Notes under the pieces: model-generated
Databases searched by the model: none
What the model was told of the DNA's origin: nothing
Seen by the model: the letters and a program-made list of their open reading frames with translations, nothing else
Shown: positions 1-64,000 of the stretch, piece after piece
Layout: each line of letters starts with the position of its first letter
Position numbering within the stretch: the stretch's first letter is position 1
NCBI RefSeq assembly: GCF_014196635.1
Contig: NZ_JACIEB010000001.1
Span: forward strand, 1 to 64,000
Source: Sphingobium fontiphilum
GTDB lineage: Bacteria > Pseudomonadota > Alphaproteobacteria > Sphingomonadales > Sphingomonadaceae
Length of the DNA: 64,000 nt
Direction of reading: 5' to 3'
Program-made: the position numbers and the translations under genes

Positions 1-46
1 GGTCGAGAATGTCGTTCGGTATCGAAGGCTCTTTGCGTCGTGACAT
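1..46 (-). CDS. IS256-family transposase, N-terminal fragment at the window edge
   Basis: Reading leftward from the ATG at 46-44 gives MSRRKEPSIPNDILD, which resembles the usual opening of IS256-family (mutator-like, DDE) transposases. Only 15 residues are in the window, so no catalytic residue can be seen. A purine-rich ribosome site (AAGGAG) lies about 7 bases upstream of the ATG. The gene runs in the same direction as the integrase fragment behind it. The call rests on a short match and could be wrong. Confidence 0.5.
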   Translation of the reverse strand, partial: MSRRKEPSIPNDILD

Positions 47-103
47 AGTGGATCTCCTTGTTGCCCATTATGCCTCGCCGCACACGAAATTCCTGGCAGT
101 CCC
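1..103 (-). mobile_element. Terminal part of an IS256-family insertion sequence (runs off the window)
   Basis: The minus strand carries the first codons of an IS256-type transposase. About 60 bases upstream of them the integrase reading frame starts cleanly, so one end of the insertion sequence lies here. The exact end is estimated from where integrase similarity stops, near 96-112. The terminal inverted repeat cannot be confirmed because the other end is outside the window. Confidence 0.5.
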
Positions 104-581
104 GGCCACGCCGTTCATGCTTTTGCAGTTCATGGAGAAGTTCCTGAGGCGTGATATCGGTGACAGGCCGCTTTCTGAAGTCTGCACCCATCAGTTTCAC
201 AAACCAGCGCATCTTCTCCAGCGTTGGCTCAGCCAACCCCTCGCGGGCCCTCTTTTCTATCAGTTCCTCGGCCACGCTAGCGAAGCTGTGGCTGGCCCGA
301 ATGCGCGCCTCGATGCGGGCTTGCCTCTTGGCTACATTGGGATCGACTGCGTGAGCCAGTTGCTTACGGGCTGCATCCCTGGCGGCGCGCGCCTCGGCCA
401 GCGTAATCTCGGGATACGCCCCTATCGACAGTTTCCGCTCCACGCCGTCGAAACGGTATTTGATTCGCCACAGCTTGCTGCCGCTTGGATTGACGAGCAA
501 ATACAAACCCAGGGAGTCAGTAACCTTGTAAGGCTTACCTGCAGGCTTGGCATTATGGATAGCGGTATCGGTTAGCGCCAT
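104..581 (-). pseudogene. Tyrosine-recombinase integrase, N-terminal part, cut by the insertion sequence
   Basis: From the ATG at 581-579 the minus strand encodes MALTDTAIHNAKPAGKPYKV and then LGLYLLVNPSGSKLW and LSIGAYPEITLAEARAAR. This is the Arm DNA-binding (DUF4102) domain of P4/CP4-57-like integrases, followed by the start of the core-binding SAM-like domain (residues about 100-155). The frame loses similarity after HELQKHERRG, where the IS256-like element begins, so the catalytic domain with R, H and Y is missing here. It starts about 165 bases from the 3' end of tRNA-Cys, the usual position for an integrase next to its attachment site. The remainder may lie beyond the insertion sequence, outside the window. 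Confidence 0.75.
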
Positions 582-745
582 TGGGGACCTCGGTTCTGCT
601 GGGGCCTTTTGAGGCCCCCAAATTCGGGCCCCATCATCCGCAATTGCAGGCAAACAAGGGCATCCACTGACAATCAGCGAATGCTCATAAACTACCGGAA
701 ATCAGGGATTTTTCAACTGTTGGCAGACGTCGCCAGACAGGATTA

Positions 746-819
746 TGGAGGCCCGAGCCGGAATCGAACCGGCGTGCACGGATTTGCAGTCCGCTGCGTC
801 ACCACTCCGCCATCGGGCC
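746..819 (-). tRNA. tRNA-Cys (GCA anticodon)
   Basis: The minus strand reads GGCCCGA at the 5' acceptor side (819-813) and pairs with TCGGGCC (756-750), followed by T and an encoded CCA. The anticodon loop is GACTGCAAATC with anticodon GCA, and the T arm contains GGTTCGATTCC. All four arms fold. The 3' half is the likely integration site for the element whose integrase starts downstream. Confidence 0.95.
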
Positions 820-1013
820 GTCCTACGCGGTGGAGGAGGGCAAATGTGCTGCTTTGGTCGCAAAGTCAAGCATCCAGCCATGGCGGTTTCCAAGATTCCT
901 TGCGTTCTTCCGCGCAAAGGCGCTTGGCGTGGCCTCTCGCCTGAATTAGAGCAGGCTGACTCTCTTTTAGTGTATTGCATTGCCAATACAGTTGTGCCAA
1001 GCGAGGAACTGTC
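820..1013. other. Intergenic region between tRNA-Cys and pcm (divergent)
   Basis: It must hold the promoter of tRNA-Cys (leftward) and of the pcm-tolC-popZ group (rightward). An A/T-richer stretch at about 967-1000 precedes the pcm ribosome site. No convincing gene is present. Confidence 0.5.
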
Positions 1014-1649
1014 GTGACCGAGCATAATTTTTCTTCGATGCGCGCCGCCATGGTCGAAAGTCAGCTTCGCACCAGCGACGTTGACGAACCGTTGGTGATC
1101 GCCGCCATGGCGCGGGTTCCGCGGGAGCGTTTCGTGCCTGCCGAGCGCGTGGCGATGGCCTATATCGACCGGCCGGTGCCGTTGGGGGGAGGGCGCGCGC
1201 TGAACCCGCCGCTGGCGACGGGGCGCTTGCTGTCGGAAGCGGCGGTGCAGCCGGGGGAAAAGGTGCTGCTGATCGGTGCGGCGACGGGCTATGCCGCTGC
1301 ATTACTGGCGGAAATCGGCGCGGTGGTCACAGCGGTCGAAGCGCCGGATGGCCCCGAAACGACGATCGCCGATGGCGTGACGCTGGCGCGTGGACCGCTG
1401 GCCGAGGGCTCCGCCGACGGTGCGCCCTATGATGTTCTGCTGGTCGATGGCGCGGTGGAGGAACTGCCCGCTGCGCTCGTTGAGCAGCTTGGCGAGGACG
1501 CGCGGATCGCGACCGGCATCGTTGAGCACGGGGTGACCCGGCTGTGCACGGGCCGCAAGGTGGCAGGGACGTTTGGCCTCGTCGGCGTGACCGACATGGA
1601 AATGGTGGTGTTGCCGGGCTTTGCCACGCCGGAGCGTTTCGTTTTCTGA
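1014..1649 (+). CDS. pcm: Protein-L-isoaspartate O-methyltransferase family protein
   Basis: 211 residues. The family methylates isoaspartyl residues in damaged proteins using SAM in the cytoplasm. The N-terminal region AAMVESQLRTSDV (11-23) and VPRERFVP (35-42) match the family. The SAM-binding loop VLLIGAATGYAAALLA (84-99) is a variant of the usual VLEIGTGSGY. GTG at 1014 is chosen as start because GAGGAA lies 7 bases upstream; frames opening earlier lack this. It stands directly upstream of tolC with an 18-base gap, an arrangement common in alphaproteobacteria, so the two are probably cotranscribed. The altered SAM loop leaves the exact substrate uncertain. Confidence 0.85.
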   Translation: MTEHNFSSMRAAMVESQLRTSDVDEPLVIAAMARVPRERFVPAERVAMAYIDRPVPLGGGRALNPPLATGRLLSEAAVQPGEKVLLIGAATGYAAALLAEIGAVVTAVEAPDGPETTIADGVTLARGPLAEGSADGAPYDVLLVDGAVEELPAALVEQLGEDARIATGIVEHGVTRLCTGRKVAGTFGLVGVTDMEMVVLPGFATPERFVF

Positions 1650-1667
1650 ATATTAAAGACAGGACTT

Positions 1668-3125
1668 ATGACAGCAAAGCGACTTCCCCATCCGCGCATC
1701 GCCGCAACAGCCTTGCTGTCCATGTCCACCGTCCTCGCTTCGCCAGCCTGGGCGGGCACGCTTCAGGAGGCGCTGGCCAAGGCCTACCGCTCCAACCCGA
1801 CACTGACGGCGACCCGCGCTGGCTTGCAGGCGACGGATGAAAATGTGCAGGTGGCTAAGGCTGACGGGCGGCCGAGCGTGAGCGCCACCGGCAGCTTCAC
1901 CGAAAGCATCCTGAAGCCGACGATCAGCTTCACCGCGCAGCAGCGATCGGTGGCCGCCAATGCGACCGCGACGGTGCCGATCTATTCGGGCGGCGCGGTG
2001 CGCAATGCGATCAAGGGCGCCAAGGTGCGGGTCGAGGCGGGGCGCGCCAATCTGCGCGGGACCGAAGCGACCGTGTTCGCCAATGTCGTCGCCGCCTATA
2101 TGGATGTGATCCGCGACAGCGCGATCGTGTCGCTCAACATGGCGAATGTGAACGTGCTGGAGGTCAATCTTCAGGCGACCAATGATCGTTTCGAGGTCGG
2201 CGACCTGACCCGCACCGATCTGGCGCAATCCGAATCGCGGCTGGCGCTGGCGCGGTCCGACCTTCAGACGGCGCAAGCCAACCTGATTACCAGCCGCGAA
2301 AATTATATCGCGCTGGTCGGCGAGGCGCCCGACAATCTGGAGCCGCCGCCGGCGCTGCCCGGCTTGCCCGCAACGCCTGAGGATGCGGTGCGCGTGGCGC
2401 TGGCCGACAATCCCGACATTTTGGCCGCGCAAAAGACGCGCGATGCCGCCGCTTATGATACGAAAGTCGCCAAGGCTGGCGTTTCTCCGCGCCTGTCGGG
2501 CTTTGTGCAGGGCGCCTACACCAATTTCCTCGACACTTTGCCCAATTCGCCCGAGCAACTGAACAAGACCGCATCGGCCGGGGTGCAATTGACCTTGCCG
2601 CTCTATCAGGGCGGTCGCCCGGGCGCGCAGGTTCGGCTTAACCAGGCGCTGGAAAGTCAGGCGATCGAGCAGGAAATCGGCACGGAACGCGGCGTCATCG
2701 CCCAGACCCGCGCCGCCTACGCCAGTTGGCAGGCCTCCCTCCAGACGATCGAATCGAGCCAGAAGGCGGTCGATGCCGCCGCGCTCTCGCTGGAAGGCGT
2801 GCGGGCGGAAAATTCGGTCGGATCGCGCACCATACTCGATATTTTGAACGCCGAACAGGAATCGCTCAACGCGCGCGTGTCGCTGGTTTCGGCGCGGCGC
2901 AACGCCTATGTCGCCGGGTTCAGCCTGCTGGCGGCCATGGGCCATGCAGAGGCCGACGATCTGGGTCTGGAATCAGGCGCGCTTTATGACCCGGTGGTCC
3001 ATTACGACCATGTGAAGGGCAAGCTGTTCGACTGGGATTTCGGCCACAAGCCGCAACCGGTGGCGACGCGCACCGTTGACACGCCCACGCAAAATGCCAA
3101 TGTGGCTCCGAACGCCGCCGATTAA
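1668..3125 (+). CDS. tolC: TolC-family outer membrane efflux/secretion channel
   Basis: 485 residues with a Sec signal peptide (about 1-29, ending SPAWA). It belongs to the outer membrane efflux protein family, which forms a trimeric channel-tunnel for type I secretion and efflux. Two internally similar halves are visible, opening with LQEALAKAYRSNPTLTATRA (about 32-51) and with the ALADNPDILAAQ region (about 244). Long alpha-helical stretches and Gln/Ala-rich heptads fit the tunnel. The tail beyond about residue 430 (LYDPVVHYDHVKGKLFDWD) is typical of the alphaproteobacterial TolC group. It lies between pcm and popZ in the same direction. Confidence 0.9.
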   Translation: MTAKRLPHPRIAATALLSMSTVLASPAWAGTLQEALAKAYRSNPTLTATRAGLQATDENVQVAKADGRPSVSATGSFTESILKPTISFTAQQRSVAANATATVPIYSGGAVRNAIKGAKVRVEAGRANLRGTEATVFANVVAAYMDVIRDSAIVSLNMANVNVLEVNLQATNDRFEVGDLTRTDLAQSESRLALARSDLQTAQANLITSRENYIALVGEAPDNLEPPPALPGLPATPEDAVRVALADNPDILAAQKTRDAAAYDTKVAKAGVSPRLSGFVQGAYTNFLDTLPNSPEQLNKTASAGVQLTLPLYQGGRPGAQVRLNQALESQAIEQEIGTERGVIAQTRAAYASWQASLQTIESSQKAVDAAALSLEGVRAENSVGSRTILDILNAEQESLNARVSLVSARRNAYVAGFSLLAAMGHAEADDLGLESGALYDPVVHYDHVKGKLFDWDFGHKPQPVATRTVDTPTQNANVAPNAAD

Positions 3126-3179
3126 CTTCAATTGGTTGGGTTGAGGGCGGCTGGGCATCGAGCGGGGGCGGATTGCGCG

Positions 3180-3680
3180 ATGGGTGACATGAGCAAGGAA
3201 CCCTCGATGGAAGAGATTCTCTCCTCCATCAAGCGGATCATCGCCGAAGAAGGCGAGGAGGCCGTGCATTCAGCCGCGCCTCTGGCCCGTCGCGCTCGCT
3301 TAGAACCGGTTGAGGTGCCTGTGCCCGGCGCTGCTCCCGCCGCCGCATCGACGGATGCCGAGGAAGTTCTGGAACTCACCGATCTGGTCGAGGAGGAAGT
3401 CGTGGCCAAAGCGCCCAGCCAGACCCGCGCGGCGCCAGCGCCCGTGAAGGAAGAAGCGCCTTCCATCCTGTCGGTGGAGAGCGAGGTTGCGACGCGCCAG
3501 TCGCTTTCGGCCCTGTCGGCCATGCTGGTAAAGCCGCGCGATGGCGAGGATAATACGCTCGACGGCCTGGTCCGCTCCATGCTGCGCCCGATGCTGAAGG
3601 AATGGCTGGACGCCAATCTGCCCGCAATGGTGCAGGATATGGTCGCCAGGGAGATTGCGCGGATCACCGGCGCGCAGTAA
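3180..3680 (+). CDS. popZ: PopZ-like pole-organizing protein (DUF2497 family)
   Basis: 166 residues. PopZ of Caulobacter forms a polar scaffold that anchors the centromere protein ParB and polar factors. The N-terminal binding helix SMEEILSSIKRIIAEEG (about 9-25) matches the PopZ signature. A Pro/Ala/Glu-rich linker follows (about 30-115). The C-terminal oligomerization helices include LVRSMLRPMLKEWLDANLP and MVQDMVAREIARI (about 127-162). The start at 3180 is preferred because similarity begins just after it. The order pcm-tolC-popZ followed by valS is seen in other alphaproteobacteria; here valS is about 4.9 kb further on. Polar function is inferred from family. Confidence 0.85.
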   Translation: MGDMSKEPSMEEILSSIKRIIAEEGEEAVHSAAPLARRARLEPVEVPVPGAAPAAASTDAEEVLELTDLVEEEVVAKAPSQTRAAPAPVKEEAPSILSVESEVATRQSLSALSAMLVKPRDGEDNTLDGLVRSMLRPMLKEWLDANLPAMVQDMVAREIARITGAQ

Positions 3681-3727
3681 CGGGTGCGGGCGCTTGGGCG
3701 CTCCCGCTTCGACCCGCCCCCTTTTTT
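3681..3727 (+). terminator. Probable Rho-independent terminator after popZ
   Basis: CGGGT and GCGGGCGC pair with GCGCTCCCGC and ACCCG around a TTGG loop, followed by a C tract and six T residues (3722-3727). It starts right after the popZ stop codon. Confidence 0.65.
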
Positions 3728-3815
3728 GACACGGGTTGTATCGCTTTTGGCGATGGACAGGCGTGCGCCGCGCCCCGGATAGGGAGGGTGGCCAGACCAA
3801 GAGGGGAAAATCGCC

Positions 3816-4946
3816 ATGTTGAACCGCCGCACCATGATCCGCGCCGCATTGGGTGTGGGCTGCGCCGGATTGCTGGCGCCTTCGCCTCTTTTCGCTGCGC
3901 TGGCCGGGGACGATGCCGCCGACATGGCCGCCTTCATCGCCGGGCTGCCCAAAGCGGAATATCATGTCCATCTGGAAGGCACGCTGGAGGCGGAGATGAA
4001 GTTCGCACTGGCCCGGCGCAACGGCCTGCAGCTGCCCTTTGCCGATGTCGCGGCGCTGAAGGCCAGCTATCGCTATCACGACCTGCCCAGTTTTCTCGCC
4101 ATCTATTATGACGGCATGAAGGTGCTGCTGAAGGAGCCCGATTTCTACGACCTTGCCTATGCCTATCTGGCGAAGGCGGCGTCGCAGAATGTGCTTTATG
4201 CCGAAATGTTCTTCGATCCGCAGGAGCATCTGAAGCGCGGCGTCGCCATGGCGGACGTGATCGGCGGCATCACCCGCGCGCGGACGGATGCGGCGGCGAA
4301 ACTGGGAATCCAGTCGCAGCTCATCCTGTGCTTCGTGCGCGATCTGTCGGCGGAATCGGCCATGGCGGCGCTGGATGCGGCCTTGCCGATGAAACAATAT
4401 CTGGTCGGCGTCGGCCTCGATTCCGATGAGAAGGGCAATCCGCCGTCCAAATTCGCCGCCCATTTCGCCAAGGCGCGGGCGGCGGGCCTGAAGGTCACGG
4501 CGCATTGCGATCTTAATCAGGAAAACACGCTGGAGCATATCCGGCAGGCCATCGTCGATATACGGGTCGACCGCATCGATCATGGCGGCAACATATTGCA
4601 ATCGCCGGAATTGATGGCGCTGGCGAAGGCGAAGAACCTCTATTTCACCGTCTGCCCGACTTTTTCGGGCACGGTGCAGGGCGAGGCGCCGCCGGTGGAC
4701 GTGGTGCGCGGGATGCTGGACGCGGGCCTCAACATCACCATCAATTCCGACGATCCGGCCTATATGGCCAGCGAATATCTGAACGAGGTGCTGGTGAAGG
4801 CGCAGCACCGCAGCGCACTGACCAAAGCTGAACTGGTGCGGATGGAGCGGAACGCCTTCATGGCGGGATGGATGGACGAAGGGTTGCGGGCGGCATGTCT
4901 GGCGAAGCTGGACGCCTATGCCGCCGCGCATGGGCTATTGGCGTGA
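3816..4946 (+). CDS. Adenosine-deaminase-like metal-dependent hydrolase with a Tat signal
   Basis: 376 residues. The fold is the adenosine/adenine deaminase branch of the amidohydrolase superfamily. Metal ligands are H50 and H52 in EYHVHLEGTL, H230, and the aspartate in NSDDPAYM (312-313); RIDHG (253-257) holds the other conserved histidine. The N terminus has twin arginines (MLNRRTMIRAA) before a hydrophobic core, which suggests Tat export. The usual HAGE motif, whose Glu helps protonate the purine, is replaced by HCDLNQENTLEH. The substrate may therefore not be adenosine. It is the first of four genes between popZ and valS. Confidence 0.75.
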   Translation: MLNRRTMIRAALGVGCAGLLAPSPLFAALAGDDAADMAAFIAGLPKAEYHVHLEGTLEAEMKFALARRNGLQLPFADVAALKASYRYHDLPSFLAIYYDGMKVLLKEPDFYDLAYAYLAKAASQNVLYAEMFFDPQEHLKRGVAMADVIGGITRARTDAAAKLGIQSQLILCFVRDLSAESAMAALDAALPMKQYLVGVGLDSDEKGNPPSKFAAHFAKARAAGLKVTAHCDLNQENTLEHIRQAIVDIRVDRIDHGGNILQSPELMALAKAKNLYFTVCPTFSGTVQGEAPPVDVVRGMLDAGLNITINSDDPAYMASEYLNEVLVKAQHRSALTKAELVRMERNAFMAGWMDEGLRAACLAKLDAYAAAHGLLA

Positions 4947-4976
4947 TGCATGGCGAATGAACGGTTGGGAGGGGTT

Positions 4977-5594
4977 ATGAGGTATAGGCGGTCGGCATGT
5001 GCTCTTTTGGCGGCGATGATGGCGGCGTCGGGGTGCGCTTCGCCGCCCGCCGCCCCCGAAGCCGCGCCGCCCCCTGCGCCCGGGGCTGAACGTCTTTTCG
5101 TCCCGGCCGATTTCACGCCGCCGACGCTGGTCGAAACGGCGGAGTTCAAGCTTGTGCCGCTCGGCCCCGATTTGGTGAAGGTCGACTATGACGCCTATAT
5201 GTCGTCGATCGAGCATTTGCAGACGACCTTTTCCCGCAGCACAAGCTGGCCGCACAAGGCGATTTCGGATGCCGACGCCATGGCCGACATGGAATCCGAA
5301 CAGGCCCGTTTCCAAAGCCGCAAATCCTTTGCCTATGCGGTGCTGACCCCGGACGGCAAGCGCGAGCGGGGGAGCGTCTATGTCTCGCCCAGCCCCGTGC
5401 CGCCCTATGACGCGATGGTCAGACTGTGGGTAACCAAGGCCGATTATGACGCGGGTTTCGACGCGGAACTCTACCAGTGGGTGACCCGATGGGTGCAGGC
5501 GGACTGGCCCTTCCGCAACGTCGCCTACCCCGGCCGCGCCATCGACTGGGCGACTTGGGACGCAATGGTTGCGGCCGGGAAGGCCGGCGATTAG
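4977..5594 (+). CDS. Putative lipoprotein with a GNAT-like domain
   Basis: 205 residues. The start at 4977 has GGGAGGGG about 3-10 bases upstream. The N terminus is a lipoprotein signal with lipobox AASGC (about residues 16-20) followed by a Pro/Ala-rich linker. The mature part resembles uncharacterized GNAT acetyltransferase-like proteins: YMSSIEHLQTTFSRS, SWPHKAISDADAMADMESE, KSFAYAVLTPDG, and a terminal ADWPFRNVAYPGR. No clear acetyl-CoA loop (Q/RxxGxG/A) is seen. A GNAT-like domain on a lipid anchor outside the cytoplasm is odd, so catalysis is doubtful. It sits 30 bases after the deaminase gene and probably shares its transcript. Confidence 0.6.
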   Translation: MRYRRSACALLAAMMAASGCASPPAAPEAAPPPAPGAERLFVPADFTPPTLVETAEFKLVPLGPDLVKVDYDAYMSSIEHLQTTFSRSTSWPHKAISDADAMADMESEQARFQSRKSFAYAVLTPDGKRERGSVYVSPSPVPPYDAMVRLWVTKADYDAGFDAELYQWVTRWVQADWPFRNVAYPGRAIDWATWDAMVAAGKAGD

Positions 5595-5766
5595 TTCGGT
5601 TGAGTGAGATGGGTTGAGAGTTGCTGTTGGCCGCCCGGATCAACTGCGAAAAGGCCCTGCCGATTGTCCGATGTTGCCCCCGTATGATAAGTCCTCGGCC
5701 ATGCACCTTTACGAGGTCGCGCCGTGCCGATGACGGGGCGCCCGGTCGATTTGGAAAGCCGATCCG

Positions 5767-7812
5767 ATGAAATATCTTCCTGCTGCTGCCCTTGCCGCGA
5801 TCATGCTGGCGCCGTTGCCCGCTTTGGCGCGGCCGTTCACGCCCGCCGACATGGTGAACCTCAATCGCCTGTCCGCGCCGGTGGTGTCGGCCGAGGGGCG
5901 TTGGCTGGCCTATCAACTGCGCACGACCGATTTCGACAATAATCGCGGTCGCAACGACCTGTATCTGCTCGACCTCCAAGCGAAGGGGGCGACGCCGCGC
6001 CTGATCGCGTCGGTCACCGACAAGAATGAGACGGCGCCGACTTTCGCGCCCGATGGCGCGTCTCTCTATTATCTGTCGGACGCGAGCGGCGACGATCAAC
6101 TGTGGCGCGTGGCGCTGTCGGGTGGGGAGCCGGTGAAGATCACTGACGCGCCCGGCGGCCTGTCCGGTTATCTGCTGAGCCCCATGGGCGACAAGGTGGC
6201 CCTTTGGGCCGACCGGCCCATCGGCGCGGCGACCCTAGCCGACACCGCCCCTGCCAAAGCGAAGGACGCGGGCAGCGGCCGCGTGTACGACCGCTTGTTC
6301 GTGCGCCATTGGGACAGTTGGTCCGATGGCCAGCGGTCGCAGATTTTCGTCATGCCGCTCAAGCCCGGCGCGAAGGCCGTTTCGGTGATGGGCGGCCTGA
6401 TCGGCGATGCGCCGTCCAAGCCCTTTGGCGGGGCGGAGGAACTGGCGTGGAGCAGGGACGGCAAGACGTTGTTCTTCGCCTTGCGCGAAGCCGGGCGGAT
6501 CGAGCCGCTGTCCACCAATCTCGACATATTCGCCACGCCCATCGATGGCGGCGGCGCGCCGGTCAACCTCACCGACGCCAACGACGCGACCGACACCATG
6601 CCGACCGTCTCGCCCGACGGCCAATGGCTGGCCTATGCGGCGATGGCGCGGCCGGGTTATGAAAGCGATCGGCTGGTGCTGATGCTGCGCAACATCGCCA
6701 GCGGGGAGACACGCGCGCTGACGCAGGATTGGGACCGTTCGGTCGCCTCCATCGCATGGGAGGCGAGCGGCAAATCGCTGATCGTCACCGCCGACGAGGT
6801 GCTGGACCATCCCGCCTTCCGCGTCGATGTGGCGAGCGGCCGGGTGACGCGGCTGACCGGGGCGGGGCATGTGGGCGGGGTGACCCCCTTGCCCGATGGC
6901 GGCTTCCTCTATGCGCTCGACAGCATCCAGTCGCCCGCCGACCTGTGGCGTATGGGCAAGGGCGGCAAGCCCGTGCGGCTGACCAGCGTCAATGCCGACA
7001 AGCTGGCGGGCGTCGACGACGTGTCGGTCGAACGGTTCAGCTTCCGGGGCGCGAATGGCGACACGGTCTGGGGCCAGATCATCAAGCCGCTGAACCCGTC
7101 GGCCACCGGCGCGGGGGCGAAGCTGCCGGTCGCCTATCTGGTGCATGGCGGGCCGCAGGGCAGTTTCGGCGATTCATGGTCCTATCGCTGGAATCCCAAG
7201 GCGTTCGCGGCGGCGGGCTACGCCGCCGTCACCGTCGATTTCCACGGATCGACCGGCTATGGCCAGGCCTTTGTCGACAGCATCAACAAGGATTGGGGCG
7301 GCAAGCCGCTGGAGGACCTGAAACTGGGTCTGGCCGCCGCCGCGGCGAAGGACGCGCAGGTCGACGCAAGCAACGCCTGTGCACTGGGGGCCAGCTATGG
7401 CGGCTATATGATGAACTGGATCGAGGGGCGGTGGCCCGATGCGTTCAAGTGCATCGTCCAGCATGACGGCGTGTTCGACGCCCGCGCCATGGCGTATGAA
7501 ACCGAGGAATTATGGTTCGACGAGTGGGAACATGGCGGCCCCTATTATGAACAGGCGGCCGAATATGAAAAATGGAACCCGGTCGCCCATGTGACCGCAT
7601 GGAAGACGCCGATGCTGGTCATCACCAGCGAAAAGGATTTCCGCATTCCCTATACGCAGGGGCTGGCCGCGTTCACGGCGCTGCAACGGCGCGACATAGC
7701 GTCGAAGCTGCTGATCTTCCCTGACGAGAATCACTGGGTGCTGAAGCCCAAAAATTCGCTGCAATGGTATGGCGAAGTGCTGGGCTGGCTGGGCCAGTGG
7801 ACGGGGAAATGA
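5767..7812 (+). CDS. S9 family serine peptidase (prolyl-oligopeptidase type), exported
   Basis: 681 residues with a signal peptide (about 1-21, ending PALA). The N-terminal two thirds are a beta-propeller with TolB/WD-like repeats (FAPDGASLYYLS, VSPDGQWLAYAA). The C-terminal alpha/beta hydrolase domain carries the triad S543 in GASYGGYM, D624 in SEKDFRIPY and H656 in DENHW. HGGPQGSFGDSW lies near the oxyanion hole. Such enzymes cut dipeptides or acylated residues from short peptides, here in the periplasm. There is a 172-base gap to the preceding lipoprotein gene. Confidence 0.9.
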   Translation: MKYLPAAALAAIMLAPLPALARPFTPADMVNLNRLSAPVVSAEGRWLAYQLRTTDFDNNRGRNDLYLLDLQAKGATPRLIASVTDKNETAPTFAPDGASLYYLSDASGDDQLWRVALSGGEPVKITDAPGGLSGYLLSPMGDKVALWADRPIGAATLADTAPAKAKDAGSGRVYDRLFVRHWDSWSDGQRSQIFVMPLKPGAKAVSVMGGLIGDAPSKPFGGAEELAWSRDGKTLFFALREAGRIEPLSTNLDIFATPIDGGGAPVNLTDANDATDTMPTVSPDGQWLAYAAMARPGYESDRLVLMLRNIASGETRALTQDWDRSVASIAWEASGKSLIVTADEVLDHPAFRVDVASGRVTRLTGAGHVGGVTPLPDGGFLYALDSIQSPADLWRMGKGGKPVRLTSVNADKLAGVDDVSVERFSFRGANGDTVWGQIIKPLNPSATGAGAKLPVAYLVHGGPQGSFGDSWSYRWNPKAFAAAGYAAVTVDFHGSTGYGQAFVDSINKDWGGKPLEDLKLGLAAAAAKDAQVDASNACALGASYGGYMMNWIEGRWPDAFKCIVQHDGVFDARAMAYETEELWFDEWEHGGPYYEQAAEYEKWNPVAHVTAWKTPMLVITSEKDFRIPYTQGLAAFTALQRRDIASKLLIFPDENHWVLKPKNSLQWYGEVLGWLGQWTGK

Positions 7813-7872
7813 CGCGAAGGTGAAACGCGGCTATGTTTGTCTTTCCGCACGACTCCGGTGGGAGAGACAAGC

Positions 7873-8559
7873 ATGACGATGGTCCTGATCGCCGCGATCG
7901 CCTTTGTCGGTTCGCATTTCATCCTTTCGCATCCCCTGCGTGCGCCTTTGGTGGCGCGGGTCGGGGAAAAGGGATTTCTGGGCCTTTATTCGCTGGTCGC
8001 GGCGGCGACGCTGATCTGGCTGGCCATGGCCTATCGCACGGCCCCGGCGCAGGCGCCTCTGTGGGTAGCCGGAGACGGGCTGTGGGCCATCGCCACGGCC
8101 ATCATGCTGCTCGCCTCCTTCCTGTTCATGGGGTCGCTGGTCGGCAATCCGGCGGTGCCCGATCCTGAAGGAAAGATGGCCATTCCGGCGGTGGCGAAGG
8201 GCGTTTACGCCATCACCCGCCATCCGATGATGTGGGGCTTTGCGCTGTGGGGCGTGGCGCACATCATCGCCTTTCCCGAACCGTCCAATATCATCCTGTG
8301 CGGGGCGATCATGCTGCTGGCGCTGGGCGGCGCGGCGATGCAGGACCGCAAGAAGGAACGGCTGAAACCCGCTGAATGGGCGCAGTGGGAGGCGAAGACA
8401 AGCTATTGGCCGTTCGCCGCCATCGCCGCCGGGCGGGCGCGGATCGGTGGGTTCGGGATGCATACGCTTGCCGGCGGACTTGTGCTGTGGCTGGCGGCAA
8501 GCTGGGCGCATTTGCCGCTGGCGGGCTGGGCGGCGGGCATCTGGCGCTGGATCGGCTGA
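7873..8559 (+). CDS. nnrU: NnrU family integral membrane protein
   Basis: 228 residues with five or six hydrophobic segments, opening at VLIAAIAFVGSHFILSHP. The pattern RHPMMWGFALWGVAHI is typical of the NnrU/isoprenylcysteine-methyltransferase-like membrane family. NnrU is linked to nitrite and nitric oxide reduction in denitrifiers, but many members occur without denitrification genes, and none are seen here. The start at 7873 has GGGAGAGA upstream. The role is uncertain. It precedes valS by 45 bases and may feed into it. Confidence 0.75.
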   Translation: MTMVLIAAIAFVGSHFILSHPLRAPLVARVGEKGFLGLYSLVAAATLIWLAMAYRTAPAQAPLWVAGDGLWAIATAIMLLASFLFMGSLVGNPAVPDPEGKMAIPAVAKGVYAITRHPMMWGFALWGVAHIIAFPEPSNIILCGAIMLLALGGAAMQDRKKERLKPAEWAQWEAKTSYWPFAAIAAGRARIGGFGMHTLAGGLVLWLAASWAHLPLAGWAAGIWRWIG

Positions 8560-8604
8560 CGGTTTTGCTGGAATGGAGCGGGAAGGGCCATTAAGGGCGC
8601 TTCC

Positions 8605-11532
8605 ATGACCGAACTGCCCAAGACATTCGACCCCGTCGCCATCGAAGCCCGCTGGTACGCCCATTGGGAGGAAAAGGGGCTGTTCCGCCCCCACCGGCCG
8701 GACGCGACGCCCTTCACCATCGTGAACCCGCCGCCGAATGTGACGGGTTCCCTGCATATCGGCCATGCACTGGACAACACGTTGCAGGACATCATGGTCC
8801 GTTACGAGCGGCTGCGCGGCAAGGATGCCTTGTGGGTGGTCGGCACCGACCATGCGGGCATTGCGACGCAGATGGTGGTCGAGCGGCAGTTGAATGCGAA
8901 GGGCGAGAAGCGCACCGACTATAGCCGCGACGATTTCATCGCCAAGGTGTGGGAATGGAAGGCCGAGAGCGGCGGCGCGATCACGCGGCAGTTGCGGCGG
9001 CTGGGCTGTTCCATGGACTGGGCCAATGAACGCTTCACCATGGATGAAGGCTTTTCGAAGGCCGTCATCAAGGTGTTCGTGGAACTGCACAAGCGCGGAC
9101 TGCTCTATCGCGACAAAAGGCTGGTGAACTGGGACCCGCATTTCCGGTCCGCCATTTCCGATCTGGAGGTGGAGACGAAGGAGACGCAGGGCAGCTTCTG
9201 GCGCTTCCGCTATCCGCTGGCGGATGGCGTTCGCCTCGCGGACGGGAGCGACCATATCGTCGTCGCGACGACGCGGCCCGAAACGATGCTGGCCGACATG
9301 GCGGTGGCGGTGCATCCCGACGATGCGCGTTATCAGTCGGTCATCGGCAGGGAGATACTCCAGCCGATCACCGGACGGCGGTTGCGGATCGTGGGCGACG
9401 ATTATGCCGACCCGGAACTGGGTTCTGGCGCGGTGAAGATCACGCCGGGGCATGATTTCAACGATTTCGAGGTCGGCAAGCGCGCGGGGATCGCCGCGTC
9501 TCAGATGCTCAACATGTTCGACGCCGACGCGAAGGTGGTGCAGACCGCCGACGGGCTGGTGCCGGAGGCTTTCCTGGGGCTGGACCGTTTCGACGCGCGC
9601 AAAGCGGTGGTCGAGGCGATGAAGCCAGATTTTTTGGTTCCCCATGTCACGAAGACCAGGGAAGGCGAGGCAGTCGAGAGCGATTTTGAGCCGCGCGCCA
9701 TCCAGACGCCCTATGGCGACCGTTCGGGCGTGGTCATCGAACCCTGGCTGACCGATCAATGGTATGTCGATGCGGCGAAACTCGCGGTCGCGCCGATGCA
9801 GGCGGTGCGCGACGGACGCATCGAGATCGTGCCCAAGAGCTGGGAAAAGACCTTCTTCAACTGGATGGAGAATATCCAGCCCTGGTGCGTGAGCCGCCAG
9901 CTTTGGTGGGGGCACCGGATACCAGCTTGGTATGGGCAGCGTAAAGAAGGCGATAATTTGTTTGGGCATTTCCAGCCTATACTTAAGACAGGTGGCAATC
10001 GTGCAATATTTGTTGCGGAGAATGAAGAATCTGCGCTTGAGCAGGCGCGAGCCTACTATGGTGACGGATATGCTCCGTTCATTGCTGAATCGAATGACAC
10101 GGACGAAAATACAGAGCTTTTCTTTACTAAAGAAGGTGAAAACAAGCCAGTAAAGCTAACCCGCGACCCCGACGTCCTCGACACCTGGTTCTCGTCCGCG
10201 CTGTGGCCGTTCGGGACGCTGGGCTGGCCCGAAGACACCCTCCCCCTTGAGGGGGAGGGCAGGGTGGGGGTGGTCCACCCTCTCGATAGCAGCACCCCCT
10301 CACCCCAACCCTCTCCCCCCAGGGGAGAGGGAGCCAGTCTTGTCTCCCGCCACTACCCCAACGACCTGCTGATTTCCGGCTTCGACATCCTGTTCTTCTG
10401 GGATGCGCGGATGGCGATGATGGGACAGGAGTTCATGGGCGATGTCCCGTGGCGCAAGCTCTACCTGCACGGCCTTGTTCGCGCGGCGGACGGGCAGAAA
10501 ATGTCCAAGTCCAAGGGCAATGTCGTCGATCCGCTGGGCCTGATCGACAGGTTCGGCGCGGATGCGCTGCGCTTCTTCATGGCGGCAATGGAGAGCCAGG
10601 GCCGCGACGTGAAGATGGATGAAAAGCGGGTTGAGGGATACCGCAACTTCGCGACGAAGCTGTGGAACGCCGCGCGCTTCCTCCAGTCGAACGGCGTGGT
10701 CGGCGCGTCCGCGCATGAAGCGCCCCATGCCCAGTTGCCGGTCAACCGCTGGATCATCGCGGAGACGGTGGCGACCGTTCAGGCGCTCGACACCGCCTTT
10801 GCCGAACTGCGTTTCGACGCGGCGGCCAACGCCATTTATCACTTCATCTGGGACCAGTTTTGCGACTGGTATATCGAGCTGACCAAGGCGGCGATGGATG
10901 ATGAGACGAAGGCGGTCGCGGGATGGGCGTTCGACCAGATCCTCATCATGCTTCACCCCTTCATGCCATTCATCACCGAAGAGCTTTGGCACGCCATGGG
11001 CGCGCGCGACCATGACCTGATCGTGGCGCAATGGCCGCAGGCGCTGGCGGCGGTGGACAGCGACGCGCAGGGCGAGATCGACTGGCTGATCCGGCTGGTG
11101 AGCGCCATTCGCACCGCGCGGACCGAACTCAACGTGCCGCCGGGCGCGAAGCTGCCCATGGTGGTGCGCGACGCGGCGGAAGCGACGCAGCGGCGGCTGG
11201 ATCGGCAGGGCGTGGCGCTGGCGCGGCTGGGCCGGGTGGAGAGCCTGAGCTTTGGCGAACCGCCTGCGGGCGGCGCGGCGCAGATCGTGGTGGACGAGGC
11301 GACCTTCATCCTGCCGCTGGAAGGGGTGATCGACATCGCGGCGGAGAAGGCGCGTCTGGCCAAGGCTCTGGCGGCGGCGGAGAAGGAGCGGGATGGCCTC
11401 GGCAATCGTCTGAACAACCCGAGTTTCGTCGAGAAAGCCAAGCCCGAAGCCGTCGCCAAGGCGCGCGAGGACCATGCCGAAAAGAGTGCGGAAGCCGAGC
11501 GGTTGAAGGCGGCGCTCGACCGGCTGGGATGA
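8605..11532 (+). CDS. valS: Valyl-tRNA synthetase, with two unusual internal segments
   Basis: 975 residues, class Ia enzyme charging tRNA-Val. HIGH is at 51-54 (SLHIGHAL) and KMSKS at 632-636 ([13 protein letters not shown]). The editing domain occupies about 190-400 ([13 protein letters not shown]). The anticodon-binding domain and C-terminal coiled-coil arm ([19 protein letters not shown]) follow. Two stretches stand out. Residues about 442-519 come from AT-richer DNA (9931-10160) before [15 protein letters not shown]. Residues about 545-578 (from [12 protein letters not shown] to PRGEG) are encoded by an in-frame palindromic repeat at 10236-10335, between TLGWPED and [10 protein letters not shown]. 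The frame stays open, so the protein is probably functional. Confidence 0.95.
10236..10335. repeat. Palindromic C/G-rich repeat inserted in frame inside valS
   Basis: Two hairpin cores (CCCTCCCCC TTGA GGGGGAGGG, and CCCTCTCCCC with GGGGAGAGGG) flank an inverted GGGTGGGGGTG / CACCCCCTCACCCC pair. The same core recurs at 34647-34761 and 46146-46322. Encoded residues run [10 protein letters not shown]... to ...SPPRGEGA. The reading frame is preserved across about 100 bases. Confidence 0.85.
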
Positions 11533-11552
11533 TCGGGCGGAGCCTGCCCGTT

Positions 11553-12404
11553 CTATTCGACCAGTTCGAAATAGAGCGGGCAATGGTCCGAATAATCGGC
11601 GATCCATTGGTCTTTGGCCGCATCGTCGGGGGCCTGCGCCCACCCGCCGACGTGCACCGTTGCATCACCGCCATCGGCCCCGGGGACATGTTTGAGCGTC
11701 AGTTGCTGCGACACATAGACGTGGTCGAGCGATGAATCCGGGATGCGGGAACGCGACCCGTTTGACCAGCTATATGGCCAGCTTTTTACCTGTCGAACCA
11801 TCTGCACAGCGGCACGCGCGGCCTCTTTGTCCCATTTTTTCAGTTCGATCTCATGGGGAATGCCATGGTCGAACGGATATTCCAGTCCCATGGAATTAAG
11901 GTCGCCCAAGATGATGTAGCGCGCTTGCCCGCGGCCGCCGGCGGATTTGTCCAGCACTTTGCGAAAGTCGAAAGCGCGCTGGACCATGTCGTCGCGAAGG
12001 CCCATGCCGCGCGGGTCTACGCCGCTGGCCACATGCAGGAACAGGATCGCATAATCATGGCCGCCGACCCGCGCGGTCACCAACTGACCGGGGCGCATAT
12101 GGGTCGTACCGGAACGATATTCGACCTTCTGCGTGACGAAAGCGGTGATGTTGCGGCGAATGCCCACCAGAATTTCCTGGGTCTGCGGTCCTTCGGTGAT
12201 CTGGAAGGTATAGCCGGGCATTCTGGTGACCAGCGTTTCGAAAATATCCTTCCCCTCCACTTCGAACAGGCCGAAAATATCGGGATCATATTGCGCGAGG
12301 AGGTCGACGACCCGGCCAATCCGTTCCGTTTCAAAGCTCTTGCCCCGAGCGGAGGCTCCGAAATGTTCGACATTCCAGGACAGGACGGACAGCAATTTCG
12401 CCAT
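11553..12404 (-). CDS. Endonuclease/exonuclease/phosphatase family protein
   Basis: 283 residues. The opening LLSVLSWNVEHFGAS contains the conserved Asn of the fold, and IFGLFEVEGKD holds the metal-binding Glu. ILGDLNSMG is the conserved Asp/Asn motif and YSDHCPLYFEL the C-terminal catalytic Asp-His. The family includes DNases, phosphodiesterases and sphingomyelinases; the exact substrate cannot be told. ATG at 12404 is chosen because GGAGGAAATC lies just upstream. There is no signal peptide. It converges on valS with 20 bases between the stop codons. Confidence 0.8.
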   Translation of the reverse strand: MAKLLSVLSWNVEHFGASARGKSFETERIGRVVDLLAQYDPDIFGLFEVEGKDIFETLVTRMPGYTFQITEGPQTQEILVGIRRNITAFVTQKVEYRSGTTHMRPGQLVTARVGGHDYAILFLHVASGVDPRGMGLRDDMVQRAFDFRKVLDKSAGGRGQARYIILGDLNSMGLEYPFDHGIPHEIELKKWDKEAARAAVQMVRQVKSWPYSWSNGSRSRIPDSSLDHVYVSQQLTLKHVPGADGGDATVHVGGWAQAPDDAAKDQWIADYSDHCPLYFELVE

Positions 12405-12586
12405 GATGATTTCCTCCGCGATGCGCGGGCCGCAATATAGCATGGCGACAAAGCAGCCGGGAGAGGGTTGGCGGGTTCCGGCCCCAGACTTGTTCCGTTT
12501 GTGATCGAACCGGAGCGGTCCGTTTTTTTTGTTTGATTTCCGTTATTTCCGAATCGGCAGGTGATTCCGCCTGCCTCGAAATCGCT
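12405..12586. other. Intergenic region between HerA-like gene and nuclease gene
   Basis: Both flanking genes read leftward, so this region holds the nuclease promoter. A short CCGGA-TCCG stem before eight T residues (about 12511-12530) is present on the plus strand, but no gene uses it clearly. Nothing else is recognised. Confidence 0.4.
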
Positions 12587-14245
12587 CTAACGCCCCTGAT
12601 TGCGCCAGCGGGTGATGGTGCGGTCCAATATGTCGGATTCGCCGCCCGCCTGACGCCACAAATGGGTGAAGCTGGGGTCGCCGGACGCCGGGCGGCGGCT
12701 TTCCTCCAGATTGTCGAGCGCCACGCGGATCGGTACGGCGACGCCCTCGCCGCAGACGATCGCTTCGCGGTTGCGCAGCGCGGGGATGGAATCGAGGAAA
12801 CCGCGCGCGCCTTCGGGCATGGCGGCCTTCACGAAGGCCTGGTCGCGGTCGTTGTTGAGGCGCATGGAAATGATGGTGCCGCACTGCGACAGCACGCCTT
12901 CGGCCAGGTCGGACGGGCGCTGCGTAATCAGGCCCAGCGACACGCCATATTTACGGCCTTCCTTGGCGATCCGCTCCAATATCTTGCGCACCGCCTGACC
13001 CGATCCGGTCGTGGTGTTGGGGATGTATCGGTGCGCCTCTTCGCAGACGAGCAATATAGGGCGCTGCGGTTCGTTGCGCGACCAGATGGCGTAATCGAAC
13101 ACCAGCCGCGAGAGCACCGACACCACGGTCGAGGTGATTTCCGACGGCATGGCCGATACGTCGATGATCGAGATCGGCTTGCCGTTCGAGGGCAGGCGGA
13201 AAATCTTCGCCAGGAAATCCTGCATCGTGTCCGCCACCAGCATGCCGGAGAACATGAAGCTGTAGCGGGGATCGGCCTTGATCTCGTCGATCTTGGTCTT
13301 CAACCGCATATAGGGCAGCGAATTGGTGCCCTTGTCGAGCTTGCCCATCTCGTTCTGCAGGATGTTGGTGAGGTCCGACAACAGATAGGGAATGGGCGAA
13401 TCGACGGTCAGGCGGCCGATCTGTTCGGCCAACCGGTTCTTCGACCGCGCGGCCAGCAGGCATTTGGCGAGGATGTCGCAATCCTGCGTCCGCTCCGCCC
13501 CTTCGGACGTGACGAACACTTCGCAATGTTCCTCGAAGTTCATCAGCCAATAGGGCAAAGCGAGATTGTTGACGTCGAACACTGCGCCATTTTGATCGAA
13601 GGCGGCGCCATATTCGCCATGCGGGTCGATCATCACGATATGGCCCTGCGGCGACAGGTCGCAGATGCGGTGCAGAATGAGCGCGGCGCTGGTCGATTTG
13701 CCGGTACCGGTCGAACCCAGCAGCGCGAAATGCTTGCCCAGCATCGAATCGACATAGAGCGCGGCGCGCGTGCTGCTGGTCGGATAAACGGTGCCGATCT
13801 GCACATGCGGCCGGTCGTCGGCGGCATAGATCTGGTCCATATCCTTGCTGGACACAGGGTAAAGCTCCGTGCCTGGCACCGGATAGCAGGTGACGCCGCG
13901 CCGGAAACGGTGGATGCGCCCGGTCAGCTTTTCCTCATCGCCTTCGCCCAGAAAGTCGATGTCGGCGATCACCTGTTGCGGATTGTCGCGGTCCAGCGCC
14001 ATCGCGCGGATGTTCGCGATCAGCCAGCTTCCGCCCACGCGCATCTTGATCTGGCTGCCGACCTGGCCCGCCATGGCGATGCTGGCGTCGGCGTCGAGCG
14101 CCAGTTCCTGCTGGCGCAGCGCGTCGATCATGATTTTGGAGGAGGAACCGGCAACCTGGAACACCATGCCCATGGGAGCGCCAAGGCGCGCAAGGGCAGC
14201 GGGCGCAGCGGCGGAAAATTGGGCGGCGCCCGGCATATGCGTCAT
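12587..14245 (-). CDS. HerA-like ATPase (DUF87, FtsK/HerA superfamily)
   Basis: 552 residues. An N-terminal HAS-barrel-like region (GMVFQVAGSSSKIMIDAL) is followed by a RecA-type ATPase core. Walker A is LLGSTGTGKSTSAALIL, a Walker B-like acidic segment is ILLVCEEAHRY, and the sensor region is ITQRPSDLAEGVLSQC with RLNNDRDQ. This layout matches bacterial HerA-type DNA translocases or hexameric ATPases. Archaeal HerA works with NurA in end resection; no NurA-like nuclease is adjacent, although an EEP nuclease lies downstream on the same strand. An ATG at 14245 is preferred over the in-frame TTG at 14257. The function is inferred from family only. Confidence 0.8.
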   Translation of the reverse strand: MTHMPGAAQFSAAAPAALARLGAPMGMVFQVAGSSSKIMIDALRQQELALDADASIAMAGQVGSQIKMRVGGSWLIANIRAMALDRDNPQQVIADIDFLGEGDEEKLTGRIHRFRRGVTCYPVPGTELYPVSSKDMDQIYAADDRPHVQIGTVYPTSSTRAALYVDSMLGKHFALLGSTGTGKSTSAALILHRICDLSPQGHIVMIDPHGEYGAAFDQNGAVFDVNNLALPYWLMNFEEHCEVFVTSEGAERTQDCDILAKCLLAARSKNRLAEQIGRLTVDSPIPYLLSDLTNILQNEMGKLDKGTNSLPYMRLKTKIDEIKADPRYSFMFSGMLVADTMQDFLAKIFRLPSNGKPISIIDVSAMPSEITSTVVSVLSRLVFDYAIWSRNEPQRPILLVCEEAHRYIPNTTTGSGQAVRKILERIAKEGRKYGVSLGLITQRPSDLAEGVLSQCGTIISMRLNNDRDQAFVKAAMPEGARGFLDSIPALRNREAIVCGEGVAVPIRVALDNLEESRRPASGDPSFTHLWRQAGGESDILDRTITRWRNQGR

Positions 14246-14364
14246 CGGCCTTTGCAAAGTCCCTCACGAAGCCCGCGCGGTTGGCGGACTGAGCCCTTTC
14301 ACCCCTAAGCGGCAGAGGTAAATTTTGGCTTAGCCTGTCAGCGTTAAGCGTCAGAATTTGATGA

Positions 14365-15543
14365 ATGATTAGCGATCCATCCGAAACGGAGCCGCTGTTC
14401 GGCAGGGAACGGCCCCGGCATCGGCGCGTTGGCAGCCGGCCCGCAACAGGAACAGGCCCATTGCCCTTGATATTGCCGATTGACGCAAGCCGCCGTTCGG
14501 CCGCCATCGCCATCGCCCGGTCGCTTTGCATATTGGGGGTCGTTTATGTTCATGCCTGGACGGGGATAGGCAGCGCGGAATTGGCCGCGCTGCGCGGTAC
14601 GGGGCAGGATGCGCTGCGCTGGACGTTGATGGAGGCGCTGGGGCGCAGCGCGGTGCCGTTGCTGGGCCTGATTTCTGGCTGGCTGGTCGCGTCGTCGGCG
14701 CGCTCGCGCGACTGGGGGCCTTTTGTCCGGCGCAAGGCGCGGTCAATCCTGTTGCCAATGATCCTGTGGAACGCGCTGGCCATTTCGCTGGTTTCGGGCG
14801 CCGCCTGGCTTTGGACCTTGCCCGCGCCGGTGCCCACATCATGGGAGTGGGTTGCGCAGGAATTGTTCATTCTAACCCGCAATCCCGACATCAATGTGCA
14901 GATGCCGTTCCTGCGCGACCTGTTCCTGTGCATGGTTGTCGCGCCCCTGTTGGTGCGTCTGCCCGCTGTCGCGTTGCTGGCGCTGGCTGGCCTGGCGGGC
15001 GTCGCCCATGTCGCGGGGCTGGGGCCGCCGGTGCTGATGCGCGCCGCCATTCTCTGTTTCTTTCTGCTGGGCATGGTGGCGTGGCGTTGGGGTTGGGCGG
15101 ACCGCACGGTGGCTTGGCCGTTCTGGATGTCGGCCATGCCATTCGCTGTCGCCATGCCGGTGAGGCTGGCGCTGGCGCTGCAATGGGGAGCGCCGCAGGA
15201 CAATATGGTGATGGCGGCGATCGACCTTGTCTCGCGGGTGGCGGCGGCTCTGTTTTTCTGGCGTCTTGCCTGGGCGCTTGTGCCGACGCGGGCGGGGGCA
15301 ATATTGCGACGGATCGAACCCTTCGCCTTCTTCCTCTTTTGCGCGCACCTGATCCTGATCTGGCTGGGCGGGCCGCTGATCGGCCGGATCGTCGGGCGGA
15401 TGGGATCGCCGCTCTATCCGCTGTTTCTGCTGCTTCAGCCGGCACTGATTCTGATGGCTGCGGCGCCTATGGCATCAGCTCTCAATCGGCTGTCCCCAGT
15501 CGCCGCCGCGCTGCTTAGTGGTGGGCGGCTGGGGCGACGCTGA
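14365..15543 (+). CDS. Acyltransferase family 3 membrane protein
   Basis: About 392 residues with around ten hydrophobic segments. [20 protein letters not shown] matches the first helix of acyltransferase-3 proteins and includes the conserved His. [13 protein letters not shown] and [17 protein letters not shown] are also typical. Such proteins transfer acetyl or succinyl groups to sugars or glycans from the membrane. The first 40 or so residues (Arg/Pro-rich) look poorly conserved, so the true start may be further in. It is divergent from the HerA-like gene. Confidence 0.75.
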
Positions 15544-16525
15544 TCGACTGAGCGGCGGCCATGGCGATGCTGAAACTGCGATGGCGGGCGACGGGATCAA
15601 AAATTTGCCCGGCGATGATGACCTCGTCCACCTGCGTGCGGGCGATGAAGGCGGAAAGATCGCGGGCGACATCCGCCTGCGTGCCGATGCTGGACGCCCG
15701 AAGCGATTTGACCAGCATGTTGTGCGCCTGCGGGGGCAGGCTGTCGCGATAGCCGGGCACGGGCGGGGGCAGGAGGCCCGGCTGACCGGTCCATAGGGCG
15801 ACGAAAGTCTGCTCCATCGAACTGGCGATCAGCGCCGCTTCCTGCGCCGTGTCGGCGGCAAAGACGTTGAAGCCGGCCATGGCATAAGGGCGGTCGAGCA
15901 CGGCCGAAGGTTGAAAATCCCGACGATAAATCGCCAGCGCTTCGTCCAGCAGTTTGGGCGCGAAATGCGATGCGAAGGCGTAGGGGAGGCCCAGGGCGGC
16001 GGCCAGTTGCGCGCCATAATGGCTGGACCCCAATATCCACAGCGCCACGTCGGCGCCCGCGCCCGGCGTCGCGCGAAAGCCCAGTCGGTCGTCGCCCGCG
16101 AAATAACCCTGCAATTCCAGGACGTCGCGGGGGAATTGATCTGGCCCACTGGTGAGCATGCGGCGCATCGCCTGCATCACCCGCTGGTCGGAACCCGGCG
16201 CGCGGCCAAGGCCGAGATCGACGCGGCCGGGGAAAAGCGCGTCCAGAGTGCCGAATTGTTCGGCAATAACGAGCGGCGCGTGATTGGGCAGCATGATGCC
16301 GCCCGCGCCGATGCGGATGCGGCTGGTCGCCTGACCAATGTGGGCAAGCACCACCGATGTGGCGGCGGAGGCGATGCCCGCCATGCCATGATGTTCGGCG
16401 ACCCAATATCGGTGATAGCCCAGTTCTTCGGCATGGGCGGCGAGCGCGGCGGCGCGGGACAGGGCGGTGGCGACGTCGCTGCCGCGCGTGACGGGCACCA
16501 GATCGAGCAGGGAAAATTTCGTCAT
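15515..16525 (-). CDS. LLM class flavin-dependent oxidoreductase (luciferase-like monooxygenase)
   Basis: 336 residues with a TIM-barrel fold related to bacterial luciferase. Signature segments are FSLLDLVPV at the N terminus, [34 protein letters not shown] and [13 protein letters not shown]. This places it in the MsnO8-like subgroup of single-component or FMNH2-dependent monooxygenases. The substrate is unknown. Its 3' end overlaps the 3' end of the convergent acyltransferase gene by 29 bases. It lies 44 bases downstream of the Hpt gene on the same strand. Confidence 0.85.
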
Positions 16526-16569
16526 GCGCCGTCATATGGGAGCATGACAGCTTCTATTCCACCAAGATT

Positions 16570-17025
16570 TTATCCGGCGCGGCCGAAAGTGGCGGGGCGA
16601 GGGTCGGCGCGACGGCCAAAGACGGGACGGCGCGGCACCAACGGATTGGCTTCGCGGTCCAGTTCGGCCATGGTTTCAGTGAAACAGGGCCGCAGGGCGA
16701 CCACGATTTCAATCAACTCTTCGGGGCTTTCGCGAAATTCGACGCAGCGGCGCGCGGTCATTTCGATCTGTTCGGCCATGGCGCTCAGCCGCCAGGCGCC
16801 GAACTGGGCGGATTCGCCCTTCAGCGTGTGCGCGGGAATAACGAGGGCGGCGGCGTTGCGATCGCGGAAAGCCTGCTCGACGGCGGTGATCGCCTTGTCG
16901 CCATCTTCCCGGAAATAGCCCAGAATGCGAAGGAAACCGGCGCCCAGTTCCGCCCGCACCCGGCCGAAATCCGCCCAGTCCACCAATGCTCTTTCCCGAT
17001 GCGGCACGCGCACGCTCCCTGCCAT
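16570..17025 (-). CDS. Histidine phosphotransfer (Hpt) domain protein
   Basis: About 151 residues. The helical Hpt signature AHTLKGESAQFGAWRLSAMA contains the phospho-accepting His at about residue 66. A basic, disordered-looking tail (VPRRPVFGRRADPRPATFGRAG) follows. It would act in the cytoplasm as a phosphorelay intermediate. No sensor kinase or response regulator is adjacent, so the partner is elsewhere in the genome. A start at 17025 is preferred over the in-frame one at 17043. Confidence 0.8.
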   Translation of the reverse strand: MAGSVRVPHRERALVDWADFGRVRAELGAGFLRILGYFREDGDKAITAVEQAFRDRNAAALVIPAHTLKGESAQFGAWRLSAMAEQIEMTARRCVEFRESPEELIEIVVALRPCFTETMAELDREANPLVPRRPVFGRRADPRPATFGRAG

Positions 17026-17063
17026 TACGGCCTTGGAATACACCTTCAGCCGTAAACGAGGGG

Positions 17064-17291
17064 TTAAGAGGAGGCGTCCGATCCCCGCTCGATCCGGAAA
17101 TGATCCGCCCCGATCCCGCTCAGCGTCCAGCCCTGTTCGCGCGCCAGCGCGGCCAGTTCGGTGGGGGCCTGCGGATCATCGGCGCGGATGATGATGGCGC
17201 TGTGTTCGCGCAGGGCGCGGGCGGCGCGCAGCACCGGCCAGGGGCATTTCATGCCGCGCGCGTCCACCTCGAACGCGTCATTTGCTGGCAT
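17064..17291 (-). CDS. TusA-like sulfurtransferase family protein
   Basis: 75 residues. The motif KCPWPVLRAARAL carries the persulfide-forming Cys16 of the TusA/SirA family (CPxP). The family delivers sulfur for tRNA thiolation or other sulfur relays. Its ATG lies inside the end of der, giving a 14-base overlap, so it is probably translated together with Der. The exact pathway is not shown by the sequence. Confidence 0.85.
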   Translation of the reverse strand: MPANDAFEVDARGMKCPWPVLRAARALREHSAIIIRADDPQAPTELAALAREQGWTLSGIGADHFRIERGSDASS

Positions 17292-18645
17292 AGGGGTTCT
17301 TGGCGCTGCGCAGCGTCAGGCGCACCGGCACCGCGCCAAAGCCCAGTTCCTTGCGAATGCCGTTAACCAGATAGCGGCGATAGCTTTCAGGCAATTCGTC
17401 TAGCCGCGTGCCGAACAGAACGAACGTCGGCGGGCGGGTCTTGTTCTGGGTGATGTAGCGCAGCTTGATGCGCTTGCCGCCGGGGGCTGGCGGCGGGTTG
17501 GCCTCCAGCGCGCGTTCGAACCAGCGATTGAGTTGCCCCGTCGAAATGCGCTGCGACCATGCCGTGCGCGTTTCAAAGGCGACGCGGATGATTTCGTCCA
17601 GCCCCTTGCCCGTCGCGCCCGACAGGGTGAGGATCGGCACGCCGCGTATCTGCGCCAACCCGTCGGACAGGGCCTGCTTGATGCCCTGATAAAGGGCTGA
17701 TCCGTTTTCCACAGTGTCCCATTTGTTGAGGCCGATGACGAGCGCGCGCCCTTCCTCGATCACACGGTCGGCGATGCGCAGATCCTGCGCCTCCAGCCCG
17801 CGCGTAGCGTCGAGCAGCAGGACGACGACCTCGGCGAAATTGACGGCATTGAGGCCATCGGACACGGCCAGCTTTTCCAGCTTGTCCTGCACCTTGGCGC
17901 GCTTGCGCATGCCCGCCGTGTCGATCAGGCGGACCGGGCGGACATTGCCGTCGGCGTCGGTCCATTCCCAGTCGACGGCGATGCTGTCGCGGGTGATGCC
18001 CGCCTCCGGCCCGGTCAGCAGACGGTTTTCCCCCAGAAAACGGTTGATCAGGGTGGATTTGCCCGCATTGGGGCGACCAACGATAGCGAGCTTCAGGGGC
18101 GCGGATTCAAAATCCAGTTCATCCTCCTCGACCGGCGCTTCCTCCTCTTCGCGGTCGATATGGGGCAACAGCGCCTGGAACAGGTCTGCCATGCCCTGGC
18201 CATGTTCGGCCGAGAAGGGGATGGGGTCGCCCAGACCCAGGCCGAAGGCTTCCATGACGCCGCCATCAGCGGCCTTGCCCTCCGCCTTGTTGGCGACCAG
18301 CACCACCGGCGCGTCGCCTTCGCGCAGCCAGCGGGCGATTTCCTCGTCCAGCGGAGTGATGCCCGCGCGCGCGTCGATCAGGAACAGGGCGACGTCGGCG
18401 CTTTCGACCGCCGCCTGCGTCTGCATCCGCATCCGGCCCGGCAGGCTCTGGGGGTCTTCATCCTCATAGCCGGCGGTGTCGATGATGGTGAAATCGACGC
18501 CCAGCAGGTTCGCTTTTCCCTCGCGCCGGTCGCGCGTGACGCCAGGCTGGTCGTCGACCAGCGCCAGCTTCTTGCCGACAAGGCGGTTGAAGAGGGTGGA
18601 CTTGCCCACATTGGGCCGCCCGACAATGGCAACTGTGGGCAGCAT
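17278..18645 (-). CDS. der: Ribosome biogenesis GTPase Der (EngA)
   Basis: 455 residues with two tandem GTPase domains and a C-terminal KH-like domain. The first P-loop is GRPNVGKSTLFN (8-19) with DTAGYED and NKAEG. The second is GRPNAGKSTLIN with DTAGMRKRAKV and NKWD. An acidic linker (REEEEAPVEEDELDFE) separates the two. Der is essential for 50S subunit assembly. It lies downstream of the YfgM-like and BamB genes, echoing the yfgM-bamB-der order in gammaproteobacteria. Confidence 0.97.
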   Translation of the reverse strand: MLPTVAIVGRPNVGKSTLFNRLVGKKLALVDDQPGVTRDRREGKANLLGVDFTIIDTAGYEDEDPQSLPGRMRMQTQAAVESADVALFLIDARAGITPLDEEIARWLREGDAPVVLVANKAEGKAADGGVMEAFGLGLGDPIPFSAEHGQGMADLFQALLPHIDREEEEAPVEEDELDFESAPLKLAIVGRPNAGKSTLINRFLGENRLLTGPEAGITRDSIAVDWEWTDADGNVRPVRLIDTAGMRKRAKVQDKLEKLAVSDGLNAVNFAEVVVLLLDATRGLEAQDLRIADRVIEEGRALVIGLNKWDTVENGSALYQGIKQALSDGLAQIRGVPILTLSGATGKGLDEIIRVAFETRTAWSQRISTGQLNRWFERALEANPPPAPGGKRIKLRYITQNKTRPPTFVLFGTRLDELPESYRRYLVNGIRKELGFGAVPVRLTLRSAKNPYASK

Positions 18646-18679
18646 GATGAGGGCCCTTATTCCTTTCTTGCGCGCCGCC

Positions 18680-20014
18680 TTAACGCAGGGCGGTCAGCTT
18701 GCCGTCATCCGCCAGGATGTACAGCATGTTGTTGGCGACGACCGGCGACAGGGACATGGATTTGCCCATGTCCACCTGCGCCTGGATGGCGCCGCTGGTC
18801 GGGTCGACATAGTTGAGGTCGCCCTGCGTCGAAACCAGCAGCAGGCGGCTGCCCGCCAGCACCGGGCCGGTCCAGCGGATCGCGCCCTTCTTGTCCTTCA
18901 CATCCTTCCACCGGCGCAACTGGCTGATCCAGCGAATCTTGCCGGTGGCGCGGGCGATGCACAGCAGCTTGGCGTCGCTGGTGACGACGAACACCCATTC
19001 GCCCACGACCCAGGGGGTGGAAATGCCCGCAACATTGATTTCCCACAGCCGCTGGCCGCTGACCAGTTCGTAGGAGGCCATGCGGCCGCCCTGACCGATC
19101 ACGAACACGCGGCCGCGGTCGATGACCGGATTGGCGTCGATGTCGGTCAGCGATGCGACCGCGGTCGAAATGCTGGTGCGCGACAGGGCGTCGCCCCACA
19201 GGGTGCGGCCATTTTCATAACGATAGGCGGTCAGTTCGCCCGAACTGTAGCCCGCGATCACCGTGCCCTGCGCGGCGGCGGGGGCGGCGACGCCGAACAC
19301 GCCGGTCGCCTGCAACGTGCCGCTGTCGGTCCACACGACTTCGCCGTCGCTCTGGTTAAGCGCGAATATCTGGTTGTCCTGGCTCATGACATAGGCATGG
19401 CCATTTTCGAGCGTCGGGGCGCCGCGCAGCGGGCCGCCGGGGCGCTTCTTCCAGATTTGCGCGCCGTTGGCGGCGTTGAGGGCGAACACGTCGCCAACGC
19501 CGGTCGAGGCATAGACCCGGTCGCCCAGCACGGACACGCCGCCGCCAAACAGGGCGCGGCCATTGCCTTCGGCGGGCAAGGGCGTCTGCCAAAGGCGGGC
19601 GCCGCTGGCGGCGTCGAATGCGATGACGCGGGCGGAAGAGTCGATCACATAGAGCTTGCCGTCGGCGACCACCGGAGATGAAGCGAGCCGGGCTTGTGGC
19701 GTCGAGCCGTCAATGGAGGCGGTCCAGGCCGTGGATGGGGAACCGGAGAGCGAGAGATTGCCCATCGCCTTCGACGGCACGCCGCCCGGCTGGCTCCATT
19801 CGCTGTTGATATAGGGGGCGGGCAGCGCCACGCCGACGTCGGCAATCGCAGGGTCGACCTCGATCCCCTGTTCGGATGACAGGATCGACATGCGGTTGCC
19901 CAAAACCGGCGTCTTCGGCCCGCCCTTCTTGCCGCCGATAATGCCGCAACCGGCGACCGTCGCCAGCAACAGGGCGGCGCTTAGCACACGGCCCGTCGAA
20001 CCCATGAATTTCAT
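18680..20014 (-). CDS. bamB: Outer membrane protein assembly factor BamB
   Basis: About 444 residues. The N terminus is a lipoprotein signal with lipobox VAGC. The rest is an eight-bladed PQQ-like beta-propeller with repeats such as VIDSSARVIAFDAASGARLW, VFALNAANGAQIWKK and ALNQSDGEVVWTD. BamB supports the BAM complex that inserts beta-barrels into the outer membrane. The ATG at 20014 has GGATGG 5 bases upstream; the earlier in-frame ATG at 20044 is possible. It sits between der and the yfgM-like gene, all on the minus strand. Confidence 0.92.
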   Translation of the reverse strand: MKFMGSTGRVLSAALLLATVAGCGIIGGKKGGPKTPVLGNRMSILSSEQGIEVDPAIADVGVALPAPYINSEWSQPGGVPSKAMGNLSLSGSPSTAWTASIDGSTPQARLASSPVVADGKLYVIDSSARVIAFDAASGARLWQTPLPAEGNGRALFGGGVSVLGDRVYASTGVGDVFALNAANGAQIWKKRPGGPLRGAPTLENGHAYVMSQDNQIFALNQSDGEVVWTDSGTLQATGVFGVAAPAAAQGTVIAGYSSGELTAYRYENGRTLWGDALSRTSISTAVASLTDIDANPVIDRGRVFVIGQGGRMASYELVSGQRLWEINVAGISTPWVVGEWVFVVTSDAKLLCIARATGKIRWISQLRRWKDVKDKKGAIRWTGPVLAGSRLLLVSTQGDLNYVDPTSGAIQAQVDMGKSMSLSPVVANNMLYILADDGKLTALR

Positions 20015-20052
20015 GCCATCCATCCCCAATTTGTCGCCCAACATCGGTCCGA

Positions 20053-20751
20053 TCAGCCTTCGGCGCCATTGGCCGGAGCCTCAATCGCATCGACCCCCAA
20101 TAGTCCCGCCATCTGTCGCGCGCGTGAACGGATAGTCTGCGGCACCGTGTCATCCTTGGCCATGGCGGCAAAGATCGGCCCGGCCAGATCGCGCTTGCCC
20201 ATTTTCATATAGGCGATGGCGACCAGTTCGCCCGCGCTGCCGAACCATGCATTGCCCTCGATCGCCAGCGGCTTGAGCCGGTCGACGATTTCCTGCGGCT
20301 TCAGGCTGTCAAATTCCAGCGTCGTCTGGCGGATCAGCGCCAGATCGCGATAGGGCTGGGCCAGCGATGTGTCGGCCGCCATCGCCTTGTAACTGGCGAT
20401 GGCGGCTTTGGTGTCGCCCTTGCGCGCGGCGACGCCCGCCTCGACCAGCCGGGCCGATGCGGCGAAGCCGGGCTGGCTCGCGTCGGTCAGTTTTTTCAGC
20501 GCCTTGGCATCTGGCGCGCCGCCACCGCCGGCGCTGTCAATCACCTTGGCCATTTCTTCCGACACGGCCTCTGACTGTGTTTTGCTGTGATGTTGCCAAT
20601 AGAGCCAGCCGCCAAAGGCCGCGAGGCCCAGGATGATGACGGCCACCAATAGGCGGCCATAACGCTCCCAGAATGACAGAAGCTGGTCCTGCCGGACCGC
20701 TTCGTCGACTTCGCGCATGAAGGCTTCGCTATTCTGTGGCGTCAAGGCCAA
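20053..20751 (-). CDS. YfgM-like tetratricopeptide protein (ancillary SecYEG subunit family)
   Basis: 232 residues. A short cytoplasmic N terminus (EAFMREVDEAVRQDQL) is followed by one transmembrane helix (LLVAVIILGLAAFGGWLYW, about 33-51). A periplasmic TPR-like domain follows (AGVAARKGDTKAAIASYKAM, ALIRQTTLEFDSL). YfgM of E. coli sits at the Sec translocon with PpiD. The start appears to be TTG at 20751, with GGAG eight bases upstream. It is probably the first gene of the operon with bamB, der and the tusA-like gene. Confidence 0.82.
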   Translation of the reverse strand: MALTPQNSEAFMREVDEAVRQDQLLSFWERYGRLLVAVIILGLAAFGGWLYWQHHSKTQSEAVSEEMAKVIDSAGGGGAPDAKALKKLTDASQPGFAASARLVEAGVAARKGDTKAAIASYKAMAADTSLAQPYRDLALIRQTTLEFDSLKPQEIVDRLKPLAIEGNAWFGSAGELVAIAYMKMGKRDLAGPIFAAMAKDDTVPQTIRSRARQMAGLLGVDAIEAPANGAEG

Positions 20752-20825
20752 GGGTAATACTCCGAAAATAGCCGGGAAACCGCCCGGAAGGCGCGATCTT
20801 TAGCGGGCGCGCGACAACAGGCAAA

Positions 20826-21698
20826 TCACTTTTTGGGCCGATAGACCTGTTCTTGCGTCGGAAAGGCGCGGGAACGAACTTCGCCCGCGTATCGTTCCGC
20901 CGCTCCGCTGATTGTTTCCGCAATATTTTCATAGCGTTTCACGAAACGCGCGACGCGGTCGAACATGCCCAGCATGTCTTCGGTCACCAGCACCTGGCCA
21001 TCGCAATGAGCCGAAGCGCCAATGCCGATGACGGGAATGGCGACGCTGTCGGTAATCGCGATGGCCAGATCCTCCATCACCCCTTCCAGCACGACGGCAA
21101 AGGCGCCGGCATCGGCGACGGCGCGGGCGTCGGCCATGATCTTGGCATGTTCCTCCTCGCTTTTGCCGCGTGCGCCATAGCCGCCCAGCGCGTTGACCGC
21201 CTGCGGCGTCAGGCCGACATGGGCCATGACGGGAATGCCCCGCTGGCTCAGGAAAGCGATGGTGTCGGCCATGGCCCGTCCACCCTCCAGCTTGACCGCG
21301 GCCGCGCCGGTTTCCGCCATGACCCGGCTGGCGCTGGCAAAGGCCGCCGACGGCGATGCTTCATAGCTGCCAAAGGGCATGTCGACGATGACGACGCTAT
21401 GATAGCTGCCCCGCACCACGGCGGCGCCATGGGCGATCATCATGTCCAGCGTGACGGGCAGGGTCGATGGCAGGCCATAGATGACCTGGCCCAGCGAATC
21501 GCCGACCAGCAGCATGTCGCAATGCGAATCGAGCAGTTGCGCCTGCCGCGCAGTATAGGCGGTGAGCATCACCAGCGGTTCGGCGGTTGTGCCGTCGACC
21601 TTGCGGCGCTGAATGGCGGGCACCGTCAGCCGCTTCATCGGCGCGGGCGTGGGATTGGCGCGGCTGGTCGCGGTGTCGAGCGTGAAAGTGGTGGACAT
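20826..21698 (-). CDS. panB: 3-methyl-2-oxobutanoate hydroxymethyltransferase
   Basis: 290 residues. It makes ketopantoate from alpha-ketoisovalerate and methylene-tetrahydrofolate in pantothenate synthesis. Conserved segments are [28 protein letters not shown] with its metal-binding Asp, [19 protein letters not shown] and [16 protein letters not shown]. The N terminus has about 20 extra residues before the conserved region. No panC is adjacent. The gap to the yfgM-like gene is about 75 bases. Confidence 0.95.
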
Positions 21699-21739
21699 GG
21701 CGCTGATCTAGCCGAGCGAGGCTCCCCGCGCAAATCACG

Positions 21740-21777
21740 AAAAAATGCGGGGGTGGCCTGATGGCGCCACCCCCGCG
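21740..21777 (-). terminator. Terminator downstream of the TonB-dependent receptor
   Basis: On the minus strand GCGGGGGTGGC pairs with GCCACCCCCGC and is followed by ATTTTTTCG. It separates the receptor gene from panB. Confidence 0.85.
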
Positions 21778-21799
21778 AGTTGCCGTAACAGGGGACCGT

Positions 21800-24193
21800 T
21801 CAAAAACCGGCCTTGATCGTCAGGCCATAGGTGCGCGGGTCACCCGGCTGACCAGCGATCAAACCGGTATTGCCCGGCGTTGTTGCCAGCAACTCCATAT
21901 AATCCTTGTCAAATATGTTGCGGACCCAGCCATAGATGTTGAGGCCGTCGTCGTTGCGAAAGCCTAGCCGCAGATTGTTGAGCGCATAGCCCTTCACATC
22001 CATGTAAATGGATCGGGATGCGTTGGACGAGAATTTCGAGCGATAGCTGCCGTCCCAACCGATGTAGAATTCACCGTCGCCGCCAAAGAGCGGGGTCGGC
22101 ACGTTGAATTCGACGCCATAGGAGAGCGACCATTTCGACACGCCCGGTAGCAACTGGCCGGAAATGTCGCAGGTCGGCGGGCTGGAACTGCCGCCCGACA
22201 ATTCCGGCGGGCAGGGGGCGTTGGTGAATGTGCGATAGGTGGCCTCGGTATAGGATGCGCTGGTATAGGCGTTGACCCGTTCGGAGGGGCGGATGGAGAA
22301 ATCCGCCTCCGCGCCGCGCGTGCGCACCTTGCCCGCATTGGCGAGGTAGCCGCGCAGCACTGCGTTCTGACCATTGTTCACGATCGCCTGATAATCCTGG
22401 ATATCCGTCCAGAACCCGGTGAGGTTGAGCGTCGCCTTGCGATCCCAGAACTGGGTTTTCAGGCCGATCTCATAATGGTCGACGGTTTCGGGTTTCACGT
22501 TTGCGACCGACAGTTGCGGTACGCCAGCACTGTCCAGCGGCACGCCGTTCAGGTTGATGCCGCCCGACTTGAACGCCTTGGAATAGGTGGCGTAGGCCAT
22601 CACGACATCGCTGACCTTGTAGGATGCGGTCAGGCCATAGGACAGGTTCCAGTCGCTAAACGATGTCTTGAAATATTGCGGGGGCAAAACGCCGCGTTGC
22701 GCGACGATCCACGGGTCGCTGGCATAGGGGCCGCTGAACAGCACCAGTTGCCGCGTGCCGTCGGACGCGGTGCCGGTGACCACCGAATTATATTCGCCGG
22801 TCTTCTTGTCATAGTTGATGCGCACGCCCGGCTGAATGTCCAGCCGGTCGGTGACGTGCCAGGTAAGCTGGCCAAAGGCCGCCGCGCTGCTGTTTTTGAA
22901 GCGGATGTCGTTGTCCGCCGTCAGGCCGTCGAGCACTGCGGGATTTTGCGACAGGGCGTTGGTAGGATTGAGCAGCCATGCGCTGGCCGCCGGCCCCTGA
23001 ACCTGACTGCCGGTGGTGTGCAGCTTTTGATGGAAGCCGAACAGGCCCGCCACGAAGTCGATCGTGTCGCCGGTCTGTGCATAGCGCAATTCCTGCGTCC
23101 ATTGCGTCTGGCGGGTCGGGTTCTGCGATTTTGTGGTGATCGGCAGGCCGGTGAAGTCGCGGTCGTTGGACGGATCCCAGGCCCAGTAGCGCCAGGCGGT
23201 GATGGAGGTCAGCGTGCCTGCCCCCAGATCCCACTCCGCACGCAGCGATGCGCCGCCCAATTCGTTGCGGGCGTTGAGCGTCGCGTCGAGATCGGTCAGG
23301 CGATCATAGGGGTTGGTGCTCGGTACGCTATACCCCTGTGCGGCGCTGAGCGCCGGATATTGGCGATTGGTCGCGCGCTGTGTGGGGCCGTATCCGGCGT
23401 AGATCTGGGCGCAGCAATTGGGGTTTTGCAGGTTGAAATCGCCCGACAGGGTGATGTCGAGATTGTCCGTAGCCTTCCACAGCAGCGCGCCGCGAATGCC
23501 CAGAAAATCCTGACCGTTCACATGATCGTCGGTCGCGACATTGTAGATGGTGCCGTTGCGGCTGGTCGCCGCGACGCCCAGGCGAATGGCCAGAGTGTCC
23601 GACAGAGGCCCGGAAATCGAGGCCTTGCCTTGTTTGAAGCCCAGATTGCCGACAGAAATCTCCGCCTTGCCCTCAAGGGTGAAGCTGGGCGCCTTGGTCG
23701 TTATGTTGATGGCGCCGGCCGTCGTGTTCTTGCCATAGAGCGTGCCCTGCGGCCCGCGCAGCACCTCGATCTGCTGGATGTCGACGAAGTCGAGCGTCGC
23801 GGCGGCGACACGGTTGTAGTAGACTTGGTCGACATAGATGCCGACGCCCTGTTCGATGCCGTCATTGGTCAGGCCCAGCGGCGCGCCTATGCCGCGAATG
23901 TTGATCGAACTGTTGCGCGGATTGGTGGAGAAGAATTGCAGGCTGGGCTGCAACTGCTGAAGCCGCGTGACGTTATAGCTGCCGGTCTGCTCAATCGTCT
24001 GGGCGTTGAGGACGGAAACCGCGAGCGGCACGTCCTGCAACTGTTCCACACGACGTCGGGCGGTGACAACGATATTGCCATCGCCTCTGTCCCCGCTGGC
24101 TTCGGTAGCGGGAGGCGCATCCTGCGCCTGTGCGCTGGATGCGATGAAGGGTGCGCCCGCCACGGAGGCGAGCAACAGGAAACGCGCGATCAT
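21800..24193 (-). CDS. TonB-dependent outer membrane receptor
   Basis: 797 residues with a signal peptide (about 1-23, ending SSAQA). The TonB-box-like region is NIVVTARRRVEQLQDVPLAV. The plug domain (about 45-160) includes SINIRGIG and IEVLRGPQGTLYGKNTTAG. A 22-strand barrel follows, ending in Phe (YGLTIKAGF). The ligand cannot be read from the sequence. Its neighbours upstream on the same strand are a YezD-like protein and an RBBP9/YdeN hydrolase, both commonly seen with sulfur-starvation genes. Uptake of an organosulfur compound is therefore a reasonable inference. Confidence 0.92.
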   Translation of the reverse strand: MIARFLLLASVAGAPFIASSAQAQDAPPATEASGDRGDGNIVVTARRRVEQLQDVPLAVSVLNAQTIEQTGSYNVTRLQQLQPSLQFFSTNPRNSSINIRGIGAPLGLTNDGIEQGVGIYVDQVYYNRVAAATLDFVDIQQIEVLRGPQGTLYGKNTTAGAINITTKAPSFTLEGKAEISVGNLGFKQGKASISGPLSDTLAIRLGVAATSRNGTIYNVATDDHVNGQDFLGIRGALLWKATDNLDITLSGDFNLQNPNCCAQIYAGYGPTQRATNRQYPALSAAQGYSVPSTNPYDRLTDLDATLNARNELGGASLRAEWDLGAGTLTSITAWRYWAWDPSNDRDFTGLPITTKSQNPTRQTQWTQELRYAQTGDTIDFVAGLFGFHQKLHTTGSQVQGPAASAWLLNPTNALSQNPAVLDGLTADNDIRFKNSSAAAFGQLTWHVTDRLDIQPGVRINYDKKTGEYNSVVTGTASDGTRQLVLFSGPYASDPWIVAQRGVLPPQYFKTSFSDWNLSYGLTASYKVSDVVMAYATYSKAFKSGGINLNGVPLDSAGVPQLSVANVKPETVDHYEIGLKTQFWDRKATLNLTGFWTDIQDYQAIVNNGQNAVLRGYLANAGKVRTRGAEADFSIRPSERVNAYTSASYTEATYRTFTNAPCPPELSGGSSSPPTCDISGQLLPGVSKWSLSYGVEFNVPTPLFGGDGEFYIGWDGSYRSKFSSNASRSIYMDVKGYALNNLRLGFRNDDGLNIYGWVRNIFDKDYMELLATTPGNTGLIAGQPGDPRTYGLTIKAGF

Positions 24194-24289
24194 ATTGGTC
24201 CCTTTCTGCCGGATGTCCGGTGTCTTTTGGATCGCGGCGTCTCCGGTGGTCCGGTCGAAGCCTTTTTTTCGGTGTTTGCCGACCGCTGT

Positions 24290-24466
24290 TCAGGCGGTCA
24301 GCCGGGTTCTTTCCGTCACGTCGATCTGGACGACACGGGCGTCATGCACCGTGACCGTGATCGATCCGAAACGCAGATGTTCCAGAACGGAACGCAGCTT
24401 TTCGACGCTGGCGACGATGTCCTTGCGCTCGTGCGGCGCAACGCTGGTCGGGTGCTGGTGGCTCAT
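24290..24466 (-). CDS. YezD-like small protein (DUF2292)
   Basis: 58 residues. LRSVLEHLRFGSITVTVHDARVVQIDVTERTR matches the DUF2292/YezD pattern. These proteins have no defined activity but recur beside sulfate, sulfonate and cysteine-regulated genes. The ATG at 24466 is preferred because AAGAG lies six bases upstream. It is followed by the TonB receptor gene after about 100 bases and preceded by an AT-rich region. Confidence 0.75.
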   Translation of the reverse strand: MSHQHPTSVAPHERKDIVASVEKLRSVLEHLRFGSITVTVHDARVVQIDVTERTRLTA

Positions 24467-24494
24467 TATCATCTCTTGCTCGTGTTTATCTCAA

Positions 24495-24530
24495 TTTATT
24501 CAATAGACAAATAACTTAAAATAGGGAGCG
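24495..24530 (-). promoter_or_regulatory. AT-rich candidate promoter/operator upstream of the yezD-like gene
   Basis: An AT-rich stretch in a GC-rich genome lies between the hydrolase stop and the yezD-like start. Read leftward it contains TTGTCTA followed by TTGAATAAATTGAGATAA. The same TTGTCTA occurs in an AT-rich region upstream of the hydrolase gene (25287-25293), which suggests shared regulation. Confidence 0.4.
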
Positions 24531-24563
24531 ATCAAGCTTTGCTTGCCGCCCCTCAATGTCGCG

Positions 24564-25232
24564 TCAGCGGGGCGGCGCACCCAGTTGGCGCGATGATTCC
24601 TGCGGGCGCAACGGCACGGCGGGACGAAACTGGCGCATGGCTTGCGCCTGATCCTGAGCATGGATGACGAGGCGGTCGAGCAGGCTTTGCCCAAAACCCC
24701 AGTCTCCCAAGCCCGAATCCGCGTTAATGTGGCCGCTGAAGCCTGCATCCACAAACTCGCTACCCCAATATTTGCCGATGCTGTGGACCCTTTCGAAGAA
24801 AATATAGGGATCGTTCCGACTGCCCACGACGATCGTGGGGAAGGGCAGGGGCACGCGCGGGACGGGGCCGAAACCGCCGATCGTCTCCGGCGTTTCCATG
24901 CGGTCGCAATCAGGCGGCGCAACCAGGAGCGCGCCTGTGACCGGCCAGCCATAGGCCTGACTTTGCAAGGCCCCCCACCAGGCGACGGCGAGGCACCCCA
25001 GGCTGTGCGCGGCCAGCACGATGGGGCCGGGCGTTTCGCGGATGGCCGCGTCCAGCCGCGTCACCCAGCTATTGCGGTTAGGACTGGCCCAACTGCCCAG
25101 GTCGACGCGGCGGCAATCGCCGCGGGTTTCTTCCCAGATGCTTTGCCGGTGACCGGGGCCGCTGTTGTTGAGACCGGGAATCGTCAGCACGACGGGCTGA
25201 CGAGCGTCATCGACATATCCGAAACGGTCCAT
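24564..25232 (-). CDS. RBBP9/YdeN family alpha/beta hydrolase
   Basis: About 222 residues. The nucleophile motif is AAHSLGCLA, VVGSRNDPY holds the acid region, and SGHINADSGLGDW the catalytic His, which is a hallmark of the RBBP9/YdeN group. VLTIPGLNNSGPGHRQSIWE is also typical. The substrate is unknown. In sphingomonads and pseudomonads these genes often stand near sulfonate transport operons. The start at 25232 has AAGGAAAGGA well placed upstream; an in-frame start exists at 25256. Confidence 0.82.
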   Translation of the reverse strand: MDRFGYVDDARQPVVLTIPGLNNSGPGHRQSIWEETRGDCRRVDLGSWASPNRNSWVTRLDAAIRETPGPIVLAAHSLGCLAVAWWGALQSQAYGWPVTGALLVAPPDCDRMETPETIGGFGPVPRVPLPFPTIVVGSRNDPYIFFERVHSIGKYWGSEFVDAGFSGHINADSGLGDWGFGQSLLDRLVIHAQDQAQAMRQFRPAVPLRPQESSRQLGAPPR

Positions 25233-25262
25233 GATTCTGGTCCTTTCCTTTGCCATGGCCCC

Positions 25263-25300
25263 ATTCTCTAATATCTATAATAATAGTAGACAATAGGCAA
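25263..25300 (-). promoter_or_regulatory. AT-rich promoter region of the hydrolase/yezD-like/receptor cluster
   Basis: The leftward strand reads TTGCCT, 17 bases, then TAGATA inside an unusually AT-rich 38-base block. It also contains the TTGTCTA word found before the yezD-like gene. It lies just upstream of the hydrolase start codon. Confidence 0.45.
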
Positions 25301-25419
25301 GCGCCCAAATGTGGCGAAATGTGGATGGCCCGCCGGATGCCATCGCGCGTTAACATTTCGGGCACAGGCAACCCAAGGCGCACCGATGGGTTTCGCCTTC
25401 ACCACGGACGAGGAGTAGG

Positions 25420-25854
25420 ATGATGCAGATCAATCGAAGCGGGTCGGCAAAATGGAGCGGCGGGCTGAAAGACGGCAGGGGCTCAATCTCCACCCAGAGC
25501 AAGGCGCTTGATGACCATCCTTATGGTTTCGCCATGCGGTTTGAAGGGGTTGCGGGCACCAATCCGGAAGAGTTGATCGGCGCGGCCCATGCGGCCTGTT
25601 TCACCATGGCGCTGTCGAAGATATTGGGTGAGGCCGGGCTGACCGCCGACGCGATGGAGACCAAAGCGGTCGTGACGCTGGAGGAAAAGGATGGCGGTTT
25701 CGCTATCACGGCCAGCAAGCTGACTTTGAAGGCGACGATTCCCGGCGCGCAACAGGCGCAGTTTCAGGAACTGGCGGCGCTGGCCAAGGCGAACTGTCCG
25801 GTTTCCAAGTTGCTCAACGCCCAGATTGATCTGGAAGCCGAGCTTCTGGGCTAA
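25420..25854 (+). CDS. OsmC family peroxiredoxin-like protein
   Basis: 144 residues. OsmC proteins reduce organic hydroperoxides with two cysteines. Both are present: Cys60 in GAAHAACFTMAL and Cys126 in KANCPVSKLL. The opening GSAKWSGGLKDGRGSIS is typical of the OsmC rather than the Ohr subgroup. GAGGAGTAGG lies directly upstream of the start. It is divergent from the hydrolase cluster, and its 3' end overlaps the convergent transporter gene by 4 bases. Confidence 0.92.
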   Translation: MMQINRSGSAKWSGGLKDGRGSISTQSKALDDHPYGFAMRFEGVAGTNPEELIGAAHAACFTMALSKILGEAGLTADAMETKAVVTLEEKDGGFAITASKLTLKATIPGAQQAQFQELAALAKANCPVSKLLNAQIDLEAELLG

Positions 25855-26777
25855 ATCCTGTTCGGCTGGCGCGAGCGTATATGTTCGCGCCAGCCGATAT
25901 AGGCGCCTGCGCCGATTATCATCGCTGCGCCGACCCATGTGGTGGCCATCGGCCATTCGCCCCATAGCAGGAAGCCGAGCAGTGTCGCCCAGAGGATAGA
26001 ACTGTAATCCATGCCCAGCACGACCGATACGGGCGCATAACGCAGCGCCGCCGTCAGAAACAACTGGGCGAACGCGCCAACGACGCCCGTCAACACGAGC
26101 AGCCCCCAGGTGACAGGATCATGGCCATGACCGAAAAACGGCATCAACAGGGCAAGCGGCGGCAGCGATAACGCGGTGAACCAGAAGACAATGACTCCGG
26201 GGCTTTCCGTGCGGCCGAGGTCGCGGATCACCAGGCTGATGCAAGCGGTCAGAAAAGCCGCAGCGAGGGCAACGGCGACGCCAAAGGCGGCGAAGTGCCC
26301 GGCATCGGGCCGCGCGATCACCAATATGCCGGCGAAGCCTACCAGAATGGCGCTCCAGCGATGGATGCCGGTCGCCTCCCGCAGCACGACTGCGGCCAAT
26401 ATGGTAGCAAACATCGGCATGGTGAAGCCGATGATGGTCGCTTCAGTCAGCGGCAGAAGGATGAAGCCGCCGAAATTGCATGCCAGGCCGAGCAAGCCCA
26501 TCATCGCGCGCAAACCGTGTTTGCCGATGCGATTGGTCCGGACGGCGCGGGGGCCATCGCGCAGCGCGATGAACGCGAAAACCACGGGCATGGCAAAGAG
26601 CTGGCGATAAAACACCGTCTCTACCAGCGTGACGTGCCGATCCGCGGCGATTTTCCCCAGCGTAAACATCGACGTGAGGAACAACATCGCCAGCAGGCGG
26701 AGCGCCATGCCGAGCAACGGCCGATCGGGACGATGGGGGGCAGGTTGCACAATGGCGGGCGGGGCGGGCGATGACAT
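25851..26777 (-). CDS. EamA/DMT family transporter
   Basis: About 308 residues with ten predicted transmembrane helices in two EamA repeats. The first repeat opens at MALRLLAMLFLTSMFTLGKIAA and the second near VVALAAAFLTACISLVIRDL. LAQLFLTAALRYAPVSVVLG is the typical motif of the second repeat. Substrates of this family are metabolites or amino acids and cannot be assigned here. The in-frame ATG at 26813 would add twelve residues without clear conservation. Confidence 0.85.
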   Translation of the reverse strand: MSSPAPPAIVQPAPHRPDRPLLGMALRLLAMLFLTSMFTLGKIAADRHVTLVETVFYRQLFAMPVVFAFIALRDGPRAVRTNRIGKHGLRAMMGLLGLACNFGGFILLPLTEATIIGFTMPMFATILAAVVLREATGIHRWSAILVGFAGILVIARPDAGHFAAFGVAVALAAAFLTACISLVIRDLGRTESPGVIVFWFTALSLPPLALLMPFFGHGHDPVTWGLLVLTGVVGAFAQLFLTAALRYAPVSVVLGMDYSSILWATLLGFLLWGEWPMATTWVGAAMIIGAGAYIGWREHIRSRQPNRI

Positions 26778-26796
26778 GCCCCCATCCCTTAAGGCC

Positions 26797-26825
26797 GCGT
26801 CTGCCCCTGACAACAGGGCAGACGC
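26797..26825. terminator. Hairpin between transporter and methyltransferase genes
   Basis: GCGTCTGCCC and GGGCAGACGC pair around CTGACAACA. There is no T tract, so termination is possible but weak. It lies just downstream of the exported methyltransferase gene, which reads leftward. Confidence 0.45.
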
Positions 26826-26835
26826 GACAAAGTGG

Positions 26836-27660
26836 CTATTGGACGGGCTTGCGGAATTTCAGCGTCATGCGGTCGCTTTCGCCGATGGCGAGATATTTGT
26901 CCTTGTCCACTTCCTTGTTCCGCAGCACGGGCGGCAGAGTCCAGACGCCCTTTTCCCAATCGGCGGTGTCCTCGGGATTGGCGTTGACTTCCGATGCCGC
27001 GACAAATTCGAACCCGGCCGCCTCGGCAATCCGGCGAATGGTGGAGACCTTCAGGTAGCCGCTGCTCTTTTCGAGCGCGCTGTCGCGGTCTTCGGGCAGG
27101 CGGTGATCGACGATGCCCAATGTGCCGCCGGGCTTCAGGGCGGCGAAGAAGGCGGCGAAGGTTTCGGCTTCCTTGCCGCCCATCACCATATTGTGGACGT
27201 TGCGGAAGGTGAGGAGCGTATCGACGCTGCCTGCCGGGATTTGCGCTGTTTCCTCGGGATAGGCGATCACCTTCACCTTGTCGTAAACCGCCGGATTGGC
27301 GGCCAGAAAGGCCTTGTATCCCGCCAGATAGCCGCCCGTCGGTTGAAGCGCATAGAAGGTTCCATGGTCGCGCAGCAATGGCGCCAGGATTTCGGTATAC
27401 CAGCCGCCGCTGGGCGCATATTCGACCACGGTCTGGCCCGGCGCGACCCCGAAAAAGGCAAGCGTTTCGGCGGGGTGTCGATATTTGTCGCGCGCGACAT
27501 TGGCCGGTGTGCGGCTGGGCGCGGCAACGGCCGCCGCGATCGGATCGGCGGGCATGGCGTGGCCCGCATGGGCGTTATGATCGGCCTGTTGCGCGGCCAG
27601 AGGCAGGGCGGGAAGCGCGATGGCGCCAAGCAGCAAGGCGGCGCGCGGGAAAGATAACAT
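26836..27660 (-). CDS. Exported class I methyltransferase-like protein
   Basis: 274 residues. The N terminus is a clear Sec signal (MLSFPRAALLLGAIALPALP, ending LAAQ) followed by a His-rich stretch (HNAHAGHAM). The core is a Rossmann methyltransferase fold: VAPGQTVVEYAPSGGWYTEIL (motif I), LTFRNVHN and KPGGTLGIVDHR. The family is known in proteobacteria, but SAM is not normally present in the periplasm, so enzymatic activity there is doubtful. The start at 27660 has GAGAGGAT upstream; longer frames would hide the signal peptide. Confidence 0.78.
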   Translation of the reverse strand: MLSFPRAALLLGAIALPALPLAAQQADHNAHAGHAMPADPIAAAVAAPSRTPANVARDKYRHPAETLAFFGVAPGQTVVEYAPSGGWYTEILAPLLRDHGTFYALQPTGGYLAGYKAFLAANPAVYDKVKVIAYPEETAQIPAGSVDTLLTFRNVHNMVMGGKEAETFAAFFAALKPGGTLGIVDHRLPEDRDSALEKSSGYLKVSTIRRIAEAAGFEFVAASEVNANPEDTADWEKGVWTLPPVLRNKEVDKDKYLAIGESDRMTLKFRKPVQ

Positions 27661-27778
27661 GGGGGCGATCCTCTCATGGGGGAAGGGGTGCCCCGATGTG
27701 CCGTCCGGTTCGCGCCGACGCAAGAGGGCCGACGGACAAATGCCCGCCAGCCATCATTCGTTACAAACTTGCCCGTGG

Positions 27779-29305
27779 TTACAGGCAGGCTTCCAGAAAA
27801 GGCTGATCGAAACCGAACATGCGCGCCTTGTCGAGCGTATAGGGGCGCAGGCCCATAGAGCGATATTCACCGATGATCTTTCCGCTGTCGTCCTCGTCAT
27901 GATATTCGAACTTGAACAGTTCCTGCGTGACGATCACGTCGCCTTCCATGCCGATCACTTCGGTCACATTGGTGACGCGGCGCGAACCGTCGCGCAGGCG
28001 CTTCACCTGGACGATCAGGTCGACCGAATCGGCGATCTGTTTGGAAATGGCTTCCTTGGGGATTTTGATGTCGCCCATCAGGATCATGTTTTCCATACGA
28101 CCCAGGCATTCGCGCGGGCTGTTGCTGTGGAGCGTGCACATGGAACCATCATGGCCAGTGTTCATCGCGGCGAGCAGGTCGAAACATTCCGCGCCGCGGA
28201 TTTCGCCCAGGATGATGCGATCGGGGCGCATACGCAGGGCGTTCTTGACGAGGTCGCCGATGGTGATCGCGCCATTGCCCTCCAGATTGGCGGGCCGCGT
28301 TTCCAGCGGCAGCCAGTGCGGCTGTTGCAGGCGCAGTTCGGCCGCGTCCTCGATGGTCAGCACGCGCTCGCCCGGGTCGATCATCTTCGACAGGGCGTTG
28401 AGCATGGTGGTCTTGCCCGAACCCGTTCCGCCCGAAATGACGATGTTGAAACGACATGCGCCGGCGATTTTCAGCGCCGTCGCCATTTTCGGCGACATTG
28501 CTCCCCATTGCGCCAGCATGTCGATGGTGATCGGCTTCGCCGAAAATTTACGAATGGAAATCGCGGTGCCGCGCAGCGACAGCGGCGGCACGATCACGTT
28601 GACGCGAGAGCCGTCGGGCAGTCGGGCGTCGGCCAGCGGCGTGGTCTGGTCGACGCGGCGGCCGACCTTGTTCACGATGCGCTGGGCGATCTGGAACAGA
28701 TGCTCCTCATCGCGGAACTTGATCGGCGCGATCTGCAGCTTGCCCTTTTTTTCGATATAGGTCTGGTCCGGGCCGTTGACCATGATGTCGGTCACGTCCG
28801 GGTCGGACAGCAGTTCCTCCAGCGGGCCAAGGCCCAGCAATTCGTCGACCAGCACCTTTTCCAGCGCGAACTGTTCGCGCCGGTTCAGCGTGAATTTCAG
28901 TTCCGCCAGCACTTCCAGGATGATCGGGCGGAATTCCTCGGCCAGTTCATCCTTCGTCAGCGTGGCGGCCGCTTCCGGGTCGACACGCTCGAGCAGGCGG
29001 GGCAGCACCTGTTCCTTGATTTTGTGGACGCTGGCCTCAAAACCCTGGATTTCCGGTTCGCCCGAATGCTCGGCATTGGCGCGGTCGGTCAGGCGCGCCA
29101 TCGCGTCGGCATTGCGCTGCATCTGGCTGGTCGGCGCGGACAGCGGGTCGAACGGCGTTTCGCCGGGCAGGGCGGCGATGTCGAGTGGCGGGAACTGGTC
29201 GCCGCCTTGTTCGTCGCGCCGTGTCCCGGGGCCATGCATCGGCCTGGCCACACCAAAGCCGGGCTTCATGCCCGCGGGTCCGTTCTTCCGTCCAAACGCG
29301 CTCAT
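27779..29305 (-). CDS. cpaF: CpaF family secretion ATPase (Tad/Flp pilus type)
   Basis: 508 residues of the type II/IV secretion ATPase superfamily. Walker A is VISGGTGSGKTTMLNALS, and the Walker B and His-box region includes RPDRIILGEIRGAECFDLL and MNTGHDGSMCTLHSNSPRE. The N-terminal 60 residues are Gly/Arg/Pro-rich and low in complexity. CpaF powers Tad pilus assembly with CpaB, CpaC, CpaE, TadB and TadC. None of those are adjacent here, so it is either separated from its operon or serves another system. Confidence 0.92.
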   Translation of the reverse strand: MSAFGRKNGPAGMKPGFGVARPMHGPGTRRDEQGGDQFPPLDIAALPGETPFDPLSAPTSQMQRNADAMARLTDRANAEHSGEPEIQGFEASVHKIKEQVLPRLLERVDPEAAATLTKDELAEEFRPIILEVLAELKFTLNRREQFALEKVLVDELLGLGPLEELLSDPDVTDIMVNGPDQTYIEKKGKLQIAPIKFRDEEHLFQIAQRIVNKVGRRVDQTTPLADARLPDGSRVNVIVPPLSLRGTAISIRKFSAKPITIDMLAQWGAMSPKMATALKIAGACRFNIVISGGTGSGKTTMLNALSKMIDPGERVLTIEDAAELRLQQPHWLPLETRPANLEGNGAITIGDLVKNALRMRPDRIILGEIRGAECFDLLAAMNTGHDGSMCTLHSNSPRECLGRMENMILMGDIKIPKEAISKQIADSVDLIVQVKRLRDGSRRVTNVTEVIGMEGDVIVTQELFKFEYHDEDDSGKIIGEYRSMGLRPYTLDKARMFGFDQPFLEACL

Positions 29306-29352
29306 ATGTCTCCGCCGGTTTCTCGTCGCGCCCCTGCTTCGCAGAACAAGGG

Positions 29353-30879
29353 TCAGCCAATGATGGTCGAAGAAGGTGAATAGGCTGGAAACTTTGACAA
29401 ATGCCTAATGGCGGGGCGTCGGCCGAAGGCGATGAGCGCCAACGACAGCAGCCCCAGCGCGCTGACGGCCCAGCCGAGCCGTTCCTGCCACAAGGTCACG
29501 CGCTCTATGCGATATTCGCCGGGCACAGCCTGAAAATGCAGCAAGGGTCCGCTTGCGGGTGTCGCAGCGCCATCGTGGACCACTCGCCAGATCGGGAAGG
29601 CGGCGCGACCCAGTGTGACCGGGCCTGGCTGGTCGACGATGATCCTGTCGGTTCGCGGCAGCCCGCGCCAGGGTGACAAGTCCGCCCAGCGGTCGAAGGC
29701 GTCGACCCGCCGGGCGTCGAAACCGGCGGGCAGATATTCAGGCGCATCGGGCATCTGGCGCGTGATGCGGGGCAGGTCGACGCCCTTGTAGAGATTGCCG
29801 GCGACCGTGACCGCGGTGAAGCAGAGCGGCGGCAGCAGCATCGCCCCGCCCAGCATCCAGTGGACCCGTCCGGGCCAGCGCCCGGCGATGGCGGTGACCG
29901 CCGCAAATTCGGCGATCACCAGTGCGCGCCAGGGAAATTGCACCTGATTGAGCAGGTCTATGTCCCACAGGAAGGGGATAAGACGGACAGAGGCCAGCGC
30001 GGTAAAGACGGTGATCGCCGTCCAGAAACCGCGCGCGGGCCAGGCCAGCAGGATGAGGGCCAGCGCCATGCAGGGGAAAAGCTCAACCTCCCGCGTCCAT
30101 ATCGACCAGTCCGTGGCGCGATAATGGCGCGTCCACAGCATGTCGGCGGAAATATGGCCTTGCAGGGTGAGCGCGGGCAGCAGGAAGAAGGCTGCCAGCG
30201 CGAAAGCGATCAGGCCGGCCGTTGCACCGGCAAGCGGAATCCGCCAGCCAGCCAGTGCGCGCCGCGCCATCATCGGCGCGATCAGGAAAAGCCCGGCCAG
30301 CTCCGCCGTCGGCAGATGAGTGAGCAACAACGCGCCATAGGACAGCGCAAGCAGCACGATGCCCCGGCGATGGGGCAGGCGCTGTATTCCCAGAGCCGCC
30401 AGCGGCAGCAGCGCATAGGCGGCATGTTCGGCCAGCGCTCCCCGCACCAGCAGGTCGAAAAGATGATAGGGCGCCAGCATGTAGAGGATCGCGCCCGCCA
30501 TCGGCCGAGCGCCGCGCTCCGCCAGCCAGGCGTGCATGGCGAGGCCAGACGCCAGCAGGAACAGCAGCCCTGCGACATGGACCGCCTGAAATGTCGGCAG
30601 GCCGATGGCGTCCAGCGCGCCGGAGACCCAATAGGCGATGGGCGGATAGAAATAGAAGGTCGGGCTGCCGAGCCCCTCAAAACTTTGCGGGAGCCAGCGG
30701 GGGTAAAACTCGCCCGCCTGCATCGCCGCGCCGAACTGGCTGGTCCAGACATAGTTATACAGGTGCGAATGCGTCGCCCCCGGCCCGAAAATCAGGCTGG
30801 GCAGGCTGAGCAGCAGCGCGATCAGGACCAGCAGGGCCAGATTGCGTTGGTCAGGCAGGGCGGGCAAAGGCGCGTTCAT
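29353..30879 (-). CDS. Polytopic membrane protein, PTPS-related / GT-C-like
   Basis: About 508 residues with around ten hydrophobic helices. The segment HLYNYVWTSQFGAAMQAGEF with YPRWLPQSFEGLGSPTFYFYPP matches the 6-pyruvoyl-tetrahydropterin-synthase-related membrane domain, whose layout resembles GT-C glycosyltransferases. A periplasmic soluble part follows (about 390-470). The start at 30879 is chosen because the frame further upstream is antisense to the GT2 gene. It is divergent from the GT2 and methyltransferase pair, and a role in lipid-linked sugar transfer is inferred. Confidence 0.7.
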   Translation of the reverse strand: MNAPLPALPDQRNLALLVLIALLLSLPSLIFGPGATHSHLYNYVWTSQFGAAMQAGEFYPRWLPQSFEGLGSPTFYFYPPIAYWVSGALDAIGLPTFQAVHVAGLLFLLASGLAMHAWLAERGARPMAGAILYMLAPYHLFDLLVRGALAEHAAYALLPLAALGIQRLPHRRGIVLLALSYGALLLTHLPTAELAGLFLIAPMMARRALAGWRIPLAGATAGLIAFALAAFFLLPALTLQGHISADMLWTRHYRATDWSIWTREVELFPCMALALILLAWPARGFWTAITVFTALASVRLIPFLWDIDLLNQVQFPWRALVIAEFAAVTAIAGRWPGRVHWMLGGAMLLPPLCFTAVTVAGNLYKGVDLPRITRQMPDAPEYLPAGFDARRVDAFDRWADLSPWRGLPRTDRIIVDQPGPVTLGRAAFPIWRVVHDGAATPASGPLLHFQAVPGEYRIERVTLWQERLGWAVSALGLLSLALIAFGRRPAIRHLSKFPAYSPSSTIIG

Positions 30880-30993
30880 CCCCCGCCTTGTCGCGCAACA
30901 TGGTAAACGAACCGTAAGCTTTTGCGGAGCCGGATACCAAGCGTTAACCATTAGGACCGATAAGTCCGATCCATCCATTGGTCGGGAAACCGT

Positions 30994-32001
30994 ATGTCTG
31001 AACGCACAGCCCTGTCTATCGTCATTCCGGTGCTTGACGAACAGGACAGCCTGTCGCTGTTTCTGGATCGCGCCCGCCCGGCGGTGAACCGCGCGCTGGC
31101 GCTGATCGGGCCGGATGCGCGGGCGGAATATCTGTTCGTCGACGATGGCAGCACCGACCGGACGGCCGACATATTGATGCTGTTGTCGCGGCTCAATCCC
31201 GATGTCCGTTTTCTGTCGCTGTCGCGCAACTTCGGCAAGGAGGCGGCGTTGGCCGCCGGTATCGACCATGCGCGCGGCGATGCCGTCATCCCCATTGACG
31301 TCGATCTTCAGGATCCGCCCGAAGTCATCATCGACATGGTGCGCCACTGGCTGTCGGGCGCCCGCGTGGTCAACGCCCGGCGCGTCGACCGTTCCAGCGA
31401 CGGATGGCTGAAACGCTGGACGGCCCATGCCTTCTACCGCGTCATCAACCGCATGTCGGACCATCCGATCCCCGAAAATGTCGGCGATTTCCGGTTGCTT
31501 GACCGGGAAGCGGTGGAGGTTCTGCGGCGGCTGGGCGAACAGGCGCGCTTCAACAAGGGTCTGTTTTCCTGGATCGGCTTTCGCGTCGCCACCGTCGACT
31601 ATGAGCGCGCGCCGCGAGAGGCTGGGGCGACCAAATGGCGCTGGGGCAAGCTGTGGGCGCTGGCCATTGATGGAATCACGGCGTCGACCACCATGCCGCT
31701 GCGCATCTGGTCCTATATCGGCGGCGGCATTGCGATGCTGGCTTTTGGCTACGCCGCCTTCCTCGTCATCCACACGCTGATCACGGGCGTCGACACGCCG
31801 GGCTATGCGTCGATCATGGTCGCGGTGCTGATGCTGGGCGGCCTTAACCTGATGAGCCTGGGCATCATCGGCGAATATCTGGGCCGGGTGGCGCGCGAAG
31901 TGCGCAACCGCCCGCTTTATGTCGTGGCGGCGGGCGAACATGCGCCCTCCAATCAGGAACAGAAGGACAAGCCATGGACCGCGCAGCCTATCAGAGCATG
32001 A
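30994..32001 (+). CDS. Family 2 glycosyltransferase (polyprenyl-phosphate sugar transferase type)
   Basis: 335 residues. The GT-A domain shows LSIVIPVLDEQDSL at the N terminus, FVDDGSTDRT, IDVDLQDPPE and DFRLLDREAV. This is the layout of dolichyl/undecaprenyl-phosphate glycosyltransferases such as DPM1, GtrB and ArnC. Two C-terminal helices follow (WSYIGGGIAMLAFGYAAFLV and ASIMVAVLMLGGLNLMSLGI). It would load a sugar onto a polyprenyl phosphate at the inner membrane. Its 3' end overlaps the next gene by 28 bases, so the two are translationally linked. Confidence 0.9.
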   Translation: MSERTALSIVIPVLDEQDSLSLFLDRARPAVNRALALIGPDARAEYLFVDDGSTDRTADILMLLSRLNPDVRFLSLSRNFGKEAALAAGIDHARGDAVIPIDVDLQDPPEVIIDMVRHWLSGARVVNARRVDRSSDGWLKRWTAHAFYRVINRMSDHPIPENVGDFRLLDREAVEVLRRLGEQARFNKGLFSWIGFRVATVDYERAPREAGATKWRWGKLWALAIDGITASTTMPLRIWSYIGGGIAMLAFGYAAFLVIHTLITGVDTPGYASIMVAVLMLGGLNLMSLGIIGEYLGRVAREVRNRPLYVVAAGEHAPSNQEQKDKPWTAQPIRA

Positions 32002-32699
32002 ACGCGCAGGAGGGCGAACATTGGTGGTTCGTCGCGCGCCGGGCCATCATCGACAGCCTGATTCGCAACCATGTGCCCTTGCCAGCCGATCCGCGCATAT
32101 TGGAGGCGGGATGTGGCACCGGCGGCAATCTGGCGTTGCTGGCGTCCCACGGAACGCTCGACGCGCTGGAATATGATGAGGATGCGCGCGCCATCGCGGC
32201 GGCGCGCGGACTGGCGCGGGTGGAGGTGGGCGCGCTGCCCGACCGGATCGGCTTTGGCGACACGCGCTACGACATGATCGCGCTGCTCGACGTGCTGGAG
32301 CATGTCGATGCCGATGAGGCGTCCTTGCGCGCTCTGGGCGCGCGACTGGCCGATGGCGGGCGCATTTTGCTGACCGTGCCGGCGGTGCCATGGCTGTGGT
32401 CGGAGCATGACGTGCTGCACCATCACAAGCGCCGCTATACCCATGAACAACTGGTCGCCGTGGCGCAGGCGGCTGGCCTGAAGGTAGAGCTTTCGGGCTA
32501 TTTCAACAGTCTGCTCTTCCCGCTGGCGGTGGCGCAGCGCGTCGCGCACAAGCTGCTGCGGAGGGATGCGCCGCTCGACGCGCGGCCCGCGCCCTGGCTC
32601 AACGCCGCCCTGCAACAGGCCTTTGCCGTTGAGCGGCATATGCTTGACCGGGTCCGCTTCCCGATCGGCCTGTCACTTTACGCCGTTCTTTCCGCCTGA
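31974..32699 (+). CDS. Class I SAM-dependent methyltransferase
   Basis: 241 residues. Motif I is ILEAGCGTGGNLALLA, then DALEYDEDARAIA, DMIALLDVLEHVD and GGRILLTVPAVPWLWSEHD. The HHHKRRYTHEQL segment is typical of the group found next to polyprenyl-phosphate glycosyltransferases. It begins inside the GT2 gene and likely modifies a sugar or lipid carrier in the same pathway. Its last 27 bases overlap the convergent membrane protein gene. Confidence 0.85.
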   Translation: MDRAAYQSMNAQEGEHWWFVARRAIIDSLIRNHVPLPADPRILEAGCGTGGNLALLASHGTLDALEYDEDARAIAAARGLARVEVGALPDRIGFGDTRYDMIALLDVLEHVDADEASLRALGARLADGGRILLTVPAVPWLWSEHDVLHHHKRRYTHEQLVAVAQAAGLKVELSGYFNSLLFPLAVAQRVAHKLLRRDAPLDARPAPWLNAALQQAFAVERHMLDRVRFPIGLSLYAVLSA

Positions 32700-34241
32700 C
32701 GGATCATTGTCCAGGTTGAGCGGGCTGGGCCATTGCCCGTCCCAGCAGCGCGCGGGCTCCTGTGCGCTGGCCAGCGCCGGGTGCGCCGGGCGGATCAGCG
32801 CGGGCATTTGGGGCAGCGGCGCCAGATAGGAACCTTTAGGGAAAACCGCGAAATTCTGGTCCCATGCCTTGAAGAAGGTGCAGCGCACCTGAGGCGCGGC
32901 GGGAAACAGGAAGGCGCGGCGGATTTCGGAGAGGCCGGTAAGGCTGCCGATGGCGAGCACCGCCAGCAACCAGGTGCGGACAGCGCCGCCTTCCGCAATC
33001 TTGTCGGCCACCATCGCCGCGACGATGGCGAGAGCGGTGATCGACCCGCGCATCATGAAGTCGATGGACCAGCCGATCTGGACGATGGGGATCAGCATCA
33101 GCCAGGCAAAGGCCAGCCACAGCGTATCGCAGCCGAAGCGGGCGGATGACCCCGCCAGCAGCAGGGGGATCAGGAAGGGCCATGTCTCCAGCGCCTGAAA
33201 CGTCGCCCACTGGGTGAAGGGCAGGGCGATGACGCGCAGCCCGACATCGTCGCCCGCCGCGCCCATGTAAAACAGGCCGGGTATCGCCATCAGGCTGGAC
33301 ATGGCGGGGACGGCGATGTCGCTGACGGTCAACCGCCGGGCCAGCAGCGTGCGAACGCCCGCCAGCGCGGCGAAGGGCATTGCCCCCATCAGCCCCAGCG
33401 GCGACCACAGCGCCGTCATCGGCAGCAGCGCCAGAAACGCGATCAGCGGCCATTGCTCGCGCCGCCACAGCATATAGCCGACCGCGCCGATCCATCCGGC
33501 CAGCGCATGTTGCGGCACCCAGAAAGCGAGCGTGACGGTGGAGGAATATTGGATATTGGCCCAATCCTCCATATGGCTCGACATCGCGCCGTTGATGAGC
33601 AGGTCGCCAATGGCGTCCATGCCGCTGAACACCAGAAAGACGACAAGCGCCACGATCCGCGACCGCCGGGTGGCAAACAGCATCGACGACAGCGCCAGCA
33701 CGATCCCGATCATCAGGGCGTTCTGAACCAGCAGGGCAATGTCAGCGGCGCGCGGCCCGAACGCCTTGAAGACAAGGGCAGGGGCCAGGAACATACCGAT
33801 CGGCGCGCGCAGCACGTCGGGCACCGGCCGGTGGGTGTAGACGAAGGGCCAGGGGTTGACGCCCATGTCGTGCAACACGGCGAAGCGCACCTGCCAGTCG
33901 ACATTGGCATAGAAGAAGCGCCCCTCGCCGCCAAGGACCAGCAGGATGAGCGCGATGAGGATGCAGGTCAGGAGCGTTCCGCGCGACGGCCCGCCCGGAA
34001 AGCCGCGCATTGCCCGCAGCACGCCGCCGACGATCAACAGGGTCGCGGCAGTGCCCAGCGCATAAGCCCACCATGGCGCGACATCCAGAAAGCGCCACAG
34101 CAGCATCTGTCCGCCCGACAGCCAGATCAGCAGCGCGGCGACCAGCCCACCAGCAGACGCCGGGCGCGCCAGCCAATGGGTCAGGTCGCCTTGACCGGCG
34201 GTGTCGTTCGGTGTCGCCCCCATGGCAGCCGCCATAAGCAA
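32673..34241 (-). CDS. Polytopic membrane protein of unknown function
   Basis: Up to 522 residues with about twelve hydrophobic segments. I do not recognise the family. The loop YANVDWQVRFAVLHDMGVNPWPFVY has the acidic/aromatic character of the first periplasmic loop of GT-C-type transferases, but this is suggestive only. A Cys-containing soluble tail follows (QVRCTFFKAWDQNF). It lies just after the atp operon terminator and converges on the methyltransferase gene. The start may be the ATG at 34223 or one of those before it. Confidence 0.65.
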   Translation of the reverse strand: MLMAAAMGATPNDTAGQGDLTHWLARPASAGGLVAALLIWLSGGQMLLWRFLDVAPWWAYALGTAATLLIVGGVLRAMRGFPGGPSRGTLLTCILIALILLVLGGEGRFFYANVDWQVRFAVLHDMGVNPWPFVYTHRPVPDVLRAPIGMFLAPALVFKAFGPRAADIALLVQNALMIGIVLALSSMLFATRRSRIVALVVFLVFSGMDAIGDLLINGAMSSHMEDWANIQYSSTVTLAFWVPQHALAGWIGAVGYMLWRREQWPLIAFLALLPMTALWSPLGLMGAMPFAALAGVRTLLARRLTVSDIAVPAMSSLMAIPGLFYMGAAGDDVGLRVIALPFTQWATFQALETWPFLIPLLLAGSSARFGCDTLWLAFAWLMLIPIVQIGWSIDFMMRGSITALAIVAAMVADKIAEGGAVRTWLLAVLAIGSLTGLSEIRRAFLFPAAPQVRCTFFKAWDQNFAVFPKGSYLAPLPQMPALIRPAHPALASAQEPARCWDGQWPSPLNLDNDPSGGKNGVK

Positions 34242-34270
34242 GCCGCGCGCGCAGGTCGAGAGCGCAAAGC

Positions 34271-34295
34271 AAAAGGGCCGGGATGATCCCGGCCC
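34271..34295 (-). terminator. Terminator of the atp operon
   Basis: A perfect palindrome GGGCCGGGAT-G-ATCCCGGCCC is followed on the minus strand by TTTTGC. It lies 80 bases after the atpC stop codon and before the next minus-strand gene. Confidence 0.85.
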
Positions 34296-34377
34296 ATGCG
34301 AATGTTTCGATCAGGCGCAGCGCCCTGTGCGGAGTAAGTGCGCCGCCCAAACCACCGCCCTTTCGGCTGTCCGGGCG

Positions 34378-34632
34378 TCAGCCCGCCTTTTCAGCGAGGA
34401 CCGTCAGGCCCTTTTCATTCACTTCGGCAAAGCCGCCCTGCACCGGGATGACTTCCGGCGCGGCGCCTGCGTTGGCAAAAATCTGGATGCTGCCGTCGCG
34501 CACGGTCGACATGAAGGGCGCATGGCCTTCCAGAACGCCGAAATCGCCGTCTGTGCCGGGAACGACCACCTGATAGACCTCCTGCGAGCGGACCAGCTTT
34601 TCCGGGGTCACGAGTTCGAAATGCAATGCCAT
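34378..34632 (-). CDS. atpC: ATP synthase F1 epsilon subunit, short form
   Basis: 84 residues. [39 protein letters not shown] and [16 protein letters not shown] form the complete N-terminal beta-sandwich. The C-terminal two-helix domain that inhibits ATP hydrolysis in E. coli-type epsilon (about 135-140 residues) is absent. The stop codon is clean and the genome context intact, so this looks like a natural short form, as seen in some alphaproteobacteria. Hydrolysis control may rely on another factor. It is the last gene of atpHAGDC. Confidence 0.95.
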
Positions 34633-34639
34633 TCTTATT

Positions 34640-34763
34640 TCCTTCTCCCTCTCCCCTTCAGGGGAGAGGGTCGGGGAGAGGGGGCTGGAGCAGCAAGGGC
34701 CTTACAGGCCCCTCTCCCGCCTTCGCTTCGCTCGGCACCCTCTCCCCTGAAGGGGAGAGGGAA
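34640..34763. repeat. Palindromic repeat pair in the atpD-atpC spacer
   Basis: Two near-identical hairpins, CCCTCTCCCC TTCA GGGGAGAGGG (34647-34670) and CCCTCTCCCC TGAA GGGGAGAGGG (34738-34761), bracket an inner inverted pair GGGGAGAGGGGGC / GGCCCCTCTCCC. The core is the same as in valS and at 46146-46322. It fills nearly the whole 136-base spacer. Confidence 0.9.
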
Positions 34764-34768
34764 TTCGT

Positions 34769-36332
<1,564 letters not shown>

Positions 36333-36336
36333 AGGG

Positions 36337-37221
36337 TTATAGCGCCTCAGCACCAGAAATGATCTCGACCAGTTCCGTCGTGATCGCGGCCTGGCGGCTG
36401 CGGTTGTACTGGATGGTCAGCTTGTTGATGAGGTCGCCGGCGTTGCGGGTCGCATTGTCCATGGCGGTCATCGACGCGCCCTGTTCGGATGCGTTGTTTT
36501 CCAGCAGCGCCTTGAAAATCTGCACCGTCACGTTGCGCGGCAGCAGGTCGTCGAGGATCGCTTCCTCGCTCGGTTCATATTCCACCGTCGCGCCGATGGC
36601 GTTGCGGTCGGCGTCGGCGGGGATCTTCACCGGGATGATCTGCTGTTCGGTCGGGATCTGCGCCAGAGCCGACTTGAACTGCGAATAGAAGAGGTGGGCG
36701 ACGTCGAACTTGCCGTCGAGGAACATCTTGCCGAGTTCCTGCGCAATCGCCTGCGCCTGGGCGAAGCCGGGCTCCTTGACGCCGGTCGTATCATATTGCG
36801 CCACGATCATGCCGGGGAAGGTGCGGTTGATGACCGGGCGGCCCTTGCGGCCGATCAGGTAGAACTTCACCGTCTTGCCTGCCGCGATCAGCTCTTCGGC
36901 CTTGGCGCGGGCGGCCTTGACGATGTTGGCGTTGAACGCGCCCGCCAGACCACGGTCGGAGTTGGCGACGACCAGCAGATGGACGTCATCCTTGCCGGTG
37001 CCCGCCAGCAGCGGGGAAGCGCCCTCGCCCGAACCGCCTGCGATCTTGCTGGCGAGGCTGGCGACGACCGCTTCCAACCGGCTGCTATAGGGGCGCGCAG
37101 CCTCAGCCGCGGCCTGCGCCTTGCGCAGCTTCGCGGCGGCGACCATCTGCTTCGCCTTGGTGATCTTCTGGGTCGATTTCACCGACCCGATGCGGATCTT
37201 CAGTTCCTTGAGGCTGGCCAT
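36337..37221 (-). CDS. atpG: ATP synthase F1 gamma subunit
   Basis: 294 residues. The N-terminal helix [20 protein letters not shown] and the C-terminal helix [20 protein letters not shown] form the central rotor coiled coil. [13 protein letters not shown] marks the Rossmann-like middle. The ATG at 37221 is chosen over an in-frame one seven codons upstream because conservation starts here. Confidence 0.97.
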
Positions 37222-37237
37222 GACGAACCTTCTGTTC

Positions 37238-37343
37238 GTCATCCTGACGAAGGCTGAAACGAGTCACTTGCCTCATTTCAGGATCTCGCGCCTCCAGGTT
37301 CAACCCGTGTGGCCCGAGATCCCAGCCTTCGCTGGGATGACGG
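37238..37343. repeat. REP-like inverted pair in the atpA-atpG spacer
   Basis: The left arm GTCATCCTGACGAAGGCTGA (37238 on) is a degenerate copy of the right arm, which reads GAGATCCCAGCCTTCGCTGG and then GATGACGG (37316-37343) in inverted orientation. It belongs to the same family as 36251-36332. It fills most of the 127-base spacer. Confidence 0.82.
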
Positions 37344-37348
37344 ATTAA

Positions 37349-39435
<2,087 letters not shown>

Positions 39436-39815
39436 GCGCTTACCGCCCTCCTGTTGCAACGCCGGTCATGCAAATAAAGGGGGGCAGAAGACCCGTCCCC
39501 CTTGGTTCGGGGGCCGGTTAGCAGCGCCATTGTGACTATGCAAGTCATGCGGTGCGATTCGATGACGGGGTTGGGACCAAAGGATGAAGAGAGAGGGCGC
39601 CACCGCCGCTTTACGTCAAGGCCCTGGCCGGACGAATGGAGATGGCAGGCGCCTGACGCGCGGCAAAGGTTAATGTGTTTGTGACGAAAATATGACAGTT
39701 TTCTGCGCTGTTGCAGGAGATGTTGCCCGATTTTCGCCGTCGCTGTTAACCAATTTTTATGCTGTTTCCTGCGATTTGAGAGGTGATCCAGTTCCCTTTC
39801 GCAACCGGAAGAAAA
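39436..39815. other. 380-base divergent intergenic region between atpH and chemoreceptor gene
   Basis: It must hold the atp operon promoter (leftward) and the chemoreceptor promoter (rightward). C-rich and G-rich tracts at about 39479-39517 can pair. The right part (about 39670-39780) is AT-richer and contains GTTAACCAATTTTTATG, a partial match to the CtrA site TTAA-N7-TTAAC. I see no gene in it. Confidence 0.5.
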
Positions 39816-41561
39816 ATGCCTGTGGCTTCGCGACTTTTCCATTCAGTCATACCCGTCGACCGGGGGCAGGGGCTGGCGAGGCGCGCGCGCTTCGTGGTGA
39901 CTGGGGCAAGCGCCGCATTGCTGCTGCTGGCGATGGTCGTGCTGGGCGGGACGATGGCAAGCCAGATCGGGCTTGCCCGGCTGGTCGACAACAGGCTGGG
40001 GCCGGTGGGCGCATTGCAGGCGGCGACCGACCATTATGGCCAGGCGCTGGCCATCGCCAACAAGGTGAACAGCGGCAACATGACCGCACCGGGCGGGGCA
40101 AGCGCGCTTGAATCCCTGCGCGCACAGATCGGCGCCGACTGGCGCGCGCTGGACGGCCATGTGCCGACCGAAGCGGGCGGAATCGCCTGGCAGGCGCTGT
40201 CCGATGAGCGCAGCCGGGCCGATGAGGCGCTTGGACGGCTGATGCGGCTGCTGGCGGCGGATGATCGCGACGGGCTCGACTTCTTTCTGGCCGGGACGTT
40301 CAACACCCATGTCGATCCGCTGCTGAATATGGCGCGTGGATATACCGCGGGATTGCGCGAACTGGCCGATCGGGAAGAGCGCATTTTGGGCATCGTCACA
40401 TTTGCGGTTCAGGCGGTCACGGTGCTGGCGCTGCTGGCTGGCTTTGGCGCGGGCATATTGCTTTTGCGGGCTGCACGGCGGCATATGCTCGAACCGCTGG
40501 TTGATATCGCCCGAGCGACGGGGAAGGAAAATGACGCCGCCGCCCCGGTTCCCCATTGCGAGAGACTTGACGAAATAGGCGACATTGCGCGCGCCATCGC
40601 GGCGGCGCGCGAGCGCGACGAACAGGCGCGGGCTTTCCAGCGCGCCCAGCACGCGGCCGAAGCCGCGCTTCATGCGCGCGAACTGGCCATCGCGCAGGCG
40701 GCCGAGCGGCGGGCGCAGGCGCTGGATCGGCTGTTTGAACAATTTGGCGCAGGCCTCGCCGATCTGGTGTCGGGAATGGTGGGCGCCGCCCGAACCATGC
40801 GCGCCATGGCCGATAATATGCGCGCCGCATCGGGCGCTTCGGAGCAAATGGCTGGCGACGCCACCGGAACAGTGCAGGCAATCGCGCTGACGATGACCCA
40901 GATCGAACAGGAGGCGTCGATCATGCTCGCCATGGTGGCCGACGTCGAGGCCACGATCCGGTCGGCGCGGACCCGGGCGGTCGATGTCCATGCGCAGAGT
41001 CAGCGCAACCGCGCCCATGCCGACGGGTTGCGCCATTTGGTGAAGGACATTTTCGGCACGCTCGACCTTATCACCGCCATTGCCTCGCAAACCAACATGC
41101 TGGCGCTTAACGCCGCCATCGAAGCGAACCGGGCGGGCGAGGCGGGTCGGGGCTTCGCCGTGGTCGCCATGGAGGTCAAGGCGCTGGCTGCGCAGACGCG
41201 CAGCGCGGCTGAGGAAGTTGGCGCGCAGTTGCAGCGGATCAGCGCGACCAGCGACGATATGCGGATCAGCGTGGCGCTGGTGGAGGAAATGGCTGCGGAT
41301 GCGGAGCGCGATGCTGCCGTGATGAGCCACGCGGTAACGACGCAGACGGGAGCGAGCCGGGAAATCGTGGCTGCGCTGGGGCAGGCGCGCAATGGTTCCC
41401 GCACGGCGGTTGAAGGAATGTTGAACCTCAAGGGGCAGGCGCATGACGTGTTGAGCGTCGCTCAGGGGCTGCTCGCCACATCCGACGACATTGCGCGCAA
41501 GGCCGATCGGTTGCGCGACGAGTTCACGCGCCTTGCCGACGAGGTCAGGCAGGCTGCCTGA
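39816..41561 (+). CDS. Methyl-accepting chemotaxis protein
   Basis: About 581 residues. TM1 is at about 30-50 ([15 protein letters not shown]), a periplasmic helical sensor follows, and TM2 is [20 protein letters not shown] (about 193-212). A HAMP-like region comes next. The cytoplasmic hairpin contains the conserved tip [19 protein letters not shown] and [20 protein letters not shown]. The start at 39816 has GGAAG five bases upstream. No che or flagellar genes are nearby, so it is an orphan receptor. Confidence 0.92.
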
Positions 41562-41577
41562 AACCAGTCGCGACCGT

Positions 41578-43131
41578 TCATTCGTCGACGGTGAGTCGCC
41601 CTTTCTGGCAGCGGTGGACCAGTCGCTCATTGGGCGGACCATTGAGAAGGGCGCGCAGATCGCTCTCCAGCGTGGCGAGGACAGTGCGTTTGTCGGCGTC
41701 CGCGAAGCATCCCTTGACCTGCGCCTTTTCCACCAGCGCGCGCGCTTTCGCCATGGTGTCAGGGTCGGGCAGCCAGCGGCGGACGACTAACTGGCCGCTC
41801 GCCGGATCGAAAATCTGTTCCGCGACGAAATTGGCGTCGTTGGGCGCCAGCGTCCGCCGCCAGCGGCTGCCTTCGCTCAGGAATTGCGTATCGCGATTGA
41901 CGCAGCCGCCATCCTGCCAGTTGAAGGGGCGGTCGATGGGCTGAGAGACGGTGACACGGCTGCGGTTGAGATCGATGCGACAGACATTGTCGCCCGCCCA
42001 GGCATAGGCGTTGTTGCTGGTCGATCCAGTGTCGATGGGCGCGTCGATGCGGGCTTCCAGATCCGAAAAGCCGGGGCGCAGCAGGAAGAGGAGCAGCGCC
42101 CCCAGCAACAGCGCGCCGCCGCCGCCCAGCCACCAGATCGCCTGCTTCTCCTTGCCCTGCGTATAAAACAGTCCGCCCGCGCCTATGCCCAGCACCGCCA
42201 GCGCCAGCAGCGCCGCCGACCCCGCCATGAAATTTTCGCGCGCGGCGATGATGTCGCGCTCCGCCTGATCGCGGGCCTTCTGCATCGCGTCGCGCTGCTG
42301 CTCGGCATGGGCGCGCTCGCTTTGTTCGGTCCGGTCGCGGTCGCCCTGATCCAGAGCCGCCGCCGCTGCTTCGGCCTCCGCCATGGACCGGCAGGGGACG
42401 ATGGTGTGCGTCGCCGATACCCCGGCCTGCCGCAGGAAGGACGAAATTTCGCGCCAGGACACGGCAAAGCCGAATTCGGCGTCGTTGCCGTCGGATACCG
42501 AGCCAAAGCTGTTCACGCCAAGCACCCGGCCGCATTCGTCGACCAGCGGCCCGCCGCTGTTCCCCGCAGCCAGCGGCGCCGTGTGCAAGATCGTGTCGAA
42601 GCTGCGGGTCGAGCGGCCCGAGGAGACGGTGCCGTTGGTCTTTACCGTGCCCATCGGCTCGATCATCTGCTGAAGGCTGAGCCCCTGCGCCCGGTCGACC
42701 GTGCCAGGATAGCCGATAGCGGTCACCGACTGGCCATCGCCGAGCGCCCCGGCGTAAAAGGTGCTGACCGGCAGGCTGCCTTCCTCCAGCTGAATGAGCG
42801 CCAGATCGTTGCCGGGCGAATAGGCGACGACCCGTCCCCCATAGCTTTTGCGCCCTTCCGACGGGATGACGCCGATGACCAGATTTTTCTCTGATCGGGT
42901 CAGTTCGACGACATGCGCGTTGGTAAGCACCTTGTCGGGGGCAACCGCAAGGCCGCTGCCATGGCCAACGAAATAGGCGTCGCCGCCATCCGTTGCGACC
43001 AGAACGACGCGCACCACGCCGCGCGCGGCGGCGGCGATGTCCTGCTGGTCCGCGCGCGCCGGCGCGGCGAGCAGGGCAAGGGAGCAAAGGGCGAGGAGGG
43101 GACGCAGGAGCCTGAACATGGATGAGCGCAT
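41578..43131 (-). CDS. Trypsin-like serine protease with membrane-spanning C-terminal region
   Basis: About 517 residues. A signal peptide (ending APARA, about 27) precedes a trypsin-like domain with triad His73 (TNAHVV), Asp109 (GNDLALIQ) and Ser192 (AAGNSGGPL). A charged Ala/Glu/Arg coiled coil follows (about 262-312). Two hydrophobic helices come next (SAALLALAVLGIGAGGLFY and LGGGGALLLGALLLFLL), then an unrecognised C-terminal domain with three Cys. No PDZ domain is seen, so it is not a standard DegP/HtrA. The start could also be the ATG at 43119. It converges on the chemoreceptor gene. Confidence 0.8.
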   Translation of the reverse strand: MRSSMFRLLRPLLALCSLALLAAPARADQQDIAAAARGVVRVVLVATDGGDAYFVGHGSGLAVAPDKVLTNAHVVELTRSEKNLVIGVIPSEGRKSYGGRVVAYSPGNDLALIQLEEGSLPVSTFYAGALGDGQSVTAIGYPGTVDRAQGLSLQQMIEPMGTVKTNGTVSSGRSTRSFDTILHTAPLAAGNSGGPLVDECGRVLGVNSFGSVSDGNDAEFGFAVSWREISSFLRQAGVSATHTIVPCRSMAEAEAAAAALDQGDRDRTEQSERAHAEQQRDAMQKARDQAERDIIAARENFMAGSAALLALAVLGIGAGGLFYTQGKEKQAIWWLGGGGALLLGALLLFLLRPGFSDLEARIDAPIDTGSTSNNAYAWAGDNVCRIDLNRSRVTVSQPIDRPFNWQDGGCVNRDTQFLSEGSRWRRTLAPNDANFVAEQIFDPASGQLVVRRWLPDPDTMAKARALVEKAQVKGCFADADKRTVLATLESDLRALLNGPPNERLVHRCQKGRLTVDE

Positions 43132-43174
43132 ACATATGCGAAGCGTAGGGCAGGGCAATGCGGAAAAAGACTTA

Positions 43175-43327
43175 GAGCCTGTCTCGAAATGCGCGGGAGA
43201 GCGCATTTCGGATGCGGCACCGGCTCTCACCCCCACCCGACCGCCCACAAAGTGTATCCTGGATGGGAGGTCGGGTGGGGGTGAGGGCCGGTGCGGATGC
43301 GCGACAAGCGCATTTCGAGACAAACTC
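43175..43327. mobile_element. 153-bp palindromic MITE, IS5-like ends, flanked by TTA duplications
   Basis: The ends GAGCCTGTCTCGAAATGCGC (left) and GAGTTTGTCTCGAAATGCGC (right, inverted) are near-perfect terminal inverted repeats. TTA occurs directly outside both ends (43172-43174 and 43328-43330), as expected for a three-base target duplication of IS5-like elements. The inner arms also pair (CACCGGC-CTCACCCCCACCC), making nearly the whole element a fold-back. No ORF is inside. Confidence 0.85.
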
Positions 43328-43392
43328 TTAGAAATTACTTTGAAAGCAAGGCGCGGGAGGCATGGTCAGGGAAGGGCGGCTAGGTCATATCC

Positions 43393-44457
43393 ATGAACAG
43401 CATGACCAGCCCGTTGCTCCCTGTCGAAACAATGCCTCCGCCCGATGATTGCTGGGCGGCGTTCCTGCGCCGCGACCGGGCGATGGACGGGCGGTTCGTG
43501 GGCGCCGTCACCAGCACCGGCATCTATTGCCGCCCGTCCTGCGCGGCGCGGCATCCAAAGCGAAAGAATATGCGCTTCTATCCCGATCCGGCGGCGGCGC
43601 AGGCGGCGGGTTTTCGCGCCTGCCTGCGCTGTCGCCCGGATGAGGTGGCGCGCGACGTGCGCGCGGTGAGCGAGGCTCTGACGCTGATCGAGGCGGCTGA
43701 CGCGCCACTCTCGCTGGAGCAGGTGGCGGCCCATGCGGGCTATGCCCCGCATCATTTCCATCGCCTGTTCAAGCGGGCGACGGGCATGACCCCGGCGGCC
43801 TATGCCCGGTCGCTAAGGGCCGGGCGTCTGGCCGCCGCCCTGGAAGGAGACGAAAGCGTGACAGACGCGATCTACGCCGCTGGCTATAACGCGCCCAGCC
43901 GCGCCTATGCCGACGCGGCAACGCATATGGGCATGACACCCAGCGCCTGGAAGGATGGCGGGCGCGGCGTTACCATCCGCCATGCGGTGATGCCGACCGC
44001 GCTGGGGCCCATGCTGGTCGCGGCGACCGACAGGGGGCTGGTCCGCATCAGCTTCGACGAGGATGAGGGCGAATTGCGCCGCCGCTTCCCCCATGCCGAC
44101 ATTGTGGCGGGCGATGATGATTTTCTGGCCCTCGCCCGGCGTGTGGCGGCATTGACTGACGACCCTGTCGGTGGGGACGCGGCTCTGCCCATGGATGTGG
44201 CGGGCACCGCGTTTCAGCAGGCGGTTTGGGCCGCGCTGAGGGCCATCCCGGCGGGGGAAACCCGCACCTACAAACAGGTGGCTGCCGCCATCGGTCGCCC
44301 CGAAGCGGTGCGGGCGACAGGCACGGCGTGTGGCGACAACAATCTCGCCGTCCTTATCCCCTGCCATCGGGTCTTGCGCAGCGACGGCGGGCTGGGCGGT
44401 TATGCCTATGGGCTCAACCGCAAGAAGGCGCTGCTGGAGCGGGAAATGGACCGATAA
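43393..44457 (+). CDS. ada: Bifunctional Ada: DNA-methylphosphotriester/O6-methylguanine methyltransferase and activator
   Basis: 354 residues. The N-terminal Ada zinc domain has Cys46, Cys50, Cys77 and Cys80 (CRPSCAARHP...ACLRC). The AraC-type HTH domain follows at about 90-180 (LEQVAAHAGYAPHHFHRLFK). The methyltransferase domain has FQQAVWAALRAIPAGETRTY and the acceptor Cys324 in LIPCHRVLRSDGG. Ada repairs alkylated DNA and, when methylated on its N-terminal Cys, activates alkylation response genes. The mini-transposon ends 65 bases before the start codon, so it may affect the promoter. Confidence 0.96.
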   Translation: MNSMTSPLLPVETMPPPDDCWAAFLRRDRAMDGRFVGAVTSTGIYCRPSCAARHPKRKNMRFYPDPAAAQAAGFRACLRCRPDEVARDVRAVSEALTLIEAADAPLSLEQVAAHAGYAPHHFHRLFKRATGMTPAAYARSLRAGRLAAALEGDESVTDAIYAAGYNAPSRAYADAATHMGMTPSAWKDGGRGVTIRHAVMPTALGPMLVAATDRGLVRISFDEDEGELRRRFPHADIVAGDDDFLALARRVAALTDDPVGGDAALPMDVAGTAFQQAVWAALRAIPAGETRTYKQVAAAIGRPEAVRATGTACGDNNLAVLIPCHRVLRSDGGLGGYAYGLNRKKALLEREMDR

Positions 44458-44533
44458 GGATCAAATTTTGTCTTTGAAATGACGCGCCGTGGCGTCATCG
44501 TCCCACCCTGACATGGGGGTTTTCAGGGGCAAT

Positions 44534-46072
44534 ATGCGGTTCATGGTGAATATCGCTGCCGGCTTGACGGCAATGCTGTTGGCCGGCGGCGAAGCGCGGG
44601 CGGAATGGTGGAAGGCGCAGAGCCGACACTTCACCGTCTACAGCGAAGGCAGGGATGAAACCTTGCGCGGCTTTGCCGAGCGGCTGGAGAAGTTCGATTT
44701 CCTGCTGCGCACGATCACCGGCATTGATGAAACGCGGCAGGGCAGCCCTGTGCAGGTGTTCATGCTGTCGAGTGAGGACAAGGTCAGGAAACTGATCGGC
44801 GACCGCAATGTCGCTGGCTTCTACAGCACGTCCGATCGCATCGCCTTTGCCGTGCTGTCGCGCAACCGGAAGACAAGCGAATTCGATCTGGGCGCCGAAG
44901 AGGTGTTGTTCCACGAATATACCCACCATTTCATGCTGCACTATTTCCCCGCCGCCTATCCCGCCTGGTATGTCGAGGGATTTGCGGAATTTTTCTCGGT
45001 CGTGAAATTCCCGAAGGATGGCAGCATCCAGTTCGGCTTCGTTCCGATGGCGCGCGCGCCGGGGCTGGTGCTGGGGTCGCCCTATCCGGTCAAGAACCTG
45101 TTCGCACGGAATGCCGATGGGCTCAGCCTGGCCGATGGCGACCGCTATTATGGCACCGCCTGGCTGCTCACCCACTATTATCAGTATAACACGGGCGAGC
45201 GGCACAAGGAGATGTCCCGCTATCTGGGCGACGTGGCGAAGGGCGTGCCGGACATGAACCCCGACAGCTATTTTGCGGGCGGCCTCGACGGGTTGGAAAA
45301 AGACCTCAAGGCCTATATGCGCTCACGCCTTACCGGCTCGATCCTGAAGATTTCAAAAGCGGAACCGATCACCATCACGCCGGTTGATCCGGCGCGCGGC
45401 GCGGTGATCGAGGATGAATTGCGGGTGATCAACGGGCGCAAGACCATGGATGTTGCCGATCTGGCGGCGTCCCTGCGCGCGACGGCGGGCAAATATCCCG
45501 ACAGCGCCCATGTCCGCGCGCTTCTGGCCGAGGCGGAATGGGATGCGGAACAGAAGGACACCGCGCTGGCCGATGCGGATGCGGCCATCGCGCTCGACCC
45601 GCAAAACGCGCGCGCGCATGCGATCCGCGCGCAGGTGCTGCTGGAGCGCGCCCATGACAGCGACAAGCCGGAGGACTGGAAGGCGGCGCTGTCCGCCATC
45701 GTCAAGGCGAACCGGGCGGACACCGAGGATCCGGTGCCGCTGGCGCTCTTCTATCGCTATCACGCCATGCGCGGCGGCAAGATGCCCGACCTTGGCTATG
45801 ACGGGCTTTACAAGGCTTACACATTGCTGCCGCAAAGTTCGACCTACCGCATGAACCTGGCGCGGGCGATGGCGATACGCGGCGAATATCGATCAGCCTC
45901 GATCCTGCTCGACCCTATCGCCTATTCCCCCCACGGATCGGAATTGCGGGACTATGCCCTGAAGATGAAAGCCCGCCTGGACGAACGCGCCGCGAAAAAG
46001 GCCGCAGGCGGCAATGTCGAGGACGAGGGCGAAGACATTGTCGGCGATGGCCCGGAGGAGGCGGAGGAATAG
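44534..46072 (+). CDS. Exported gluzincin-like metallopeptidase with TPR repeats
   Basis: 512 residues. A signal peptide (about 1-23) is followed by a domain with HEYTHH (HExxH at 127-131) and YVEGFAEFF, whose Glu148 or Glu152 is the likely third zinc ligand. SRHFTVYSEG at the N terminus is typical of DUF1570-like proteins. The second half has TPR units (ALADADAAIALDPQNARAHA) and an acidic tail. Start 44534 has AGGGGC upstream. Substrate and location (periplasm or surface) are inferred only. It follows ada by 76 bases. Confidence 0.75.
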   Translation: MRFMVNIAAGLTAMLLAGGEARAEWWKAQSRHFTVYSEGRDETLRGFAERLEKFDFLLRTITGIDETRQGSPVQVFMLSSEDKVRKLIGDRNVAGFYSTSDRIAFAVLSRNRKTSEFDLGAEEVLFHEYTHHFMLHYFPAAYPAWYVEGFAEFFSVVKFPKDGSIQFGFVPMARAPGLVLGSPYPVKNLFARNADGLSLADGDRYYGTAWLLTHYYQYNTGERHKEMSRYLGDVAKGVPDMNPDSYFAGGLDGLEKDLKAYMRSRLTGSILKISKAEPITITPVDPARGAVIEDELRVINGRKTMDVADLAASLRATAGKYPDSAHVRALLAEAEWDAEQKDTALADADAAIALDPQNARAHAIRAQVLLERAHDSDKPEDWKAALSAIVKANRADTEDPVPLALFYRYHAMRGGKMPDLGYDGLYKAYTLLPQSSTYRMNLARAMAIRGEYRSASILLDPIAYSPHGSELRDYALKMKARLDERAAKKAAGGNVEDEGEDIVGDGPEEAEE

Positions 46073-46352
46073 CGGCCCTCCTCGCGCCAAGCGTGAGACG
46101 ATGCGCGGATGGCGGGGAAGGGGTGGGGAACTGTCGCCAATCTGCCCCTCTCCCCTTGGGGAGAGGGCTGCGGAGACTTGGCGGCTTGCTGTCGAGTCGT
46201 AGCTGGGTGAGGGGGTGGCAAGCTTGCCGACGCAGGCTATCGTTGCGCCAATCCCCCTCATCCAACTCCGCCTAACCGCTGCGCGGTAAGGCTCCATATC
46301 CTTCTCCCTCCAAGGGAGAAGGAATGTCTTACTTTGGTCGAAACCAGACCCT
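46073..46352. repeat. Intergenic region with C/G-rich palindromic repeats
   Basis: Two hairpins, CCCTCTCCCC TT GGGGAGAGGG (46146-46167) and CCTTCTCCCTCCAAGGGAGAAGG-type (46300-46322), bracket about 130 bases. Between them lie a perfect GGCAAGCTTGCC palindrome and CCGCTGCGCGG. The hairpins share the core of the repeats in valS and in the atpD-atpC spacer. No gene is seen. The region separates two convergent genes. Confidence 0.8.
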
Positions 46353-47039
46353 TCACTCAAACCGGCGGTCACCCGCACCCAGATGCCCCATGATCGCCCC
46401 GACCCACAGGTCAGCGCCCTTTTCCGGGTGAATATGGTGGTCGCCGGGTTCGACATGTTTGAGGTCCTCGCGGAACAGTCCGGTGGCGGGGTCCATCATC
46501 AGCGCGGCGATGTCGAGGAAGGTTATGCCGCGTTCCCCGCACCCTTCGGCAAGGCGGCGGTTATAGTCCAGGGTCAGGTCGGTGCGTTGTCGCTGGCTCG
46601 CCTTCACCTCCTGCCGCAGCACATGGACTTCGCCCAGGACGGCGGGATCGTCGCCGATCGTGGGCAGGGTGGCGGCGGTGACGATCTGTCGCGCATATCC
46701 GGCCGCCTGCATTTGCGACAGGAAATCGAGATAGGCCGTGAGCGATGCGTCAAGCTGTTGCTGAACGGATTCGCCATAGCGTTGCGCCCGCACCCAGATG
46801 ACGAAGCCGCAATCGACCTCTCCCAGTTGATAGACGGGGATGGTGTCGGGCTGAAAAGGGAGCAATTCCTTGCGAAAGCGCAGCAGCGCCTGCGTCTTCG
46901 ACGTGGGGTGGCGCAGGCCCACCGCCGTCGCCCCGGCGACAAGCAGCACCCGCGCATCATAGCCGGTGAAGCGGCCTTCGCTGGCGGGCGCCTTCAGGCA
47001 GGTCACATGGCTGTCGCCCAGGAACAGGATTGTCGTCAT
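46353..47039 (-). CDS. SGNH/GDSL-like hydrolase family protein
   Basis: 228 residues. The N terminus ILFLGDSHVTCL gives the GDSx block with Ser10. The C-terminal PGDHHIHPEKGA gives the Asp-x-x-His type catalytic pair. No signal peptide is present, so it is cytoplasmic or used with a surface-polysaccharide system. Its ATG overlaps the stop of the DUF1289 gene by four bases, indicating translational coupling. The substrate is unknown. Confidence 0.65.
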   Translation of the reverse strand: MTTILFLGDSHVTCLKAPASEGRFTGYDARVLLVAGATAVGLRHPTSKTQALLRFRKELLPFQPDTIPVYQLGEVDCGFVIWVRAQRYGESVQQQLDASLTAYLDFLSQMQAAGYARQIVTAATLPTIGDDPAVLGEVHVLRQEVKASQRQRTDLTLDYNRRLAEGCGERGITFLDIAALMMDPATGLFREDLKHVEPGDHHIHPEKGADLWVGAIMGHLGAGDRRFE

Positions 47040-47245
47040 CGGCGCTCATTCTCCCCGCCCTGATCCTGGCCGGCGGGCCGTGCCTGCGCAACGCCGTCCT
47101 GTCCCGCCAGCCGCGCCATGACGGCGGCGCGCTGGTCGTCGGTTATGCTGCGCCAGTGGACGATTTCGTCGATGGTGCGGCCGCATCCTGTGCAACGGGC
47201 GCGCGCCGCATCGAGCGCGCAAAGGTTGCGGCAGGGGCTCTGCAT
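47036..47245 (-). CDS. DUF1289 small cysteine-rich protein
   Basis: 69 residues. SPCRNLCALDAARARCTGCG followed by RTIDEIVHWRSITDDQRAAV matches DUF1289, with four Cys that probably bind metal. The function is unknown. The start ATG shares one base with the priA stop (TGATG), and its own stop overlaps the next gene. Confidence 0.85.
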   Translation of the reverse strand: MQSPCRNLCALDAARARCTGCGRTIDEIVHWRSITDDQRAAVMARLAGQDGVAQARPAGQDQGGENERR

Positions 47246-49416
47246 CACATGAAGCTGTAGGGATCGATGTCGACGCTGACCCGCGTGCCCGATTTCCACA
47301 CCAGATCAGCGAGCCATTGGCGGATGATGTCCTGCACGTCGATGGCGCGGGTGGCGTGGACCAGCAGGCGGTGGCGGTGCCGCCCGCGCAGCACGGCCAG
47401 CGGCGCGGGGGCGGGGCCATAGACGCGCAGCCCCTCCATCACCGGGGCGGACTTGCCGATCAGCCGGGCGGTGGCGGCGGCTTCTTCCGCATCCTCGCTG
47501 GAAATCACGATGGCGGCGAAACGGCCGAAAGGCGGGGCGTTGGCGCGGCGGCGGCTTTCGGTTTCGGCGGCGTAGAAACGCTCGGCGTCGCCGTCGACCA
47601 GCGCCTCGATGACGCCCGCTTCGGGCATTCGCGTCTGGATATAGACATGGCCCGGCTTTTCGCCGCGCCCGGCGCGCCCGGCCACCTGCATGATTTGCTG
47701 GAAGGTGCGCTCGGCCGCGCGCAGGTCGCCGCCCTCCAGCCCCAGGTCGGCGTCAATCACGCCCACCAGCGTCAGATTGGGGAAATGATAGCCCTTGGTC
47801 ACGAGCTGGGTGCCGATGATGATGTCGACATCCCCGGCCTCGACCGACTTCACGAACTCGGCGGCTTTCGCGGGCGACCAGAGCGTGTCGGAGGTGACGA
47901 TGGCGGTGCGCGCGTCGGGCCACAGCGCCTTCACCTCGTCCGCGATCCGCTCGACGCCCGGGCCGCAGGCGACCAGTGCGTCCTCCTCCTTGCATTCCGG
48001 GCAGAAACGCGGCGTCGGGATCACATGGCCGCAATGGTGGCAGGCCAGCCGATGAGTCAGCCTATGTTCGACCATCCAGGCCGTGCAATTGGGGCATTGG
48101 AAACGATAGCCGCAATGGCGGCACAAGGTGAGCGGCGCATAGCCGCGCCGGTTGAGGAAGAGCAGCGACTGTTCGCCGCGCGCCATCGTCTCGTCGATCG
48201 CCTGCACCAGCGGCGGCGCGATCCAGCGGCCGCGTTCGGGCGGATCGGTGAGCAGGTTGATGCCGGTAATGGCGGGCATCTGGGCCCCGCCGAAACGGGC
48301 CGGCAGGCGGATTTCGCGGTATCGGCCCAGTTCGACCTGATGGCGCGTCTCTATGGCGGGCGTGGCCGACGCCAGGATGACCGGGAATTTCTCGATCAGC
48401 CCGCGCATCACCGCCACGTCGCGGGCATGATAATGGACGCCATCCTCCTGCTTGAAACTCGCCTCATGCGCTTCGTCGACGATGATGAGGCCAAGGTTCG
48501 GATAGGGAAGGAACAGGGCGGATCGCGCGCCGACCACTACTTTCGCCTGTCCCGCCGCAATGGCGCGCCAGGCGCGCCGCCGCTCGGTCTGGCGCAGGCC
48601 GCTGTGCCAGCTTACGGGGACGCAGCCGAAGCGTTTCTCGAACCGTTCGAGAAAGGGTTCGGTCAGCGCGATTTCGGGCAACAGCACCAGCACCTGCCGC
48701 CCTTCGCGCATAGCCGCCGCTATGGCTTCGAAATAGACTTCGGTCTTGCCCGATCCGGTGACGCCGTCGAGCAGGAAGGGGGCGAAGGCGCGCGCCTCCA
48801 CCGCCGAAACGAACTGCCCGGCGGCGGCGGCCTGTTCATCGGACAGGGCCGGGGGCGCATGGGCCGGATCGGGATCGGGGAAGGGTGTGTCGACGTTCAC
48901 CTCCACCGGCTCAAAGGCGTCGGCCTTCACCAGCCCCCGGATCACCGCGTCGCTGACCCCGCCAATCATCGCCAGCTCGCGGATCAGCCCCTGTCGCTCG
49001 CCGATCCGCTCCATCGCCTGGGTGCGCTGATCGGTCATGCGGTCGGGGAGGCGGCCGGTGGCGCGATATTCGATCACCGTGCGCGCCCCCTCCAGCGCGG
49101 CCATGGACGACAATGTCATGCGCAGCACGGCGGCGGGCGGGGCGAGATAATAGTCCGCCGTCCATTCGATCAGGCGGCGCAGCGTCGCCGGGATCGGCGG
49201 CGCGTCGATCAGGTCGATCAGGTTGCGCAGGCGATTGTCGCCCACCGTCTCCACATCGGGGAAAGCGTCCGCCTCCCAAACGACGCCGATCAGTTGCCGC
49301 GGCCCCAGCGGCGCGACCACGATGCTGCCCGGCTTCGCATCCATGCCGTGCGGCACGCGATAATCGAGCGGGCCAAGGGCGGCATTGAGCAGGAGGACGC
49401 GGGCGCGGGAGGACAT
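47245..49416 (-). CDS. priA: Primosomal protein N' (replication restart helicase PriA)
   Basis: 723 residues. Superfamily 2 helicase motifs are GVTGSGKTEVYFEAI (Walker A), IIVDEAHEASFKQEDGVHYH and LFLNRRGYAPLTLCRHCGYR. The zinc-binding Cys cluster CRHCG, CPNC, CHHCG, CPEC sits inside the helicase core. The N-terminal DNA-binding domain recognises the fork 3' end (LLNAALGPLDYRVPHG). PriA reloads the replisome at collapsed forks. It is the first gene of a coupled three-gene set. Confidence 0.96.
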   Translation of the reverse strand: MSSRARVLLLNAALGPLDYRVPHGMDAKPGSIVVAPLGPRQLIGVVWEADAFPDVETVGDNRLRNLIDLIDAPPIPATLRRLIEWTADYYLAPPAAVLRMTLSSMAALEGARTVIEYRATGRLPDRMTDQRTQAMERIGERQGLIRELAMIGGVSDAVIRGLVKADAFEPVEVNVDTPFPDPDPAHAPPALSDEQAAAAGQFVSAVEARAFAPFLLDGVTGSGKTEVYFEAIAAAMREGRQVLVLLPEIALTEPFLERFEKRFGCVPVSWHSGLRQTERRRAWRAIAAGQAKVVVGARSALFLPYPNLGLIIVDEAHEASFKQEDGVHYHARDVAVMRGLIEKFPVILASATPAIETRHQVELGRYREIRLPARFGGAQMPAITGINLLTDPPERGRWIAPPLVQAIDETMARGEQSLLFLNRRGYAPLTLCRHCGYRFQCPNCTAWMVEHRLTHRLACHHCGHVIPTPRFCPECKEEDALVACGPGVERIADEVKALWPDARTAIVTSDTLWSPAKAAEFVKSVEAGDVDIIIGTQLVTKGYHFPNLTLVGVIDADLGLEGGDLRAAERTFQQIMQVAGRAGRGEKPGHVYIQTRMPEAGVIEALVDGDAERFYAAETESRRRANAPPFGRFAAIVISSEDAEEAAATARLIGKSAPVMEGLRVYGPAPAPLAVLRGRHRHRLLVHATRAIDVQDIIRQWLADLVWKSGTRVSVDIDPYSFM

Positions 49417-49456
49417 GGGTGGTTCCTAGCGCGGACCCGCCGCCGCGCAAACAGCG

Positions 49457-50125
49457 TTAGAGCCGAAAACTCAGCGTCGCCCAGGGGATGTGGGCCACGG
49501 CGTCGGGGCGGTGGTCGCGGAAGGTCTGTTGCCGCATGTACAGCAGTTGCGCGTCGATCTGGGGCGAGAGGCGCTGGCGCAGGCCTATTTGCTGGCGCAT
49601 CATGGCAAGGCCAGTCTTGTCGCTGGGCCGCGCGCGGTTGAGGTGGAAGAAGAGTTCGTTCGTCGCGATCAGGCTGGTGCGCCGCGCATGGTCGAGCGGC
49701 ACCGTGATGGCGATTCGCTCGCGCAGGCGCCAGCTTGCCTCATCGGCATTGTCGAAGAAGCGCTGCTCCAGCCGGGTGCGGCTGGAGAACAGGCCATGGG
49801 TCAGGGTGAGTTGCTGGTGGAAACGCAGCTCCTTCTCGCTTTCGGCCTTCAGATAGGCAAAGCCGCCGCCAATCTCGACGCCGGTTGCGATACGGCGGTC
49901 GATGGATATGCGCTGCAGAAACTGTTCCCCGCCTGATGTCCGGTCCGACCGGGCGCGCTGGCTGGCGTCGAGGGTGATGGTGGTCGCCTTGTCCGCCTTG
50001 AAGGCGAATTGCTCGGTGATCCAGGCCTGGCTTTCGCTGGTCGCCGCCTGTGCGGCCCCGGCCTGGGCGAACATGGCGATGAGGAACATGGGCGCCGCGC
50101 GGCGGGGGGTGAGCGAAAAAGTCAC
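49457..50125 (-). CDS. DUF2490 family exported protein
   Basis: 222 residues. A signal peptide (ending GAAQA, about 27) precedes a predominantly beta structure: SQAWITEQFAFKADKATTI, RISIDRRIATGVEIGGGFAYL and HGLFSSRTRLEQRFF. The family is thought to form small outer membrane barrels. The start is probably GTG at 50125, with AAGGATC upstream; longer frames lack such a site. The function is not known. Confidence 0.75.
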   Translation of the reverse strand: MTFSLTPRRAAPMFLIAMFAQAGAAQAATSESQAWITEQFAFKADKATTITLDASQRARSDRTSGGEQFLQRISIDRRIATGVEIGGGFAYLKAESEKELRFHQQLTLTHGLFSSRTRLEQRFFDNADEASWRLRERIAITVPLDHARRTSLIATNELFFHLNRARPSDKTGLAMMRQQIGLRQRLSPQIDAQLLYMRQQTFRDHRPDAVAHIPWATLSFRL

Positions 50126-50264
50126 AAAAGGGATCCTTGCGAAAGGTGGCGTCGCCATAATGTGTCGGCGGGCCGCGCGCAATCTGTAGCCGCAGCGCAT
50201 GGCCAAGGGGGGAGGCAAAGGCTAAACAAGGCCGAGAATCAGTCCCATCCCGGAGCCTTCCCCC

Positions 50265-50918
50265 ATGAAATTCTTTGTCGACACCGCCGATACCGCCGAG
50301 ATTCGCGACCTTGCCGCCACCGGCCTGCTCGATGGCGTCACCACCAACCCGTCGCTGATCGCCAAGTCGGGCCGCAAGTTCGTGGAAGTGGTGGAGGAAA
50401 TCTGCGGCATCGTCGACGGGCCGGTGTCGGCCGAGGTGGTCGCGCTCGACCATGAAACGATGATGAAGGAAGCGGCCATCCTGCGGAAGATCGCCGACAA
50501 TGTCTGCATCAAGGTGCCGCTGACCATCGACGGGCTCAAGACCTGCAAGGCGCTGTCGGACGATGGCTGCATGGTCAATGTGACGCTTTGCTTCTCGGCC
50601 AATCAGGCGCTGCTGGCGGCGAAGGCGGGGGCGAGCTTCATTTCGCCCTTCGTCGGCCGGCACGACGATAACGGCTTCGACGGCATGGCATTGATCGAAG
50701 ACATCCGTTTGATTTACGACAATTATAATTTCTCGACCGAAATCCTGGTCGCGTCGGTCCGCCACCCGATTCATGTGCTGCAAAGCGCGAAGATCGGCGC
50801 CGACGTGATGACCGCGCCGCCCGCCGTGATCAAGGCGCTGTTCAATCATGTGCTGACCGACAAGGGCATTGCCGGCTTCATGGCGGACTGGGCCAAGACT
50901 GGCCAGTCGCTGCTCTGA
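50265..50918 (+). CDS. fsa: Fructose-6-phosphate aldolase / short transaldolase
   Basis: 217 residues. [33 protein letters not shown] and NVCIKVPLT with Schiff-base Lys83 match the short transaldolase (TalC/Fsa) group. [12 protein letters not shown]-type residues follow as [20 protein letters not shown]. Whether it acts as fructose-6-phosphate aldolase or transaldolase cannot be settled by sequence. It ends before a bidirectional terminator. Confidence 0.92.
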
Positions 50919-50979
50919 TTGGAGAGGAGGGGCGAGGCCGGCCGGCTTCGCTCCCTTCCCGTCACCATGGCGGCGCAAC

Positions 50980-51019
50980 AAAAAAGACTGCCCGAACAGG
51001 ATGTTCAGGCAGTCTTTTT
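50980..51019. terminator. Bidirectional Rho-independent terminator between fsa and rplI
   Basis: A 13-base stem, GACTGCCCGAACA pairing with TGTTCAGGCAGTC (one G-T), has a three-base loop and is flanked by A6 on the left and T5 on the right. It can stop transcripts from both convergent genes. Confidence 0.93.
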
Positions 51020-51041
51020 AAATGGTCTGGCAGCGAAAGCC

Positions 51042-51638
51042 TCAGGCTTCGTCGGCCGGGGCTTCGTCCGCTTCGACCGCGATTTCGCCGGGTTCGGCGT
51101 TCGGATCATAATCTTCGGTGAAGCCCGTTTCGTCCTTTTCGAACATTTCGGCCATCACGTCCACGCCCTTCGCCTGCAGTTCGGCCTCTTCGGGCGAGCG
51201 GGCGACGTTCACCTGGATGGTGACGGCGACTTCGGGGTGCAGCGCAACCTTGACGTCGAACAGGCCCAGGGTCTTGATCGGGCGTTCCAGCACGATCATC
51301 GCCTTGGTGACGCCTTCAACGCCATCGGCGGCCAGCGCCTCGACCACGTCACGGACGGCGACCGAACCATAAAGGTGGCCGGCGTTCGACGACTGGCGAA
51401 TGAGGACGATCTGCGTGCCGTTGACGGTTTCGGCGGCCTTTTCAGCGTCCGAACGACGAGCGGCGTTTTCAGCCTCGATCTTCGCGCGGTTGGCTTCGAA
51501 GACCTTCTTGTTGGCGGCGTTGGAGCGCAGCGCCTTCTTGTTCGGCAGCAAATAGTTACGGGCGTAGCCGTCCTTGACGGTCACGACGTCGCCAATGGCG
51601 CCGAGCTTCTCGATCCGTTCGAGGAGAATGATTTCCAT
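51042..51638 (-). CDS. rplI: 50S ribosomal protein L9
   Basis: 198 residues. MEIILLERIEKLGAIGDVV and VKDGYARNYLLPNKKAL form the N-terminal rRNA-binding domain. A long helix and the C-terminal domain follow. The last 35 residues form an acidic tail (GEIAVEADEAPADEA) beyond the E. coli length. It is last in the rpsF-rpsR-rplI operon. Confidence 0.97.
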   Translation of the reverse strand: MEIILLERIEKLGAIGDVVTVKDGYARNYLLPNKKALRSNAANKKVFEANRAKIEAENAARRSDAEKAAETVNGTQIVLIRQSSNAGHLYGSVAVRDVVEALAADGVEGVTKAMIVLERPIKTLGLFDVKVALHPEVAVTIQVNVARSPEEAELQAKGVDVMAEMFEKDETGFTEDYDPNAEPGEIAVEADEAPADEA

Positions 51639-51651
51639 GGGTCTTTCTCCC

Positions 51652-51876
51652 TTACTTCACGATGTAGGGCAGCAGGCCCAGGTGACGGGCGCGCTTGATG
51701 GCCTGGGCCAGTTCGCGCTGCTTCTTGCCGGAAACGGCGGTGATGCGGCTGGGGACGATCTTGCCGCGCTCGGACACGAAGCCCTGGAGCAGACGGACGT
51801 CCTTGTAATCAATCTTCGGCGCATCCTTGGCGGCGAAGGGGCAGCTCTTGCGGCGGCGGAAAAACGGGCGTGCCAT
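51652..51876 (-). CDS. rpsR: 30S ribosomal protein S18
   Basis: 74 residues. [20 protein letters not shown] and [20 protein letters not shown] are full-length S18 signatures. The gene lies 13 bases from rplI and from rpsF on each side. S18 pairs with S6 on the small subunit platform. Confidence 0.97.
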
Positions 51877-51889
51877 GTTTCAGATCTCC

Positions 51890-52300
51890 TTATTCGCCAG
51901 CGGCTTCTTCGCGCTCGCGGCGCGGGCCACGATCTTCGCGCGGGCCACGGGGGCCGCGATCGCCGCGATCGGACCGTTCCTGCTTGCGCATCATCACCGA
52001 CGGGCCGGTTTCCAGCGCGTCGACCTTGATGGTCATGTAGCGGATGATGTCTTCGTTGATCTGGGTCTGGCGTTCCAGCTCGGCCACGACACCGGCAGGG
52101 GCGTCGATGTTGAGCATGACATAGTGCGCCTTGCGGTTCTTGGCGATCTTGTAGGCGAGCGAACGCAGACCCCAGGTCTCGACCTTGGTCACCTTGCCGT
52201 CCATGTCCTCGACGATCTTGGTGGCGGTTTCCGCCAGCGCGTCCACCTGCGCCTGTGCCAGATCCTGGCGCGCAAGGAACACATGCTCATAAAGAGCCAT
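51890..52300 (-). CDS. rpsF: 30S ribosomal protein S6
   Basis: 136 residues. [38 protein letters not shown] and [16 protein letters not shown] cover the ferredoxin-like fold. A long Arg/Asp-rich tail ([17 protein letters not shown]) extends beyond the core. GAGG lies eight bases before the ATG. It opens the operon with rpsR and rplI. Confidence 0.97.
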
Positions 52301-52462
52301 GATAGTGCCTCATCTGTTGGCCGATCGCTGACGCACGCCCCATGCGGCGCCCCTCCGGCTGTCGTCTAAAAATGCAAATATTCGCGCGCCACCGAGTCTC
52401 TCCGGTGCCGTGCGAAGCGCGGCCTATGACGCAGCGGCATTGGAAAGGCAAGAGGATGGGCG

Positions 52463-52507
52463 CAAAAAGACGCCCCGGCAAGCCGTTGCGATGGCTTCCG
52501 GGGCGTC
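52463..52507 (-). terminator. Terminator downstream of the RcnB-like gene
   Basis: On the minus strand GACGCCCCGGAAGCC pairs with GGCTTGCCGGGGCGTC, followed by TTTTTG. It lies 25 bases beyond the stop codon of the RcnB-like gene and upstream of rpsF. Confidence 0.88.
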
Positions 52508-52531
52508 CGGCCAGACAGGGGAGGCCGGACT

Positions 52532-52912
52532 TTAGCGGAAGGCGCCGCCGATGACCGCGCCGATGACGCCGCCGGTGATGGCGATCAGCGCCGCGTCATT
52601 GCCCGAACGGACCCAATGATAGCCGCGCGGCGGGGCCGACAGGCGATAGTTGCGATAATTGTTCACGACCCGGTAGTTGGCGGCATGGCGACGGTCGAAA
52701 CGCTGGCCCTTGGCCCAACGGCGGTGTTCGGCCTTGCGCACGGTCTTCTGCTTGACGATCGTGCGGCCAAGGGGCTTGTGCTTGACGACAATGCGGGTGG
52801 TTTCGGTGCGGTGCTTCTGCGGGCCATGGGTTGCGGCCTGCGCCTGGGTGGTGGCGATCGGGCCTGCGATCATCGTGGTGGCGGTCAGGGCGATCAAAAT
52901 CTTCTTGAACAT
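52532..52912 (-). CDS. RcnB-like small exported protein
   Basis: 126 residues. A signal peptide (ending QAQAA) is followed by a strongly basic region (HRTETTRIVVKHKPLGRTIV) and the RcnB-type core NYRLSAPPRGYHWVRSGNDA-ALIAITGG. The C-terminal GGVIGAVIGG is a short Gly-rich hydrophobic segment. RcnB of E. coli affects nickel and cobalt efflux, but most members are uncharacterized. Start 52912 has AGAGGAG upstream. Confidence 0.8.
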   Translation of the reverse strand: MFKKILIALTATTMIAGPIATTQAQAATHGPQKHRTETTRIVVKHKPLGRTIVKQKTVRKAEHRRWAKGQRFDRRHAANYRVVNNYRNYRLSAPPRGYHWVRSGNDAALIAITGGVIGAVIGGAFR

Positions 52913-53027
52913 GGAAACTGCTCCTCTTTCCAATTGCGGGCGCCGTTCCGTGGCGTCGAAATCAGAAATAAGAGGGGTTTGTCGCAGCGATGTGCCGGGG
53001 GGGCGGAAAGATGTCAGAGAATGTAAC

Positions 53028-53055
53028 AACGCCCGCTCATTTCTGAACGGGCGTT
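53028..53055 (-). terminator. Hairpin downstream of the efflux permease gene
   Basis: AACGCCCGTTC pairs with GAGCGGGCGTT around a six-base loop, followed by the weak tract GTTACATT. It lies 12 bases after the stop codon of the permease gene. Confidence 0.6.
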
Positions 53056-53067
53056 CATAGGTCCGGG

Positions 53068-54272
53068 TTATTCGTGGCGCAGGGCGTCGATCGGGTTCAG
53101 CGCGGCGGCGCGGCGCGCGGGGAAATAGCCGAAGATGACGCCGATGGCCGCAGAGAAAGCGAAGGCGATCAGGTTCACCTGAATGTTGAAGATAAAGGGC
53201 ACCTGCATCAGCGGCGCGATGGCGATGGATGCGACCAGTGCGAGGACCAGGCCGATGAGGCCGCCCAGACAGGATAGCACGATGGCCTCCACTAGAAACT
53301 GGGTCAGCACCTCGCTCGCCACTGCGCCGATGGCGAGGCGGATGCCGATTTCGCGGGTTCGTTCCGTCACCGATACCAGCATGATGTTCATGATGCCGAT
53401 GCCGCCCACCAGCAGAGAAATGGCCGCCACCGTACCGACGATCTGCGTCAGGATGGTGGTGGTGCCGGTTAGCGTGTCGGAAATCTGCTTGGTGTCGAAC
53501 ACGTTGAAATTGTCGTCCGCGCCGGGCTTGATCTTGCGCCGTTCGCGCATCAGTTGTTCCAGGCTCGCCTGGACGACGGATGTGTCATAGGCGTCGTCGA
53601 CCGCGACCATGATCTGGCTGATGTCGCGATCGCCGGTGAAGCGGCGCTGCACGAATTTGATCGGCATGACCACGACATCGTCCTGATCGCCGAAGCCGCC
53701 CTGTCCGCGCGTCGTCAGCACGCCGATGACCTGGCAGGACACGCCCTTGATCCGCATCCGTTTACCCACCGGATCGGCCCTCTGGAACAGGTTGTTCCGC
53801 ACCGTATTGCCGATGATGCAGACGGGGCTGCCGGCCTCTTCCTCTTCGGGCATGAACAGGCGCCCGTCCGCCACCTTCCACTGCTGCACCTCGGAATAGG
53901 CCGATGTGGTGCCATAGACGCTGGTTGACCAGTTATTACCTTCATAAATGGCCGTGCCGCTCGACTGGACGATGGGAGCGACAGCGCGCACGCCGGTTAA
54001 CTGGTTGGCGATGGCGGTCAGATCCTGTTCCTTGAAGTCGGGCGGGCGCGGGCCGCCGCCACCCCGACCAAAGCCCTGTCCCGGCCGCAATTGCAGCACA
54101 TTGGCGCCCAGCGAACTGATCTGTTCGCGGACCGCCGCCGTCGCGCCATTGCCCAGCGTGACCATCGTGACGACCGCCGCCACGCCGATGATGATGCCTA
54201 GCGTGGTGAGGAAGGAGCGCAACTTGTGCCGGTTGATCGCGCGCAGCGCGAGGACGACCGTGGTGCCCAGTA

Positions 54273-54276
<4 letters not shown>
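53068..54276 (-). CDS. macB: MacB-type ABC transporter permease
   Basis: 402 residues with a first membrane helix (SFLTTLGIIIGVAAVVTMV), a large periplasmic domain (about 60-280) and three C-terminal helices ending with the FtsX-type region (FGYFPARRAAALNPIDALRH). In E. coli the ATPase is fused to MacB; here it is a separate gene overlapping by four bases. A Gly/Arg/Pro-rich loop (QGFGRGGGGPRPPDF) is unusual. It works with the adaptor and outer membrane channel encoded upstream. Confidence 0.9.
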
Positions 54277-54974
<698 letters not shown>

Positions 54975-54977
54975 CCT

Positions 54978-56621
54978 TCATTCCCCTCCGGTAGACTGGG
55001 CGGCGGCGCGGCGTTCCTCACGCCTCTTGCGCCATTCCGCCCGCTGTTCCGGCGTCATGCTGTCGATGAAGGCCTGGCGCCGTTCGGGCGTCATGTCGCG
55101 CATCCGGGGGCGTTCGGTTGCGGCGGCCGCACCGGCTGTAGGCGTGTTTGCCGGAGCATTGGCCGGAGCGGGGGCCTGTTTTGGGGCCGATGACATTGGA
55201 GCGGCGGCGGTCGCATTGTCTGCGGCCTTAGGGACGTTACCGTTGCCCGGCTTTGCTTTCGCGCCGCTGTCGCGTGATTGGTCCTCCGGCGGCGCTTCCT
55301 GCCCGGCGGCAAGCTGGCCAGTGATGACGCGCATTCCTTCCTTCAGGTCGCCACCGGTCACGACCGTGCGGTTGCCGTCGCTGGCGCCGATGACGACCTG
55401 AACCGCCTTGGGGTTGCCTTCCTCGTCGACGACATAGACGGTCTGGCTGCTGCCTGCGCCAAAGCTGACCTGACGGGCATTGCCGCGCCGCATTCGACCG
55501 GGTCCGGGCAGGATACTGGTGATGCCGCTGCCCGACTTGCCGGCGCTTGGTTTGAAGCGCAACGCGGCGTTGGGGACGAGCAGCACATCATGCAGCTCCT
55601 GCGTCACGATGTCGGCGCTGGCGGTCATGCCGGGGCGCAGCGTTTCGTCCGCATTGTTGACCGACAGCACGGCCGTATAGGCGACGACCGTGCCCGACGA
55701 ACTGCTGGTGGTGGTCGAGGACGAGGACGATGTGCTGGCGTTGGAGCCGACATTCACCCGGGTGATCCGCGCCGGGAAGGTGCGGCCGGGGAAGGCGTCG
55801 ACAGCGAAGGTCGCCGACTGGCCGTCCTTGACCTGTCCGACATCGGCCTCGTCGACGGACACCTCAACCTCCATCTGGGTCAGGTCTTCGGCGATGGTGA
55901 AGAGCACGGGCGCGTTGAAAGACGCTGCGACGGTCTGGCCCGGTTCGATGTCGCGCGACAGGACGACGCCGGTCACCGGCGAGACGATCTGGGCGATGGA
56001 CAGGTTGGTGGTCGCGGAACTCAACTGCGCGCGGGCGACGTCGACCTGCGCCTTGGCGGCGCGCAGAGAAGCGATAGCCTGTTGATGGGTGGCGCGCGCC
56101 GAATCCAGCTCAGTCTTGGAAGGGACGCGACCGCCCGACAGTTGATAGACGCTCAATTGCCGGTCCAGGGTCGCCTTGGCCAGCGCCACCTGCGCCTGCG
56201 CCTGCGCGACCCCGGCCTGCGCCGAGGCGAGCTGCGCGCGGTTCTGTTCGACGGCGTCCGACAGGCGGCGGGTGTCGAGTTCCGCCAGCCTTTGCCCCTT
56301 GGTCACGCGATCGTTCACGTCGACGAAGACCTGGGTGATCTTGCCCGATTGTTCGGAACCCACGTCCACCTGATTGATGGGTTTCAGGTTACCGGTGGCC
56401 GACACGGTGACGGTCAGATCGCCCTTTCGCACCACACGGGTTGCGTAATTGGGTTTGTCGTCGCTGCCGAAACAGCGGCTGAGCAGCAACAGCAGGACGA
56501 TAAGGCCAAGGCCGATGCCGCCGCGGATCGCCCATTTGCGCCACGGCTTTTGGGGCTTGGCGCCCAGAAAATCGTCGAGGGACTGGTCGTTGATCACATC
56601 ATTGCTCATCGGGGCGGTCAT
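54978..56621 (-). CDS. macA: MacA-type periplasmic adaptor with an extended C-terminal tail
   Basis: About 547 residues. One N-terminal helix (AIRGGIGLGLIVLLLLLSRC) anchors it. Lipoyl and hairpin domains follow (GDLTVTVSATGNLKPINQVD, AQAGVAQAQAQVALAKATLD), then the barrel and membrane-proximal regions. A Ser/Thr run (ASTSSSSSTTTSSSSG) interrupts the barrel domain. The tail after about residue 440 is Ala/Pro-rich and ends in two MTPERRQ/MTPEQRAEWRKRREERR units, not seen in E. coli MacA. The start overlaps the outer membrane factor gene by 23 bases; ATG at 56609 is an alternative. Confidence 0.9.
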   Translation of the reverse strand: MTAPMSNDVINDQSLDDFLGAKPQKPWRKWAIRGGIGLGLIVLLLLLSRCFGSDDKPNYATRVVRKGDLTVTVSATGNLKPINQVDVGSEQSGKITQVFVDVNDRVTKGQRLAELDTRRLSDAVEQNRAQLASAQAGVAQAQAQVALAKATLDRQLSVYQLSGGRVPSKTELDSARATHQQAIASLRAAKAQVDVARAQLSSATTNLSIAQIVSPVTGVVLSRDIEPGQTVAASFNAPVLFTIAEDLTQMEVEVSVDEADVGQVKDGQSATFAVDAFPGRTFPARITRVNVGSNASTSSSSSTTTSSSSGTVVAYTAVLSVNNADETLRPGMTASADIVTQELHDVLLVPNAALRFKPSAGKSGSGITSILPGPGRMRRGNARQVSFGAGSSQTVYVVDEEGNPKAVQVVIGASDGNRTVVTGGDLKEGMRVITGQLAAGQEAPPEDQSRDSGAKAKPGNGNVPKAADNATAAAPMSSAPKQAPAPANAPANTPTAGAAAATERPRMRDMTPERRQAFIDSMTPEQRAEWRKRREERRAAAQSTGGE

Positions 56622-58050
56622 CCATGCTCTGCCAGCCGCCACCCAACGCATTGTAAAGCTGGGCAATGGCGAGGATTTCGTCGGCGCACGCACCGGCCAG
56701 GCTGTTGCGCGCGGAAAGAAGGGAAGATTCGCTGGTGGACAGCGTCTGGAAGTCGATCAGCCCGGCCTGATATTGGCTGCGGGCGAGGATCGCGGCATTG
56801 TTCGACGCATCCAGGGCGATGGCGAACTCCGCCTTGCGGGCGCGGGCGCTGGCCATTGAGGCCATCGCGTTTTCGACATCCTCCAGCGCGCCCAGCACGC
56901 TTTGCCTGTAGGCGGCGAAAGCGGCGTCGGTCGCGGCCTTTTGCGAGCGGACTTGCGAGGCGAGCCGCCCGCCGTCGAAGATCACCTGCGCGACATTGGC
57001 GAAGACGCCGCCGGTCACCAGGCTGAACAGATCCTTGAAGGCGTTGGAGGTCGTGCCGATATTGCCGCTGATCCCCAGCGAGGGATAAAGCTGGGCCTGC
57101 GCCACGCCGATGCGCGCGGTGGCGGCGGCCAGCGCCCGTTCGGCCGATCGCACGTCAGGCCGCTGGCGCAGCGTGTCGGCAGGGATGCCAGCGGCGATCG
57201 CGATGGGCGCGGCGGGCAGCGGGGCCGGGCTTTCCAGCGCGCGGGTGGCTTCGCCCGGCGCTTCGCCCGTCAACACGGCAATGCGATTGAGGCTGCCTTT
57301 CAGGTTCGCTTCAATCTGGGGGATGGCGGCGCTGGTCTGGGCCAGTTGGGCGCGGGCCTGCTGTTTGTCGAGCGAAGAGACGAGCCCGGCTTGCAAACGC
57401 CATCCGGCGATGTCGTAATTATCCTTCTGGATCGTCTGGCTATCGCGGGTGATGCGCAATTGTTCCTGCGCCAACCGCGCCTGCACATAATTATTCACCA
57501 GTTCCGCGATGATCGTCATCCGCACGGTGGCCAGGTCATAGCCCGACGCCTGCAACTGGGCGCGGGCCGCTTCCTTAGTGCGGGACAGTTCGCCGAACAG
57601 GTCGATCTGCCAACTGGCGCTCGCTCCCAGGGAATAGCTGCTCGACCAGTTGCTGGCGCCGGTGCTGATGACGTTGCCATTGCTATCAACACGGGTGCCC
57701 CCGGCCTCGCTGCGGTAATTCTTGCCGCCGCTGGCTGATCCGCTGACCTGCGGCAGGAAGGATGCATTGGCCTGACGCAGCGATTCCCGCGCCTGCCGCA
57801 ACCGCGACTGCGCCTGGACAATGTCCAGATTGGCGGACACGGCCCGGTCGATCAGGGCGGACAGGGCCGGGTCGTCCAGCCGGGTCCACCATTGCGACAG
57901 GGCCGCTTCGTCCAGCGCCGCGCCGGGGCCGGTGCTGAACTGGTCGGGCAGTGCCAGCGCCGCGCCGGTGGGCGCGTGATAATCCGGCCCGGCGGCGCAG
58001 GCCGACAGCGTCAGCGCCGTTCCCGCCATCCATGCAATGCGATATCGCAC
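56599..58050 (-). CDS. NodT/TolC-type outer membrane efflux lipoprotein
   Basis: 483 residues. The signal ends in a lipobox-like LSACAAGPDY, typical of RND outer membrane factors. Two repeats of the efflux domain include ALSQWWTRLDDPALSALIDR and RPDVRSAERALAAATARIGV, which is a hallmark of the NodT group. It would form the outer membrane exit for the MacA-MacB pump whose genes follow. The gene starts the four-gene operon and is divergent from fabD. Confidence 0.9.
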   Translation of the reverse strand: MRYRIAWMAGTALTLSACAAGPDYHAPTGAALALPDQFSTGPGAALDEAALSQWWTRLDDPALSALIDRAVSANLDIVQAQSRLRQARESLRQANASFLPQVSGSASGGKNYRSEAGGTRVDSNGNVISTGASNWSSSYSLGASASWQIDLFGELSRTKEAARAQLQASGYDLATVRMTIIAELVNNYVQARLAQEQLRITRDSQTIQKDNYDIAGWRLQAGLVSSLDKQQARAQLAQTSAAIPQIEANLKGSLNRIAVLTGEAPGEATRALESPAPLPAAPIAIAAGIPADTLRQRPDVRSAERALAAATARIGVAQAQLYPSLGISGNIGTTSNAFKDLFSLVTGGVFANVAQVIFDGGRLASQVRSQKAATDAAFAAYRQSVLGALEDVENAMASMASARARKAEFAIALDASNNAAILARSQYQAGLIDFQTLSTSESSLLSARNSLAGACADEILAIAQLYNALGGGWQSMDDRPDEQ

Positions 58051-58230
58051 CTTTTCCTTGCACTCCGTGATCGTTAAAGGGGCCTGCGTTTGTCCCGGAA
58101 TGGTCCGGGGCGCGGGTCTGTTGGGGGGTAGTGCCCAAATCGCAGGGGCGCCTCAACGGCAATTGTGTCTCAAAGTGTAACGGCTTCGGAAAATGCGCTA
58201 TTCCGGGGCGTGACGGTCAGAGGATGGAAG
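58051..58230. other. Divergent promoter region between the efflux operon and fabD
   Basis: 180 bases between two oppositely transcribed operons; both promoters must lie here. No recognisable operator was found. A frame that would extend fabD upstream to 58165 lacks conservation. Confidence 0.5.
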
Positions 58231-59166
58231 ATGAGGGCATTTCTGTTTCCGGGGCAAGGCAGCCAGTCGGTGGGCATGGGCAAGGCGCTGGCCGAAGCCA
58301 GTCCGGCCGCGAAGGAATTGTTCCAGGAGGTCGACGATGCGCTGAACCAGCATCTCTTCCGCATCATGATGGAGGGGCCGGAAAACGACCTGACCCTGAC
58401 TGAAAACGCCCAGCCCGCGATTATGGCGAACGCGCTCGCCACCCTGCGGGTGATGCAGAGGGAAGGCGGCTTTTCGCTGGCCGACAAGGGCGATTATGTC
58501 GCCGGGCACAGCCTTGGCGAATATAGCGCCTTGTGCGCGGCCGAAGCGTTCGACATTGCCACCACCGCGCGCCTTTTGAAGTTGCGCGGGCAGGCGATGC
58601 AGGCCGCCGTGCCGGTGGGCATGGGCGCGATGGCCGCCCTTCTGGGCGCGGACATCGAAAAGGCGCAGGCGCTGGCCGACGCCGCCGCGCAGGGCGAAGT
58701 GTGCACCGTCGCCAACGACAATGATCCGACCCAGGTTGTCATTTCCGGCCATCGGGGTGCGATCGAACGCGCGGTCGCCATGGTGAAGGACCATGGCATC
58801 AAGCGCGGCGTGCTGTTGCCCGTCTCCGCGCCCTTTCACTGTCCGCTGATGCAGCCCGCCGCCGACGCCATGGCCGATGCGCTGGGCAAGGCGGCGATCA
58901 GCGCGCCATTGTTGCCGGTCTACGCCAATGTGCTGGCCGCGCCGGTTGCCGACCCGGAAGAGATCAAGGCGCGGCTGGTGGAGCAGGTGACGGGCCGGGT
59001 GCGCTGGCGCGAATCCGTCGCCGCCATGTGGGACGCGGGCGTCACCGATTTCGTCGAACTGGGCGGCAAGGTGCTGGGCCCCATGGTCAAGCGCATCGCG
59101 CCGGATGCCAGGGTGACCAGCATCGTGACGATGGACGACATAGAGGCCGCGCTGGGGGCAATTTGA
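58231..59166 (+). CDS. fabD: Malonyl-CoA:ACP transacylase
   Basis: 311 residues. RAFLFPGQGSQSVGMGKALA opens the protein, the active serine Ser94 is in AGHSLGEYSALCA, and SAPFHCPLMQPA holds the catalytic His. It moves malonyl from CoA to ACP for chain elongation. The ATG at 58231 has AGGATGGAAG directly upstream. The usual partner fabG follows after an inserted GxxExxY cassette. Confidence 0.96.
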   Translation: MRAFLFPGQGSQSVGMGKALAEASPAAKELFQEVDDALNQHLFRIMMEGPENDLTLTENAQPAIMANALATLRVMQREGGFSLADKGDYVAGHSLGEYSALCAAEAFDIATTARLLKLRGQAMQAAVPVGMGAMAALLGADIEKAQALADAAAQGEVCTVANDNDPTQVVISGHRGAIERAVAMVKDHGIKRGVLLPVSAPFHCPLMQPAADAMADALGKAAISAPLLPVYANVLAAPVADPEEIKARLVEQVTGRVRWRESVAAMWDAGVTDFVELGGKVLGPMVKRIAPDARVTSIVTMDDIEAALGAI

Positions 59167-59170
59167 GTTT

Positions 59171-59199
59171 TTCGCGCAGAGGCGCAGAGGACGCGGAGA
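59171..59199 (+). repeat. Left inverted repeat of the GxxExxY cassette
   Basis: TTCGCGCAGAGGCGCAGAGG followed by ACGCGGAGA. It is matched in inverted orientation by 59585-59613 at 25 of 29 positions. It contains a short tandem GCGCAGAG repeat and starts five bases after the fabD stop codon. Confidence 0.85.
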
Positions 59200-59203
59200 C
59201 AAT

Positions 59204-59616
59204 GTGAGGCCGATTGACGACATCACGCGGGATGTGATCGGGGTTGCGATGAACATTCTCGCGATCTGGGTCCCGGACTGCTGGAGAGCGTATATGAAGC
59301 CATATTGTTGGGGAAGCTCACCCGTCTGGGTTATAAGGTCGACCGGCAAATGCCGATCGACATTCAATTTGAGGATGTGCATTTCCAGGCTGCATTTCGT
59401 GTCGACATGTTGGTTGACGACCGACTGGTGCTTGAGATCAAGTCAGTCGATCAGTTGCATAAGGTTCATGCCAAGCAACTGTTGACCTATTTGCGGCTGA
59501 TGAAACAGCCTGTTGGCCTGATCCTCAACTTTGGCGGCGAAACGATCAAGGAAGGCATTCGTCGTCTCGTCAATAGTCACACCGACTCTGCGCCCTCTGC
59601 GCCTTTGCGCGAATAA
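59204..59616 (+). pseudogene. GxxExxY family protein, frameshifted
   Basis: The GTG frame at 59204 gives RPIDDITRDVIGVAMNI, then shifts near 59258. Adding one base (CTC to CATC) restores GPGLLESVYEAILLGKL, which carries the family's GxxExxY motif. The second part runs TRLGYKVDRQMPIDIQFED, FRVDMLVDDRLVLEIKSVDQ and HAKQLLTYLRLMKQPVGLIL, typical of this PD-(D/E)xK-like nuclease-fold family. The last residues (HTDSAPSAPLRE) are encoded by the right inverted repeat. The shift could be a sequencing error, but as given the gene is broken. The function of the family is not established. Confidence 0.85.
59585..59613 (-). repeat. Right inverted repeat of the GxxExxY cassette
   Basis: On the minus strand it reads TTCGCGCAAAGGCGCAGAGG then GCGCAGAGT, matching the left copy at 25 of 29 bases. 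The GxxExxY coding end lies within it. fabG starts 23 bases beyond. Confidence 0.85.
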
Positions 59617-59636
59617 AAAACAACGGAGTAAAAGAC

Positions 59637-60377
59637 ATGTTCGACCTGACAGGCATGACCGCGCTGGTGACCGGCGCTTCGGGGGGGCTGGGTTCCTCCA
59701 TCGCGCGGGCGCTGGCGGCGCAGGGGGCGACGCTGGCGCTGTCGGGCAGCAATGAGGAAAAGCTCAAGGCCTTTGCCGCCGAATTGGGGGGCGATCACAA
59801 GACGGTGGTCTGTAACCTGTCCGACGCGGCTTCGGTTGACGCGCTGGTGCCGCAGGCGGTGGAAGCCCTGGGCGGCAAGATCGACATCCTCGTCAACAAT
59901 GCCGGCATCACCCGCGACAACCTGATCATGCGGATGAAGGATGACGAATGGAGCCAGGTGATCCAAGTCAATCTGGAGGCGACATTCCGCCTGTGCCGCG
60001 CGGCGGCCAAGCCGATGATGAAGGCGCGTTTCGGCCGGATCATCTCCATCACCTCGGTCGTGGGCGTCACCGGCAATCCGGGGCAGGCCAATTATTGCGC
60101 GTCTAAGGCTGGCATCATCGGCATGTCGAAGTCGCTCGGGCAGGAACTGGCGAGCCGCGGCATCACCGTGAACTGCGTCGCCCCCGGCTTCATGCGGTCG
60201 GCCATGACCGACGCGCTCAACGATGCGCAGAAGTCGACGATCCTGGCGAAGATTCCGGCGGGCGACCTGGGCAGCGGCGACGATATCGGCGCGGCGGTCG
60301 TCTATCTGGCGAGCAGGGAAGCGGGCTATGTCACCGGCCAGACGCTGCATGTGAATGGCGGCATGGCGATGATCTGA
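59637..60377 (+). CDS. fabG: 3-oxoacyl-ACP reductase
   Basis: 246 residues of the short-chain dehydrogenase family. The NADPH loop is ALVTGASGGLGSSIARAL, with NNAGITRDNLIMRMKDDEW as the FabG-specific segment. Catalytic Ser is in ITSVVGVTGNPGQANY and Tyr/Lys in NYCASKAG. It reduces 3-ketoacyl-ACP in fatty-acid elongation. Its normal neighbour fabD is separated by the inserted cassette. Confidence 0.96.
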   Translation: MFDLTGMTALVTGASGGLGSSIARALAAQGATLALSGSNEEKLKAFAAELGGDHKTVVCNLSDAASVDALVPQAVEALGGKIDILVNNAGITRDNLIMRMKDDEWSQVIQVNLEATFRLCRAAAKPMMKARFGRIISITSVVGVTGNPGQANYCASKAGIIGMSKSLGQELASRGITVNCVAPGFMRSAMTDALNDAQKSTILAKIPAGDLGSGDDIGAAVVYLASREAGYVTGQTLHVNGGMAMI

Positions 60378-60393
60378 TGCGTCTGGGCGGGGC

Positions 60394-61623
60394 TCAGGCG
60401 GCCAGCCGCCCGTCCCGCCAGCGCCTGAACGGAGCGAGCGCGTCGTCCATTTGGATCGCGCGCCGCATCGCCAGCGTCAGGACGGCAATCGCGGCGATCA
60501 TGTTGACCGGAATATGCGTATATTCCGCTATCGCCCGACCAAAGAGCGGCGCGATCCAGGCATAGGCGAGCCAGCCCGGCTCGCCCGCCAACACGCCGCG
60601 CGCGCGCATGTCGGCATAGAGAAACGCGATGGCGACGCCCAGCAGCACGAAATCATAGTCCAGCACATAAGGGGTTGAGAGCAGCGCCGCGCTGAGCACC
60701 GCCGCGCCGCGCACCGCCATGGTTCCGCGCCGGCTCGCCAGCGCCGCGAGCGCGATGGCGATGGCTGTGATGACGCCCTGCACGCCATAGGCCAGCGCGA
60801 TAGAGCCGCCCCATTGGCGGACGGCGGCGAAGGGGCTCTGGATTTTTTCCCAGCCCGTCGCGCCCGCTTCGATGATGATGTGGCGGGTCAGCGACAGCGA
60901 ATCGATGAAGGCGGCCCAGACCGGCCAGCCCCATATGGCGAGGGTCAGCAGGCAAAGCCCCGCCACCGTCAGCCCGGCCGACAGGAAGGCGCGAATATTG
61001 CCGCGCGCCAGAATTACGATTGGGATCAGCACGGCGAATTGCGGCTTATAGACCAATGCGCCGAGCAACATGCCCGCGATCCATGGTCGCCGGTCGAGGA
61101 GCAGCATCCCTCCGCCCAGCAGGCTGGCCGTCATAAAGGCGTTCTGGCCATGGCCCAGACACACCAGCACCACTGGCGCGCCAGCCGCGACCAGCAACGC
61201 ATCCCGGCAATCGGGCAATATGCGCCGCACCACCAGCAGCGCCAGCGCCAGCGTCATTCCCTGCCAGATCAGCAGCGCGGCGACATAGGGGAACTGCGCC
61301 AGCAGCGATGCGATGATCAGGAAAGGCGGGGGATAATGCCAGCCATAGAAGGGGATGGCGGGATCGTCGTGAATCTGTTTCTGCACCTCATGCTGGGTCG
61401 GCCAATCCCACGCCTGCGCGGCGCGGCCATGGTCGGCCATCCATCCGGCGGTCCAGACGTTGGAAAAATCCGTGCCCAGCGGACGACCCAGCGAATCCAC
61501 CGTGCCATGGGCGGTTGCGAACAGGTAAAGCAGGCCGATCACGGTTGAAGCCAGCACCAGCGCGGCGGTCATCCGCACGCGCGCGGCCGTGACATGGCGG
61601 TCGATGGAAAGCCCTGCGATCAT
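60394..61623 (-). CDS. GT87-type polytopic mannosyltransferase-like membrane protein
   Basis: 409 residues with about ten hydrophobic helices. DSLGRPLGTDFSNVWTAGWM, YGWHYPPPFLIIASLLAQFP and LVYKPQFAVLIPIVILARGN match the DUF2029/GT87 group of polyprenyl-phosphate-dependent GT-C transferases. The acidic residue in the first loop (GTDFSN) is the likely catalytic position. It lies on the opposite strand between fabG and acpP and breaks the usual fab gene order. Confidence 0.82.
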   Translation of the reverse strand: MIAGLSIDRHVTAARVRMTAALVLASTVIGLLYLFATAHGTVDSLGRPLGTDFSNVWTAGWMADHGRAAQAWDWPTQHEVQKQIHDDPAIPFYGWHYPPPFLIIASLLAQFPYVAALLIWQGMTLALALLVVRRILPDCRDALLVAAGAPVVLVCLGHGQNAFMTASLLGGGMLLLDRRPWIAGMLLGALVYKPQFAVLIPIVILARGNIRAFLSAGLTVAGLCLLTLAIWGWPVWAAFIDSLSLTRHIIIEAGATGWEKIQSPFAAVRQWGGSIALAYGVQGVITAIAIALAALASRRGTMAVRGAAVLSAALLSTPYVLDYDFVLLGVAIAFLYADMRARGVLAGEPGWLAYAWIAPLFGRAIAEYTHIPVNMIAAIAVLTLAMRRAIQMDDALAPFRRWRDGRLAA

Positions 61624-61816
61624 CGCGCTTTAGTGACAAGGCTGGCTCAACATTTGGTTAAGCATGATGGTGCGGGATCAAAAATGACCTATTTCATCCG
61701 CACAAGCGCGATAAAGCGTCTTGGCTCCCTTGCCTCTTGCCTCTATTCGCCCATGCCACTAGGGCAGTGGCTGAAAGCCATTCATAGACCCAGTGTACCA
61801 AGAAGAAGGACCACTC
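61624..61816 (+). other. Promoter and leader region of acpP
   Basis: 193 bases upstream of acpP and downstream of the divergent GT87 start. It includes a small hairpin CCACT-AGGGC-AGTGG and AGAAGAAGGA directly before the acpP start. A strong promoter is expected since ACP is abundant, but no clear boxes were identified. Confidence 0.45.
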
Positions 61817-62050
61817 ATGAGTGAGACCGCGGATCGCGTAAAGAAAATCGTCGTCGAGCATCTGGGCGTGGAAGCCGAGAAGGTGACGGAAGACGCCAGC
61901 TTCATCGACGATCTGGGCGCCGACAGCCTCGACATCGTTGAGCTGGTCATGGCGTTCGAAGAAGAATTCAGCGTCGAAATCCCCGACGATGCCGCCGAGA
62001 AGATCGCCACCGTCAAGGACGCGATCGATTATATCGACAGCAAGCTGTAA
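61817..62050 (+). CDS. acpP: Acyl carrier protein
   Basis: 77 residues. [19 protein letters not shown] holds Ser37, the site of 4'-phosphopantetheine attachment. The acidic helix II is full length ([11 protein letters not shown] to [13 protein letters not shown]). ACP carries growing acyl chains for all fab enzymes. ATG 61817 is preceded by AAGAAGGA. Confidence 0.98.
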
Positions 62051-62059
62051 GGCGGATTT

Positions 62060-62088
62060 CCGGGGCGAGCCCATGTAGGCAGCCCCGG
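62060..62088 (+). terminator. Hairpin after acpP, possible partial terminator
   Basis: CCGGGGC pairs with GCCCCGG around a 15-base loop, followed by TTTGACC. A weak terminator here would let acpP be expressed more than fabF. Confidence 0.4.
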
Positions 62089-62237
62089 TTTGACCTAAAT
62101 AACAGGCGGCTCTCCTGCCGGTCATGCCGGATCGTGGGGAGCCGTTTCGCATCTGGCCGTCTTTCACCCCTTCGACAAGCGGTCGCCAAGCCGCTATTGG
62201 AACGGCCGGGAGCAGGAATGAAGTTTGGAGCTACGCT

Positions 62238-63497
62238 ATGCGTCGTGTCGTCGTAACAGGCCTTGGCATGATCAGCCCGCTGGGTGCGGATGTCGAGACC
62301 ACATGGAAGAATATCCTCGCCTCCAAATCGGGCGCGGCCCAGATTACCCGGTTCGACGCCACCGACTATAAATGCCGCATCGCCTGTGAAGTGAAGCCCG
62401 TCGGCCATGAATATGGCTTCGACGCTTCGCTGGAGGTTGACCACAAGATCCAGCGGCAGGTCGATCCGTTCATCGTGTTTGGCATCGCCGCCGCCAGCGA
62501 GGCGCTGCGCGACGCGGGTCTGACCGACATGACCGAGGAGGAGCGTCTGCGCGCGGGCTGCTCCATCGGTTCGGGCATTGGCGGCCTGCCGGGCATTGAG
62601 AGCGAATCTCTGGTGCTGGCCAATAAGGGACCGGGCCGCGTGTCGCCGCACTTCGTTCACGGCCGCCTGATCAACCTGATCTCGGGCCAGGTTTCGATCA
62701 AATATGGCCTGATGGGCCCCAACCATGCCGTCGTCACCGCTTGCTCGACCGGCGCCCACTCGATCGGCGACGCCGCGCGGATGATCGCGATGGACGATGC
62801 CGACGTGATGCTGGCGGGCGGCGCGGAAAGCGCGATCTGCCCCATCGGCATCGCGGGTTTCGCGCAGGCGCGCGCGCTCTCCACCGGCTTCAACGATACG
62901 CCGGAAAAGGCAAGCCGCCCTTATGACGTCAACCGTGACGGCTTCGTCATGGGCGAAGGCGCGGGCGTGGTCGTGCTGGAGGAATATGAGCGGGCCAAGG
63001 CGCGCGGAGCGAAAATCTATGCCGAGGTCGTGGGCTATGGCCTGTCGGGCGACGCCTATCATGTGACGGCGCCGCATCCGGAAGGGTCGGGCGCCTATCG
63101 TTCGATGGAAATGGCGCTGAAGAAGTCGGGCCTGTCGCTGGCCGACATCGACTATGTGAACGCCCATGGCACATCGACCCCGCTGGGCGACGAACTGGAA
63201 CTGGGCGCGGTCAAGCGGCTGTTCGGCGGCCATCTGGCCACCATGTCGATGTCGTCGACCAAGTCGGCCATCGGCCATCTGCTGGGCGGCGCGGGCGCGG
63301 TGGAGAGCATTTTCTGCATTCTCGCCCTGCGCGACCAGATCGTGCCGCCGACGCTGAACCTGGACGAACCGAGCGAGAGCTGCCTTGGCGTCGACCTGGT
63401 GCCCCATGTCGCCAAGCAGCGCAAGGTGCGCGCGGTGCTGAACAATAGTTTCGGTTTCGGCGGCACCAACGCCTCGCTGATCATGAAGGCGATCTGA
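62238..63497 (+). CDS. fabF: 3-oxoacyl-ACP synthase II
   Basis: 419 residues. RRVVVTGLGMISPLGADVET opens the thiolase fold, the active Cys169 is in VVTACSTGAHSIGD, and the two catalytic His are in VNAHGTSTPLGD and SAIGHLLGGAGA. FGFGGTNASLIM is near the end. It elongates acyl-ACP by condensation with malonyl-ACP. The start at 62238 has TTGGAG upstream. It is followed closely by mltG. Confidence 0.97.
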   Translation: MRRVVVTGLGMISPLGADVETTWKNILASKSGAAQITRFDATDYKCRIACEVKPVGHEYGFDASLEVDHKIQRQVDPFIVFGIAAASEALRDAGLTDMTEEERLRAGCSIGSGIGGLPGIESESLVLANKGPGRVSPHFVHGRLINLISGQVSIKYGLMGPNHAVVTACSTGAHSIGDAARMIAMDDADVMLAGGAESAICPIGIAGFAQARALSTGFNDTPEKASRPYDVNRDGFVMGEGAGVVVLEEYERAKARGAKIYAEVVGYGLSGDAYHVTAPHPEGSGAYRSMEMALKKSGLSLADIDYVNAHGTSTPLGDELELGAVKRLFGGHLATMSMSSTKSAIGHLLGGAGAVESIFCILALRDQIVPPTLNLDEPSESCLGVDLVPHVAKQRKVRAVLNNSFGFGGTNASLIMKAI

Positions 63498-63507
63498 CGG
63501 TAACGCC

Positions 63508-64000
63508 ATGCGTCGGCTGGGCTGCATCATCTTGCTGATCGGTCTGGCCGTCGCCGCTCTGGTGACGTTCCAGTTCGTGCGCGGCTGGACCGAGGATGGT
63601 CCGGGCAAGGACGTCATCGTCGTTGTTCCTGAAGGATCGACGCTGGCCGATGCCGCCATTATGTTGAAGGGGGCAGGGGTCATCCGCTCGGCCGACGCCT
63701 TCGTCGCCCGTGCGCGCGTCTTCGGCGGCGGCGCGTCGATCAAGGCGGGCGAGTTCCGAATCCCGGCCGGCGCCAGCAATCGCGACATATTGGCGATTTT
63801 GCAGGGGGGGAAGGCCGTCACCCGGCTGGTGACGATCCCCGAAGGGATGCCGTCCGTTCTGGTCCACGAGCGGCTGATGGCCAATGACCAGTTGACCGGG
63901 GACGTCGCGGTGCCGGAGGAAGGCACCGTCCTTCCCGACAGCTATGCCTTTGACAAGGGCGAGCCGCGCGCCGCCGTGCTGACGCGGATGCAGACGGCGA
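63508..64000 (+). CDS. mltG: Endolytic transglycosylase MltG, N-terminal part (truncated by window end)
   Basis: 164 residues are in the window, 3' end outside. One membrane helix (IILLIGLAVAALVTFQFV) is followed by the LysM-like and YceG region: VVVPEGSTLADAAIMLKGAG, IKAGEFRIPAGASNRDILAI and VTIPEGMPSVLVHERLM. LPDSYAFDKG is a typical later segment, while the catalytic Glu lies beyond the edge. MltG cuts nascent peptidoglycan strands. The start is ten bases after the fabF stop codon. The fabF-mltG order is common in alphaproteobacteria. Confidence 0.92.
   Translation, partial: MRRLGCIILLIGLAVAALVTFQFVRGWTEDGPGKDVIVVVPEGSTLADAAIMLKGAGVIRSADAFVARARVFGGGASIKAGEFRIPAGASNRDILAILQGGKAVTRLVTIPEGMPSVLVHERLMANDQLTGDVAVPEEGTVLPDSYAFDKGEPRAAVLTRMQTA

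Follow-up and report, generated by a model that had tools for sequence, protein, structure and literature searches.

Most of the GxxExxY genes examined are flanked by matched inverted arms, the left and right arms of a locus vary together, and palindromes with the same ends occur without the gene. These results suggest that GxxExxY genes belong to one system with palindromes built of iterons, in which the nuclease gene is sessile and its cognate palindromes spread in trans; we hold this reading to be somewhat better than an even bet.

The locus lies in a window of 64,000 nucleotides, the whole stretch of Sphingobium fontiphilum DNA that was analysed. Its left neighbour is fabD, coding for ACP S-malonyltransferase (58231..59166, plus strand; PF00698, E 8.4e-35; start codon picked by eye inside the ORF at 58165-59166), and its right neighbour is fabG, coding for 3-oxoacyl-ACP reductase (59637..60377, plus strand; an ORF matching PF13561, E 7.1e-62). 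The GxxExxY gene (59204..59616, plus strand) matches TIGR04256 at 59257-59571 with an E of 1.2e-31 (110.8 bits, cut-off 35) and belongs to PF13366 (PDDEXK_3) in Pfam; the TIGR04256 profile has no other match in the whole 3.4-Mb genome. The nuclease domain is in frame from 59257, and the N-terminal start of the family lies in another frame, from 59204. The gene is thus frameshifted near 59257, and the preliminary description had rightly called it broken. The left arm (59168..59207, plus strand; repeat finder and shuffles) and the right arm (59577..59616, minus strand) are 40 nt each, 83% complementary and separated by 369 nt, as measured by the repeat finder. Their 29-bp cores, at 59171-59199 and 59585-59613, are identical at 25 of 29 positions, with 4 mismatches when compared by eye, as had been claimed for the repeats around this gene. 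The locus (L063) scored 51 for its inverted repeat, and none of 60 mononucleotide shuffles scored higher than 24. Since the fabD stop ends at 59166, the left core begins five bases past it, and since the GxxExxY stop codon (59614-59616) abuts the right core, the right arm overlaps the gene and provides its last codons; both placements agree with the preliminary description. The repeat unit given there, GCGCAGAG, stands as one form of the unit, but each arm actually consists of three tandem units spaced 8-9 bp (in the left arm at 59175, 59183 and 59192, by eye). A tRNA gene is also present in the window, at 749-819 on the minus strand. When the window and loci L070, L083, L349 and L002 were searched for known RNA families (Rfam, gathering scores), the only match was one window tRNA.

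The preliminary description had raised the question of whether such repeats accompany other GxxExxY genes, and they do, both within and outside the Sphingomonadaceae. By profile search, GxxExxY is found above the cut-off in 39 of 199 Sphingomonadaceae genomes. Fifty-seven loci were read in this family, 56 others and the window, leaving out genome G017 (24 bits, below the cut-off). In 53 of the 57 the inverted repeat scored above all 60 shuffles; with 100 single-base shuffles, applied to 56 loci (the 57 minus L033, which has a short flank), 53 of 56 passed, and the direct-orientation control was passed by 2 of 56. A further 80 named loci were picked by similarity, 26 of them labelled sphingomonads, four of which (L135, L136, L147 and L165) are genes among the 57. 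The clean non-sphingomonad set comprises 52 named loci (without L124 and L143), reduced to 47 by dropping five with short flanks. Of these, 41 pass the inverted-repeat test, across 13 labelled phyla; taking the labels as given, the phyla with arm-flanked GxxExxY genes include Verrucomicrobiota, Thermodesulfobacteriota, Planctomycetota, Cyanobacteriota, Bacteroidota and Chloroflexota. Arms are absent by the shuffle test in the other six of the 47, three of which are labelled Bacteroidota. The direct-orientation test was also passed by 21 of the 47, because several loci sit within crowded repeat arrays. When the named loci were pooled (six of 80 dropped for short flanks), 68 of 74 passed, with inward pairs in 58/74 and outward pairs in 8/74, counts that are not independent of the 57 because sphingomonads are included and four genes are shared. 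For a phylum-wide sample, loci were chosen by their profile match, whatever their likeness to the window: GxxExxY is present in 64 of 398 sampled Pseudomonadota genomes, and 40 loci, one per genome, were taken among the stronger full-length matches from 40 of the 57 gene-bearing genomes outside the Sphingomonadaceae, 29 of the 40 belonging to the family coded f38. The inverted-repeat test was passed by 33 of these 40. Family f38 accounts for 45 of the 64 gene-bearing Pseudomonadota genomes, often with several matches each, some of them fragments. Three of the four plasmid-borne copies examined passed as well, one of them in Bacteroides finegoldii.

The arms have a common anatomy, with ~3 tandem units of 8-10 bp each. 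In the Sphingomonadaceae and in the clean set from other phyla the arm consensus is TCaCGCnnAGrCGCnnAGrCGCnnAG, with nn variable, and the GTAG tag is absent from it; in other Pseudomonadota the unit spacing is 8-10 bp, as in ACCGCAGAGTACGCAGAGTTCCGCAGAG. Unit pairs that point inward in both flanks were found in 47 of 56 Sphingomonadaceae loci versus none of 56 pointing outward, in 35 versus 7 of the 47 named non-sphingomonad loci, and in 23 versus 1 of the 40 loci from other Pseudomonadota. At 600-850 bp from the gene, two-sided inward pairs were seen in 0 of 55 and 0 of 69 loci. The two arms of one locus resemble each other more than mispaired arms do: in the Sphingomonadaceae the identity within a locus was 0.908 against 0.631 for mispaired arms (z 16.5, n=47), and outside the family 0.829 against 0.725 (z 6.7, n=26). 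In the Sphingomonadaceae this left-right likeness is lost 9-16 bases beyond the arm (z 1.1). The shuffles, the orientation controls and this co-variation rule out chance as the source of the arms. A transcription terminator was ruled out too: at the gene some 370 nt separate the arms, whose sequence is common across phyla.

GxxExxY proteins appear to be nucleases. All 12 members scanned match PF13366 and no other Pfam domain. PD-(D/E)XK homing endonucleases and RecB-, Cas4- and Hjc-like nucleases share the motif order E, D, ExK, QxxxY, and in an alignment of 52 of the 57 loci (L033, L054, L056, L062 and L063 left out) these columns are kept in 52/52; the wider set H, GPG, E, Y, D, ExK, QxxxY and NF is kept in 52/52 or 51/52 sequences. 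In the AlphaFold2 prediction the best of five models reached a mean pLDDT of 93.5, the second 93.3 and the other three 61-63. Its top match among solved structures was SSO0001, which we take to be a Cas4 (Z 9.3, rmsd 4.7, 101 residues); restriction-endonuclease-like folds were also among the matches, and an Hjc-type Holliday junction resolvase was a fold match only, at Z 6.7, and scores below about 8 could arise by chance. Foldseek by itself returned nothing up to an E of 0.001, and a search by sequence for solved structures of GxxExxY gave none. As judged by its motifs and modelled fold, the ~130-aa GxxExxY protein is a member of the PD-(D/E)XK nuclease superfamily. Cas4 carries iron-sulphur cysteines; GxxExxY differs from it in that no conserved cysteine was found in the 12- and 52-sequence alignments. 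The dN/dS ratio, calculated from the same 52 loci, was 0.05-0.46 with a median of 0.30 over 18 pairs with dS <1.2; since the pairs listed are near saturation, this hints only roughly at selection to maintain the gene. A known defence system was rejected, with the PADLOC RTasPDDEXK profile matching only 4 of 12 members (best E 5.6e-6). RTasPDDEXK is a nuclease linked to defence reverse transcriptases, and its match to these four proteins is weak. Among PHROGs, phrog_1706 was matched by 1 of 12 members (E 2.8e-4). A phage or plasmid origin was likewise rejected: with one query protein, 0 of 50,697 phage records and 8 of 72,556 plasmid records were hit, and 0 of 108 candidate viral stretches were confirmed.

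The arms of GxxExxY genes also occur back to back with no gene between them, as palindromes of ~60-200 bp that number dozens in some genomes. A strict three-unit pattern gave 493 matches in 48 of 199 Sphingomonadaceae genomes, gene arms counted, and the reversed pattern 22. Pattern-rich genomes are G066, with 80 matches, and G108, with 76; among congeners, G136, G191 and G023 have zero and G169 has one. From the first 30 matches in G108, 20 elements were extracted. Seventeen of them are 61-76 bp long, with the arms inward as at the gene; a short loop is common within subfamilies (by eye), and all 20 are predicted to fold strongly as RNA, at -18 to -66 kcal/mol. The arm pairs of G066 are spaced 56-169 bp from start to start, and among the ten palindromes listed several are nested one within another; at loci L083, L349, L354 and L361 of this genome the nesting looks, by eye, like shells with differing arm subtypes. 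G108 and G066 together have 45 neighbouring plus/minus pairs less than 3 kb apart. Forty-one of these are spaced 30-169 bp, start to start, and are therefore too close to hold a gene; the remaining four are spaced 417-426 bp, and all four enclose GxxExxY, which is the only gene observed between strict-pattern arm pairs in the two genomes. In some gene-less palindromes (L002, 1488-1557; also in G186 and G157) the arms are inside out relative to the gene unit and resemble a right-end/left-end junction.

Around 12 of the 20 G108 palindromes a further inverted repeat, concentric with the first, lies no more than 90 bp away; most of these outer repeats are CGTC-type REP hairpins. Over a similar span such a repeat was seen at 1 of 57 gene loci. 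Palindrome and outer repeat may travel together in this genome. Palindromes lying between inverted CGTC-type REP hairpins are seen at L070, L208, L214, L219, L225 and other loci, and at L205 one REP pair is apparently unoccupied (by eye). A G108 palindrome is missing, along with its surrounding REP hairpins, at the matching place in G169 (L231). In the window genome one gene-less palindrome was found, at sufC-sufD, with its arms in the opposite orientation, and it is missing in the congener G196. The window copy of GxxExxY is probably a dead, decayed member of the palindrome system in its own genome. The alignments of L232, L228 and G144 yielded no clean empty sites, these relatives being too diverged for precise insertion boundaries, and no transposition event was seen among the genomes compared, none of which are near-identical.

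The gene itself recurs at a few shared sites. In 20 of the 57 Sphingomonadaceae loci fabG lies directly downstream, always in the same direction, and fabD was detected upstream in 16 of the 20; a further 10 of 57 precede a gene whose product starts MDNLTHS, and 6 of 57 lie at a third site, with one direction per site. On a midpoint-rooted tree of 53 proteins (L033, L056, L062 and L063 left out), the site label needs 8 changes versus 27.3 when shuffled. All 19 placeable fabG-site copies fall in one 27-member clade (support 99/98) that also holds 8 copies from other sites; six of these, the third-site copies, form one clade (99/95) inside it, beside the 19 and two others. A few copies from other sites are nested inside site clades, and a single origin of the fabG-site copies gave an AU p of 0.052, so that formal rejection fails. 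The sequences suggest a long vertical residence of GxxExxY with rare relocation. The idea that a cassette had recently moved in between fabD and fabG is not borne out: with 20 of 57 copies at fabG, in one direction and, where placeable, in one clade, the gene appears to be mainly an old resident that has been repeatedly lost.

The site is nevertheless not fixed. Among 69 fabD-fabG junctions at least 23 are 30 bp or shorter, and five hold GxxExxY (these are among the 57 loci); 18 yielded no length by script, and many of these look like an overlapping stop and start. The junction of the congener G196 is a clean 19 bp with no insert, so that the empty sites which the preliminary description proposed to look for do exist. 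Two junctions, L104 (in genome G155) and L237, carry arm scars without a gene that by eye resemble degraded ends and not intact palindromes. No pair of orthologous sites came to light in which one genome has the intact palindrome and the other has the gene. At L099, L257, L256 and L272 the junction holds other extra sequence of ~590-620 bp, and it may therefore be a general insertion hot spot.

These observations bear on two readings in which the gene moves. The preliminary description had seen a simple mobile or homing-like unit. In a homing process the nuclease would cut a gene-less palindrome and the gene would be copied in by gap repair, which would make the arms the two halves of a recognition site. 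Such a process would fit a gene placed between two arms that are found back to back elsewhere, the matching of the arms within each locus, and the conserved sites with gene loss. We nevertheless consider it rather unlikely: the junctions gave no orthologous pair of palindrome and gene, the scars at L104 and L237 look degraded, the position of the gene is mostly inherited, and the crowds of gene-less palindromes would be left unexplained. The interpretation in the preliminary description is partly supported; homing may occur, but the gene-less palindromes speak more for an arrangement like that of RAYT/REPIN. It is also unlikely that the gene unit is an autonomous cut-and-paste transposon with inverted repeats, of which the gene-less palindromes would be internal-deletion derivatives (MITEs). 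The inverted termini, the single gene, the miniature forms that share the termini and the fact that some copies from other sites fall inside site clades of the tree are what this would predict. However, no target-site duplication was found at arm-flanked loci, where the insertions are old and the boundaries uncertain, and the low number of site changes on the tree, the PF13366 domain as sole Pfam match, and the phage, plasmid and viral counts given above all argue against a transposon.

If the gene and the palindromes belong to one system, as we favour, their numbers should be considered together. Of the 39 gene-bearing Sphingomonadaceae genomes, 15 exceed two matches per gene by three or more, as do 11 of the 160 genomes that lack the gene (odds ratio 8.5, p 3e-6). 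In the 22 genera with both kinds of genome, the gene-bearing ones were richer in 12, poorer in 3 and tied in 7 (p 0.018). The subtypes also tend to agree. Outer ends of the type GCTCGC/GCACGC were present in 18 of 30 matches in G066 versus 2 of 30 in G108, and the same type is found at the G066 gene copy L023; TCACGC/TCGCGC ends were present in 27 of 30 matches in G108 versus 9 of 30 in G066, and are found at the G108 copies L007 and L037. In a permutation test of the similarity between palindromes and the arms of their own gene in six genomes, made with partial match lists (the first 30 for G066 and G108) and leaving out G116 and G138, 2 of 720 permutations, one of them the true pairing, gave a similarity as high as that observed; in this test the palindromes of G066, G186, G193 and G079 were not closest to the arms of their own gene. 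In the phylum-wide sample, any match was present in 12 of 64 gene-bearing versus 20 of 334 other genomes (p 0.002, gene arms counted in), and G349 has 38 matches with no detected GxxExxY gene; because the phylum-wide counts include the gene arms and genomes like G349 exist, the dosage link rests on one family, the Sphingomonadaceae. G069, G155, G094 and G072 have 11-19 strict repeats each and no detected GxxExxY, and these repeats were perhaps left after gene loss.

Another way to read the numbers is that a RAYT or IS transposase spreads the palindromes and that GxxExxY is cargo caught between two arms. A Y1 transposase gene (PF01797) is present in the palindrome-rich genomes G108, G122, G186 and G027, and in the window genome, and the CGTC-type REPs that often surround the G108 palindromes would suit this reading. 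We consider it quite unlikely, however, since a profile search found no PF01797 match in the palindrome-rich genomes G066 (with its 80 matches), G171, G104, G168, G193 and G079, so that a RAYT is not needed for palindromes. Moreover, GxxExxY is the sole gene observed within strict-pattern arm pairs of G108 and G066, and arms enclose GxxExxY in many phyla. A RAYT may still act on the palindromes in some genomes; the search covered the Y1 class only. It is very unlikely that nothing moves and that GxxExxY trims or resolves hairpins or cruciforms, or regulates itself via its arms, with palindromes derived from replication slippage or an old spread: the strong predicted folding of the G108 palindromes, the Hjc-type resolvases among the fold matches and the long residence of the gene would agree with this, but the palindromes lie at many unrelated loci, in subfamilies with a common loop (by eye), and in two cases are missing at the matching place in a relative.

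We therefore return to a sessile gene with palindromes spreading in trans. A gene between inverted repeats, co-evolution of gene and repeats and a repeat number tied to the gene form a RAYT/REP-like pattern, and here the pattern surrounds an unrelated enzyme; on these grounds the GxxExxY nuclease is proposed as the palindrome spreader. Most likely it would recognise the arms, probably once the palindrome has folded out into a hairpin or cruciform, and would cut there. The palindrome would then be copied to new places by replication or repair, and on rare occasions the gene unit as a whole would be copied too. The gene would stay mostly stationary and vertically inherited as the palindromes spread in trans. 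The pairing of gene and palindromes is observed; binding, cleavage, copying, hairpin targeting and mobilisation by GxxExxY are what we infer.

We give about an even chance to the broader proposal that GxxExxY proteins serve as dedicated enzymes for a very widespread and hitherto undescribed class of mobile palindrome, which would use no transposase, recombinase or reverse transcriptase and of which the enzyme's own gene would be the longest family member. To our knowledge, no nuclease of the PD-(D/E)XK type drives dispersed elements on its own. The enzyme sets the system apart from the repeat-spreading systems considered, though its logic resembles RAYT/REPIN. If the proposal is true, a family whose annotation is just a motif would gain a function, a family found in 39/199 Sphingomonadaceae and 64/398 Pseudomonadota genomes, a class of intergenic palindromes would be explained, and a nuclease type would be added to those that drive dispersed elements. 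A search of the open-access literature for the repeat strings or for a pairing of nuclease and repeat, with most subscription papers and bioRxiv outside its range, returned nothing relevant among the titles listed.

The nearest comparisons are with four kinds of system. MITEs are short gene-less elements that share their termini with a longer, gene-bearing parent insertion sequence, and the GxxExxY system resembles TIR transposons and their MITEs in having terminal inverted repeats common to gene-bearing and gene-less copies; it differs in that the gene is largely sessile and codes for no transposase domain (PF13366 only, in 12/12), and no target-site duplication was seen at its old loci with their uncertain boundaries. 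With PD-(D/E)XK homing endonucleases it shares the fold class, the motif order and the position of a nuclease gene between the halves of a palindrome. It differs from them in that the arms are multi-copy palindromes; the arms do equal palindrome halves, but no orthologous pair of palindrome and gene was found.

In open PMC texts the word GxxExxY turns up in two papers; a passage of one of them, PMC8934634, mentions it as a side remark. TIRYT elements, as described in the accessible part of PMC3733652, resemble the present system in their long inverted repeats around a gene and in their moderately abundant gene-less copies, but they code for a tyrosine transposase and not for a PD-(D/E)XK nuclease. 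The same part of that source describes CGTC REPs as lacking a dedicated transposase, and repeats of the CGTC type, named after it, adjoin the G108 palindromes; a word search of PMC3733652 found neither GxxExxY nor CACGC.

The closest likeness is to RAYT/REPIN. There, according to the sections of PMC2817692 available, the gene lies between inverted repeats, the repeats co-evolve with it and repeat number is tied to the gene; the cognate repeats are dispersed, and their doublets fold into hairpins (PMC2817692 and PMC3116915, each in part). GxxExxY is likewise flanked by inverted cognate repeats whose number is tied to the gene, the latter in the Sphingomonadaceae only. In contrast, the RAYT of these sources is an IS200/IS605-like tyrosine (HUH) enzyme and GxxExxY a PD-(D/E)XK nuclease by motif and model, and no Y1 (HUH) transposase lies between the arms, where the 12 proteins scanned match PF13366 only. 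The repeats differ as well: REPs are short stem-loops, most of them GTAG-tagged in the same portions of PMC2817692 and PMC3116915, whereas GxxExxY arms are tandem 8-10 bp units with no GTAG. If the broader proposal is true, GxxExxY and its palindromes would parallel RAYT/REPIN without being homologous to it and would make up a chemically new class of dispersed element. They would also provide a second, independent case in which to ask why bacteria keep a sessile nuclease together with a population of palindromes, a question that RAYT and REPIN already raise.
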